Below, in pieces: positions 1-64,000 of a stretch of 64,000 nucleotides of DNA. How positions within the stretch are numbered: position 1 is the stretch's first letter; each line of letters starts with the position of its first letter. The DNA lies in the NCBI GenBank assembly GCA_020152595.1, contig JAIGNY010000310.1, positions 1 to 64,000 of the forward strand, in the 5' to 3' direction. The notes under the pieces were generated by a model. It had not been told where the DNA came from. It worked only from the letters and a program-made list of their open reading frames with translations, and did no database searches. The position numbers and the translations under genes were made by a program. This stretch comes from Chiridota heheva (Eukaryota; Echinodermata; Holothuroidea; Apodida; Chiridotidae).

Positions 1-513
1 TTATCTACCACGAATCTCAACCCCCTCCTCATTCAAAAGTCTCATTCTTGTCCCATTTATTTCACAATTGTGGATTTTTTTTAAGAAGAATAGACATTAA
101 GTTAGTATAAAACAAAACGCACGTGGCAGTATATACACGCTCGCATTGCAGTGACCTCTCACCTGCATGTACACGTAATGATAACTGCATGTTGTATGTT
201 ACACATACGCAAGCGCTACGTAGGTGTATGCGATATGATATGCTACCCTTTACGGCCAGTGTGGTCAGTTCAAATGATTATAATTGGGGGAAATTAAAAT
301 CGGACCCGGGATCGGACCGAAGTATTAAAACTTATAATCGAATAAATCAGAAGAACAAGCGCCGGAAAGGATGATATATTTCACAGAGGGTACAAATAAG
401 CTCAATAAGATGTTTTCTCTCCTGAAAAGTGGAGTGGTCACATTTTTTACTGGTGGTAAATCCCCCTCCCCTTTTACCTTCACCCCAGATTCTCCGCTTT
501 CTACACCCTTGCT

Positions 514-614
514 ACGAGATACTATCTCGTGGCCAAGAGTATGTCATGCGAACGACTTACTATCTCGTGGCCATATCGTTCATGCGAACGACATACTATC
601 TCGTGGCTACGTGA
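514..614. repeat. Short palindromic repeats, TATCTCGT motif (copy 1)
   Basis: The perfect palindrome ACGAGATA-C-TATCTCGT lies at 514-530. It is followed by two further copies of ACTATCTCGTGG spaced about 37 bases apart, separated by CATGCGAACGAC. This is a small local repeat with inverted-repeat character. Function unknown. Confidence 0.7.
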
Positions 615-750
615 TAATTAAAAAAAATATTAATAATATTTACACGATAGTTTTTTTCTTATATATCCCTTCTATGCTTCTGTAGAAAATCAATATCAAA
701 TCTTTAAAAAGGCAACTTCCCATTCATGCTTTGTTTTCTTTGAACAAACA

Positions 751-753
<3 letters not shown>

Positions 754-787
<34 letters not shown>
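754..787. repeat. (TA)n microsatellite, short allele
   Basis: About 17 TA units directly upstream of the LINE fragment in duplication copy 1. The paralogous tract in copy 2 is roughly six times longer. Confidence 0.95.
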
Positions 788-794
<7 letters not shown>

Positions 795-807
795 AATAAA
801 TATAGCA

Positions 808-1375
808 GTGAAGTCTATGAAACCTCTTTACAATTCTTTAGTTTTTCCTTACATTGATTATTGTCTGGAGGTTCGGGGTAACCCCTATCAATGCAATATT
901 CATCCAATTTTTGTCATTCAAAAGAAAGCAATAAGAATGATTTACAAAGCAAAAGTCAACGCTCATACAAATACATTTTTCATTGATGTGAAAGCTATTA
1001 AATTAAAAAATCTTGTCAATTATAAGACTGCCTGGATTATGTTTAACTGTTTAAAGCCAAAAACAATATTACCTTCAAATTTGCAAGAATTATTTGCTGA
1101 AAAATGGGGATATCTGGGGACACATCAGAGGGACAATTTCCAACAAGTTTCTGTGTGAACTACATTGAAGCTATGTGTGTTTCAGTTCAAGGGGTTAAAA
1201 TATGGAATTTGCCCAATTTGGAACTTAAAAAATGTAAAAGTGTACAGTACATATATTTAAGAGGAGATTTAAATTTGAAATATTTGAAAAGTAGAAATTG
1301 CTGTAATTTCATAACTTTTATTCATTGGATAGGTTTATGTCAGTGTACAACACATTTTTTGCTCTGTTAAGTATT
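808..1375 (+). pseudogene. Decayed non-LTR retrotransposon (LINE) ORF2 C-terminal end, copy 1
   Basis: Reading from 808 gives the C-terminal 'thumb' part of a LINE reverse transcriptase. Recognisable signatures are [20 protein letters not shown], then IQKKAIRMIYKA, and later, in another frame, VQGVKIWNLPNLE. These match the CR1/L2/Jockey-type layout (Y.DYC..VWGN; ILQKKALRII; GPKIWNSLP). The first frame stops near 1156 and homology continues in an overlapping frame from about 1104, so there is a frameshift. No RT catalytic core or endonuclease is present, so this is a 5'-truncated, dead insertion. A/T-rich 3' sequence runs on to about 1580 and ends in ACAAACAAACAAAAC. It is duplicated at 9877. 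Confidence 0.8.
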
Positions 1376-2772
1376 TGAATGTATTATTTTAAGAGGGGGG
1401 AAAATCACATAAGTCCAATTTTAAACTTCTTCTCTCTCCTTTTCCATTCATTTTCTTTTGAATTGCAAATGTCCTTAACACTTCTATTTATTTTGTTTAC
1501 TATTTGTATATTGTATATTAGTTAAGGTTTTGATGTACTGAGATGCATGATGGAAATAAATTACAACAAACAAACAAAACCCGCTCACTCTTTACCTGCT
1601 TACAAATAGCTTTTGGACCTTGCAAAGACCCATTTGCACGTTAAGTATGAAGTGCCCCCGTGACCCGCTGCTAATAGATAAGTCCCCAGTGATTCTGGTG
1701 ATGCTTCCCGTTCATATCCAATCATCAAATCTTTGTAACAAAATAGGTGCAAGAAATGTGAAAGATACTAAGGGACTCGCCATGCTTATAGATATATCAT
1801 TTCAATTTGATGTTATAATTATAGAACTTAAAGGAACAGCATCGTCCCATAAGTACGTACAGAAGTGAACGCCGCCATGCTTGAAAAGTTACTTCCGGTT
1901 TTAAATTTTCCCTATTGACCACGTGAAATCAGCGATGTTATCGATCATACATTCGCCGTACTGAACATGGGGGCCTACATGTGTTATCGATAGAATCACA
2001 GATTTCTCACAATCAATATGGAAAATTGAAAATCGAAAGTGACTTTAAGAGCTTGGCAGTGTTCACTTCTGAATTAGTTTATGGGACAAAAATTCAACTT
2101 TACTTAAATGTGATATTTCTTTGTTCATATTTTCACATTATTATCCACGCAAATGGAGAGTTCATCATACCAGCAATCAGCTGTACACAGTAGTGTCCAC
2201 CCATCAGTTGGAGAACATAGAAGTTTGTTCTCTCAAAGGGTAAATCAATCTATAGTTTTGCTATATCTGATCAGGCCACATGAAATGTGATAGTTCCAAT
2301 TTTAAAGTTCCCAAATTAGTTGATTGCAAGTATGATGAAATAAAAAAAAATCTTTCCAATGATGAACGAACACTACATCCTTTATGATAGACTCAGATGA
2401 TAATTTAGATATTATTTAAATCATTTATTTCTTTTTGTGAAAATTGCATCTTTCTGATTATTAGCCTGCAACGTACCAAAACATATACTAGATTTCAGTG
2501 TCATGTCATTTTTACTATGCACTATCCACTTTCCTAACTCATATGTACTTTTCAAATTTCTTTATTTTTATGATTATTGTACCGCTTAGTTTTTTTATTG
2601 AATCAATGCATGTTTTTCTTCGCGACCTCTTTCATATAAATCGACATGAGCATTATTTTAAATGATTTTCCTTATGATAAATGTATCTGTAGAAACAAAG
2701 TTATAAAAAAACAAAAAAAACATTTCATTTTCTTCATTTATTACATGCATTTTTCTTTGCTTTAATACCATT

Positions 2773-2960
2773 TTGAGTTTGCTTCAAGATGTGCATGATG
2801 CTACAATTACGGTTAAGGGTTTTTTAAGCAATCTTGAATGCGATTGCCTGTTGAACTACATTGCTTGTTTTGATTTGACAGCAAACTGCAAGGTTCAACC
2901 CATTGCCACCATTGACTTCAGCTGCCCAACAAAGAAGTGGAAGAATCACAGTGGGTATGA
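2773..2960 (+). other. Open stretch of unknown nature, shared by both duplication copies
   Basis: A cysteine-containing open frame (LECDCLLNYI, then FSCPTKKWKNH) runs up to a possible splice donor (ACAG-TGGGTATG). The paralogous stretch at 11834-12020 is also open but differs by about four amino-acid changes against about two silent ones, so there is no sign of purifying selection between the copies. It may be an old exon or chance. I recognise no family. Confidence 0.2.
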
Positions 2961-3389
2961 ACTAGTTTGTCTTATATATATATATATATATTTTTTTTTG
3001 GGGGGAGGGTACAAATGAAAAATGTTTTTTTCTTTTACTTTTTTCTTCATAGAATCAAGCAACATTGATGTCATAAATTTAAAACTATTCTCTTGTTATT
3101 ATGAAAAACAAGAAACTTGATATTCTCTAGCGTAATACGCTGTCACTTTTAAGAATAGTACAACAATTTCCATGTCATTAATGTGCCATAGTGTTCCTTC
3201 AGGCATTGTCTGTCACATTCAAAACATATCTCATCCAATTTTGATACAAAAACCTCAGCCTTGTCTTAGCCTTTTGTCCATGGGCATCAAAAGCGCCTCC
3301 TATCAGAAAGGGCACTGAAGACCTAAAAAAATATCCTAGTTTGAGTGGAAAAATTGCACTGCCTAATTTATTTCCTATCAACGGTTGAG

Positions 3390-3720
3390 TAATTTCTCCT
3401 ATTCAGGAAGTTTGCCATTTTGTGGATCATCCTTCAATTTTCAACAAGTTTTAAATTATTTTAGGGAAATTTCCTTAATTTCCCAACATTAGTTTTTAAT
3501 TTTTGGGAATTTCCCCCTTTTTTGGGGCAGGTGTCCCTTTTCATAAAATTTACTTCAATTATCAGGAAATTTGACTAATTTCCAAAAAGTTATATTCAAT
3601 TTTTGGAAAGTTTTCTTCAACTTTTAGGAAATGTTGCAAGATACTACCAAAATTCTCAAATGTACCAAATTCCCCTTTCTTTGACCAACTTTGCAATAAT
3701 TTCCAATTTTACCTCCCAAC
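3390..3720. repeat. Degenerate 'TTTTCGGGAAATTT'-type repeat field
   Basis: Irregular repetition of GGAAATTT / CAATTTTTGGAA / CTTCAATTTT words with a spacing of about 20-40 bases. It is the inverted-sense version of the fields at 5325-5475, 28620-28880 and 29780-30600. The paralogous block lies at 12440-12770 in duplication copy 2. No coding content seen. Confidence 0.6.
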
Positions 3721-5324
3721 CGGAAAGATTTCATTTACCCAACTGAATACTATCCTCCCGGTTGGGAGGTAAAATTGGGAAATGCTTTACACAAAATGAA
3801 AACAAAAAAAGAGTGAAACTAAAGAACAGTATGTAATTTTGTTCGGTTTTGGGTAAATTTAAATTAAAGAAAAATGTAGCAACATGTCCCATAAATTGAA
3901 GAATAAATTTCATGAAATTTGAAGCCTTTTTTTTTTTCAAAAAAATTGTCTGAAAATGAAGAAATTGCTTGAAACTGAAACAAAAAAAAAAAAAAAAAAA
4001 CCTTCCACTGTCAGTAGCGACGGCAAGGAAGGGGGGCATAACGTCCCCTCCCTATGTCCAAAATTATATTGTCCAAAATGACTATTTTTGACTTTTTTAA
4101 TTGGGGGGGTGATGTGTCTTTGAGCAGTAACTTTATGCCGTTTGTTCCAATTCACTCGGCTGTAAAATTAGTACCAGTTTCGGCTTAGAAGTTAGAGGAG
4201 AAGTAAAGTCAAAAATGTTCTGTCGTGGCCCTCAGGATGCGACATGACTGGTATTGTAAACTCCATGCTCAAAACCCGCCATCTTTTTATTAAGGGTTAT
4301 ATTTTAAATTTTATTACATGAAGAGAATATAGACTTCAAATTAAGTGTTTTTTATTGAAGGTTGTTTTTTAATGGTTACTCTGCTACAATCAATTTCAGC
4401 AATGCTAATTCAGACAATTTATTGCGTTGTTTTTATTCGCAAAACTCGTGTAAATTGGCAATGTTGAGGAATGCACACGAAAACTTTCGGTGCCAATCCG
4501 ATATTTTAATAGTCAGCTCTAAATCGTGATATAAAGAATGATATCATTTAAACTTTTTAGGCTGTTTCTGAAACATAATAGAAAATATCTATTACACTAA
4601 ATTATTTGTTGAAGATTCACAAAGAGATAATGAAGGAGAATAATTTTAAATTTGAAATGAAGGAAGCTAGTCTCACCGGATGCGGGTGTGAAATTTAAAG
4701 AGCTAAGTTAAGAAATTAATAGCGTGGATACGGTATAATTACAACACTTCATCTCATTATGCACGTACACACTGTAATATTATCTGAATCTGAATAGGTG
4801 AAGGTTATATGGACGCTTAGTATACAGGTATAGAGGGATTTCATCACGTGACTCTAACTCAACTGGACTCCATTTTGCAGGGCAGCGGCGTCGCTGCGTT
4901 TCACGCGTCTTCACACAGCTCAATCACATCACACGTACAAACATACATACAAACATACTACATGCTAGCCTACCAGTATCAGTTCAGCGAAATTGCAATT
5001 ATTTGCTCGCTGCCGATTTTAATTAATATTTTCCGTAATTTGTATATTTTCATCGGGTATACGAAGAGAAATTTTAACGTTAACGCTAGCTGATTGTTTG
5101 TATAACTCAGACGAAGCGTACGGACTTAATTATAAAGTGCTCACTGCAAATCCTCTTTAAGGGGCATGTCTAACTTTTCGTTTTTGAAGGGTTTTAAGTC
5201 CCCCCTTCCACAAAAAAACAATTGCAGCCAGTTTCAGATTAGGGAGGAATAGGTTTCTATTTTCCGGTTGCATGCATCATACTTTATTTATGACAAAGTG
5301 TAAAATTATTAACATAAAATTAAA

Positions 5325-5480
5325 GGAAAATTTATCGAAATTGACAGTGCTTTCCTGGAAAGTGAAGAATTTTTCTGAAAATTGAAGTAAATTTCCCGGA
5401 AATTGAAAATTTTAAGAAAATGAAACAAATTTCCCCCCAAAATGAAGGAGATTTCCCGAAAATTGACGAAGATTTAATTA
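5325..5480. repeat. Degenerate GAAAATTTCCCGAAAAT repeat field
   Basis: Five or six imperfect units of the kind TTTCCCGAAAATTGA(C/A)G follow one another. The paralogue is at 14440-14600. This belongs to the same dispersed low-complexity family as 29780-30600. Confidence 0.6.
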
Positions 5481-6159
5481 ATTAATAATAATTCATGATC
5501 TTTTTTTTGGGGGAGAGGGTATGGTATTTTTAGGGAACTAAACCTTAATTTTTTGAAGGCATATGAACAAAATGGCTTCTCCCATGCAAGATTATATCGA
5601 CAGAATTAATGTGCTGATAAATAAGAAAATATATGCTAAAATGTATGGTACTATGTGGAATTCCTTCAGATGGCTTTGATGATATTTTTGCATATTACTT
5701 GAAGCATAAGTATAATTTTATGTCTCCTTTAATTTGCGACTGACTGGTGTCCCATCCAAAGTGAGTCAATTACACTCTTATTTGCTTACCTTTATGCAGT
5801 CAGAGTAAACTTATTGTTTTCATTTTTAAACAAATGTGAGGTATATATACATATAACGCCCGAGCAGTTTCCTTTTTTCAGAATTTTTGTAGTGCATGTA
5901 TCAAAAATCCATTCTCTCATCCTGCTGGTCTCAAAAAAATTGCATATTTTCTTACTGCATGTAACAAAAATCACTTATTTTCATACTGCAGGTATCAAAA
6001 ATCATTTATTTTTATACTGCATGTATCCAAATCATAAACTGTCATACTTCACTTACCAAAAAATGTTATCATACTGCAGTCCAATTTTGAAATTCTGATC
6101 GGCACATACCTACCACTTTAATATGGAAGTGCCGCCCCCCGCTCCACCCCCTCTCCATG

Positions 6160-7190
6160 TTTATGTTTTTTTTTTGCAATGACAGAGCTCCTACCTCCCA
6201 CTTCTTCAGCATTGGTTTTCTTTGCTGCAACTTACAGTCTATCTTTTGATCAAACCTAGTGTTCTTGAACTTATCTTTCCTTCGCCTGTGCCATAAGGCC
6301 TTTGACAGAAAACAATGAAACAAACATGCATAATTACATAGTGGCAAGTTATCTACAACAATATCACACACCACACAAAATGGAGGTCAACAACAAGGAA
6401 CCATTTTTTTTATGATTCTAATTAATCAAGCCAGAAATGTGTGATTTTGATTGCCAATGTTAATTGATACCCCAGATTTCATCCTTGTATGGTTTTCTAC
6501 AAAACAAATGCTGTAATAACACTTTGCCATTAATGCCAGTTTGGGTTTATCTTTCCCACATATCACCAGAATCAGTATAAACTTGATTGAATCATGCGCC
6601 ACACATATGCATATTCTACATGCTATCATGTAACAGTAAAATGACTTATACGCACAGTAAACACATGAATGCCTAGATTCATCCTAACTGAAGTTTAGGC
6701 TAATTGCACTGACACGACAGCTGCCCGTAATTCTCATCTGGAAAGTGTGTGTGGGGGGCGGGAGGGGGTGGCAGGGGACTTGAATTTTATTCAAAAAGTG
6801 GGGGAGACAAGAGGCGCATTTTTCCCAAAATGTAACGATTTTTTTTACATTATGCTGAAAAATGGGGAGACATGTCCCCCTGTCCCCCGAAATTACGGCC
6901 GTGCTTGGCAAGGACAATACTTGATTTTATTTCACTCAAGCAGCGCTCTTACATATATTTGGTTCCTTATGTTAGAAACCCTAATTGCAGTGGTAGGCCC
7001 TAGCCTATGATTGAAGTATTTATAATTAGGACCAGGGGCCTAATGAACTGTGTACATAATTGATATACATGTAGCTTAACCTAACGTTGCACTACAGAAA
7101 CAATGTAACTTAAGTCGTAACACTAACGTGATGAATATGATCCACAGGCCTATCTTAAAGGAATATTCCCATGATTTTTTTATATAAAAT
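6160..7190. other. Unique spacer between duplication copies, left part
   Basis: A/T-rich DNA with several G-runs, for example 6748-6790 and 6865-6895, where GACATGTC is flanked by G and C tracts. No gene, RNA or clear transposon seen. Confidence 0.5.
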
Positions 7191-7239
7191 TGTATTTGAA
7201 AGACATTACTTTTATGGGGTGGGGTAGGGGGGGGGGGAC

Positions 7240-8275
<1,036 letters not shown>

Positions 8276-8455
8276 AGAGCAGCATTGCAGGTTGTGTTTG
8301 TGGTATGTCCCACACTTCTTAAGCAATTGAAGGAGAACAATTACCCTGTTCTATAAGTAACATTTCATTTGCCAACGAAGATATTGGTTACGAGAAAATA
8401 TTAAGTTGAATTTGTCTATATTCAGGCTGAGGCATCTTATTATAAGAACAGTTAT

Positions 8456-8656
8456 TGCTAGATCCCAAGTGTTTCTGCAGTTCGGTCTAGGTGTCAATCC
8501 AGTTAGGCTATCCATAGAAATGTATAATTAATAATTGATTATTAATTATTGATAAGTAATTATTCATTTAAGTTGGTCATAACTATGTTCAGATTAGGTT
8601 CGAAACACTTGGAAAATCATGAGGTTTAAAGACCGAAACACTTGGGATTTAGCAGC
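8456..8656. mobile_element. Candidate MITE, about 200 bp
   Basis: The left end TGCTAGATCCCAAGTGTTTC and the right end GAAACACTTGGGATTTAGCA form an inverted repeat. The interior (8520-8575) is A/T-rich and itself palindromic (ATTAATAATTGATTATTAAT). A second internal GAAACACTTGG copy lies at 8602-8612. There is no coding capacity. Target-site duplications are not obvious. Confidence 0.45.
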
Positions 8657-9424
8657 AGCCCATTGAGTATTAAATAAACTTTAGGTCTAGTTGTTTTTTA
8701 ACCCCTCGCTGCATATACGCGTTTCTACAGTCCACGGATGCATAGAAGGGACATGGTAAGAAAAAAATCATAAAATGGGACATGGTAAGAAAAAAAAAAA
8801 AATCATGAAATTATCTCGTGACCACGAGACAACGGCGTAGGAAAAAAAAAATCTGGGGGGGGGGGGGGAGGGGTGGGGGGACTGAAAGTTTATCTACCAC
8901 GAACCTCAACCCCCTCCTCATTCAAAAGTCTCATTCTTGTCCCATTTATTTCACAATTGTGGATTATTTTTTTTTTAAAGAAAAATAGACATTAAGTTAG
9001 TATAAAACAAAACACACGTGGCAGTATATACACGCTCGCATTGCAGTGACCTGTCACCTGCATGTACACGTAATGATAACTGCATGTTGTATGTTACACA
9101 TACGCAAGCGCTACGTAGGTGTATGCGATATGATATGCTACCCTTTACGGCCAGTGTGGTCAGTTCAAATGATTATGATTGGGGGAAACTAAAATCGGAC
9201 CCGGGATCAGACCAAAGTATTAAAATTTATAATCGAATAAATCAGAAGAACAAGCGCCGAAAAGGTTGATATATTTCACAGAGGGTACAAATAAGCTCAA
9301 TAAGATGTTTTCTTCCTTGAAAAGTGGAGTGGTCACATTTTTTACTGGTGGTAAATCCCTCCCCTCCCCCTCCCCCCTCCCCCCTCCCTTCACCCCAGAT
9401 TCTCCGCTTTCTACACCCTTGCTA

Positions 9425-9527
9425 CGAGATACTATCTCGTGGCCAAGAGTATGTCATGCGAACGACATACTATCTCGTGGCCAATGTCGTTCATGCGAAC
9501 GACATACTATCTCGTGGCTACGTGATA
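9425..9527. repeat. Short palindromic repeats, TATCTCGT motif (copy 2)
   Basis: Duplicate of the cluster at 514-614, with the same palindrome and the same roughly 38-base spacing. The middle unit reads CGACATAC here instead of CGACTTAC. A related inverted pair, TCTCGTG-AC-CACGAGA, sits at 8814-8829 just outside the left border of this duplication copy. Confidence 0.7.
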
Positions 9528-9660
9528 ATTAAAAAAAATATTAATAATATTTACACGATAGTTTTTTTCTTATATATCCCTTCTATGCTTCTGTAGAAAA
9601 TCAATATCAAATCTTTAAAATGGCAACTTCCCATTCATGCTTTGTTTTCTTAGAACAAAC

Positions 9661-9863
<203 letters not shown>

Positions 9864-9876
9864 AATAAATATAGCA

Positions 9877-10444
9877 GTGAAGTCTATGAAACTTCTTTAC
9901 AATTCTTTAGTTTTTCCTTACATTGATTATTGTCTGGAGGTTTGGGGTAACCCCTATCAATGCAATATTCATCCAATTTTTGTCATTCAAAAGAAAGCAA
10001 TAAGAATGATTTACAAAGCAAAAGTCAACACTCATACAAATACATTTTTCATTGATGTGAAAGCTCTAAAATTAGAAAATCTTGTCAATTATCAGACTGC
10101 CTGGATTATGTTTAACTGTTTAAAGCCAAAAACAGTATTACCTTCAAATTTGCAAGAATTATTTGCTGAAAAATGGGGATATCTGGGGACACATCAGAGG
10201 GACAATTTCCAACAAGTTTCTGTGTGAATTACATTGAAGCTATGTGTGTTTCAGCTCAAGGGGTTAAAATATGGAATTTGCCCAATTTGGAACTTAAAAA
10301 ATGTAAAAGTGTACAGTACATATTTTTAAGAGGAGATTTAAATTTGAAATATTTGAAAAGTAGAAATTACTGTAATTTCATAACTTTTATTCATTGGATA
10401 GGTTTATGTCAGTGTGCAACACATTTATTGCTCTGTTAAGTATT
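9877..10444 (+). pseudogene. Decayed LINE ORF2 C-terminal end, copy 2
   Basis: Duplicate of the fragment at 808-1375, with the same signatures ([31 protein letters not shown]). This copy keeps the tryptophan of the VWGN motif, which is arginine in copy 1. The same frame break between the two halves is present, showing that decay preceded duplication. The downstream A/T-rich 3' region runs to about 10650 and ends in CAAACAAACAAAAC. Confidence 0.8.
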
Positions 10445-13400
10445 TGAATGTATTATTTTAAGAGGGGGGAAAATCACATAAGTCCAATTTTAAACTTCTT
10501 CTCTCTCCTTTTCCATTCATTTTCTTTTGAATTGCAAATGTCCTAACACTTTTATTTATTTTGTTTACTATTTGTATATTGTATATTATTTAAGGTTTTG
10601 ATGTACTGAGATGCATGATGGAAATGAATTACAACAAACAAACAAAACCCTCTCACTCTTTACCTGCTTACAAATAGCTTTTGGACCTTGCAAAGACCAT
10701 TTGCACTTTAAGTATGAAGTGCCCCCGTGACCCGCTGCTAATAAATAAGTCCCCAGTGATTCTGGTGATGCTCCCAGTTCATATCCAATCATCAAATCTT
10801 TGTAACAAAATAGGTGCAAGAAATGTGAAAGATACTTACTGTACAGGGACTCGCCATGCTTATAGATATATCATTTCAATTTGATGTTACAAATATAGAA
10901 CTTAAAGGAACAGCATCGTCCCATAAGTACGTTCAGAAGTGAACGCCGCCATGCTTGAAAAGTTACTTCCGGTTTTAAACTTTCCCTATTGACCACGTGA
11001 AATCAGCGATGTTATCGATCATACATTCGCCGTACTGAACATGGGGGCCTACATGTGTTATCGATAGAATCACAGATTTCTCACAATCAATATGGAAAAT
11101 TGAAAACCGAAAGTGACTTTAACAGCTTGGCAGTGTTCACTTCTGAATTAATTTATGGGACAAAAATTCAACTTTACTTAAATGTGATATTTTTTGTTCA
11201 TATTTTCACATTATTATCCACGCAGGTGGAGAGTTCATCATACCAGCCATCACAGCTGTACACAATAGTGTCCACCCATCAGTTGGAGAACATAGAAGTT
11301 TGTTCTCTCAAAGGGTAAATAAATCCATAGTTTTGCTATATCTGATCAGGCCACATAAAATGTGATAGTTCCAATTTTAAAGTTCCCAAATTAGTTGATT
11401 GCAAGTATGATAAAATAAAAAAACCTTTCCAATGATGTACGAACACTACATCCTTTATGATAGACTCAGATGATAATTTAGATATTATTTAAATCATTTA
11501 TTTTTTTTGTGAGAATTGCATCTTTCTGATTATTAGCCTGCAACGTACCAAAACATATACTAGATTTCAGTGTCATGTCATTTTTACTCTGCACTATCCA
11601 CTTTCCTAACTCATCTGTACTTTTCAAATTTCTTTGTTTTTATGATTGTTGTACCGCTTAGTTTTGTATTGAATCAATGCATGTTTTTCTTCGACCTCTT
11701 TCATATAAATTGACATGAGAATCATTTTAAATGATTTTCCTTATGATAAATGTATCTGTAGAAACAAAGTTATAAAAACAACATTTCATTCTCTTCATTT
11801 ATTACATGCATTTTTCTTTGCTTTAATACCATTTTGAGTTTGCTTCAAGATGTGCATGATGCTACAATTACGGTTAAGGGTCTTTTAAGCAATCTTGAAT
11901 GCGATTGCTTGTTGAACTATATTTCTTGTTTTGATTTGACAGCAAACTGCAAGGTTCAACCCATTGGCACCATTGACTTCAGCTGCCCAACAAAGAAGTG
12001 GAAGAATCACATTGGGTATGAACTAGTCTTATATATATATATATATTTATTTTTTGGGGGTATAAATGAAAAATGTTTTTTTCTTTTTCTTTTTTCTTCA
12101 TAGAATCAAGCAACATTGATGTAATCAATTTAAAACTATTCTCTTTTTATTATGAAAAACAAGAAACTTGATATTCTCTAGCGCAATACGCTGTCACTTT
12201 TAAGAATAGTACAACAATTTCCATGTCATTAATGTGCTATAGTGTTCCTTCAGGCATTGTCTGTCACATTCAAAACATATCCCATCCAATTTTGATACAA
12301 AAACCTCAGCCTTGTCTTAGCCTTTTGTCCATGGGCATCAAAAGCGTCTCCTATCAGAAAGGGCACTGAAGACCTAAAAAAATATCCTAGTTTGAGTGGA
12401 AAAATTGCACTGCTTAATTTATTTCCAATCAAGGGTTGAGTAATTTCTCCTATTCAGGTAGTTTGCCATTTTGTGGATCATCCTTCAATTTTCAACAAGT
12501 TTTAAATTATTTTAGGGAAATTTCCTTAATTTCCCAACATTAATTTTCAATTTTGGGGAATTTCCCCCTTTTTGGGGGCAGGTGTCCCTTTTCATAAAAT
12601 TTACTTCAATTATCAGGAAATTTGACTAATTTCCAAAAAGTTATATTCAATTTTTGGAAGTTTTCTTCAACTTTTAGGAAATGTTGCAAGATACTACCAA
12701 AATTCTCAAATGTACCAAATCTCCCTTTCTTTGACCAACTTTGCAATAATTTCCAATTTTACCTCCCAACCGGAAAGATTTCATTTACCCAACTGAATAC
12801 TATCCTCCCGGTTGGGAGGTAAAATTGGGAAATGCTTTACACAAAATGAAAACAAAAAAAGGGGTAAAACTAAAGAACAGTATGTAATTTTATTGGGTTT
12901 TGGGTAATTTTAAATTAAAGAAAAATGTAGCAACATGTCCCATAAATTGAAGAATAAATTTCATGAAATTTGAAGACATTTTTTCACCCCAAAAAATTGT
13001 CTGAAAATGAAGAAATTGCTTGAAACTGAAACAGAAAAAAAAAACCTTCCACTATCAGTAGCGACGGCAAGGGAGGGGGGCATAATGTCCCCTCCCTATG
13101 TCCGAAAGTATTTTGTCCAAAATGACTATTTTTGATTTTAATTGAGGGGGTGCAAATTTGTCTTTGAGCAGTAACTTTATGCCGTTTGTTCCAGTTCACT
13201 CGGCTGTAAAATTAGTACCAGTTTCGGCTTAGAAGTTAGAGGAGACGTAAAGTCAAAAATGTTCTGTCGTGGCCCTCAGGATGCGACATGACTGGTATTG
13301 TAAACTCCATGCTGAAAACCCGCCATCTTTTTATTGAGGGTTATATTTTAAATTTTATTACATGAAGAGAATATGGACTTGAAATTAAGTGTTTTTTATT

Positions 13401-14101
13401 GAAGGTTGTATTTTAATGGTTACCTGCTACAATCAATTTCAGCAATGCTAATTCAGACAATTTATTGCGTTGTTTTTATTCGCAAAACTCGTGTAAATTG
13501 GCAACGTTGAGGAATACAGACGAACACTTCCGGTGCCAATCCGATATTTTAATAGTCAGCTCTAAATCGTGATATAAAGAATGATATCATTTAAACTTTT
13601 TTAGGCTGTTTCTGAAACATAATAGAAAATATCTATTACACTAAAATATTTTTTGAAGATTCACAAAGAGATAGTGAAGGAGAATAATTTTATTTTAAAT
13701 TTGAAATGAAGGAGGCTAGTCTCACCGGATGCGGGTTTGAAATTTAAAGAGCTAAGTTAAGAAATTATTAGCGTGGATACGGTATAATTACACCACTTCA
13801 TCTCACTATGCACGTACCCACTGTAATATTATCTGAATCTGAATAGGTGAATGTTTTATGGAAGCTTAGTATACAGGTATAGAGGGATTTCATCACGTGA
13901 CACTAACTCAACTGGACTCCATTTTGCAGGGCAGCGGCGTCGTTGCGTTTCACGCGTCTTCACACAGCTCAGTCACATCACACGTACAAATATACATACA
14001 AATATACTACATGCTAACCTACCAGTACCATTTCAGCGAAATTGCAATTGTTTGCTCGCTGCCGATTTTACTTCATATTTTCCGTAAGTTTTATATTTTC
14101 A

Positions 14102-14209
14102 TCGGGTATACGAAGAAAATTTTTAACGTTACCGCTAGCTGATTGTTTGTATAACTCGGGTATACGAAGATAAATTTTAACGTTAACGCTAGCTGATTGT
14201 TTGTATAAT
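14102..14209. repeat. 54-bp tandem duplication private to copy 2
   Basis: The segment beginning TCGGGTATACGAAGA and ending GATTGTTTGTATAA is present twice in a row here but once in copy 1 (about 5053-5107). It therefore arose after the large duplication. Confidence 0.85.
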
Positions 14210-15354
14210 TCAGACAAAGCGTACAGACTTAATTATAAAGTGCTCACTGCAAATCCTCTTTAAGGGGCATGTCTAACTTTTCGTTTTTGAGGAGTTTTAA
14301 GTTCCCCCTTCAAAAAAAAAAAAACTACAGCCGGTTTCAGATTAGGGAGGAATAGGTTTCTATTGCCAGGTTTGCATGCATGCTTTATTTATGACAAAGT
14401 GTGAAATTATTAACATAAAATTAAGGAAAAATTTGGCAACAATTCCTGAAAAATTATCGAAATTGACAGTGCTTTCCTGGAAATTGAAGAATTTTTCTGA
14501 AAATTAAAGTAAATTTCCCGGTAATTAAAAATTTTAAGAAAATGAAACAAATTTCCCCCCAAAATGAAGGAGATTTCCCGAAAATTGACGAAAATTTAAT
14601 TAAAATTCATGATTTTTTATTTTTTTTTTTTTGGGGGGGGTGTTATGGTATTTTTAGGGGCTAAACCTTCATTTTTTAGAAGGCATATGAACAAAATGGC
14701 TTCTCCCATGCAAGATTATATTGACAGAATTAATGTGCTGATAAATAAGAAAATATATGCTAAAATGTATGGTACTATGTGGAATTCCTTCAGATGGCTT
14801 TGATGATTTTTTGCATATTACTTGAAGCAAAAGTATGATTTTATGTCTCCTTTAATTTGCGATGGACTGGTGTCCCATCCAAAGTGCGTCAATTACACTC
14901 TCATTTGCTTACCTTTATGCAGTCAGAGTAAATTTATTGTTTTCATTTTTAAACAAATTGTGTGGTGGTTGTTCTGTAGCCACCCAATTTGGTTGTTGGG
15001 TTAAGTACAGGTTAAAAGAGACAGGGGGCACTTCCATATGTGAGGTATATATACATATAACGCCCGAGCAGTTTCCTTTTTTCAGAATTTTTGTAGTGCA
15101 TGTATCAAAAATCCATTCTCTCATACTGCTGGTCTAAAAAAAAATGCATATTTTCTTACTGCATGTAACAAAAATCACTTATTTTCGTACTGCAGGTATC
15201 AAAAATCATTTATTTTCATACTGCATGTATCCAAATCATAAACTGTCATACTGCAGTTACCAAAAAATGTTATCATACTGCAGTCCAATTTTGAAATTCT
15301 GATCGGCACATACCTACCACTTTAGTATGGAAGTTCCCCCACCCCCTCCCCATG

Positions 15355-15896
15355 AAAAGGGAGTCATGACCAAATTAAAAAAAGGAATAATCTATAAATG
15401 TCCCCTTAATTGCTTCCTGAAACATGGACCTTTTCAAATAAGGTTTTATATATAATGTATTAAAACATTACAATTTCCTTAGTGGTTATACACAAGATGA
15501 TATTGGGAACATCTAAACAATTTTTTGATTAATATTAATTGTTTTAGTGTCACAATGCTAGAATGCATAACCCTGTAGATTTTACGCTACTTGTTTCCTC
15601 ATATATCAGCTGTTTCATCACTTGGTAGGTTAGAAATGGTGTGTTATCAAAGGTAACTGTTTGAGTTTGTATAGTAAGGTGTGTGTGGGTCATTTGAGAT
15701 ACGCAAAGTGAAATGAGTTCTAAATTTGTATTGACCCAAAATATTTGATACTGAGGAGACAATGAGTGTCCTAATTTTCCCACATGTTCCTGAATATGTT
15801 TTAGAATAATCAGAAACTGTGTTGTGTCTTTTTTGAGACATGGAAAGTTGTAGTGTTGTATTGTAAAATGTTATTTTTGTTGACCAATTGGCACAG
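15355..15896. other. Unique intergenic or intronic DNA
   Basis: A/T-rich sequence leading into the exon candidate at 15897. It ends in a pyrimidine-containing stretch and GGCACAG, consistent with an intron 3' end. Nothing else recognised. Confidence 0.5.
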
Positions 15897-16068
15897 GTGC
15901 AAACATGAGAAGAAGGAGGATGTTCTCCAAAGAGATCATATGTTTGTCACAAATAGATGACGATATTGTACCAGACATCAGATGTCAGCAAATGGCTTGG
16001 AGGAAAAGACAGTCTCTTCCATTCTTTGTTGACTCCACTGCAGAGGAAGTTAGAGAAGATTTGTACAG
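15897..16068 (+). CDS. Exon candidate 1 of a plus-strand cellular gene (HECT-ligase-like family?)
   Basis: A 172-bp open segment is flanked by GGCACAG upstream and TTGTACAG-GTATAT downstream, a good acceptor/donor pair. It encodes a basic patch (RRRRMFSKEI), an acidic stretch (IDDDIVPDI), then WRKRQSLPFFV and EEVREDLYR. Base composition and codon use are more gene-like than the surroundings. The layout (a positively charged lead-in, then a strand-helix unit ending EEVREDLYR) resembles the N-terminal region of G2E3-like HECT-domain proteins of fish and marine invertebrates, as far as I can judge from memory. It ends in phase 2 whereas the next exon I see starts in phase 1, so at least one exon between them is missed. 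An in-frame ATG at 15905 could start translation, but an internal exon is more likely. Confidence 0.5.
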
Positions 16069-18380
16069 GTATATTGTTTACTCCTAATTTGCTTTTTCAA
16101 ACATTTAAAAACAAATTTATATCAATTTTAGATTGTCTAGTTAGGTGTAGTTGTAAAACATACCCCTTTTTAATGATTCATTCACTGGTAAAGAAATTAT
16201 TAATGAGTGCATTGAATATATATACTTTTGTATGATATACATTGACTGATAAAAAATTGCCTCACAAACTCAATATCCTTCAAAAAGCTAAAAGCTCAAT
16301 CCTGACCTAGGCTATTAAAGGTCATCTATCGTAATCAAAATTTGGCGGCGTTCATTCTATTCCAAACGATTACATGATTGGTCTATCAGTATAAGTGAAC
16401 ATGGGACCATCGTGTTTTGATCAATCAAAGCACATGAATTTAATCATATCTACCTTGTACGTTGGAGACGGAAACTGGTATATGAGGTCTGTGCTTTTCC
16501 CTGTTTCATTGACCAGTTGACGTATTTGGACAAAAACGAATGACTTCCCTAGACAGGATTCCATTCAATCTCAGGTTTATTTCCTGCAGCATTGCTGGAC
16601 TTCTTGGCCACTTGATATGGCTGGAAATTACTGAAACATTATACTACAAAATGTTACTTATAACTTTAAGTTAAAATAAAGGCGCTCTCGACCTTAAAGT
16701 GAGGGCGTCTTTTGTTATACTTTGTGGGCATTTCTCGTCCACATCTAATCATATCTCACGATCCATTTCTCGTCCACATCCAATCATATCTCACGATCAA
16801 TTGTTTCATGAATTTAATCTCAATGAAAGTTTGTTTATTTGATGAATACTCTGGAATGTTCACTATGTGTGTACATGTGCACCTTCTGCACACACGAGCC
16901 CTTGGTACAGTACATACGATAGCTACGAAATTAGGCCTAAGTTTAACTTAAAGCTATTTTGTAGCCAATAAAGCTATAGGCCTAGGAGGCTGTGGCTTAT
17001 ACTGTAATAACGTATGAGTATTGGACTGTAACGTTAGTGTAATAATGAACCCCTTTTCAAAATGTCATGTTACACTTGCCTAACAACACTAACATGACTT
17101 GTCCTTCTCCTTAACAATTTGTTCCAGCAAATCATAACCACAAACTTACTGTAACAAATGGTGAGACCACTTTATCTTAACTAAAATAACCACACAATAA
17201 TGACTTCATCCATTGTTAATATGATACTCAGAACCAACTTCCACAACAACTAAGGTTTTCAGAATAAAGAGGACAAATCTGACCCGACTTGGTTATTTAT
17301 CAGGTCGAGTCTGACTGTTTAAAACTTTAAGGAGCAGAACAACTAATGAAAAGACTCGACCGTAGAACTTATCACCAGCTGCAGCTCCAAGCAAAGTTTA
17401 TTGGGTGACCACGTTTACAAGAAAAACAGTAATGAAATAAACTCCCTTACGTTACAAGCTAAGGCCTATTTGTATGATCTGCAGTGCAGCATATCTATGA
17501 ATCTACAAATCCAGAGAGACTTGTTTGCGTACATATAGTCTATACAATACACGCACTGGATTTGTTTGGAAACTTCATTGAAATATGTCCTAACTTTTCG
17601 GTTGAGTGCTCCTTCAACCATCTGAAGATTTGTATACAAATAAAAATACAGATTTGAGTTTAATTTGTGATATATTACAGTGTTAAGGAAATATAGTTGT
17701 CATATGTTGCCCTTCAACTGTACTACGCCTGCCATTGTCATTTACATTTATTACTACAACTTTAAGAATGTATATCTCCTGAACAGAACAAATACTCATG
17801 TTTAACTAACAAGCTATTTCGTCCACCAGGCAGGTAATTTTCTTCCAATTTTACTATGCTTTTACCATAAACATGAAATTGCAAATTTCCAAAATGTTCC
17901 CTTAAAAGAATATTCTCATGGATTTTCATTTTTTCAAATTTGATAGAGAAAACAATTGAGCAACAAAGTGCTGAAAATAACTATGTTAATATCTTATTCC
18001 TAGAAGTTACAAAATTTTAAACTATTTTGAATTTGGACAAAATTGACTCATTTGCAACATCTGTGATGTCATAGAGACAACTTCAACAAAATATATTTCG
18101 TATTTCTTTAAAAATGATTTGGATTTTTCTTATTATTGTAAATGTGATGTACACCGCTCATTTGCATAAAGTTGCTACAGTGTTATGACCTGACCAGAAT
18201 TTTATTTAATATGCTTAGTCAGGGAGTGTGGCAGGATGTGATTGCATATAAACATAGGGAGGGATTCCATGTGGGACAGATGGGGGCCATGAAGGACATA
18301 TTATTTAATATTTACCATGTTGTATACACCAAGGGCTATATCAGGCATAATTATTTGACTCCACCTTTTTGTCTTATTTT
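16069..18380. other. Probable intron, mostly unique
   Basis: A/T-rich DNA without recognisable coding signal. It contains a perfect-looking 35-bp tandem duplication at 16729-16798 (CATTTCTCGTCCACATC...). At 18190-18310 there is an early degenerate member of the CCATGTGGGACA repeat family that follows. Confidence 0.5.
16729..16798. repeat. 35-bp direct tandem duplication
   Basis: Two adjacent copies begin CATTTCTCGTCCACATC at 16729 and 16764 and differ at one base (TAATC versus CAATC). Confidence 0.9.
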
Positions 18381-18387
18381 ACAACTC

Positions 18388-18477
18388 ATTTGCATATAAC
18401 TTATTATATGAACTGACACTTTCATACATAGTATGCTCAATCAGGGACTGGTAGCTAGGATGAGACTTCTTATGGAG
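18388..18477. repeat. 92-bp flank repeat, first copy
   Basis: Begins CATTTGCATATAACTTATTA, contains CATACATAGTATGCTCAATC and ends GAGACTTCTTATGGA. It recurs at 18747-18839 directly before the second minisatellite block, so block and flank were duplicated as a unit. Confidence 0.88.
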
Positions 18478-18479
18478 CA

Positions 18480-18735
18480 TATGGGATGTCATGTGAGACA
18501 TGGGGTGGGATGCCATGTGGGACATGGGGTGGAATGCCATGTGGGACATGGGGTGGGATGCCATGTGAGACATGGGGTGGGATGCCATGTGGGACATGGG
18601 GTGGGATGCCATGTGGAACAGGGTGGAATGCCACGTAGGATATGTGGTGAAATGCCATGCAGGACATAGGGTGGATTGCCATGTGATGGAATGTCATGTG
18701 GGACATGGGATGTTATGTGGGACATGGCGTCCTAC
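18480..18735. repeat. 24-bp minisatellite block A (ATGCCATGTGGGACATGGGG)
   Basis: Regular 24-bp units of the kind GGTGGGATGCCATGTGGGAC, degenerating after about 18620. The unit length is a multiple of three, so both strands stay open and give artefactual Met-Gly-Trp-Asp or Met-Ser-His-Met type frames. The block is bounded on both sides by copies of one 92-bp flank (18388-18477 and 18747-18839). Confidence 0.93.
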
Positions 18736-18746
18736 CCCATTTCAAC

Positions 18747-18839
18747 AAGCATTTGCATATAAGTTATTATATGAACTGACACTTTCATACATAGTATGCT
18801 CAATCAGGGACTGTGATAGCTAGGATGAGACTTCTTATG
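18747..18839. repeat. 92-bp flank repeat, second copy
   Basis: Near-identical to 18388-18477 (GGGACTGTGATAGC here against GGGACTGGTAGC there). It separates the two 24-bp minisatellite blocks. Confidence 0.88.
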
Positions 18840-18844
18840 GACCC

Positions 18845-19755
18845 TATGGGATGTCATGTGGAACATGGGGTGGGATGCCATGTGGGACATGGAATGGGAT
18901 GCTATGTGGGACATGGGGTGGGATGCCATGCAGAACATGGTAGAATGCCATGTGGGACATAGTGGGATGCCACGAGTAACACAGAGTGTGACATAGGTTG
19001 GGATGCCATGTGTGACATAAGGTATGATGCCATGTGTGACATAAGGTAGGATGTCATGTGTGACATAGGGTAGGAGACTATGTGGGACATAGGGTAGGAA
19101 GCCATGGGGACATGGGATGTGGGACATGGGATGAGATGCCATGTGGGACATTAAATAGGATGTCATTGGGACATTAGGAGGGATACCATGTGGAACATAT
19201 GGTGGGATGCTATGTGGAACATCAGGTGGGAAGCCACTGATGCGGGACACAGGGGGGATGCCATGTGGGACATAGGGAGGGATGTCATGTGGTACATATG
19301 GTTGGATTGATATGGGACATACATATAGGATGGGATCTATGTGGGTCATAGCATGGGATGCCATGTGGGACATATGGTGGAATGCCATGTGGGACATATG
19401 GTGGAATGCCATGTGAGACACTGTATGGTGGTTTGCCATGTGGGAGATATGGTGGAATGCCATGTTGGACAAGGCATGGCATGTCATGTGGAGCATACGG
19501 TGGGATGTCATTTGGTACATGGGATGTGGGACATAGGGTGGAATGCCATGTGGGTAATAGAATGGGATGCCCTGTGGGACATATGATAGAATGCCAAGTG
19601 GGACATGGGATGTCATGTGGGACATGGGGTGGGATGCCATGTAGAAGATATGGTGAAATGCCATGTGGGACATGGGATGGGATACCATGTGGGACATGGG
19701 GTGAGGTGCCATGTGGTACATGGGATGCCATGTTGGACTTAGTGTGAGATGCCAT
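18845..19755. repeat. 24-bp minisatellite block B, diverged
   Basis: About 900 bp of imperfect CCATGTGGGACAT(A/G)GGGTGGGATG units with many small indels. A 305-codon open frame on the minus strand (18804-19721) consists only of Met-Ser-His-Met-Ala-Ser-His-Pro-like iterations, shows no other domain and is not a gene. Related sequence recurs at 22720-22800 and 55020-55690. Confidence 0.9.
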
Positions 19756-19884
19756 TTTTATAATTGGCCGGGTCATATAATATGGGTGTCAATTTGCATG
19801 GGCATGCGAACCATGACGGTATTTACCGTTCTAGTTACTTTTTGATATAAATTTACAAATATTTAAAATGTTACAGTTGAAATA

Positions 19885-20240
19885 CCTCCAAAGGGATCTT
19901 TGAGACCTTTAAACTTAATTTTTTTATTAGAATAAGATTTTTGAATGCTTTCTTTACCATTTTCTTTCTTTTGAAGTCCTCTTTTATATAAGATGGACAT
20001 GTTTGACCACTGAACTAATCCTTTAATATCTCCTTAAAGGAATATGATTTTTGAATGCTTTCTTTACCATTTTGTTTCTTTTGAAGTCCTCTTTCATATA
20101 AGATGGACTTGCTTGACCACTGAACTAATTCCTTAATATCTCCTCAAAGGAATACGATTTTGACTGTTTTATTTACCATTTTGTTTCTTTTCAAGTCCTC
20201 TTTCATCATGACCACTGAACTAATCCTTTAACATTAAGTA
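19885..20240. repeat. Three tandem ~107-bp units
   Basis: Three successive imperfect units share GATTTTTGAATGCTTTC, TTTTGAAGTCCTCTTTCATA and GACCACTGAACTAATCC. A fourth, dispersed and diverged member lies at 34350-34460 (CAATGCTTTCTTGAACATTT ... GAAGTCCTCTTTC). Confidence 0.85.
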
Positions 20241-20639
20241 CTCCCCACGGACAGAAAATTGGACTTTAAAATTGAAAGTTTGTATTAAAATATAAACTTA
20301 AATATTTTCCAACTGGTTTCAGCTGGAATTTACTTTACCAGCAGGGAATTATCTTTTTCAGTGGAAAATATTTTCCTGCTCAGCTAAAAATCATAATTCC
20401 TACTGGGAAACACCATTTCCATATGGGAAAGAAAATCCCAGCTAAAACCAGCAGGAATCTTACTTAGATGGTGGCAACTGAAATTTTCACCTCGGTGGTG
20501 GACCAGTTATCTGTATATTTGATATGAGGGCCTTACAAACAAAAGGGCAAGTAGATAAAGTTGATTACCTCTGCTAACGAAGTTGGATGGAGGTTATGTT
20601 TTTGCATGCACTTGTCTGCTTGCCATCAAGGTTTTGCTT

Positions 20640-21290
20640 CTGTTGTAGGAAGAAGTGATTACAAATTGGGACGTATTGGACCATGGGAAAGATCCCAAAT
20701 AAAGAACATTTTATGATAGGTTTCCTTTCATTAGCATATCTCAAGAACTGACAGACTGGTGAAGGCTGAAACTTTGTGTGTGTTGTGTTTACTGTTTAAA
20801 AGAAGTGATTGAAATTTGGGACATATTGAAAAATGGAATGGCCCAAATAGAGGGGTGAGGACATATCAAGCCCAAATGGAGAAAATAGGACATTTTAGGA
20901 TTGGTTTCCTGTCATTAGCATATCTCAAGAAATGCTGATTGGATTGGGCTGAAACTGTGTGTGTGTGTGTGTATGTGCGTGTGGGTGTGGGTGCGTTGTA
21001 TTTACTGCTCCAGAAAGAAGTGATTAAGTTTGGGACATACTGGACCAGAGGAAGGGCCCAAAAGGAGGAGTGCATGGGGACATTTTAGAATGGGTGGTCT
21101 GTCATTAACATATCTGAATAACTAGTAATTGGATTTTACTGAAACTGTGAGTGTGTTTACTGCTTAAAAAGACGTATATGACATTTGGGACATATTGGAA
21201 CAGGGAAGGGTCAAAATCGAGGGTTTTGGACATATTAAGCCCAAACTGTCAAATGTAGAGTGGGGACATTTTAGCTACAGATCAAAACTT
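20640..21290. repeat. Four tandem diverged units, ~150-215 bp
   Basis: Each unit contains GAAGTGATT...TTGGGACATATTGGA, then CATTTTA(G/T)GATTGGTTTCCT, CATTAGCATATCTCAAGAA and a (GT)n-rich TGAAACTGTGTGTG segment. Unit starts lie near 20651, 20802, 21016 and 21169. No coding content. Confidence 0.8.
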
Positions 21291-21893
21291 GGGAATGAAT
21301 CTTGGTGAGCCTACGATTTCTGAGGTACATTTAATTGGGTATGGGATCAAATGAACTCTATATTATTCTAGGCATATTTGAATTGCAACGGGGCAGAGGT
21401 GTGTGGTCTACTGAGTGCTATATTCTAGTTTGTATATGATTTAGAGGGAAATATACTTTCAAGGAATACTTTTATCCACATTGTGATCTTATGGCCGCAT
21501 TCAAAATGTGTCCTAAACACCCAATCATTGGAAGAAAAATGGTCGGGTGATCATGTTACGTACCCTTACAACGTACAACTTAACAACTTTTTGATGCAAC
21601 CACTAGATCATCATGAATGCTTTTGTCATTTGTGTTTCTTAAAGGGGAGGAGCTGTCTATCCCACCTTGTAATTTATCATATTTATTATTTATCTTGAAA
21701 TTGTATCTGTCTTTTATTCCGTTGTTATATATCATATGTTCTTTACAAGGCATACCCAAAGCTTTGGAACGCAGGAAAATTTGAAATCCTGCGCAGGAGG
21801 GGTAGGGAGAGGGGAGGGGAAACAGGAGGATCTTGCAATTTCTAAAAGCGGGACCCCTGACCGGTCTGCAAATGAAACAATCTTCCTCCTCAG

Positions 21894-22030
21894 AGATTTA
21901 CATTAGGCCCATACAGGCAAATATTCCAGTTTCAGAAGAGGCGATGAATGATGGAGAGTTCGAAGAATGCCACAAGTGTAAACAGATTATCCCATTGGGT
22001 AACCTGCGTACACATATAACAGACTGCATA
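21894..22030 (+). CDS. Exon candidate 2: C2HC/UBZ-like zinc finger
   Basis: A 137-bp open segment lies between TTCCTCCTCAG and GCATA-GTGAGTAAC, both strong splice signals. It encodes EIYIRPIQANIPVSEEAM, then FEECHKCKQIIPLGNLRTHI and TDCIV. The Cys-x2-Cys ... His-x3-Cys spacing (C-HKC, then H-ITD-C) is that of a UBZ/RAD18-type or related ubiquitin-binding zinc finger. An 'IYIRP' strand just before such a finger is what I recall for G2E3-like HECT proteins of aquatic animals, where the finger sits between an N-terminal domain and the catalytic HECT domain. That supports grouping it with 15897-16068. It ends in phase 0. No HECT domain is visible in the window. Function (ubiquitin binding) is inferred from the motif only. 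Confidence 0.6.
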
Positions 22031-22639
22031 GTGAGTAACAAAAATAGTGGTATTGAAAACAAGAATGTGAAGAGTGTGAGTTGGTGAGAGGTGAAAATTT
22101 CCAAAGGATTGGCCTTATGATTTACAGCTAATCATGGCTTGTGGATTTAAAATATGCAGATCCTGTGAAACATTGATTTGAAGTAAATGAATATTAATGT
22201 CGACTATTGCCGTAAATTTCAAGTAAAGAAAATGACAGAAGTTAATTTGTATTGATTTCGGTGATAAAAACCAAGCGTCAAATCCCCTGTCAACTCAAAA
22301 TTGATGAATTTACACCTCCTTGTTTTAATAAGTTCAAAAACTTTAAAATTTGTAGCTTTAATGTTGGAACCTGCATCCTTATCTTGGTTTAAATAATAAC
22401 TCAAACCAGAACCAAAAGGTTTTGTTGTTCCAATGCTACTTTTTCATAAGCTGATTGATTTGCAAAATTTGTACTTACTGTCATGTCATTGAAATATTTA
22501 CATGATATTTTTCATAAACCACATTCACCATATGCAGATCAATACAAATGTTGACAACATTAGCAATTTGCACAATCATTAACAACATTATCATATCAAG
22601 TATGATGCAAAACGGTTGCTCATTTATCTTATTTCAAGA

Positions 22640-23303
22640 ATTTGTCAGTAAGCCCCTCTTACTTAGTGCCACAATATTATAATATATGTACAGACCATGG
22701 CTCATCTGTGTACGGTTATGGTGGGTTGGCATGTTGGGCAGGGTGGAATGGCATGTTGGACAGAGTGGAATGGCATACATGGGTGGTGGAATGACACATC
22801 GGGATTTTAGATCGCATGTAGTACACTGGGTGTGAGAAGGCATTTTGTGCAGAGGTTGTCCCATTTGGGGTGGCTTGTTAAGGAGTCGGGAAGCTCAGTT
22901 GGTAGAGCACACGACTGAGATGCTGGAAGTACCAGGTTCAAGCCTCGGTCAGGTCTAACCTGTTTTTCCACAGCTATGCAGACAGATACGCCGATCATCA
23001 AAACAGAAGTATGCCATTGGTAGCTCCTGCTCCCCATTCAGCTGTTGAGAGAAGTTGCAATAGTTGAATGGAGCTCGCTGTCCTTCGGAGGGGACGTTAA
23101 GCCGTTGTTTCCGATGGTAGGACAGTCACACTCTACCTGGTTATCTGAACACTATTCGAGAAGAGAAGCGTGAAGACACAGTGTTTATTCACTTCCCTGA
23201 GCTAATATATGGATGATGCAACTCTCCCTATGCTAAAGCTCTGATATTTTTAAAGCGCTCTTGAATATACTTGTATAGAAAGGGCGCTATATAAGATATT
23301 CAC

Positions 23304-23349
<46 letters not shown>

Positions 23350-24010
23350 GTTATTATTATATTGCATGTGGGACAGGTGCGATATCAATGGTGAGCTCAT
23401 TTGAATCATTTGCGATGTCTAGTTTGCCATGCATTAAGCAATAGTGTTTGGCATAACTCTGCTGTAATGTTGCTTTATGATCTTACATTGGAAGCTGGAC
23501 TACTATCCAAGATATAGTTCTAGGATTGTGGGAGGATTGGAGATTAATAATATAATCAAAACTAACAGACAAAATATTTTCTAATTTCTAGAATAGCTTA
23601 AAATGAATATAGGATAGTTTGATAGGTAAACAACAATAAAAAGTAATTGCATCATGCCAGCAGGATGCTTAGTAATATCTTTCATTGACATTGGCAAGTC
23701 AGGGCCTCTCTTTTCTTTGTGGTTCCATGGATAGAACAAAAAGTGGTGTTTCAATTATATAGAGTGCAACTTAAAGATATTTTGAGGCTTGTAGTAAAAC
23801 GTCATGAAAATAACAAAGGAAGGCATGTACATCCTTCAGTGCCCAGGTACTTTGAAATCAGTTGCCCCTACTAGCTCCATTACTGCATACATATTACTTA
23901 GTAAGCCCATTCACTTTGCTATATTCGAATAGTTGAGAATGTAGTCGATCTTTATGACAGGTCTTGTTGTCTTTTAAACTTGGGTTATCTGCATTTCTTC
24001 CTTTGCAATA
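22640..24010. repeat. Dispersed repeat family with GGGTGG core, copy A
   Basis: Shares blocks in the same order with 54960-56280: a GGCATGTTGGGCAGGGTGG minisatellite stretch, AATGTCTAGTTTG(C/T)CAT, ATTGACATTGGCAAGT(C/T)AGG, and AAAGATATTTTGA(G/A)GCTTG followed by TAGTAAAA. This copy is interrupted by a SINE (22878-23351). No coding content identified. Confidence 0.75.
22878..23351 (+). mobile_element. tRNA-derived SINE
   Basis: The head resembles a tRNA gene, with a polymerase III A box (AGCTCAGTTGGTAGAGCA, 22893-22910) and a B box (GGTTCAAGCC, 22934-22943). The body includes CCTTCGGAGGGGACGTTAAG, similar to the conserved central domain shared by several metazoan SINE superfamilies. The 3' end is AAGGGCGCTATATAAGATAT followed by (TTA)n, the kind of tail recognised by L2-clade LINE machinery. 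It is absent from the paralogous repeat at 55-56 kb, so it inserted after that family dispersed. It is not a functional tRNA gene, because no proper acceptor-stem closure is visible. Confidence 0.8.
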
Positions 24011-24510
24011 TGATCTTATCTATTTTCAGATGGACAAGGTACTGTATTGCTAAATTGTTGAAGCTGCAAATATTTACTAAAACTGCAGAGACAGAAACTG
24101 GTAGATCTTTACGATGCTGAAGAATATAGAAGCATGTCGAAGTTTCCCCTTAAACTCTCTTTTAAAGAGGTTACCGATTTGGAGTCGTCAGTGTGGGAGG
24201 TCATGCACAGTTTCCTCCTGCAGCAGATCATGTTCCTGTACACATGAAGAGAAAGATTGCAGATATATACCTGCGTAAAGAACACAGCAGCTCACAACTT
24301 ACATTGGTGAAGAACGAAATGAAGACCACCTTTGAGCGTTACGCTTAACAAGTTGAGAGCTTATAAAGAAGACCATTTCGTCCCAAAGCCATGATTGTCC
24401 CATTCCTTTATCTTCTGGTTGTATCAATCTTTTGAAGCAGAAACTGTACCCCATAGAGCTTCTGTTATATAAATTGTATATTTCTTTTAAGAACATTGTT
24501 ATTATACCAG

Positions 24511-24646
24511 AGGTCCCTCAGCCCACAGCCATTCCTGTTATAGACGTTGCTAATGAATTGAGAGTGGAAGCACAACCCGATGTAGAAGCTGAAGAAGCTA
24601 ATGGTGACGAAGAAGGCCAATATCTCAGGAACTGTTTAATATTTTG
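24511..24646 (+). CDS. Exon candidate 3: acidic linker, low confidence
   Basis: After a good acceptor (ATTATACCAG) an open frame encodes EVPQPTAIPVIDVANELRVE and a Glu/Asp/Ala-rich stretch (DVEAEEANGDEEG), ending in TGA at about 24646. Composition is typical of a disordered acidic linker. It begins in phase 1, which does not fit directly on the phase-0 end of the exon at 22030, so another exon may lie between them. No donor is obvious, so it may be terminal or may simply be chance. Confidence 0.3.
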
Positions 24647-24649
24647 AGC

Positions 24650-27600
24650 CAAAATTTGGTGTGGTTTCTTTTCTTCACATTATGACACAATTTCCACCAA
24701 ATTGTGGGGAAATCTGAGACAGTGGGTGTCAGACCCTTGTTGAGTTGGCATAAAATGACCCAAACTTAAGAATGTATTCAATATTTCTAACTCAAAAGTC
24801 AATTTTCAATTTGATTCCAAAGTATTATTTTTGTTTATGTATAGATTACTGGAGTATTTCATTTATTTTCACTCATTTGTTATTACTTCCTTGTTGGGAC
24901 ATATGGTTCTCAAGGGAGTGGGGATGGGGGAGTATGAAAATAATTGTTACATTTGTTATTACCATATTTGCTCTTAATTGCCCCTTCTCATAGAATATCT
25001 CACCCAACAGTGTTTGACTGATATCATATTTCATCAGTTTTGTTAGATTATTTGTTATTTTGCGTCTGACAGTCTAAGGCTCAGTTTGAATAGCATACTT
25101 ACTAGGAAGAAACTTGTGGCTTATAAAAAGTGGTGCAAATCTAATCACAGTGTATATGATGAATAGGTTGATTTTTTCATGTGATATTTTAGAAATGTTT
25201 TATATACACGTAGAGTACTACAAATACTACTTGATCTCATTCACTTTCTGTCAAATTAAGTAACAAATGTAAAACATGGAGATATGTTAACTTGTAACCT
25301 GTAACTTTTCACTTATAAGGATAGTGGTGATACATTGTTTGGCTATATACTTGGATAATATTCTCTCATCGTGTTAATTATATGATTGTGCTTTGATTGT
25401 CATATGATTATATCCATCATCAGTGATTAACTTTATGGCTGTTAAGTTTTATGAAGGTATTGTATGTATTGGTTTTTAACAATGAAATAACACATGGAGG
25501 AAATACTGAAATATGCTTCAAAAGCTTAATGTTATTATTTATTTTGTTACTCCAGTCTTTCTCTTCTTGTGTACAGGAACATGATATTAAGTAAAATAAT
25601 TTAGAAATCAGTTTTGTATCATCTTATGCATGTAGTAAGTTAAACAATCAATTGGCAATCTGGCAAGTTATTGTTAGTGTGCCAGTTAGGGTACGAGGTG
25701 TAGATAATAAGCATTATGCTTGTTTTTGATTAATCTCAACAAGTATTCATAGAATAAGTAGAGCAATTTGGGAGGGGATGCATCTTTAGCATCATGTGCA
25801 GAACTTTGATTAGAGAAGAAATGACATTAAGTATGCATTTATTGTTGAATACGAACAAACTTGATTACAACATATATAAGGCTGACAGTTTGGAAGGGTT
25901 GTGGAATATTACGGGGTTGAGGGCAGAGTTGATGATTCCAGTCACTTTTTTGACTTGTTACTTAAGTTAAAATCAATTGACTTGTGACTTGACTTGCAAA
26001 TACAAATGACTTTTGATATTTTACTTGGTAACATTAACCATTTTCACAACAAAAGTGAAATTGAGTAAGTTAAGTTTTTGATGCTTTTATTTCATACAAT
26101 CATAATCGCAACATACAGACAGTGGTCCCTTATACATTTCATTGAAAGCTGCCTTATGCAATACATTTATAAACAGAACACAATTGGGCCTAGTTGGGCC
26201 TAATGCATCGAAAATATAGAAAATGCATGAAAGGGAACTTAGTGAACTTATGAAACAAATGGATAAAAAATTGAGAAGATCATTGGTTTTGTGTGCATGT
26301 CAACTGTTGACAAATTTAATTCTGAAATACAACAGTTTGTAGATCTTAAGTAAGGAGGAGGGTATGCACCTTGGAAATTTATCGTGCCACCCAGGGGGAA
26401 ATAAATGGCTCAAATAAATCAACCATGGGTGCTCTTTATGAGTACAACAAATTAAGGCATAATAGAAAGTTTGCAGGATGGGTGTTCAGAAAATATATTA
26501 AAATCCCACATTTGTTTCTTAATTGTGGTAGTGCATTATTTTACTCTTTAACATATCGATTTGTAATGTTTATAAAGTGAGAATTTGGTGGGGGGTTTTG
26601 CCCTCTTCAACCTAAAACTCTTATGCCACTGTTTATACCATGTTTTTGTTCCCTCATTATTTGGAAGAAATTGCAGGCCCCGAAATGAAATGTCTTTGTG
26701 TAACTGCCTGTACGTCGGTCCCCTAGGGACCTAGGACTATAAACACAATTTTAGAACTTTTTCTAATGGCTACTAAATCATATCATGGTTCAAACCATAT
26801 CAGTTAATATGCACAATTTTAAGTATTTGGTTTAGTCCATTCTTTAGACAGGTGAATTTCTTAACAAAACGAAAAACTGTATGTAATTTTTTCTTGTTTG
26901 TCTTTTTTTTCGTTGTTTTTTATGCATTTTAAACAGCTCAACAAAAGAAATTTGATCAAAAGATATTTTGGCATTGTATTTATAATGAACGGTTGAAAGA
27001 GCTTTGCAGTCCAATGGAGAAAATTATTGGAAATTTTGGGGAAAATTGGTTACATCACAAACTTTTCTGAAATTCAAAGTAAATTGAAGGAAATCTCTCA
27101 AAAATTACCTTTGCGATAAAAAATGATATGAAGATAATCTGACTCTTCAAAATAAATTTGTCAGACCTTTATTATTGGGGTTAAAATGGTACCCTCAATT
27201 AAAGTCATTGCACCTGCACCTCCTTCCTGTTCCTATGCCCCTGACTGTCACCGTTATCTTGATGGCTGTCAAGTTAACAAGTAAGATGGTGAAGGAGTTA
27301 CAAAGTTATTTTGAATAGCTGTTTGACAGTACTGTATGTTCCCAATGCATGTGCACAAAAAATGTGCGTGCAAATGACTTTACTTGACGTGTGAAAGAAG
27401 TATACAAGTTCTGATTATAAACAATGCCACAATTACTCTCAGGTGTTTTCAATGTCGAATCCTTCTCTCGTAGAAACAATTTGAAGATTATATATGACGC
27501 ACCACTCGATACACCACATATATAACGTGTATTCTCCACACCCACGACTGGTTATCCACAAATATCTTTAAAAAGCTGATGCCACTTATTTTATTTTTTT

Positions 27601-28600
27601 ATGGAACTCTGTGAACTGAAACATACTTTGCTTGTTCAAAGGTGTTCATTTGTTCTTATACAAGTCCATATTGAGTTAAGCAAAAGAAAGTGTAAACTAG
27701 CAGTCTGTCAGGACTGAGTGTTAATGAGCCAGTTAAGTTATGAGTTAAAGATAACTACTTCTTGCCCAATTTTCAAACCAAAAGATCTCAAAGAAATTGA
27801 GACGATTCAACTTCAAGAAAAGGGGAAGATTCAACTTCAAGAAAAGGGGAATAGTCAACTGGTAAACACAACCGCTGTTCCTCCAGATAATAACAACATT
27901 ATTCAATAGAACTGCATAAAACTCAGAGGAGGTAGACCTCTTGGCTACCTTTTTTCAACCCTCTGGCTGCATTCAAGGAACCTTTCTTAAATCCACTGAC
28001 TACTACTCAGTCATTTTTTCAAGCTGTTGTAGCCATCAAACAGAAGCAACAACGCCTGTGGAGATGTCTCACTCAATCCTCATCATACATGGCATTACAC
28101 ATGGGCTCATCCCCATGAACATCTTGATCTTCCTTCACCGTGAAACTTTTTCTCTGCCCAAAATAATGTATATTCATTTTAACTAACTTTAGTGTGTAAT
28201 TGACACGATTTGAAGCAAGCTACTGTGACCAAAATCACACCAAGCAACGCTTCCCCGGATGCCTTACAGAACTTCGACCCTTGATTAATTTGACACAATC
28301 GAAATCGTAATAAATGCAGGGCTTGATCTCAAAGATTTGACACAATTTTCAAAAATCAAAAGTACGAGAAACGTATCGCTTTTCGGTCTCTTCGCACCAG
28401 GACTAGATTTTACACAATTTTAAGCAGTTTCTGCTATCAAAATCACATGAAACGTGGGGCTTCCGAAGGCTTTGCCCCTTGGGCCCCTACCAGGATTTTG
28501 CCGCTAGATTTGACATAATTTTAATCAACGTTTTGCTGCCAAAAAGCAAGGCTTATAATATCCTGCATGGGTTTAACATTAGTTTAAACAATTATTTTCT
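24650..28600. other. Non-coding A/T-rich DNA
   Basis: Four kilobases without recognisable exons, RNA genes or transposon proteins. Minor items are a duplicated GATTCAACTTCAAGAAAAGG segment (27808-27850), a degenerate GAAAATTTTGGGG field (27010-27110), and repeated 'GATTTGACACAATTTT' phrases at 28210-28510 that suggest an old tandem repeat of about 100 bp. Confidence 0.45.
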
Positions 28601-28619
28601 GTTATCGAAACCCAAAACA

Positions 28620-28880
28620 AACTTAACTGCACATTTTTTAAAGGGAATGAAATTTTCCGAAAGTTAAAGAAAATGTTCCTTTACTCGAAAAAAAGTTGAA
28701 AGAAATATCCGCAAGATGAGCAAAATTTCTAATAATAAAAGAAAATTATCCCGAAATCGAAAAACTGTTTTTGAAAATGAAAGAAAATTACCCAAAAAGG
28801 AAGGAAATTTTCCCGAAATGTGAACAAAATATTTATCGAAAATTGAAGGATTGGAGATTTCCCAATTAGAAGCAACTCGA
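28620..28880. repeat. Degenerate TTTCCCGAAAAT repeat field
   Basis: Successive imperfect words such as GAAAATTATCCCGAAATCGA and GGAAATTTTCCCGAAATGTG. Same family as 29780-30600. Confidence 0.65.
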
Positions 28881-29214
28881 ACATTTATAGAAACGAAACT
28901 TAATTTAGCAGTGCCGTTTCCCTTGTAACCGGGAAATTTTCAGGTCTTGCCCCCACAATGAGAGAGACCCTTCTCTAAGCCCCTGTTTGTTTTCGTTTTT
29001 TTTTTTCTGTTTAATTCAATTTATTTCGAAGAGCTTAGTTAACCTATACGACTTTATACAAAAATGAAAATACCCCAACAAGACACGTTCTATATATTAA
29101 GCTTTAATAAGCTAAGTAATTTGTAATATTACGAAAAGGTCCATTTTTTTTTTGTATTCCCCCTCCCCACGCCCACCTCTTAAGGATCTATTTTAAGATT
29201 TACTGGGTCCCAAA

Positions 29215-29555
29215 ATGCCCCTTTTCCCTGTGAAACATGACATCAACACTATCCAAAACGAAGTACTCTGCAGCTCTGACGTGCCCTGTCCCATTTTCTT
29301 TTTAAATTGCCCCTTACAGAGATAAAACCGGATTTATATTTCAAATTTTACGATTCGCCTTATTGTAAGTAATCTTTTTCTTGACAGATTGAAGAAAGTA
29401 GCACAACATTTGCAAGCAAACTAAATTCCAATACCCAGGTACCTTTAATTTGGATCCGGAGAAAAACTTACAATGGGAGCCTATAGCATCAGACTTGCTG
29501 AAGACCTTGTGAATTTGGGGTATCTTGTCTAATGTATGCTGATAAACATAATTTA
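29215..29555. repeat. Dispersed repeat pair, member 1
   Basis: Shares GACGTGCCCTGTCCCATTTTC, TTACAGAGATAAAA, TTGACAGATTGAAG and GCTGAAGAC...GAATTT with 31700-31965 in the same order and orientation. An open frame on the opposite strand is not conserved in the other member. Confidence 0.65.
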
Positions 29556-29779
29556 TGCTCCTGAACCATTCAATGACCTTTTTTTGTGTTGCTTTTCTTC
29601 TTGTTTGGGACATTCAATCAACGGCGTTGGAAGATATTTGACATTAGCCGGTGGAGAAAGGAGGGGGGGGAGAGATTTGATTTTTGTCTCAACAAACTTA
29701 CAAAATGTACGAGACTAATCACGGTAAACTATTTGTAGATGAAAGGAAGGAGGGGGAACGGGGTCAACTTTACCGAAGA

Positions 29780-30600
29780 TGGAGTGAGGACATTCACGAA
29801 AATGAAGAAAATTTCACAAAAATTTAAATAAATTCAACAAAAATTGAATCAAATTTTGCAAGAATTTATGCAAATTTCCCAAAAAGGAAAAAAAATTCCC
29901 GAAAATGAAGTACTTTACACGAAAATGTATGCAAATTTTCCGAAAATTAAACCACATTTCCCGAAAATGAAGAAGATATTTCAAAAATGAAGGACATTTC
30001 CTGAAAATTGAGGCAAATTTCGTGAAAACTGAAGATAAAATGACGAAAACTTTAAATTTCCCAAAAATGTAAAAAAAAAATCATGAAAAGGAAAAAACCT
30101 TTCCAAAAATTAAGGACATTTATGCAAATTTCACGAGAATTACTGCAAATTTCCCAAAAAGGAAAAACAGTTCTCGAAAATGAAGAACATTTCACGAATA
30201 TTGAAGCATACTTCATGAAACTAAAGGAAATTTCCCCTAAATGATACAAAAATTCCCGAAGTTGAAAGAAATTTCACGAGAATTGATGCAATGTTTCCAA
30301 ATATGAAGAAGATATCCCGAAAATGAAGAAGATATCTCAAAAATGAAGGAAATTTTCCGAAAATTGAAGCAAATTTCGTGAAAAGGAAGAGAAATTTCCA
30401 AAACTTTATGAACATTTTCCGAAAATGAAGACAATTTCACATAAATGGAATGAATTTTTACGAGAATTCATACAATTTTCAGGAAAATGAAGACAATATC
30501 CCAAAAAAGAAGGAAAATTGAAGCAAATTTCGTGAAAACTGAAAATAAATTCTCGAAAATGAAGAAATCTTTTAAAATTTTTTAGCAAATGGTACTTGGC
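29780..30600. repeat. Large degenerate field of GAAAATTTCCCGAAAATGAAG words
   Basis: About 40 imperfect repeats of roughly 20 bp dominated by ATTTCCCGAAAATGAAG and its variants (CACGAAAATT, CAAAAATGAAGG). On the minus strand this yields Phe/Ile/Ser-rich frames with no domain. No sharp unit boundaries. Confidence 0.75.
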
Positions 30601-31049
30601 CCCTAATGAAATTACTGGGGCCTTTCTCCCTCCCCCAGGGCCACTAAAGATGGTCATTACAGTTGACTACATTCTAAACCTTTCTGATTTGGATACTTAT
30701 GATCTCTGAATTTCATATTTTATGTAGCTCTTGGTATTAAATTTTCCTATTTTCCCGAATTTTGGTCCTATTCAATTTTTGTACCCGGAAATTAACAAAT
30801 AAAAAGTCACCAATCATGTTTGTACCGATATAAGCTAATACATTATAGAGGAGGTAGCCGGGTTGCCCTTAAAGGTATGCGTACATGCTTTCCACATGCC
30901 CCTCTACTTTACTAACAAGTTTCCAAGTTCACTCCTGTGAACATTCCCTTTCCCCTCCCAGATTCAATCATCTTCATCCACCCCTGATCATGGACCTACA
31001 AACACGCATGACACAAATCAGTCAATCACGGTAGCTGAATGCTGCTATA

Positions 31050-31396
31050 TTGCATGCAATTAAACCCGATACTTGAAATATCAATAGGTCTGTAATCATT
31101 AACTGAAGCAGGTTTACCTATTTTAGGTACAGGTGAAGGTTTGGCATGCTTCCAGACTAATGGAACGGTACTGTGGTTGATTACAGCAAAGATATCAGCT
31201 AACTCATTTGAACAGTGCTTGAATACCCACCATGGGATATTATCAAACCCGAAGCAATACCATGTTTTACACGTCCAAACTGCTTCCTGACTTCCTCCTG
31301 TACTATCTTTGGAATCGTATCAATAGTCATATCAGGTAAATGAAGAGTAATGTCTTTATTTACTGCATTATTAAAGCGTCCAAAGTGTTCATTCAA
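31050..31396 (-). pseudogene. LINE reverse-transcriptase fragment (fingers region)
   Basis: The minus strand encodes EEVRKQFGRVKHGIASG at about 31250-31305 and, after a one-base frame change, WKHAKPSPVPKIGKPAS followed by VNDYRP at about 31085-31170. This is the classic start of a non-LTR RT domain: helix EEV...L...KA.G.D.IP, then W..A...PIPK.....YRP(I/V)S. The catalytic YADD region and the endonuclease are absent. It is a short, frameshifted relic of a CR1/Jockey-type LINE. Confidence 0.75.
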
Positions 31397-31699
31397 TTTG
31401 CAGCCAGAATCTGCAGATATGCCTTATATAAAGAAGGTAACACAAACAACCCCTTAAAAAAGACTTAAAATTGTGAAATTTTGGGTAAACACACTATTCT
31501 AAATTTCTCCTAAAAGCAAAGTTGGGCACCCAACACATGCCTATTGAACTTGTTAATACTTAAAAGGCCCTTTGTTTTCCCACCTTATAATTTGTAAAAA
31601 CAGTACCTTTTTTCGAGTGTGCGCCACCACAAATTTCATTAGTGGGTCATCTTTGAAATGGGCCACGTAGGGCAAAACTTACCACGTGGACCCGGGTCA

Positions 31700-31965
31700 T
31701 TGTCATGACATAAACTGACGTGCCCTCTCCCATCTTCTTTGTAAAGATTAAAACGTGCCTCTTTACAGAGATAAAAAGGGTGTCATGTCAAGTCACCCGA
31801 TTCAGTTATTGTAATTGATCTTTTTATTGACAGATTGAAGTAACACAAACATCAAGCAAAATACCAGATATTTCACTCGTTGAGCGCCGTAAATTTGGGT
31901 TCTGCCAATGACTCGCTGAAGACTGGGTGTGAATTTAGGCTATCTGGTCTAATTTATAGGCCGCC
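31700..31965. repeat. Dispersed repeat pair, member 2
   Basis: Diverged counterpart of 29215-29555, sharing TGACGTGCCCT(C/G)TCCCAT, CTTTACAGAGATAAAA and TTGACAGATTGAAG. The segments do not abut, so this is a dispersed family, not a tandem. Confidence 0.65.
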
Positions 31966-32384
31966 GATATTCTCGCAAAGAAAATGATGACTTCCTCAGT
32001 AAAAGTCTAAGGACCTCTTATTTGCTTAGTTTTCACATTATTTTAGACCTTTATTATATTATGATTCATGACCAATACAATTGGCTACTCATGATAAGTC
32101 TACGGCGATTTCAAGAGTTATAATCTAAAGATTTTGATATAAATTCATTCTATTGTATCGAATTTTTGCTGCAAATCTAAAAAAAAAGAAAAAAGGGTCA
32201 CCAGTAATTTACGGAGCGATACAATTTAAAAAAGTTTCCGGTGTGTGTGGGCGGGGGAGGGGGAAGGGAGGGGTGACCTATACCGTACTGCTGTGCTACA
32301 TTCTTTGAAAATACGAGTTGAAAGTGCCCGTCAGATCATGTGCCCCCCCTCCTCCCTCTCCCTTCAGATTTAAACATCTTCCGT

Positions 32385-33180
32385 CGCCTGTTTGTGGGTG
32401 AATATGATCCCTACATATCTCTGATGTATATATTTTTTCACTTTGTGTTTTCTGGATTTATAGCAGAAATGTGAACGTTTTTCATGCATTTTGGACCTGA
32501 AAATGCAGGAATTGAATTCCATTATTTCATGATTATTGATGAGTTATACATATTTCTTGATTGACTCTTTCATATTTCATGAGCTTAATTTTTCTTTATT
32601 TGTAGTTTTTCATTGATAATTGGGCACTTTTCATGCATTTTGGGCCTGTAGATGAAATAAGTAGAGGGCTGATGAAATTGAATTTTCTTTGTTATTTCAA
32701 GAATATCAAGAGATCTGACTATTTATTTGTGGGTGTATGTAGGCCTATTATAATTCCTACACAACAATCTGATGCATAATTTGACGTTTTTCTTTTTTAT
32801 TAGCAGAAATGTGAGCGTTATAAAAAATACAATTAAATGTATTTTGGGCCTGAAAATGAGATAAATAGGGGGTGCAGAAAATGAATTTTCGTTGTTTTAT
32901 TGAGGAGATCCGACTATTTATTTGTGGGTGTATGTATGATCCCCACATAGCACCTGATGTATATTCTTCCCATTTTCTGGTTTTAGCAGAAATGTGAGCA
33001 TTTTCATGTAATTTGGGCCTGAGATGGGACAAATAGAGGCTGCATTGAGAAATTGAATTCCTTTTGTTACTTGATGATTATTGATTAATTTTGAATATTT
33101 CCTGGTCGGTGTATGTATGGTGGCCCCTTATATTTTATGATATTAGGTTTTCTTTATTTCTAGTTTTTCATTGGAGACAA
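32385..33180. repeat. Four diverged tandem units, ~170-220 bp
   Basis: Recurring order of words: TTTGTGGGTGTATGTA, (T/C)CCTACA...CTGATG, TTAGCAGAAATGTGAGCGTT, CAT(G)TATTTTGGGCCTGA, then GAAATTGAATTTTC and TTGTTATTT. Good copies begin near 32391, 32728 and 32920, with partial ones around 32590 and 33090. Non-coding. Confidence 0.7.
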
Positions 33181-35070
33181 ATGTGTTTACCTCTGTGTAT
33201 ATCAGATTTCTTTTTGTAACAGTAATGTCTCACAAATATTCAATAAAATCCAACGAAAATTCAGAAAGCATTATTCAAAACCATTGTAGTGTTTACATTT
33301 TTTTTTTACGGGATAAATTTCAGGGTAAGATTTATGTAAATTTCTGGGGAAATACACAAAACTCACCATCCAGGCTCTTCTAATAAGGCCCTGACCATAG
33401 GCCTATGTGTTACTAGGTGATGTTACATTTAAGCCACATTTGTAAAGCCATTAAAATCAAGGCATGATCGCTAACATCCTATCCAGTTACACCTGAAACA
33501 GAGAAAGTAATAGATTGCATTTGATCTACAAGTGTTTTCCAAAGCCCATCCATCTCAGGAAATTGTCATCTGATACACCTATTCGCAATTAACATTCTTT
33601 TATATGCCGACGGACGGAGAAATTAGCGGTGTAGATTTTGAGTGACAGCGACAAGCCATAGTCTGGGGCGGACTGGCCAGTCGGTCCATTCCCGCACCGC
33701 CCCGGCTTCAAATTAGTGTATAATATGCCTCACAAAGCGTGAAAAACCGCTGGAGCGGCCCACCAGGAGCTCAAACTCTCCCCCGTTTAGTCAGTCTTGG
33801 CGCCCCTTTGGGGGCACCTCGACCGATGGAATGTCAACCCCCAAACCGCCCCTGGGGCCCATAGTCAAAGCTATTTAGCCAATATTTTTCGGGCAATGTT
33901 TTGTTTGACTATACTTGTGGGATTTTCAACCTCCCAGCTCTTTTTCACCACTTAACTCTGTTGTCAATTCAATGAGCGTTTTGATTGGTTTGTACATGGA
34001 GTTATATGAATACTTCCGAGAATAGACACACATTCATATTGCGGGGGTCAAAGAGTACTTGCTCCCACTTTTTCTGAATTTGTATGGCGATTTATTTGCA
34101 TATTAGCTTGTTTTTGTAACCCCCACTTTGACCCCCCCCCCCCCTCCCACACACACACACTTTGAATGTAATTAAACAAAAACAAGATTTATCATTGCAT
34201 AATTTTTTTCAAACTTTCTTTAGTTTTGCTACCATCTTGACATATCCAATGGTTTTTATTATGGAATACATAAAGATTTTGAGGAATCTGATGATGTAAT
34301 ATCACAACTAGTCTGATTTCAGTCGTTTCCACAAATATGATACAAAACTTAAATATCTCCTTAATGGAATCAGGTTTTCAATGCTTTCTTGAACATTTTG
34401 TTGCATTGGAAGTCCTCTTTCTTATTAGATTAACTTGTTTGACCACTAATCAAATCCTTTCAAACTGACACAGTACACAAAAGAGTGTCTACATTAAATA
34501 AACAGCATAGAGAAAGCAATATTTATTTACCACAAAACAATGTAATGAGTAGAAATTGAATGAACAACACTAAGAGTTTGGTTAAGACCTAATAATACAA
34601 AAACAAACTTTGTCTAGAATCTTACATAAATGACTTTAGTCAAATCCAAACTTCAACACATCTTTCTACATGATACCAATACATGCAGGCAGTTTAAGCA
34701 TCTTGGAACTACTCATTTAACTACATAATAAACAATCCATAGAGGATGCATTTATTTGTGTCCAGTAGACCAGCAACCGCTTTGGGAGACAGCAGCCTTG
34801 TAGTTGTGGTTATTCAGATAAACAGCAATTAATTTGTCATCAAACTGAGTAAAACTGAAAATGAAACGATTTCTATTAAAGCAATGAATTCCTGTATCGT
34901 TGATATAAGAACATGGATGTTCACCTACAAACAAATGACAGCAAGACAAAACTCTTTATCTCAGGTTAAAATCAGATGCTATTTCAAGTCAATAGTCAAT
35001 CCATAAAAGGAGGTTATTTAGAAATAAAGTCACTATCTTGTAAAAAAGAGCATTATTTTTATAATGACCT
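33181..35070. other. Mostly unique non-coding DNA
   Basis: Contains a GC-rich islet at 33660-33870 (GGGGCGGACTGGCCAGTCGG ... CCAAACCGCCCCTGGGGCCC) that stands out from the A/T-rich surroundings and may be a repeat fragment. It also contains a C-tract with (CA)n at 34128-34162 and a diverged copy (34350-34460) of the 107-bp unit of 19885-20240. No gene seen. Confidence 0.45.
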
Positions 35071-35074
35071 ACTA

Positions 35075-36420
35075 GTGCATGTATATGTTACATCACATTT
35101 AGATTATTGTAGTTGTATTTATTCATGATTCCAAAATACACATTATAAAAACTTCAATGCATGCAAAATGTTGCTGCTTAATGTAACAGACACAAAAATA
35201 CCTCAGCACATAACACCCATTCTAAAAGTTTTACATCAGCTGAAAGTTGAACATAGAATCTATTACAAAATTATTTTATTTACTTTCAAAGACTCAAAGA
35301 TAGATTTGGAATGGCACCACAATATCTCAGCGATCTCTTATTGGATAACCTTGTTAGAAACTTAGGATCAAAACACAAAACTAAATACAAAATACCATGC
35401 ACCAAGTCTGAAACTACTGGTATTCATTCTTTATTTACCACCCCGTCCTGCTTCCGGCAGAAGTCTGAAACTGCTGGTATTCATTCTTTATCTACCACCC
35501 CGTCCTGCTTCCGGCAGAAGTCTAAAACTGCTGGTATTCATTCTTTATCTACCACCCCGTCCTGCTTCCGGCAGAAGTCTAAAACTGCTGGTATTCATTC
35601 TTTATCTACCACCCGTCCTGCTTCCGGCAGAAGTCTAAAACTGCTGGTATTCATTCTTTATCTACCACCCGTCCTGCTTCCGCAGAAGTCTAAAACTGCT
35701 GATATTCATTCTTTATCTACCACCCGTCCTGCTTCGGCAGAAGTCTAAAACTGCTGGTATTCATTCTTTATCTACCACCCGTCCTGCTTCCGGCAGAAGT
35801 CTAAAACTGCTGGTATTTATTCTTTATCTACCACCCCGTCCTGCTTCCGGCAAAAGTCTAAAACTGCTGGTATTCATTCTTTATCTACCACCCCGTCCTG
35901 CTTCCGGCAGAAGTCTAAAACTGCTGGTATTCATTCTTTATCTACCACCCCGTCCTGCTTCCGGCAGAAGTCTAAAACTGCTGGTATTCATTCTTTATCT
36001 ACCACCCCGTCCTGCTTCTGGCAGAAGTCTAAAACTGCTGGTATTCATTCTTTATCTACTACTCCGTCCTGCTTCCAGCAGAAGTCTAAAACTGCCGGTA
36101 TTCATTCTTTATCTACCACCCCGTCCTGCTTCTGGCAGAAGTCTAAAACTGCCGGTATTCATTCTTTATCTACCACCCCGTCCTGCTTCTGGCAGAAGTC
36201 TAAAACTGCCAGTATTCATTCTTTATCTACTACCCCGCCCTGCTTCCTGCAGAATTCACTTGCACAAAATCTTTGACAAACGACATATCTTAAATTATTT
36301 TAAAAGGACCTTTAAAGCTTGTTCTATTTGGCATGTGTTACGGTCTATAATTCTTGTTTGTTTTTCTTGACTAAACTAACTTTTTGCACAGCGCTATTGA
36401 CAGATCATTGAGTATTCTTT
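35075..36420 (+). mobile_element. LINE 3' end split by an internal minisatellite
   Basis: Before the array, frames encode LDYCSCIYS, then ITPILKVLHQLKVEHRI(Y)YK and APQYLSDLLLDNLVRNLGS. These correspond to the C-terminal region of L2/CR1-type ORF2 (ITP(V/I)LK.LHWLPV..RI.FK; AP.YLS.LL). After the array (from 36253) the frame NSLAQNL..TTYLKLF continues, the usual NSLP...YL..FK element that follows GDR.FS..AP.LW. The LINE is thus collinear across the array. Stops and frameshifts show it is dead. The 3' region runs to about 36420. Confidence 0.75.
35404..36252. repeat. 57-bp minisatellite, ~15 copies, inside LINE ORF2
   Basis: Units start AAGTCTAAAACTGCTGGTAT and end CCGTCCTGCTTCCGGCAG. The full unit is 57 bp and some copies are 54-56 bp. 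In frame the unit reads K-S-K-T-A-G-x-x-S-L-S-T-T, the place where a LINE would read K.KT.GDR.FS..AP.LW. The unit therefore appears to be an amplified stretch of LINE coding DNA. Indels in some copies break the frame, so the array is not maintained as protein. Confidence 0.92.
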
Positions 36421-36491
36421 ATAATATTAACAGAGCTTTATAAAAGTCAATTAGATTTACCCCGCTAAGCGTAGCGGGGATATTTACGAGA

Positions 36492-36630
36492 GTTATACTT
36501 ACCTTCCATGCTATTAATATATGCAATCTGGTCACATGACCTGATTCTAACGCACTTCTAACCGACCCTAAGAAAAACAGTAACCAGCCAGGCCCTAACC
36601 TCCCTAATACCACTGTACTACCACTTCACT
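36492..36630. repeat. DIRS inverted terminal repeat, 3' end of element
   Basis: From GTTATACTTACCTTCCATGC to CTGTACTACCACTTCACT. It is the reverse complement of 42938-43077 apart from about four differences, for example GACCTG versus GAACTG. It is preceded by a perfect hairpin CCCCGCTA-AGCG-TAGCGGGG (36460-36479). Confidence 0.9.
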
Positions 36631-36671
36631 CAACCTTCCACCGAGGACTGAACGAGAGGGGGGAGGTGGAT

Positions 36672-36776
36672 GCATGGAAGGTAAGTATAACTCTCAGAAT
36701 ATCCCCGCCACGCTTAGCGGGGTAAATTTACTTCAAGTTATACTTACCTTCCATGCTCTTAATATATGCAATTAGA
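36672..36776. repeat. DIRS internal complementary region
   Basis: GCATGGAAGGTAAGTATAAC...CCCCGC (36672-36708) is the inverted copy of the left terminus 36460-36510. Immediately after it, AAGTTATACTTACCTTCCAT (36735-) repeats the terminus in direct orientation. A damaged version of the terminal hairpin (CCCCGCCACGCTTAGCGGGG) sits between them. This juxtaposition of both end sequences is the hallmark region of DIRS elements. Confidence 0.8.
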
Positions 36777-37399
36777 TTGCAACCGAGGAACGGAAGGAAG
36801 GGGATTCAGACCGAAGCACATTTTTTTTTTTTTTTTTAATGGCTGGTACTAAACTCGCACTAGTCGAAAACCCACGGAAGGGACGAAAAACCTTCCCTCG
36901 TAAGGACGAAAAACCTCCGAATAGGAACTATCAGAAATAGCGACCCATTACAAGTTATGGCAAGGAAACAGAGAACACTCTGAGGAGAATAACTGAGGTA
37001 AAACGTCTACAGAACAAAGTTGAATCATACGTGAAAAACACGCAAACGCAAACTGACAGTAAACAGAAGCAAACTGTAAACCACGCTCAAAGCGGCACGC
37101 ATTTAAAACTTACAAGTTGGTCAGACCACCGGAGCTGGTCAAAAGCATGAAATTAACAAACCGTCTGTAAAGGTAAACTAAGCAGAAACATCAGAACCGC
37201 GTTAGTAAAACGTAAACGAAATGAAATGCGCCAAAAATTCCGTTGGGAAAGAACGAAAGAACAATTGCCTAAACAACGGCAAAGTTTTGTCCGAATAAAC
37301 AAACGAAATAACCAGAGCCCGAACAACGGCGAAATTATACGTGAGTGAAAATGAAGGAACGAAAAGCGTTAAGACAAATAACGTAAACAACTTCAAAAG

Positions 37400-38750
37400 A
37401 AGCGGGGAATAAGGAAAGAACACCCACCTCAAGAAGGGAGTGGTCCTCTTCCAGAAAGCACGGCCGTGCAACTCCGCCCTGATAGTCCGGAATATCCACC
37501 AGGTAAGCTGAGACGAGCGTGGCTGGCGTTTTTTCCACACTGCAGCACGAAGGATCTCGTGAAGGGAACCCCACCAAAAAGCGCAATTGACGCAGCTATG
37601 CCTCGTACCTGGTGTGCCTGAAGCGTAACGTTCGCGAACAACGCGGACCTATTATATGTGATCGCCTGAACGATCCAACGTGAAATCGTATCACGGAGAC
37701 GGCTCGATGCGGCTGTTGGAAGGACACGAAAAAGAGCGGTGGCGTCTTTCCGAAAAGATTGCGTCACGCTTGATATAGTGTTTGAGACATCGAACGGGAC
37801 ACCAGACCTTGTCCTCCGTCGTGTCAAAAAACGTAGCGAGCGCCGGAAGGAAAATAGGTTCGGTAGAAACTCGAGCGTCTGATTCTTCGCTAAGAAGGCG
37901 GGTCGGGGGTGACGAGGCGAAGCCCCGATTCAAAGCGAATATGACCCTCCTTGAGGAAAGCGGCGTGAAGAGCCCCTCCGCCTAGCCGAGGCTGCGGAGA
38001 GTAAAAACACCGTTTTGATCGTCAGTTCCTTGAGAGGACAATCCGGCAGAGGCTCAAACGGAGCCCGTGCCAAAGTCTCGAGGACCACCTGCATATCCCA
38101 AGGGGAGCAAGGTGCGAACTGAAGGCCGTTGCAAGAACATACCTTTAATCAATCTTTCCAAAGGCTGCGCGTCGGTGACAGTCGAGCGTCGAGGAAGCCC
38201 GGTGGATAGCCGCTATGGCGTTCGAACCCCTTGACCGTATTGATAGACTTATTCAGATTAAACTGGACCAACAAAAATCCGCTCGTCACCAAGAGTATGC
38301 GGAGAAACCGATCTATCCCGGCACCAATCCCGGAACATTCCGAGTCTAGAAGCATACATGCCCAAAGTGGAAGATCTCCGGCTACAGGCCGCCAGCTGGC
38401 AGCTGCCTCGAAAGACCTTGCGACACAAGGGATTCGCGGATAGAGCCACACAGTCAATTGGAGTGCTCTTGGATTGTGGTGCAGTTTGCGGAACCGGTAT
38501 AGAGACCAACTCGTCCGTGACGGAAGCTCGTCACGGGAAACCTGCGACAAGATTGAGCAGCTGAGGGACCACAGTTGGCGGGCCAATTGGGAGCCACCAG
38601 AAGAAACATGGAACACTGATCGGACACCACCTTGTTCAGTACTCTCGCACGAGCGAATGGATAGGAAGGCGTAGCCCACGAAGTGGGTCCACCTGATCGT
38701 GAACAGCGTCTACCGCCCAGACTCTCGAGTCGGGTGTGAGAGCGCAAAAA
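37400..38750 (-). pseudogene. DIRS tyrosine recombinase region
   Basis: Replaces the integrase of LTR elements and is thought to insert a circular DNA copy by site-specific recombination. Going 5' to 3' on the minus strand I see VVSDQC..FL.VAPNWPANC (link from RNase H, near 38600), then the SAM-like core-binding part with YASRLGMFRDWC (about 38330-38365) and LVQFNLNKSINTVKGF. The catalytic part has CPVRCLKHYIKR (about 37780-37815), the HxxR box AHQVRGIAAS (about 37590-37625) and the presumed nucleophile tyrosine in LVSAYLVDI (about 37490-37520). These pieces lie in at least three frames: one break near 38290, another near 37545 separating HxxR from the tyrosine. The product as read would be inactive. 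Confidence 0.82.
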
Positions 38751-38799
38751 TTGGTAGCTTGTGGTTGTCCACGGACGCGAACAGATCCACGTCCGGGAG

Positions 38800-39260
38800 A
38801 AAGGTTAACCAGATCGCCGGCCACCCGCGGGAGAAGGGCCCACACTGTGGGGCTTCCGTAAGGCGGGACAACAGATCCCAATCGTGTTCTCCGTGCCTGG
38901 CAGATGGACCGCCTGGAGCGTGACCTTGTTCAACATGCACCAAGACAGAAGGTACTTGGCTAAGATCCAAAAGCTCCTGGATCTCGTGCCTCCCTGTCTG
39001 TTGATAAACGCCACTACCGTAGTGTTGTCAGTGCGTATGAGAAGTCTTGTTCCGAACCCTTTGGTAGAAATAAACGAGAGCCCGGCGTACTGCCTCTACT
39101 TCCAACAGATTGATGTGCTGATCGCGCCAAGTGTCCGTCCAAAATCCCACGACTTGGGACCACGCTAAATGCGCTCCTCACCCCGTCAAAGACGCATCGG
39201 TCACCACTGACACCGAAGGTCTGACGGGTGGAAAAATCGCTCCCTGTGACAGGTGAGAGT
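38800..39260 (-). pseudogene. DIRS RNase H domain
   Basis: Degrades the RNA strand of the RNA-DNA hybrid during reverse transcription. The acidic catalytic residues are recognisable in VTDASLTG (about 39190-39215), NLLEVEAVRRAL (about 39100-39130) and RTDNTTVVAFINRQGG (about 38995-39040). A motif-final PGTENTI (about 38835) is typical of the retroelement RNase H end. The expected tryptophan after LTG is a TGA stop, and a frame change lies just before the third aspartate, so the domain is disrupted. There is no methyltransferase-like domain between this and the recombinase. Confidence 0.82.
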
Positions 39261-39579
39261 GGACGCACTACCACCAAATGTAGAAGAACACCGTCTGCGT
39301 ACGGCGGACGAGGACACTAGAGGTCGGTCCTGGATGGTATGAAATGACTCAGTAGATGGAATTGTAGATCCCGCATGTAAAACCTGCACATGGGGACTAC
39401 ATCTACGAGGTTGGCGAGGTACCCCAAGAATACCAGCCAGGTTCTCGCCGGCGACGCCGGTAACGAGAGAAGGACGTCGGCTCCCGCCCTCACGGCAAGG
39501 ATCCGTTCCTCCGTCGGCCGATATCGACCGTGAGGAAAATCCAGGACTGCCCCAGAAAAGTGGGAGTCTGAGGCGGCAC

Positions 39580-40260
39580 TAGGTTGGACTTGGCGAGGTT
39601 GAACACCCACCTAAGTCCTGTGCCACCCGTATAACCACGTTAGCGTGTGTCTCGCGACGGTGGCTGCGTCTACCGCAACGATCAGCCAGTCGTCGAGGTA
39701 CATAAAGATTATGATGCCCTGCCTTCGTAAGAAGGCCGCTAGAACTCTCGTAATCCGGTGAAGACCCTGGGGCAGTCGAAAGCCCGAAGGTAACGCCCTG
39801 AACGTGTACGTAACTCCCTCGGGTGGAACGCCAGAAAACGTCTGTGTTCCTCGAACATCGGCACATGGAGATATGCGTCCGTGAGGTCGGCCGGAGGTGG
39901 CCCACAGGCTCGTCAACTGAGGGAGGATGGAGCGAAGAGTCTCCATCTTGAACTTCAACGGTCGGATGAACCTGTTGAGCGGTCTTAGATTGATTATCGG
40001 GCGCCACTTGTTCCCCTTTTTGGGGCCAGGAAAACGTGGACATAACGAGGTTCCTGGGAGGGTTGAGATGAAGGTGATAGCGTTCTTCGCCAGCAACTCC
40101 CCCGATTTCTAGCCTCAACAACTCGGTGTGGTCGCCCTGACGAGGCGTGGGGGCGAAAGACCCTCCCTGGGGCGGGGGGGAGACGTGAACTCCAGACGGT
40201 AACCCTGCCGAATGGCTCGTAACACCCACTTGTCGGTGGTGATTCTCCCCCAAGCCTCTG
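39580..40260 (-). pseudogene. DIRS reverse transcriptase domain
   Basis: RNA-templated DNA polymerase of the element. Motifs on the minus strand, in order, are GPKKGNKWRPIINLRPLNRF (the Ty3/DIRS 'K..R...DYR..N' region), LSTAP and FRALP pieces of motif B (the expected FRALPFGL..AP is split between two frames near 39775), and IIIFMYLDDWLIVA with the catalytic Asp-Asp (YLDDWL, about 39685-39702). Frame switches occur near 39770-39900, and the DLTDAYLH-type motif A is garbled. The region overlaps the end of the Gag frame, as in other DIRS elements. Non-functional as read. Confidence 0.88.
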
Positions 40261-42205
40261 AAAATTCCTGAAGACGCCCCCGACCGGAACCCCGTTCAGC
40301 GAGGGGAAGGGGGTAGAGGGGGAGGGGGTTGAAGGGGTAAAAACGCCGTCCCCTGGCCTTCCCTCTCCCTCGGAAAGAGGTACCCGATCTGCGTGCAGCG
40401 GGGAAGGAGCGTCAATTGGTCCCCGCCCCGGCCCCTCTGCTGGTCCACGAAGTGGACTCCTGGCGAGAGAAAGGAGCTGAAGAGGGCCCCGCGACAGTGT
40501 CACGGCGACGTTGGGGCCGTCGCTGGCCCGGCCCCGCTTAACGGGGGATGAAGGGAGGCGACGAGCGGGAAGAGAAGAAAAGGACTTCGTCTTCGCTAAC
40601 AGCTTCTGAGTCTTCCGAAGATCGTCTTGGCGGCCAGCTTGGCGCGACAGGACATCACGGAAGTGACCAGCAAATAGTTCCAGACCCTCAGTAGGCAACC
40701 GCCGAAGATCCTCCTGAGTGACGGCAGAGAGTCCAAGGAGAGGGAGAACATTCTCGCGTCTCTCCCGGACAGCTCTAGTGGAGGCTCGGGCAAGTTGGTC
40801 GACTGTCGCGTCGAGCAAATCCGAGAGTCCAGTTAATAGAGGCAGGGTTTGTGTAAGGATGTCGGCCGGGAGATGCCTGCGCAAGACCGAGTCTAAGCCC
40901 TCTGTTACCCATACGGCAAGAGCCTGGTATTTATAACCCCTTCGTACGACCCGGTCGACAGCTAATAGGGAGTCATCCCTCCGCTGGACCGCAGGGTCAC
41001 GAAATTTCGGAGCCCTGCCCACTGAGCCAGACACAGCTGCGGTGCCGCTCGCCGGTTGGCGGAGGAGTTGCCATACTCCATCCGGGATTCCAGGAGGCTG
41101 TATGAGCATTTGAAAATCAGTTGGCTGGACATGTGTAGCCTGATCAACGTCCCGGCTGTAGGCCGTCCAGTCCTTGGCCGGGGTCCTAGCCCAATGCCTG
41201 TACACCAGGGAGGCATCAATGGGGAAATTCTTGGCCGCTGGCGAAGCATCCTTTAAAGCTGAGCTGAGCAGTCTACGCTGAGACTGCGAGCCCGCCTTAA
41301 TTAGGGGTACTTCCGTGACCTCCAGTTTAATTTCCCTTTCCAGGAAATCCAAGAGCTGGGCGACCGCTTCCTTTGTAAAGGGGTCCACCGGGAGAGGGGG
41401 GGGCGGAAAGAGGAACTTGTCCGATATCCGAAAGGATACGGAGGCCAAATCCGGTGCCAACGGCATCATAAAATCGACCCTGGGGGCGGCTGGAACCGGG
41501 GCGGTGGGAGGAGTCCCCCGTACCGGGAGGTCGTCCCGCGCCGTATCCAAGACGTCCAGAAAATCGACCTCCTCTCCCGAGGGATAGAGGTCGAGGGCAT
41601 CCTCCTCCAAGACCTCAGAATCAGGGGGATGCCAAGCCGCGGCAGTGGTAGCTGCCGAGGAGTGAGGAGCCGGAGACGTTAACCTCCGCTCCAGTGCCTG
41701 TGACACCAGTCTCAAGTGTTTTCTTGAGTGTGTCCTGAAAAGCGGGATCCTCGAAAGGGTGGCCCCGACTTTTCTGTCGCTTCCTATGTCTCCTCTTATA
41801 TTCAGGAGAGGATGAGGAAGAGGAGGATGAGGACCTATGACGTCGACTCTGTCTCTCCTTGTGTGCACTGTCCCGATCCCTGTCCCGCCTCCGGGGTGTG
41901 CCTCGTTCGGGAGACCCTAACGGGGAAACGGGAGGGGAGGGCTCCGCCACAGTGTTAGGCACCACTGGAGTACGTGTTAGCGTACGCCTGCTCAGTTGAG
42001 GGGGCCCTTCCAGAGGCAACCCGCTGAGAGTGGACGGCGGCCCCGCCTGCAGGACGGGAGGTGGGTGCACTTTGGGCCTGGGTGGCGAAGGCTGCGGGGG
42101 AGACGAAGAGGGCCCCTCGGACCGTCGCTTCTCCACTTTCTCCGCCGCTCTTTGAAAATACCGGTCACGGTGGAGTCTGTGCTCCGACCACGCGCTAGAT
42201 CCCAT
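40260..42205 (-). pseudogene. DIRS Gag-like ORF
   Basis: First ORF of the element. An ATG at 42205 (MGSSAWSEHRLHRDRYFQRA) opens a frame with a Pro-rich stretch, then an Arg/Ser-rich basic tract (HRSSSSSSSSSPEYKRRHRK, near 41830) plausible for nucleic-acid binding. Near 41700 the frame shifts into a long open stretch with an acidic segment (SGEEVDFLDVLD), a helical middle (RAVRERRENVLPLLGLSAVT) and a basic Pro/Arg-rich tail. No CCHC knuckle is visible, which is normal for DIRS Gag. The combined length of about 640 codons fits. Assignment rests on position and composition, since Gag proteins are poorly conserved. Confidence 0.75.
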
Positions 42206-42937
42206 CGCTGCAAAGAGTACAAGGAGTTGACTCAAGCAGCATAATCTGCAGCGTAACACGTGAGATGGATGTCACCGAGCGTAATTTAAAGAAGCGTTTG
42301 CACACCACGCATCGCGACATCCTGGGTGTGTAAAACATCGACACTCGGGGACCTGTCCTCCATGTCCATGATACTGGTGAAAATAAATACGGAACTCAAA
42401 CGTTCAACGTAGACAGTCTTAATTGCGTTCACACGAGCCGTGGAACTGCGTAGCTGATGGCTACGGGACCAAGAAGAACAATAGCTGTCAATGCTATACT
42501 TCTAGCCAAGAATGTCACCTGTCACCTAACCACGTAGCTATGGTAGCTAGTGGGCGTATAACCGGAGTAACCTAAACCCCGCGGTAAGAGGTCCCCTAGA
42601 CAGGCACACCTGGTGCTCTAGGACCTAAAACACACACCACGAGAGTAGGACGCTCTCGAACTAGCCACTCGCTTTGTACGAATGGAGACGAAAACCCGCT
42701 ATCCTAAGTGTAGGCTACACGGGTAAAGTCGTGTAGGTCGGCCGAAGAAATCTCAGACCCATGGCTACCTCACCCTTATCTCGGAAGACTTGAAAAGGCG
42801 AGCCAGATGGGAAGGGGCAGCGTAAAAACCCTCCAGGTAGAAGCTGGCGAAGAGAAAAGAGTTAGAAAGGTTAATTATTAATAAAATAAAAATGACCACT
42901 GTTCAGCGATGTTAGTGCCAACAACGCGCTGAAAAAG

Positions 42938-43077
42938 AGTGAAGTGGTAGTACAGTGGTATTAGGGAGGTTAGGGCCTGGCTGGTTACTGTTTTTCTTAG
43001 GGTCGGCTAGAAGTGCGTTAGAATCAGTTCATGTGACCAGATTGCATATATTAATAGCATGGAAGGTAAGGTATAAC
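42938..43077. repeat. DIRS inverted terminal repeat, 5' end of element
   Basis: Reverse complement of 36492-36630, ending GCATGGAAGGTAAGGTATAAC. It has one extra G relative to the partner (AAGGTATAAC versus AAGTATAAC) and lacks the CCCCGCTA hairpin found outside the left copy. Confidence 0.9.
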
Positions 43078-43679
43078 ATGAAATAAATATACTAGCTAAA
43101 ATTACATTTTTTTCTAAGAGATTATATATTCCTTCACCAACCATTGGTTACTAACTTAACTCAGTCTCTTTCAGTTCCTAACATATAAGAGTACTAATCG
43201 ATAAGATTGGTCAATCTGTTGGTCATGGATTTGCTCATCACGTGGCTTCTTGATCTGCAACCCTGCAGTAATGAGAAATAGTAGAATTATATCTCAAAAG
43301 AATGAAAACTCACACAGAGTTAAATATTAATTTTGCTACCCTTATTTTGGCATACTAGCAGCAAATTGCATGCTTTTTTCATAATATTTGGCTTCCATCG
43401 CCAGTTTTGCCTGAATTTAGCATCAGCTTTGCCCAACATTCCTCATTTATTTAAAAGATTCATCAATTATTATCACATTCAGTGGTAAGTTTAATACCAA
43501 AAATTTCATACCCATATGTCTGCCAAACTTGATACTTTTTTGTTTTTCTTGCCTTTATTTTGAACTGATTTTTTTGCAGTCCAAAAAACCTCAGGTACAC
43601 AACAATTTACAGAAATCCTCCCCCCAAAAAAAAAATGAAGAAAAAGTAATACAAAATCAACTTGATCATTCTGATGTTG

Positions 43680-44300
43680 AGACAATGACATTTTTCATAT
43701 TTGCATTTCATAAAAGTAAAACAGTACCTCTCATTGAATGATATAAAGTGCTATCTGACCCGACGTTTGCCCTCTCTGGCATGATTCTTGCATCAGCTGA
43801 AGAATTGTTGCATTGTTCATTTCAGCTTTGTCACAGATAAAACTGAAAAAGATACTAATATGCCATCAAAATTTGCTTGCAATTGTGAGGTAAAACATTA
43901 CTTACTGTATAGATATGCATTGGCGAGAAATACAAACATTGAATATAGGGTGACGGCTATATATGTAGCTGTAATCATGGTACATTTACATAACAGTTTA
44001 CAGCACTCCCCTACCCCCTCCACCCTCCGAAAGATATGACCTTTTTCGTTTCTGAATTTCATAAAACTAAAGCAAATACCTACTCACTGAACAATACAAA
44101 GATTCAAGTGCCATCTGAACCGATGTTTTCCCTCTCTAGAATGATTCTTGCTTCTGCCGGACCAATTCTTGAACGCAAACTTCCAACTTCAACACAGATC
44201 GATCTGCCAAAAAAAAATAAAAAAATATGCAATCAAAGTTTGCTTCATATTGTGAGGTAATACATTACTTAGGACTGCTTGCAGAACACGCCGAGACGGT
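43680..44300. repeat. Diverged tandem duplication, ~350-bp units
   Basis: Unit 1 (43680-43960) and unit 2 (44030-44300) share, in order, ATTTCATAAAA(G/C)TAAA, CTATCTGA(A)CC, TTTTCCCTCTCT.G.ATGATT, TCTTGC(A/T)TC, ATTTGCTT...ATTGTGAGGTAA and ACATTACTTA. A third partial match to the unit end occurs near 44655. Open frames in unit 2 are not conserved in unit 1. Confidence 0.65.
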
Positions 44301-47300
44301 CAGTATTAGTAGAGTATTTAGATTGATCCAATTGTGCATCAGACTATGCACACTGAAGGCATACAGCCTCGGGAGTCCGTACCGGAGGATATACAGTAAA
44401 ACTCATTGTTAAAACTCAGCTCATAATAATGTACTCACTGCTAAAGAAAATCAGTGAAGCATGTCGCAAATTGTGGATAGTTTTGTGGTACAACAAAAAA
44501 ACATCAGTCAAGTAATTTCATTAATACGAAAAACCAAACTTGTGTCGGTTTCATTTCTTGTATCTTTACGATCAATACCATACATAATCGTATGTACATA
44601 CATGTAATTCATATCGACGTGTATGTACTTTCAACAACAAATAGCTGTATATACTGTATCTGCATTAGCGAGAACAACAGAAATTGAATATAATATGTAA
44701 TGGTTGGGGCAAATTTATTCATGAAATGGTGGGCCTAAACATATAGTTGACAAAATTTTAAACACAAGTTTTCAATAGTATTTTAGAATTTATCAATTTT
44801 TATTCAGGTCTAAAAAGCAATGTTAGAGTTTAAATCTAAGGGGTGTGGGTTAAAAATCAAATGGAAGTTCAAGATTGTTGTAAATTTTCACTAAAATGTT
44901 TGATGTCAGATTTGAGTATAACCTATCAGTAGCACATCAAGGACAGCATTCTGTCTAACGGATTTCACAGAAAAGCTGTATTTTAGGAATGCAGCCCTTT
45001 ATCTTTAAACATAGGACCTATTCAGTCTAACATTAAGAATAATCACTTTAGGAATAGGCTAATGGCAATAAACATTGACAAAAGCATATGTGAAATCTTA
45101 TTATTCTTATAGAAAAATAGATATTATCCAAAAAAATCACGTTGCTTATCATAATCATATTACGCATATTATTTTTAAGCTTTGGTGAATACTGTAGGTG
45201 TCATTTTTTTAGATTGCCCACCAAAAATGTACCATTTGCGCCAGTTGACCAAGGCTTACATTTTTATATGGATAATATGTGATAGGCGGGTAGGTCATTT
45301 CCACTATACAAAAAAAGGGGGAGATTTGTTCTTTATAAAAGACAGTCTAGAGAATATCTTTTATAAGAATAAAAACAAAGTGATGTAGACAAATACTGAA
45401 ACTCACACCTAACGCTCTAAATTTCCTTTCTACGTTCCAAGATATGATTTTGAGAGTTACGGCCTACACCCTTAAATTACAACTGTCAGGCTGCAGAACT
45501 GAATTACTGGCCATTGTGGTAGCAATTGAGGTGTCACTACATCACCATGAAACCTGTCCGTACAAAGCTAAGGTGTCAAATCACTCTAAATCTGCCATGT
45601 TAGTGTTACAATTGAATACGTCGATGTACTGTAAGGATGGCATCTCTGTGGAAGGTATCAAAAAAAAGAGCTCAGTTGGCAAATTGTATGCAATAAGTTA
45701 GGAGAAAAACATGTCAGGAGAAAAATTGAAAAAAAATGTGCATGCCACAAATAAGTCTATCTTCATTATTTTTGTTTCTAAAAAAACAACTGAAACACAA
45801 AAATAAATAATAATAACTTAAAATAACTTTTTTGCTTCAGGAAATCTTACTTTCAGTTGTTTTTGAATGAAAAGAAAGTAAATATGACATGCCAACTGTT
45901 CAAGATAGACTTGATTGTGGCATGCACATTTTGTTCTGCAAAAGACCCACTTGCTGTCTGAAAGTATAAGATTCATGCTGTAGCTAGCATGCAACATACT
46001 TCATTGACAAGATCACCAGTTAAGATCTGGGCTGTCTAAATATCTTTGATGGACAGCCATTTTTACAAAAGAACATGCAAAATACTTCCAAATGTTATGT
46101 ACAGTAATTCCTAAACAATATCATGGATGACAATTTCTGTGCTACCTGTATTAGCCAACTGTTGGTGCAGTACGCTGGACCAACATTGCTCCAGCCAATA
46201 TGGTACCAATGTAGTTATTTTCATGCCCAATTACACATATATTATCACTGGGACATTTTTCTTTTGTAATTAGGTTGTTGGAGATACCATGTTTTCAACT
46301 AGAATCGCACTTATGCAAAGTATATCTTCCAAAATGCGATAATTTCACTACCTTTGCGCACAGCCCGGTAGGATCTTATTCCTTCATTTGATGATCCAAA
46401 CAAAAATGTTCATTAGGTGCCTTTTAACAAAATAATTTTGCCAGAGTAAAATCCACAGATAGTTTGTTGGTCGCAATGTTCCAAAACTTTTGTCGAGTGT
46501 CACGCCAGCGCATTTGCACTCGAGGCTTTTTCATTTTACTAACAGGTGGAAAGGTTTTGGATGTGCAGCGTGTGATATCTATGTGTCATCTTTAAAATCA
46601 GCAAATAATCATTCAACATTTTTCTGCTTTAGAGCTATTCTAACAAAAGTTGAACAAAAGTGGTTGTATTTCTTCACATAATTCTAATCATTCTTCTAAT
46701 TGTATCTCCATGATCTGACAAATATTTTAAATGGACTCCAAGTAGAAATTGCAAATAACATCAGTGGTAATCACGTGATTATTATTTTTCCGATGAACTT
46801 TGACATCTTCAGTACAAACAGATGAAGTGTGCCAAGAATTATCTGATTTTGGTATTGAGGGAATATATTTTCATACTTTTAGCTGATGAAAACAAAGAAA
46901 AGAATTTGGAGAATTGTTTGAGTCTCAATTTGAAAACACAGAAGACAGGTAATATGAAAGAGAGCTTCCGACCGAAAAATGGTGCAGAGCATCATAGCTC
47001 AGTTAGAAACCAATTTACAGGCGAGCTATATAGGACTGGAGTAACCTCCGCTATGACAAGCCGTAAAACAGAAATGACAGCAATCAGTGAATGTCAGCCA
47101 ACAAGAAAAAAAGATCAGTGGGGATGTAAAAGGCCTGGGTTGGGGGTAAGCCTAAGCCCTATATGACGAATAACTAGTACCAATGCATGCCAACATTTCA
47201 TCCACATTGCACCAGCGGTGTGTGCCATCTGGGGAAGTAATCTTCACTATTGATGTGAGAAATTTTGTAACAATGCAGTTGCTAAAATTTTATGTAATTG

Positions 47301-48700
47301 GGTTTATGCTAGGCGTAGTTATTCGTCATAGACCTCCGTTCCAGGCCTACTGCCACTGGCTGAATAGCTGTTCGCATCGAGAACAGAAGACTCACAGAAA
47401 ATAGATAAATTCTACCATTTTCAAGTAATTTTTAAAGGGCGGGATTTTGTGGATAAACAATACATCAACTAACCTAGTGATAAAAGATTGATATATTTTA
47501 GGGAAGAACATTCTCAGGGAAGCAGTAATGTTAGGCTTACTGTATACAGTAAAAGTTCCCAGTAAAAACAAATACTGGTTCATCTATAGTGTGCATAGGA
47601 AAAAAACACAACCTTCGTAAAGGCCGCAGATCAATAAACAACAGCAATAACACAATGTCAGCATACATAAATGGGTTAAAGTGAAAGAAATTACGGCCAA
47701 ACGATGGTATGGTTTCATGATGACAACTAACGACCTTAAATGTTTACGGGATGTGTAATGTTAGGTTGGGCCTTCAAATTTCAAGATGGTGCTCCATTGT
47801 TTTACTTGTTAGTATTGTGATTGGAGAAAGCTTTTGTTTGTGATACAGAAGAGCATTGAGAAATATATTCTAGTGGAAAAGAAATCATTCATACGAATCC
47901 ATACGATCAGGTATTTAGTAGCGGAATCGTTTAGTTATTAATATCATGTTGTATAACATTATCATTAAATGTTATGCCTGGCTTAGGCTACATGCCTTTC
48001 ATTTCAGGGCTCAGTCACAGTGCTAAAACAAATTAAACATCTTCCATTTATTAAGTAAATGCGAGAAATAATCATGAAATTACGTTCAAACGGGGTAAAG
48101 AACGGTCTTGAGCTTAGCAGCTGGCAAGGCCTGCATACTGTGGCAGTGTGAATAGAAACGATGAGAACTTAAGATAGTGGAAGGGTGCCACTACATTCGA
48201 GTACTTTTAGAGTACCTCTCATATTGGGTATATTCAGCGCATGCAAAATCCTAATGTAATTTTATTCTGTAAAATACAAACAAATAACATTTTACTTACA
48301 AGCTGTTGAATTTTGTTTTCTTATTTTCATATAGATACAAATTATTAAATTTTGATATTAATTTATCTTTAAATGTTTCAATTCTATGTACAAGAAACTA
48401 TGATACTATATAATCTATAGGATATTGTATATTGTGCTGAAATACCTGCTTCACATATATGGATTTGTATGACGTATATTGGACGTGTGTTTCAACATGT
48501 AAAAGTACATTTTTTTACGGACATATCCAGCCCACTGCACACCTTTTCCCTTGGATGCATGCGAGAAAAATATTCGCCAACAAGGTAAGCTGATAGGTCT
48601 TAATGTGATTACGTGAAGGTCTTAATATGCACAGTTTTAAATACTATGTGTGGAGTAAGAGCTGGCCGACCACTCCTTTTCACATTGAAATATTTTGCTT
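44301..48700. other. Non-coding A/T-rich DNA
   Basis: No transposon protein or RNA gene recognised. The only exon-like signal is a 66-bp open block at 46883-46948 bounded by CATACTTTTAG and GAAGACAG-GTAATA and encoding ENKEKNLENCLSLNLK. It is too short to call. Confidence 0.45.
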
Positions 48701-48702
48701 TT

Positions 48703-49556
48703 TAATCACGTGGGCCCTACCATAATATCACGTGGGTCCTACCATAAGACCACGTGGGCCCCACGATAATATCACGTGGGTCCTAGGATAATATCACGTG
48801 GGTCCTACCATAATATCACGTGGGCCCTACCATAACATCACGTGGGCCCTACCATAACATCACGTGGGCCCTACCATAATATCACGTGGGCCCTACCATA
48901 ATATCACGTGGGCCCTATCATAATATCACGTGGGTCCTACCATAATATCACGTGGGTCCTACCATAACATCACGTGGGCCCTACCATAACATCACGTGGG
49001 CCCTATCATAACATCACGTGGGCCCTACCATAATATCACGTGGGCCCTACCATAGTATCACGTAGGCCCTACCATAATATCACGTGGGCCCTACCATAAC
49101 ATCACGTGGGCCATACCAAAACATCACGTGGGCCATACCAAAACATCACGTGGGCCCTACCATAATATCACGTGGGCCCTACCATAATATCACGTGGGCC
49201 CTACCATAATACCACATGGGCCCTACAATAATATCACGTCGGTCCTACCATAATATCACGTGGGACCTACCTTAACATCACGTGGGCCCTACCATAACAT
49301 CACGTGGGCCCTACCATAATATCACGTGGGCCTTACCATAACATCACGTGGGCCATACCAAAACATCACGTGGGCCCTACTATGATATCACGTGGGCCCT
49401 ACCATATCACGTGGGCCCTACCATAATACCACGTGGGCCCTACAATAATATCACGTCGGTCCTACCATAATATCACGTGGGCCCTACCATAATATCACGT
49501 GGGCCCTACCATAACATCACGTGGGCCCTATCATAATATTACGTGAGCACTACCAT
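48703..49556. repeat. 22-bp satellite with an E-box (CACGTG) in nearly every unit
   Basis: About 39 head-to-tail units of ATCACGTGGGCCCTACCATA plus two bases (AT or AC). The palindrome CACGTG is intact in about 34 units, with variants CACGTA, CACATG, CACGTC (twice) and TACGTG. One unit near 49400 is shortened by three bases. CACGTG is the canonical E-box bound by Myc/Max-, USF- and related bHLH proteins, but binding here is not shown by the sequence. Confidence 0.95.
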
Positions 49557-49559
49557 CAT

Positions 49560-51000
49560 TTCCGAATGCCGCATTAAATTAAACAAGTTTTGGAATCTTA
49601 GCCGTAACCACCCAACAGAAAACAATACGGTCACCATCTAAAATTGAAAACTAGGGTTGGACCTTCTGAGCTCCCTGCATGTTGCTTTAAGCCAGTGGCA
49701 AGGTGGAGGGGGGGGGGGAAGTCCCAATGATTTGCATTTGTGTTACTTGCCTCCTCAATCAACACAAATCAGTATTTGTTATTCCCCTTCCCCAAACATA
49801 AGACTATCAAATTTTGACAAAAGATATTGTAGCACTTTTTGGTAGACGGCGGGTAAAGTTGTTAGCCAAAGGACGAAGCTGGTAGTTTGCATCCCACCCC
49901 TGCCCCCTCCCAATAATTATCACACTGCCCCTTCCCAATACTATACCCGCTAACGTCAGGGTCCATGTCTTGTTTCTAAGCTCTTTTTAAAACAGTGTGT
50001 AATTTCAGTTCCTTGTAGCAAATGCACCCCACCATCGTTTTGTTTGACCAAAAATACACGAGAGATAATTTTGTGAGATTCTCACCTTGGGTTGAAAGAC
50101 ATCGATATAGTATCGTATAATCTTGTCAATATTTTTAATGGATGTTTGAATTTTCAAAAGAATCAAAGGTCCTAAATTAATATTAAATCATTCCTTTAAA
50201 ATTGTCATCCAATGTTTAAAGAGTTATGTCTCATGTCGGGAGACATTAGGGGTGGGGGCTGAACATTAGGGGTGGGGGCTGAACATTAGGACTGAAGTTA
50301 TTTAAAAGTCTAGCTGTTGTTAGTAGTTGTGCTTTGGGTGTATTTTTCAGGAAAAAGCGCTAACACATAATTTGTGTTTGTTTTAAATACCAAACGGATA
50401 ATAAATTTGAAAAAGAAATCATACACTGGTTTAGCAACCATTCTGTTTTACAATCCATTTCATTAAATGTCCATTTATGTTCCTTCCTATTCTCTGCATT
50501 CAATTGAGTTCTGTGATTTATCGCTTTGTTTATTCATGTCTTATCTATATTTGCTTCTTAGAATTAAAACTGTGTAAATCATTTTCCTTTCAGATGTATA
50601 AGCTGGAATTTGTGCATTTAATATCCTATTGTAAGGTTGAACGTATACATTGTAAATAGTTGATAAAAGCTGCTCGATATATCCACACATTGATTTTGCA
50701 TGGATTTTGTTTGCTGCAGCAATGATTGAGTTGATATTCCTTGCTTTAACACTACACTTCTATAAATGTCCAAAATGTTATCTATTTTGTTATTAAATGA
50801 TACCTTTCTATATCTAAGGTATGATAAATTTTTAGTAAAAATAGACTTGCCATAATATCTTCAGTGACTGAGATTAAGAAGAGAAATTAAACAAAAATCA
50901 ATCAGTATTTTCATGCATCTCACATTTTGCTGATCAAAATGATCGGCCATAACTCAATTATTAAAAAAACCTATTTCAAAAATTCAAAAAACTGCTCTGC
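49560..51000. other. Unique non-coding DNA
   Basis: Nothing recognisable except a 20-bp tandem duplication (AGGGGTGGGGGCTGAACATT, 50249-50288) and a short G-run near 49710. Confidence 0.5.
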
Positions 51001-51008
51001 TTAGATTG

Positions 51009-52096
51009 CAGAATACCACAATTGCTACAGTACAAGTTAATATACCTCTAACGTTGATGTGGACCACGCTCCTGGGGTCCTCATAGTATCACAATTGCTA
51101 CAGTACATGTCAATAGACCTCTAACGTTGATGTGGACCACGCTCCTGGGGTCCTCAGAATATCACAATTGCTACAGTACATATCATAGACCTATAACGTT
51201 GATGTGGACCACGCTAATGGGGTCCTCAGAATATCACAATTGCCACAGTACATGTTATAGACCTCTAACGTTGATGTGGACCACGCTCCCGGGGTCCTCA
51301 GTATATCACAATTGCTACAGTACATGTCAATAGACCTCTAACGTTGATGTGGACCACGCTCCTGGGGTCCTCAGAATATCACAATTGCTACAGTACATGT
51401 CATAGACCTCTAACGTTGTGTGGACCACACTCCTGGGGTCCTCAGAATATCACAATTGCTACAGTACATGTCAATAGACCTATAACGTTGATGTGGACCA
51501 CGCTCCTGGGGTCCTCAGAATATCACAATTGCTACAGTACATGTCAATAGACCTCTAACGTTGATGTGGACCACGCTCCTGGAGTCCTCAGAATATCACA
51601 AATGCTACAGTACATGTCATAGACCTCTAACGTTGTAAGCACCACGCTCCTGGGGTCCTCAGAATATCACATTTGGTACAGTACATATCATAGACCTATA
51701 ACGTTGATGTGGACCACGCTAATGGGGTCCTCAGAATATCACAATTGCTACAGTACATGTTAATAGACCTCTAATGTTGATGTGGACCACGCTCCTGGGG
51801 TCCTCAGTATATCACAATTGCTACAGTACATGTCATAGACCTCTAACGTTGTAAGCACCACGCTCCTGGGGTCCTCAGAATATCACATTTGGTACAGTAC
51901 ATGTCATAGACCTCTAACGTTGATGTGGACCACGCTAATGGGGTCCTCGGAATATCATAATTGCTACAGTACATGTTAATAGACCTCTAATGTTGATGTG
52001 GACCACGCTCCTGGGGTCCTCAGAATATCACAATTGCTACAGTACATGTCAATAGACCTCTAACGTTGATGTGGACCACGCTCCTGAGGTCCTCAT
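51009..52096. repeat. 73-bp tandem satellite, ~15 copies
   Basis: Units start CTAACGTTGATGTGGACCAC, continue GCTCCTGGGGTCCTCAGAAT and end CAGTACATGTCAATAGACCT. Length is 72-73 bp. Sub-variants (GCTAATGGGG, GTAAGCACCACG, ATTTGGTACAG) recur at regular distances, suggesting higher-order blocks. Short open frames over it are artefacts. Confidence 0.95.
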
Positions 52097-52099
52097 GAG

Positions 52100-52690
52100 T
52101 AACATGCTATTCCCATATCAAACATTTAGGCCTAAGGCAGAAAATGTATAACTTTGGTGAAAGCAGTGTTTGTAGACTTTTAACATTAATTTATTCCAGA
52201 CCTTCTTACTTTATCATTCAATGTGTTTTTTGTACGTACATTAGATGTAATATTTCTCAACGGACGACAACAGGAAAGGTCAGGGAAAGTGTAGTTGTTT
52301 CAGAGATCTATGATTAACATATTTATAAATCCAATATTCTATAGAACATTATTACTCTGAAATGCCGCTTAGTAAAGAGTTAGGCTGTTCATGTAAGTTT
52401 TATTTTTAAAACTAAACAGGAAACAACATTAATCAACTAACAGTACCCCCTCACCCCCCTCCCCCCTCCATCCTTCGCTTCAGCCGAATTGTGTTTCTAA
52501 GTAATTCGAAAGTATGCCGGAGCATCAGTACAGTTGTAAAGCTGTGTGGGATATGGCACTATAGTCATTTAGATAAGAAACGTTTACTAAGAAGATCCTT
52601 AAATATCGTTTTGTTAATCACCGAGTATAAGTTGGGAAACAATTATGTTGAAAATAAATGACTACTGCCATCAAAAAAAATTGAACTCAC
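52100..52690. other. Intergenic/intronic DNA downstream of the death-fold exon
   Basis: A/T-rich, with a C-rich tract (CCCCCTCACCCCCCTCCCCC, near 52446). Read on the minus strand it follows the donor site at 52690 and would be intron. Confidence 0.4.
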
Positions 52691-52982
52691 CAGACTTTCT
52701 GCTGGAAAAGATTCGCCAGAGCGACAAGACCTGCATTCTTTAGAGCTTCAACCAGCGGCTGACCATTCCATTTGGTAATATATCCAGCCATCTCAAGTGC
52801 GTCTAGGAATTGGGACCCGTTTTTAATTTGAGATCTCCTACTTCTACTGATTTTAGGGAAATTAATTAATAGAAGCCCAATTTCTTTCTTTGTAACTTCA
52901 TTTGTAAATGTTATCTTTGCCCTTTCATATTCTTCAGTCGTCATTGCTATTTCTCTGCTTTGTGTTTCCGATGATGTGTTAT
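52691..52982 (-). CDS. Exon of a death-effector-domain-like gene (second death fold)
   Basis: A 292-bp open exon on the minus strand lies between acceptor ...ATCTGCCAG and donor GTCTG-GTGAGT. It encodes TTEEYERAKITFTNEVTKKE, IGLLLINFPKISRSRRSQIK and LDALEMAGYITKWNGQPLVE, followed by ALKNAGLVALANLF. The pattern (helix LL..FPKI....., then FLDALE..GYI....., then LVEALK.AGL..LA) is that of a six-helix death-effector domain as in FADD, caspase-8-like and related adaptors, which mediate homotypic assembly in apoptosis or innate signalling. It starts in phase 1 and ends in phase 2. Assignment is by pattern memory only; a death domain or CARD is the alternative. Confidence 0.55.
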
Positions 52983-53473
52983 CTGGCAGATTGCGGAAAC
53001 AACGAGAAAAAAGTATTAGCTTGAAATGTAGGAGGTACATGCAAGTAAGTGGTCTAGGCAAAACGGTCAAATAGCTCCGTAGTATGGCCACACGTGTGGC
53101 CTAACTGGGTCATGCAGCTTTACAGTCTGGCGGAGTTAGGTCTAAGAATATTATTAAGTTATTATCATTATTCAGAGATATAATTAACGTGAAATACAAC
53201 TTCTGAAGCGAAGCAATAAGTGATACATTTTGTATCATTATTTAATTTGTAATAATGTATGCCTATTTGATTGCACTATGGGTGATAGAGGGAAGCATGT
53301 AATCAGAAGGGTGGGTTGGTGGTCGGTCGTGTTAGTTAAGAACCTTTTTATTGTGAACAACATCTCACAGACCTGTATACTTTTTGGGTCGCATCCCAAG
53401 AATTTAGAGATGATGAAATAAAAGAAATATATAAAAAAATACTGTATAAGCATACTAAATGTTGTTCTTTTAC

Positions 53474-53727
53474 CAGATAAATCACTTTGTGCCAATGGTA
53501 AACGAGCTGCTCCACGGAATCTGTTGGAATGTTGAGATGTCCCAATCTCCAATTCTAGACTTTGCTGAACACTCTGTTTCACTTGAAGAAGACGGTCTCG
53601 CTGAATCTTTAACCAAAATATTTTTTCTGTAATCACGCAAAATCACAGATGCTCTCCCAATTCCAGCATTTTCACAAATTCGAAGTACCTCATCCACATT
53701 GTTTTCGTTGAGAATATTTTTGTATGT
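53474..53727 (-). CDS. Upstream exon, C-terminal half of a first DED-like fold, frame disturbed
   Basis: The acceptor ATATTAG (53728-53734) and donor TTATCTG-GTAAAAG bound a 254-bp block. From the 5' side it reads NNVDEVLRICENAGIGRASV then ILRDYRKNI, like the last two helices of a death-effector domain (L..L..IC...GR..LI..Y). This frame meets TGA before the donor. The neighbouring frame, open from about 53636, reaches the donor in phase 1 (QSVQQSLELEIGTSQHSNRF...) and joins the exon at 52982 in register, forming an Asp codon across the junction. So a one-base frameshift, an extra short intron, or alternative splicing lies near 53600-53640. A pseudogene or a sequence error is possible. Confidence 0.45.
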
Positions 53728-54340
53728 CTAATATTTTCTCTCCACTTGCCGATTGGAACTCTTGGGAGTATTACTCCAATCCAAAAATTAAGGGGCATAC
53801 ATACTTCAACAACAATAAGTTTACATAAGTCAAGGGAGTATACCGGCTTTTACATTATAGATAGCTTTATTACATTTCCACAAGGTATCTCTTAGATTTT
53901 GAAATCAAGATTCTGTTTTAAGTAATGTAAGCTCCACCCAACAAACAGTTGTAGCGGGAAGAAAACTTTTTCGAGGAAGTTAATAAGTTACTCAGTTATT
54001 TCACCAGGATTGATGAGAACGTCCGTTCCTGATTGAATTTGATAGTGGTTAGGGCAACGACTCAAATTATTATATTAATAAGCTTTAAGAATTGTTTACT
54101 TATATGACATAGCATGAGATGAGTCTTTCAATCCACGGAGTTGCTGACCTTATCGCCTGTGGCCCATATACTTTGTAAAAAGATCAAATGCCTTTTTCAG
54201 GAGACATGACTTAAAAACATCACTTTAATATCAATTACTTGACCTCTGACCTTCAAATGGCCTGTCCCATTATGTGCGAGACAAGACTACATTCCAACCC
54301 ACCAAGTAACATTACTATTCGAAGAATAGTCAAGCTATTC
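53728..54340. other. Non-coding DNA upstream of the DED-like exons
   Basis: No further exon recognised. A perfect DR1-like pair TGACCTCTGACCT lies at 54240-54252, related to the repeats at 56.3-57.1 kb. Confidence 0.4.
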
Positions 54341-54369
54341 TACTACCCTCGGCGTCTGCGTCGGTGTAG

Positions 54370-54960
54370 GCGTCTGGTAAAAGTTTTTGGTTAAAGTTTT
54401 CATAACTTATGAATGGTGTATAATCATGTAACTTGGCATAGTGGTGGATGTACTGTTCATATGAACATGATTGGGGGCGGGGAACTTTGTGTGCATACTT
54501 ACCTTATTTGCATAACAATGAAATTATTTCCGGTTAAATGTTTGGTTAAAGTATTTGGTTAAAGTTGTTATAACTGAAGTTATGAATAGTGTACATTCAT
54601 GTAACTTGGAATAGGGGTAGAGGATATGGGTACTGTTCAAATGAGCATGTTTCGGGGTTTTGTGTACATACTAATTAGCTTATTTGCATAACAATACAAT
54701 TATTTGTATCTATGATATCTCTCAAATTAATGTGTGAGTGAGGATTTTGTTTACAGAAATGATCATATACGTGAAGAGCATTAGCTTTGCACACTTAATG
54801 GTGAGGTGTAACGTGCATATTATTTTGGTTATTTGCATAAAAATATTTAACTGGAGACAAAAACTTGGTTCAGTTGGGCAGGATTGTGCAGTTGTGTGTG
54901 GCAACTAATTTGCTTATTTATGTAAAGAGCATTGTCTACACTTAATGGTGAGGTGTGCGT
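54370..54960. repeat. Diverged tandem units, ~190 bp
   Basis: Two clear units share TTTGGTTAAAGTT, TTATGAATGGTGTA, ATGTAACTTGG, GTACTGTTCA.ATGA.CATG and CTTATTTGCATAACAAT. Shorter related stretches (GAGCATTAGCTTTGCACACT, TTAATGGTGAGGTGT) follow to 54960. Non-coding. Confidence 0.65.
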
Positions 54961-56280
54961 ATTAAGTACGTTTATTTGCATAATAATAGACTGTCGTACA
55001 AAATATTAAACCGAGATGAAAATTCAAAAGTGTTGAGTGGTTGGGTATGTGGAACAGGGTGGGGTGGGAAGGCATGTGTAACAGGGTGGGGTGGGTTGGC
55101 ATGTGTAACAGGGTGGGGTGGGTTGGCATGTGGAACAGGGTGGGGTGGGTTGGCATGTAGAACAGGGTGGAGTGGGTTGGCAAGTGGGACAGGGTGGAAC
55201 TTTCATGTTTTGTTATGATATTGATCTTCCTGACATGAATAGTAATCAAAATGTTCGTCTTGTTATGAATAAAGAAGCAAATAAAAGTTTCTTCGTTTCT
55301 AAAGAATTTTAAATTATGGGTTTAGGAAATATAAACAATAAGTGGAATGTGGGGCAGAAAATGACATGAAGATAAAACAGCTGAAGGAATGAGGATAAGG
55401 GTACGATTTCATGTGGGACAGGGTGGAATTGCAGGGCAGGTCGGGGTGGGATGTTGGTCAGGATGCGGTGGCATGTTGAACAAGGCTGGTTGGCATGTAC
55501 AACAGGGTGAGTTGGCATGTGGAATAGGGTGGAATGGCATGTGGTTGTGTGTCATCTGGATTTCAGTTGTGATGGCATGTGGGTCTTGCAAGTGGTGGAA
55601 TGGCACATTATCTGGTTTTCAGGTGTGACTGCATGGAGTATGGGAGGAGGATGACATTTGGGACAGGTAGGGATGGAATGTGGGGCAGTCTGGAATATGC
55701 ATTATTAGTGGTGAGGGGATTTGTATCGTTTCCAATGTCTAGTTTGTCATATGTTAAGCAATATTGTTTTGCATAATTTTGCTTTAATGTTATTGTACAT
55801 TTTTCATGCTCCTTAAATTTGCTTGACACACATATTTTCTTAAATTGGGAATCGTATTACAATCCAGGATGTAGTTCTTAGAATTTGTAGGGATTGGGAG
55901 ATGGTACAAGTTGGAAAGGGCCTTAATGACAATATTTCATTGACATTGGCAAGTTAGGGCCTCACCTTTCTTTGTTGTTCAATTGATAGAAATAAAAGAG
56001 GTGTTGTAGTTATAAAGACTGCTAGGTTTTACATGTTGTCTGAGTTACTGGGTGAGGTAACCTTGACATTTTTTGTTTTAAATTATCTGGAAAAAGTCAA
56101 AGATATTTTGAAGCTTGTAGTAAAATGTTGTGAAAATTAACAAAGCAAATGAATATGTAAGTGTATCTTTCAAAGCTCAGCTAATTTGAAATCATCTGCC
56201 CCTGCTACCCTATTTATGTAAATACTTCCCTCAATAAGCTAATTCTATACTAGCTTTGAATAGTCTTTCCGACAGTTCTT
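54960..56280. repeat. Dispersed repeat family with GGGTGG core, copy B
   Basis: Same block order as 22640-24010. It includes a 27-bp minisatellite at 55045-55200 (GGGTTGGCATGTG(T/G)AACAG units), a looser GGCATGT...GGGTGG section to 55690, then CAATGTCTAGTTTGTCATAT and TTGACATTGGCAAGTTAGGG. It lacks the SINE found in copy A. The repeat gives spurious Thr/Cys/Pro-rich frames on the minus strand. Confidence 0.75.
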
Positions 56281-56284
56281 GTTA

Positions 56285-57100
56285 ATCAATTATTTGACCT
56301 CTGACCCTTAAAATGACATATCCCAATATAACCTCCAACAACTCACCAAGTAACAAACTCTGAACATCAACCCATCGAGGATCTGTAAAATAGTAATTAC
56401 GGTTTTCAAACGAAATGCAGCACAAAATTGACCTCTGACCTTTAGGCGACATGTTACATCATTTTGAAAACAACGTTACATCATTCTTTATCAACCCACC
56501 AAGTAACAATCCAATTGCACATACGATTTTTCCATAACACTTGATCAACAAAAATTGACCATTTTAAATGAACTATTTGACCTCTGACTTTTGACCTTTA
56601 AGGGGCATGTTCTATTTTGTGTGGGACACAACCCAGTATCACCTTCCACTATCCCACCAAGTATCAACCTTACATCACTTATGGTTTTCCCAGTAAGCAC
56701 AACAAACAATTTGCTATCTTTAATCAATTATTTGACCTCTGACCGTTGACATTTAAGTTCAATGACCCAACTTGTGCAAGGCTCAAGGTCACCTTACTCT
56801 TCACCCTTCCACGCAGTTTCTTCTTGATAGCTTGTACAGTGTTCTCTGTACCCGCGACACAACATTTGGTGTTTTAATCAATTATTTGACATCTGACCTT
56901 TAAGGTACATGACCCAACTTGCGCGGGGCACAAGTTCACCACACCTTACACCCTTCCACAAACATTCAACTTGATAGCTTGTACGGTTTTCTCTGTACAT
57001 GCGACACAAAATATGATGTTTTTAATCAATTATTCAATCTCTGACCTTCAACCTTTATGGTAAATGACCAAACTTGTGCGGGACATAACTTCTTATCATC
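56285..57100. repeat. Degenerate ~150-bp repeats carrying TGACCTcTGACC (DR1-like)
   Basis: Six imperfect units share (A)ATCAATTATTTGACCTCTGA, CCTTTAAGG(T)ACATGACC, AACTTGTGCGGG and CACC.AGT. The core is a direct repeat of TGACCT with one-base spacing. It is perfect at 56429-56441 and near-perfect at 56295, 56578, 56733 and 56886. On the minus strand this is AGGTCA-n-AGGTCA, the DR1 type of nuclear-receptor element (HNF4/RXR/COUP-TF class). Confidence 0.75.
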
Positions 57101-58600
57101 ATACAACCTCCCACTAAGTTTTTTTCCTTGTTAGGTTGTTCAAAATGCATAAAAACAGCAAAAAAGAATGAAAAACGAGAATATTTCACATACATTTTTC
57201 GCATTGTCAAGAAATTTACCTGTGTATAAACGAACTAAACCAACTACTGAAGGTCGTGCATTAAGTGCACGCACAAGTCATGACAATGCAAATACTTCAT
57301 ATAAATTTTATAACAATGATTAATACGCTAAAAGCCCTTTCACTATAATACAATAACATTTTCATTTGATTTCAACTTGTAAATAAAGGAGTTTGCCGAT
57401 TAAAAGTTGTGCATCATTTTTTAAACCCTATGTATTGGCAATACGTATGATAAACTGAAATTGTGTGTTATACAAAGCTTTTCATTTACTTCTTCATGCT
57501 CATACATAGACCCATCAAGCATTCAAGGAAAATATGAAAGCAAATACCAATTCCATAAGAAAACCTGTATATTGATGTTGTACTATCTACACATACTTGG
57601 CAATGAAAGTGTATTTTAATATGGGCACGGGAAAAGCAGAGCCTGCAGGGGTTAGCAACTGATCATCAATTTAATTAACAGTTTAGCCCATTCGGCTTAA
57701 AGTCTTGGAACTATACCCAATCATGTAAATGTTCAAATTTTCATTAATATGATAGAAGACTATTGGCGAAAACATATTAATATAGTAATGAGTTTTGGTG
57801 TTATTGTGCTTCAAAGTGGTAAAAATAGTGTTCTGAAAAGTAACTTTGTATGCAGTATTACAGTGTGATGCCATACTTGCAGATTAAAGGATTACTTTTG
57901 GTTTAGGAATTTCTTCAAAATCTTAATTGCCTCTTTTGAAATCATTTTTTGTTCAATTGTTGAGTTGGGGAATAAAAATCCCTTTACATGAACATGTACT
58001 GCCCATTTGTTTATATACCTCATGCATTTAAGGGAATTGCACTATAAACTAGAATTTCAATGATGTAGTAGCTTAACATATATTTTTGCGTGTGGATTTA
58101 AACCTGTTTTTGGGAGTGGGTACAGCCTTTGGCAATACAGCCTTTGGCACCTCAATTGATATTTACAGACGATTGCATAAGTTGTTACAATTTTAAAACA
58201 ACTTTGTTAGCTGATAATATTCAGTGGTCATCTGCTCTTTGACATTTTTAAGGGATCTCTACCTATTGTCTTTATAACTAAGAAAACTTTACAGACATTC
58301 AAATTAATGTCAATATGTGCTTTGAAACCTTTTGCTCCATTTAATTCGTCTCAAATCTATTTTTAAAGCTTAATGGTGTTTGCGCACACAGTCGTAACAA
58401 TGCTAATGACAAGAATTAAAACAGTACATCACACATGCATATGATCAATCCTGTGTTTATTCTACAGAATAAATAGGAGAAGTAAACAAATTAATATATT
58501 GAAATATATCTTTAAGTACTTACGGGATGGCTGTGCTGTTGATGCATCCTATGTAAAGAGCAAATACAAAAACACTTAATATGTAATATTTACGACTGTT
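57101..58600. other. Unique non-coding DNA
   Basis: A/T-rich. No exon, RNA gene or transposon protein recognised up to the LINE fragment. Confidence 0.5.
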
Positions 58601-58614
58601 ATTCGTCAAGGCTA

Positions 58615-59290
58615 TTGTTATTGCTACATTTCGACCAGATTTGTCTACATATAAAACCATCTGATTGTGTAAAAAATTGGGGTGTTTATATGGACAATCA
58701 CATGTCTATGAGTATTTATATTGGGAAAGTTTGTTCCAAAGCTTATCACGGTCTTTATAACATTCGTCAGACTGCCAAATATTTAAATGAAGATTTCTTA
58801 AAATCTCTTATTAATGCTTTTGTTATAAGTCACATTGGTTATTGTAATTCACTTCTTGTTGGCCTACCTGATTATCAACTTTACAGAATTCAAAGAATAC
58901 TTAATGGTGCTGCTCGGCTGATTTTCAGAATATCAAAATTTTCTTACATTAATGCTGTTTTGAAGTCTCTTCACTGGTTACCAGTCAAACAAAGAATATT
59001 ATATACAATTATTGTACAAGTTTTCAAATACATTGAAGGCCTTCTTCCCAATGATTTACATGTAATGGTAGTTAAAAAAAACCATCCCGCTATTATTTTC
59101 ATTTGAAGTCCCTATTTGTTCCCTGTATTAGGCTAAAACTCTTGGTGATAGGGCCTTTGCTTATAAAGGTCCTTGGTTGTAGAATTCCCTCCCAACTGAA
59201 TTCAAATATATTGGTAATGTACCCTTAACCTTTAAAACTAAGCTTAAACTTTTTGGTTTAAAAATACACTCATCTAATTGTGCAGCTTGA
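58615..59290 (+). pseudogene. LINE ORF2 C-terminal domain (L2/CR1 type)
   Basis: Encodes the post-catalytic part of a non-LTR reverse transcriptase. Signatures in order are NWGVYMDNHMSM, AYHGLYNIRQ, SHIGYCNSLLVGLPDYQLYR, IQRILNGAARLIF and LKSLHWLPVKQRI. In a second frame from about 59125 come KTLGDRAFAYKGPWL, a TAG stop replacing the expected Trp, then NSLPTEF and LTFKTKLKLFGLKIH. ORF2 ends with NCAA and TGA at 59288-59290, which lies inside the first unit of the following array. At least one frameshift and one stop make it non-functional. Confidence 0.85.
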
Positions 59291-62200
59291 TCCAATGTGT
59301 TTTGATTGTTGTCTCTTCATCTAATTGTGCAGCTTAATCCAATGTGTTTTGATTTGTTGTCATTTCATCTAATTGTGCAGCTTGATCCATTGTGTTTTGA
59401 TTTGTTGTCATTTTATTTAATTGTGCAGCTTGATCCATTGTGTTTTGATTTGTTGTCATTTCATCAAATTGTGCAGCTTGATCCATTGTGTTTTGATTTG
59501 TTGTCATTTCATCTAATTGTGCAGCTTGATCCATTGTGTTTTGATTTGTTGTCATTTCATCAAATTGTGCAGCTAGATCCATTGTGTTTTGATTTGTTGT
59601 TATTTCATCTAAATGTGCAGCTTGATCCATTGTGTTTTGATTTGTTGTCATTTCATCTAATTGTGCAGCTTGATCCATTGTGTTTTGATTTGTTGTTATT
59701 TCATCTAATTAAGCAGCTTGATCTATTGTGTTTTGATTTGTTGTCATTTCATCTAATTGTGCAGCTTTGATCCATTGTGTTTTGATTTGTTGTCATTTTA
59801 TCTAATTGTGCAGCTTTGTTTCATTGTGTTTTGATTTGTTGTTATTACATCTAATTGTGCAGCTTAATTCACTGTGTTTTGATTTGTTGTTATTTTATCT
59901 AATTGTGCAGCTTGATCCATTGTTATTTCATATAATTGTGCAGCTTGATCCATTGTGTTTTGATTTGTTGTCATTTCATCTAATTGTGCAGCTTGATCCA
60001 TTGTGTTTTGATTTGTTGTCATTTGATCTAATTGTGCAGCTTGATTCATTGTGTTTTGATTTGTTGTCATTTCATCTAATTGTGCAGCTTGATCCATTGT
60101 GTTTTGATTTGTTGTTATTTCATCTAATTAAGCAGCTTGATCTATTGTGTTTTGATTTGTTGTCATTTCATCTAATTGTGCAGCTTTGATCCATTGTGTT
60201 TTGATTTGTTGTCATTTTATCTAATTGTGCAGCTTTGTTTCATTGTGTTTTGATTTGTTGTTATTACATCTAATTGTGCAGCTTAATTCACTGTGTTTTG
60301 ATTTGTTGTTATTTTATCTAATTGTGCAGCTTGATCCATTGTTATTTCATATAATTGTGCAGCTTGATCCATTGTGTTTTGATTTGTTGTCATTTCATCT
60401 AATTGTGCAGCTTGATCCATTGTGTTTTGATTTGTTGTCATTTGATCTAATTGTGCAGCTTGATCCATTGTGTCTTGATTTGTTGTTATTTCATCAAATT
60501 GTGCAGCTTGATCCATTGTATTTTGATTTGTTGTCATTTCATCTAATTGTGCAGCTTGATCCATTGTGTTTTGATTTGTTGTCATTTCATATATTTGTGC
60601 AGCTTGATCTATTATGTTTTGACTTGTTGTTATTTCATTTAATTGTGCAGCTTGATCCATTGTGTTTTGATTTGTTGTCATTTTATCTACTTGTGCAGCT
60701 TTGTTTCATTGTGTTTTGATTTGTTGTTATTACATCTAATTGTGCAGCTTAATTCACTGTGTTTTGATTTGTTGTTATTTTATCTAATTGTGCAGCTTGA
60801 TCCATTGTTATTTCATCTAATTGTGCAGCTTGATCCATTGTTTTGATTTGTTGTCATTTCATCTAATTGTGCACCTTGATCCATTGTTTTGATTTGTTGT
60901 CATTTCATCTAATTGTGCAGCTTGATCCATTGTGTCTTGATTTGTTGTTATTTCATCAAATTGTGCAGCTTGATCCATTGTATTTTGATTTGTTGTCATT
61001 TCATCTAATTGTGCAGCTTGATCAATTGTGTTTTGATTTGTTGTCATTTCATATATTTGTGCAGCTTGATCCATTGTGTTTTGATTTGTTGTCATTTCAT
61101 CTAATTGTGCAGCTTGATCCATAGTGTTTTGATTTGTTGTCATTTCATATAATTGTGCAGCTTGATCCATTGTGTCTTGATTTGTTCTTATTTCATCAAA
61201 TTGTGCAGCTTGATCCATTGTATTTTGATTTGTTGTTATTACATCTAATTGTGCAGCTTAATTCACTGTGTTTTGATTTGTTGTTATTTCATCAAATTGT
61301 GCAGCTTGATCCATTGTATTTTGATTTGTTGTCATTTCATCTAATTGTGCAGCTTGATCCATTGTGTTTTGATTTGTTGTCATTTCATATATTTGTGCAG
61401 CTTGATCTATTATGTTTTGACTTGTTGTTATTTCATTTAATTGTGCAGCTTGCTCCATTGTGTTTTGATTTGTTGTCATTTTATCTAATTGTGCAGCTTT
61501 GTTTCATTGTGTTTTGATTTGTTGTTATTACATCTAATTGTGCAGCTTAATTCACTGTGTTTTGATTTGTTGTTATTTTATCTAATTGTGCAGCTTGATC
61601 CATTGTTATTTCATCTAATTGTGCAGCTTGATCCATTGTGTTTTGATTTGTTGTCATTTCATCTAATTGTGCAGCTTGATCCATTGTTTTGATTTGTTGT
61701 CATTTCATCTAATTGTGCAGCTTGATCCATTGTGTCTTGATTTGTTGTTATTTCATCTAATTGTGCAGCTTGATCCATTGTATTTTGATTTGTTGTCATT
61801 TCATCTAATTGTGCAGCTTGATCAATTGTGTTTTGATTTGTTGTCATTTCATATATTTGTGCAGCTTGATCCATTGTGTTTTGATTTGTTGTCATTTCAT
61901 CTAATTGTGCAGCTTGATCCATTGTGTTTTGATTTGTTGTCATTTCATAGAATTGTGCAGCTTGATCCATTGTGTTTTGATTTGTTGTCATTTCATCTAA
62001 TTGTGCAGCTTGATTCATTGTGTTTTGATTTGTTGTCATTTCATCTAATTGTGCAGCTTGATCCATTGTGTTTTGATTTGTTGTCATTTCATCTAATTGT
62101 GCAGCTTTCATCCATTGGGTTTTGATTTGTTGTTATTACATCTAACTGTGCAGCTTGATTCATTGTTTTGATTTATTGTTATTTCATTTAATTTTGCAGC

Positions 62201-63809
62201 TTGATCCATTGTGTTTTGATTTGTTGTCATTTCATCTAATTGTGCAGCTTTGATCCATTGTGTTTTGATTTGTTGTCATTACATCTAATTGTGCAGCTTG
62301 ATCCATTGTGTTTTGATTTGTTGTTATTTCATTTAATTGTGCAGCTTGATTCTTTATGTTTTGATTTGTTGTCATTTCATCTAATTGTGCAGCTTAATCC
62401 ATTGTGTTTTGATTTGTTGTCATTTCATCTAATTGTGCAGCTTGATCCATTGTGTTTTGGTGTGTTGTCGTTTCATCTAATTGTGTAGCTTAATCTATTA
62501 TGTTTTGATTTGTTGTTATTTCATCTAGTTGTGCAGCTTGATCTATTGTGTTTTGATTTGTTGTCATTTCATCTAATTGTGCAGCTTGATCCATTGTGTT
62601 TTGATTTGTTGTCATTTCATCTAATTGTGCAGCTTGATCCATTGTGTTTTGATTTGTTGTCTCTTCATCTAATTGTGCAGCTTGATCTATTGTGTTTTGA
62701 TTTGTTGTCATTTCATCTAATTGTGCAGCTTGATCCATTGTTTTGATTTGTTGTTATTTCATCTAATTGTGCAGCTTGATCCATTGTGTTTTGATTTGTT
62801 GTCATTTCATCTAATTGTGTAGCTTGATCTATTGTGTTTTGATTTGTTGTCATTTCATCTAATTGTGCAGCTTGATCTATTGTGTTTTGATTTGTTGTCA
62901 TTTCATCTAATTGTGCAGCTTGATCTATTGTGTTTTGATTTGTTGTCATTTCATCTAATTGTGCAGCTTGATCCATTGTGTTTTGATTTGTTGTCATTTC
63001 ATCTAATTGTGCAGCTTGATCTATTGTGTTTTGATTTGTTGTCATTTCATCTAATTGTGCAGCTTGATCCATTGTTTTGATTTGTTGTCATTTCATCTAA
63101 TTGTGCAGCTTGATCCATTGTGTTTTGATTTGTTGTCATTTCATCTAATTGTGCAGCTTGATCTATTGTGTTTTGATTTGTTGTCATTTCATCTAATTGT
63201 GCAGCTTGATCCATTGTTTTGACTTGTTGTTATTTCATCTAATTGTGCAGCTTGATCCATTGTGTTTTGATTTGTTGTCTCTTCATCTAATTGTGCAGCT
63301 TGATCCATTGTGTTTTGATTTGTTGTTATTTCATTTAATTGTGCAGCTTGATTCTTTATGTTTTGATTTGTTGTCATTTCATCTAATTGTGCAGCTTAAT
63401 CCATTGTGTTTTGATTTGTTGTCATTTCATCTAATTGTGCAGCTTGATCCATTGTGTTTTGGTGTGTTGTCGTTTCATCTAATTGTGTAGCTTAATCTAT
63501 TATGTTTTGATTTGTTGTTATTTCATCTAGTTGTGCAACTTGATCCATTGTGTTTTGATTTGTTATTTCATTTAATTGTGCAGCTTGATCCTTTATGTTT
63601 TGATTTGTTGTCATTTCATCTAATTGTGCAGCTTGATCCATTGTGTTTTGATTTGTTGTCATTTCATCTAATTGTGCAGCTTGATCCATTGTGTTTTGAT
63701 GTGTTGTCATTTCATATAAGTGTGTAGCTTGATCAATTATGTTTTGACTTGTTGTTATTTCATTTAATTGTGCAGCTTGATCCATTGTGTTTTGATTTGT
63801 TGTCATTTT
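59270..63809. repeat. 48-bp minisatellite, ~94 copies, grown from LINE stop-codon region
   Basis: The consensus unit runs CATCTAATTGTGCAGCTTGA, TCCATTGTGTTTTGATTTGT, TGTCATTT. The length of 48 bp equals 16 codons, so both strands stay open for long stretches (plus: IVQLDPLCFDLLSFHL; minus: MDQAAQLDEMTTNQNT). Neither is a plausible gene. Shortened units (TCCATTGTTTTGATT; TCCATTGTTATTTCAT) and variants (GCAGCTTTGTTTCATTG, GCTTAATTCACTG) recur as blocks, giving higher-order repeats of about 0.42 kb (59812, 60231) and about 1.0 kb (62240-62490 against 63245-63490). Confidence 0.96.
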
Positions 63810-63889
63810 TGTATTCTTGTTTTCGTATCTAATTTTCTTGTATGTAAATTGCTTTTCAATGTATTTACAAAATTAGCGCTATATAGATT

Positions 63890-64000
63890 AATGTATCATT
63901 ATCATTATTATTGTTATTATTATTATTATTATTATTATTAATAATATTATATTATAATTATTATTTTTCTTATTACTATTCCTATTACTATTATTATCAT
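63890..64000. repeat. ATT/TTA microsatellite at LINE 3' terminus
   Basis: TATCATTATCATTATTATTG then repeated ATT continues to about 63940 and degenerates towards the window end. This is typical of the simple-repeat tails of L2-clade elements. Confidence 0.8.

Follow-up and report, generated by a model that had tools for sequence, protein, structure and literature searches.

How a long minisatellite came to lie within the 3' end of a LINE, and whether such an array can travel with the element, are the questions raised by a locus near the end of the window, a stretch of 64,000 nucleotides from Chiridota heheva with which contig C313 begins; the genome searched was the window's own 1.1-Gb assembly. 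The first-pass annotation had placed an array of mostly 48-bp units at a LINE end, and the array is real: TRF delimits one tandem array at 59270-63808 (forward strand, as are its LINE flanks and the unit blocks given below), with periods of 48 bp and multiples of 48 bp and a top score of 6485. Split by an anchor at the conserved core, it comprises 96 units, a number that, like the array length, may be affected by the assembly. Seventy-five units are 48 bp long, eight 49 bp, seven 46 bp, four 33 bp, and one each 47 and 45 bp. There are 50 distinct unit sequences, and units no shorter than 45 bp diverge from one another by 7.2% on average; because the units homogenise, an age estimate from this value was dropped. 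The four shortened 33-bp units are identical to one another, the first occupying 59896-59928 and the others lying at 60315, 60781 and 61579. Exact comparison of the unit order, together with the unit table, revealed two repeated blocks: units 9-16 (59654-60024, eight units) recur letter for letter as units 18-25 (60073-60443, a lag of nine units), and units 65-69 (62282-62521, five units) recur likewise as units 86-90 (63284-63523, a lag of 21 units). The coding potential of the array is nothing notable, with four stop-to-stop frames of at least 150 aa (152-164 aa), and the reading as a protein-coding array was rejected. Function is not needed to explain the array.

Both flanks of the array belong to one LINE copy, with ORF2-like sequence before it and the 3' UTR and an ATT-rich tail after it. 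The same flanks surround a single unit in all 20 of the other copies aligned, and the array therefore interrupts a single LINE copy. We take this LINE to be L2/CR1-like from its GCGCTATATA plus ATT-type 3' end and the look of its ORF2. The part before the array is a 5'-truncated remnant of the ORF2 C-terminus (58651-59277). With a query of 58600-59400, homology starts at query position 52, which corresponds to 58651, in 39 of 39 other scored copies (best 40 of 1012 candidates), and in tblastn the ORF2 C-terminus of the relative L008 matches the window copy from 58651 onward, the match being spread over three frames and interrupted by a single stop. The element does possess a reverse transcriptase domain, as RVT_1 is found in L008 (E 1.1e-14); this match lies upstream of the point corresponding to 58651, and the window copy begins downstream of the RVT_1 region as placed in that relative. 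A Pfam search of the window's own ORF2 fragment returned a sub-threshold SPC12 match and nothing else. After the array the 3' UTR resumes at 63809-63890 (alignment with the 20 other copies) and carries GCGCTATATA at 63876-63885, which bears out the earlier statement that the LINE continues beyond the last unit; the ATT-rich tail follows at 63891-64000 and, on the evidence of L058, continues past the window as an imperfect ATT/ATC simple repeat.

The first-pass annotation had also derived the array from the stop-codon region of the LINE, reading the last codons as Ser-Asn-Cys-Ala-Ala followed by a TGA at 59288-59290. The region was rightly chosen, the codons were not. The ORF of L008 ends in KTFLFKKTLI-stop and the window copy, in its last frame, in NTLI-TAA, so that the homologous ORF2 stop is the TAA at 59275-59277, which falls inside unit 1. 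The window copy has a 1-bp deletion (relatives AAGCTTAAAAC, window AAGCTTAAAC), and the Ser-Asn-Cys-Ala-Ala-TGA reading is out of frame because this deletion shifts the frame. The host copy is dead, a 5'-truncated and frameshifted remnant.

In the relatives the unit is ordinary LINE sequence. A unit-like stretch occurs once, directly between the ORF2 end and the 3' UTR, in all 20 aligned copies, and the unit aligns to it along its length. In the search with the LINE-end query, the 39 non-self copies match continuously to query positions 698-714 at 87-88% (unit 1 runs to 717), and none of the 39 had a further unit listed beyond that position (best 40 of 1012 candidates). Counting the unit core with up to three substitutions allowed gave exactly one core, at the ORF2-end/3' UTR boundary, in 59 of 61 distinct other fetched copies. 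The first set consisted of 60 distinct other places, 59 with one core and one (L040) with no core in full; the remaining copy (L101) was a later addition and has three cores, spaced 15 bp apart. Seventeen of the 59 one-core copies (L041-L057) had been fetched for matching the unit. When L042, whose unit resembles that of the array most closely, served as the query, the match ran unbroken through the unit at all 39 other places scored (best 40 of 1192 candidates), 13 of these 39 also being among the matches to the LINE-end query. Scoring only the top 40 of 1012, 355 or 1192 candidates in each DNA search favours copies that are intact and unexpanded. The unit derives from the LINE and extends across the ORF2 stop, the LINE origin being what the first-pass annotation had argued in preferring this origin to an insertion beside a LINE; being a single-copy segment of a transposable element family, it makes the array a TE-derived minisatellite.

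The tandem form, by comparison, is confined to an individual insertion, with the reservation that exact-word patterns miss old, mutated two-unit copies. Two exact cores placed 15-45 bases apart matched 27 times in the genome, all 27 within this array (control 0). The 18-base core by itself gave 557 matches (control 0), of which 51 lie in the array and 506 elsewhere, a minority of these 506 having been read. A second two-unit pattern, taken from another part of the unit, gave 113 matches with controls of 30 and 26; among the matches listed, those of LINE type, as judged by their letters alone, were this array and C1390, where the period is 26-27 bp. With the array as the query, the matches elsewhere were single units at 86-94%, C2101 and C1581 at 76 and 79%, and C1422 at 66-70% (best 40 of 355 candidates). 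C1581 (L041) had been suspected of carrying two units and was found to have one; C1422 was rejected as a second expansion, TRF identifying an unrelated 15-bp repeat (ATCACCATACAATAG) at a place where no LINE piece matched. Neither the exact two-unit genome search nor the 60 fetched copies revealed a set of independent insertions with two or more units each. An array of the unit away from the flanking LINE, which the first-pass annotation had considered incompatible with its reading, was not seen either among the best 40 of 355 candidates or, by exact words, in the whole genome.

We propose that the array very probably arose in place, from one stretch spanning the stop of a 5'-truncated LINE copy. 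The starting point would be the L2/CR1-like copy from 58651 onward, in which a single stretch of about 45-50 bp across the ORF2 stop would have been duplicated and then, through replication slippage and/or unequal exchange (gene conversion), amplified until it numbered about 96 units, the later growth being partly by block duplications of eight and five units. The blocks show in the exact identity of units 9-16 with units 18-25 and of units 65-69 with units 86-90. We infer that the first duplication came after insertion. It may have been guided by a short imperfect repeat at the unit edges, of which three bases (TTC) are exact. In L042 the edges read CATTC-ATCTGA and CATTTC-TGTATT, and one array junction reads CATTTCATCTAA; mispairing at this repeat could thus account for the first duplication, on thin support. 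CATTC precedes the unit in eight of 59 copies and CATTA in 32 of 59, and the window copy now has CACTC. The slippage model outlined in PMC3389668 has flanking direct repeats of 5-10 bp; in L042 the edges are CATTC/CATTTC, with 3 bp exact. The unit of L042 is 94% similar to that of the array and its own stretch is 45 bp; CCATTGTTTTGATTTGTTGTCATTT is common to L042 and four of the seven 46-bp array units, and GGTTTAAAAAT upstream is common to L042 and the window copy. Over the ORF2 end, L042 differs from the window copy by 0.112 within a range of 0.103-0.148 among copies, and being no closer there it is a relative by the unit stretch only.

The first-pass annotation had raised the prospect that LINEs carrying such arrays are still mobile and spread satellites around the genome; on that view a mobile LINE would already have contained the array, or a seed of two units, and brought it to this site by copying. 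There is precedent of a kind, since for LTR12 the repeats are suggested in PMC3389668 to have been present in the original element and propagated by transposition. The window copy, moreover, differs by 10-15% from the 27 rows that entered the comparison (they represent 24 distinct places; of 42 rows, 15 were dropped for a short match), so its source could be lost, and a lost two-unit ancestor has to be allowed for. The exact two-unit matches are nevertheless all at the window locus, the fetched copies have one core except for two that hold arrays of a different period, and the host copy lacks its 5' part and is broken. After the exact two-unit genome search the mobile-satellite reading was set aside, and we regard it as highly improbable. 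The same annotation had looked to the family consensus, expecting two or more shared units if the array travels with the element; by its test the array is local, all 27 exact two-unit matches lying in it, and as far as the searches reach the 48-bp array looks like a feature local to one dead LINE copy.

The moment of the first duplication could also be set earlier, at the insertion itself. In other copies the unit lies close to the LINE 3' tail, at which reverse transcription starts: its core begins 85-130 nt (mostly 102-104) upstream of the ACAAAATTAGCGC stretch, which was located in 55 of 59 copies. On this reading the reverse transcriptase would have jumped on its template close to the 3' end during target-primed reverse transcription, supplying two units for later amplification at the DNA level. 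Other copies do carry small duplications in or beside the stop/3' UTR stretch. Such a jump has left no direct trace, however, DNA slippage gives the same junction, and fetched copies with a single core predominate (59 of 61), so we consider this course unlikely, if somewhat less so than a mobile array. Almost no weight can be given to the idea that a pre-existing satellite adjoined or inserted into the LINE and resembles it by coincidence: unrelated minisatellites are certainly many in this genome (for example a 47-bp array on C209), and the window itself contains five long arrays, but the unit aligns along its length to single-copy LINE sequence in 20 of 20 copies, and no array of it was seen away from the LINE among the best 40 of 355 candidates or by exact words.

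Three further copies have expansions at or near the same LINE end. At C2101 (L040) a 14-bp unit is repeated 7.3 times in or beside the stop-codon/3' UTR stretch; at C1389 (L101) a 15-bp unit is repeated 6.1 times, with ORF2-end and 3' UTR matches on either side; and at C1390 (L048) a unit of 26-27 bp is repeated 2.7 times, again in or beside that stretch. As their units differ, these expansions are read as independent of one another. A 26-bp TRF call in L079 was rejected as a new duplication: the ORF-to-UTR distance there is the usual one (130), and the call is read as a degenerate repeat in the element. A further pattern aimed at the unit was exceeded by its reversed control (33 and 23 against 10 and 7), and thus only places read in context count; its 17 places comprise four in this array, four at C2101 and two at C1389, together with five at C3237, one at C272 and one at C1570, which were not fetched. 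Searches aimed at this stretch suggest that the LINE end is expansion-prone, a hotspot that cannot be claimed firmly because the patterns were aimed at the unit, L041-L057 were chosen by the unit and the rest were best matches. That the stop/3' UTR boundary is an intrinsic nursery of minisatellites, with four different expansions in four copies, is a tentative and rather doubtful reading; the cause would possibly be that reverse transcription begins close by, or the degenerate 26-bp repeat called by TRF in L079.

Minisatellites are abundant in the window. One of them, an array of 15 units of 57 bp at 35404-36254, follows the remnant of a different LINE-like ORF2 at about 35072-35290 (tblastn restricted to the window, E 3.5e-5). 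This stretch has eight other places at 85-93% (best 40 of 47 candidates, weaker matches being at 67-84%), with unit counts of 21, 6, about 2, about 2, 1, 1, 1 and 1. The similarity between these places exceeds the LINE remnant, reaching 3.5 kb between C1388 and C29, two places that are 97.5% similar and may be alleles or a recent duplication. The 57-bp array is therefore part of a larger repeat with multiple copies and does not count as evidence for LINE-moved arrays. The larger repeat also contains a 19-bp array (TGCTGTCTCCCAAAACGGT) of 20-35 copies at L090, L091 and L094 (C1388, C29 and C980), represented in the window by about one unit at 34771-34797. At window position 36460 the larger repeat stops and a palindromic CCCCGCTAAGCGTAGCGGGG follows, while elsewhere the repeat runs on; this looks like a later insertion. 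Additional repeats are a 4.4-kb direct duplication (754-5108 and 9823-14157, 95.6% identity), an array of units of about 24 bp (18482-19755), 39 copies of a 22-bp unit (ATCACGTGGGCCCTACCATAAT; 48705-49556) and 15 copies of a 73-bp unit (51009-52095).

TE-derived minisatellites, including those from LINE 3' ends, are already documented, and this locus illustrates a known process clearly without being out of the ordinary. For the human genome, PMC3389668 reports 7,276 tandem repeats of transposable-element origin that grew by local duplication, certain short regions of AluS and LTR12 being hotspots. The origin from a TE segment and the local duplication are the same here, and a hotspot is suggested; the human cases, as portrayed there, are mainly Alu and LTR elements, whereas ours is an L2/CR1-like LINE end with 96 units in another genome. 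Cases of tandem repeats from LINE 3' ends, including chicken CR1 and cetacean L1, appear in a section of PMC9659126, and the chicken HinfI (SCR1) repeat as presented there is likewise akin to the 3' UTR and part of ORF2 of a LINE from the CR1 family; it is a named satellite, whereas here there is one locus with a 48-bp unit. In Lathyrus sativus, satellites are traced in the corresponding passages of PMC7004042 to arrays inside LTR retrotransposons. Arrays within retrotransposons that occasionally expand are shared with our case, but the LTR elements described already have short arrays, whereas most fetched LINE copies have a single unit. The locus gives no support for a mobile array. If the nursery reading were true, the LINE would seed dispersed sites, each able to start a new locus-specific array. 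What the locus offers is a clear view of a minisatellite before and after its birth, with the many one-unit sister copies as the likely ancestral state and one locus as the 96-unit outcome.
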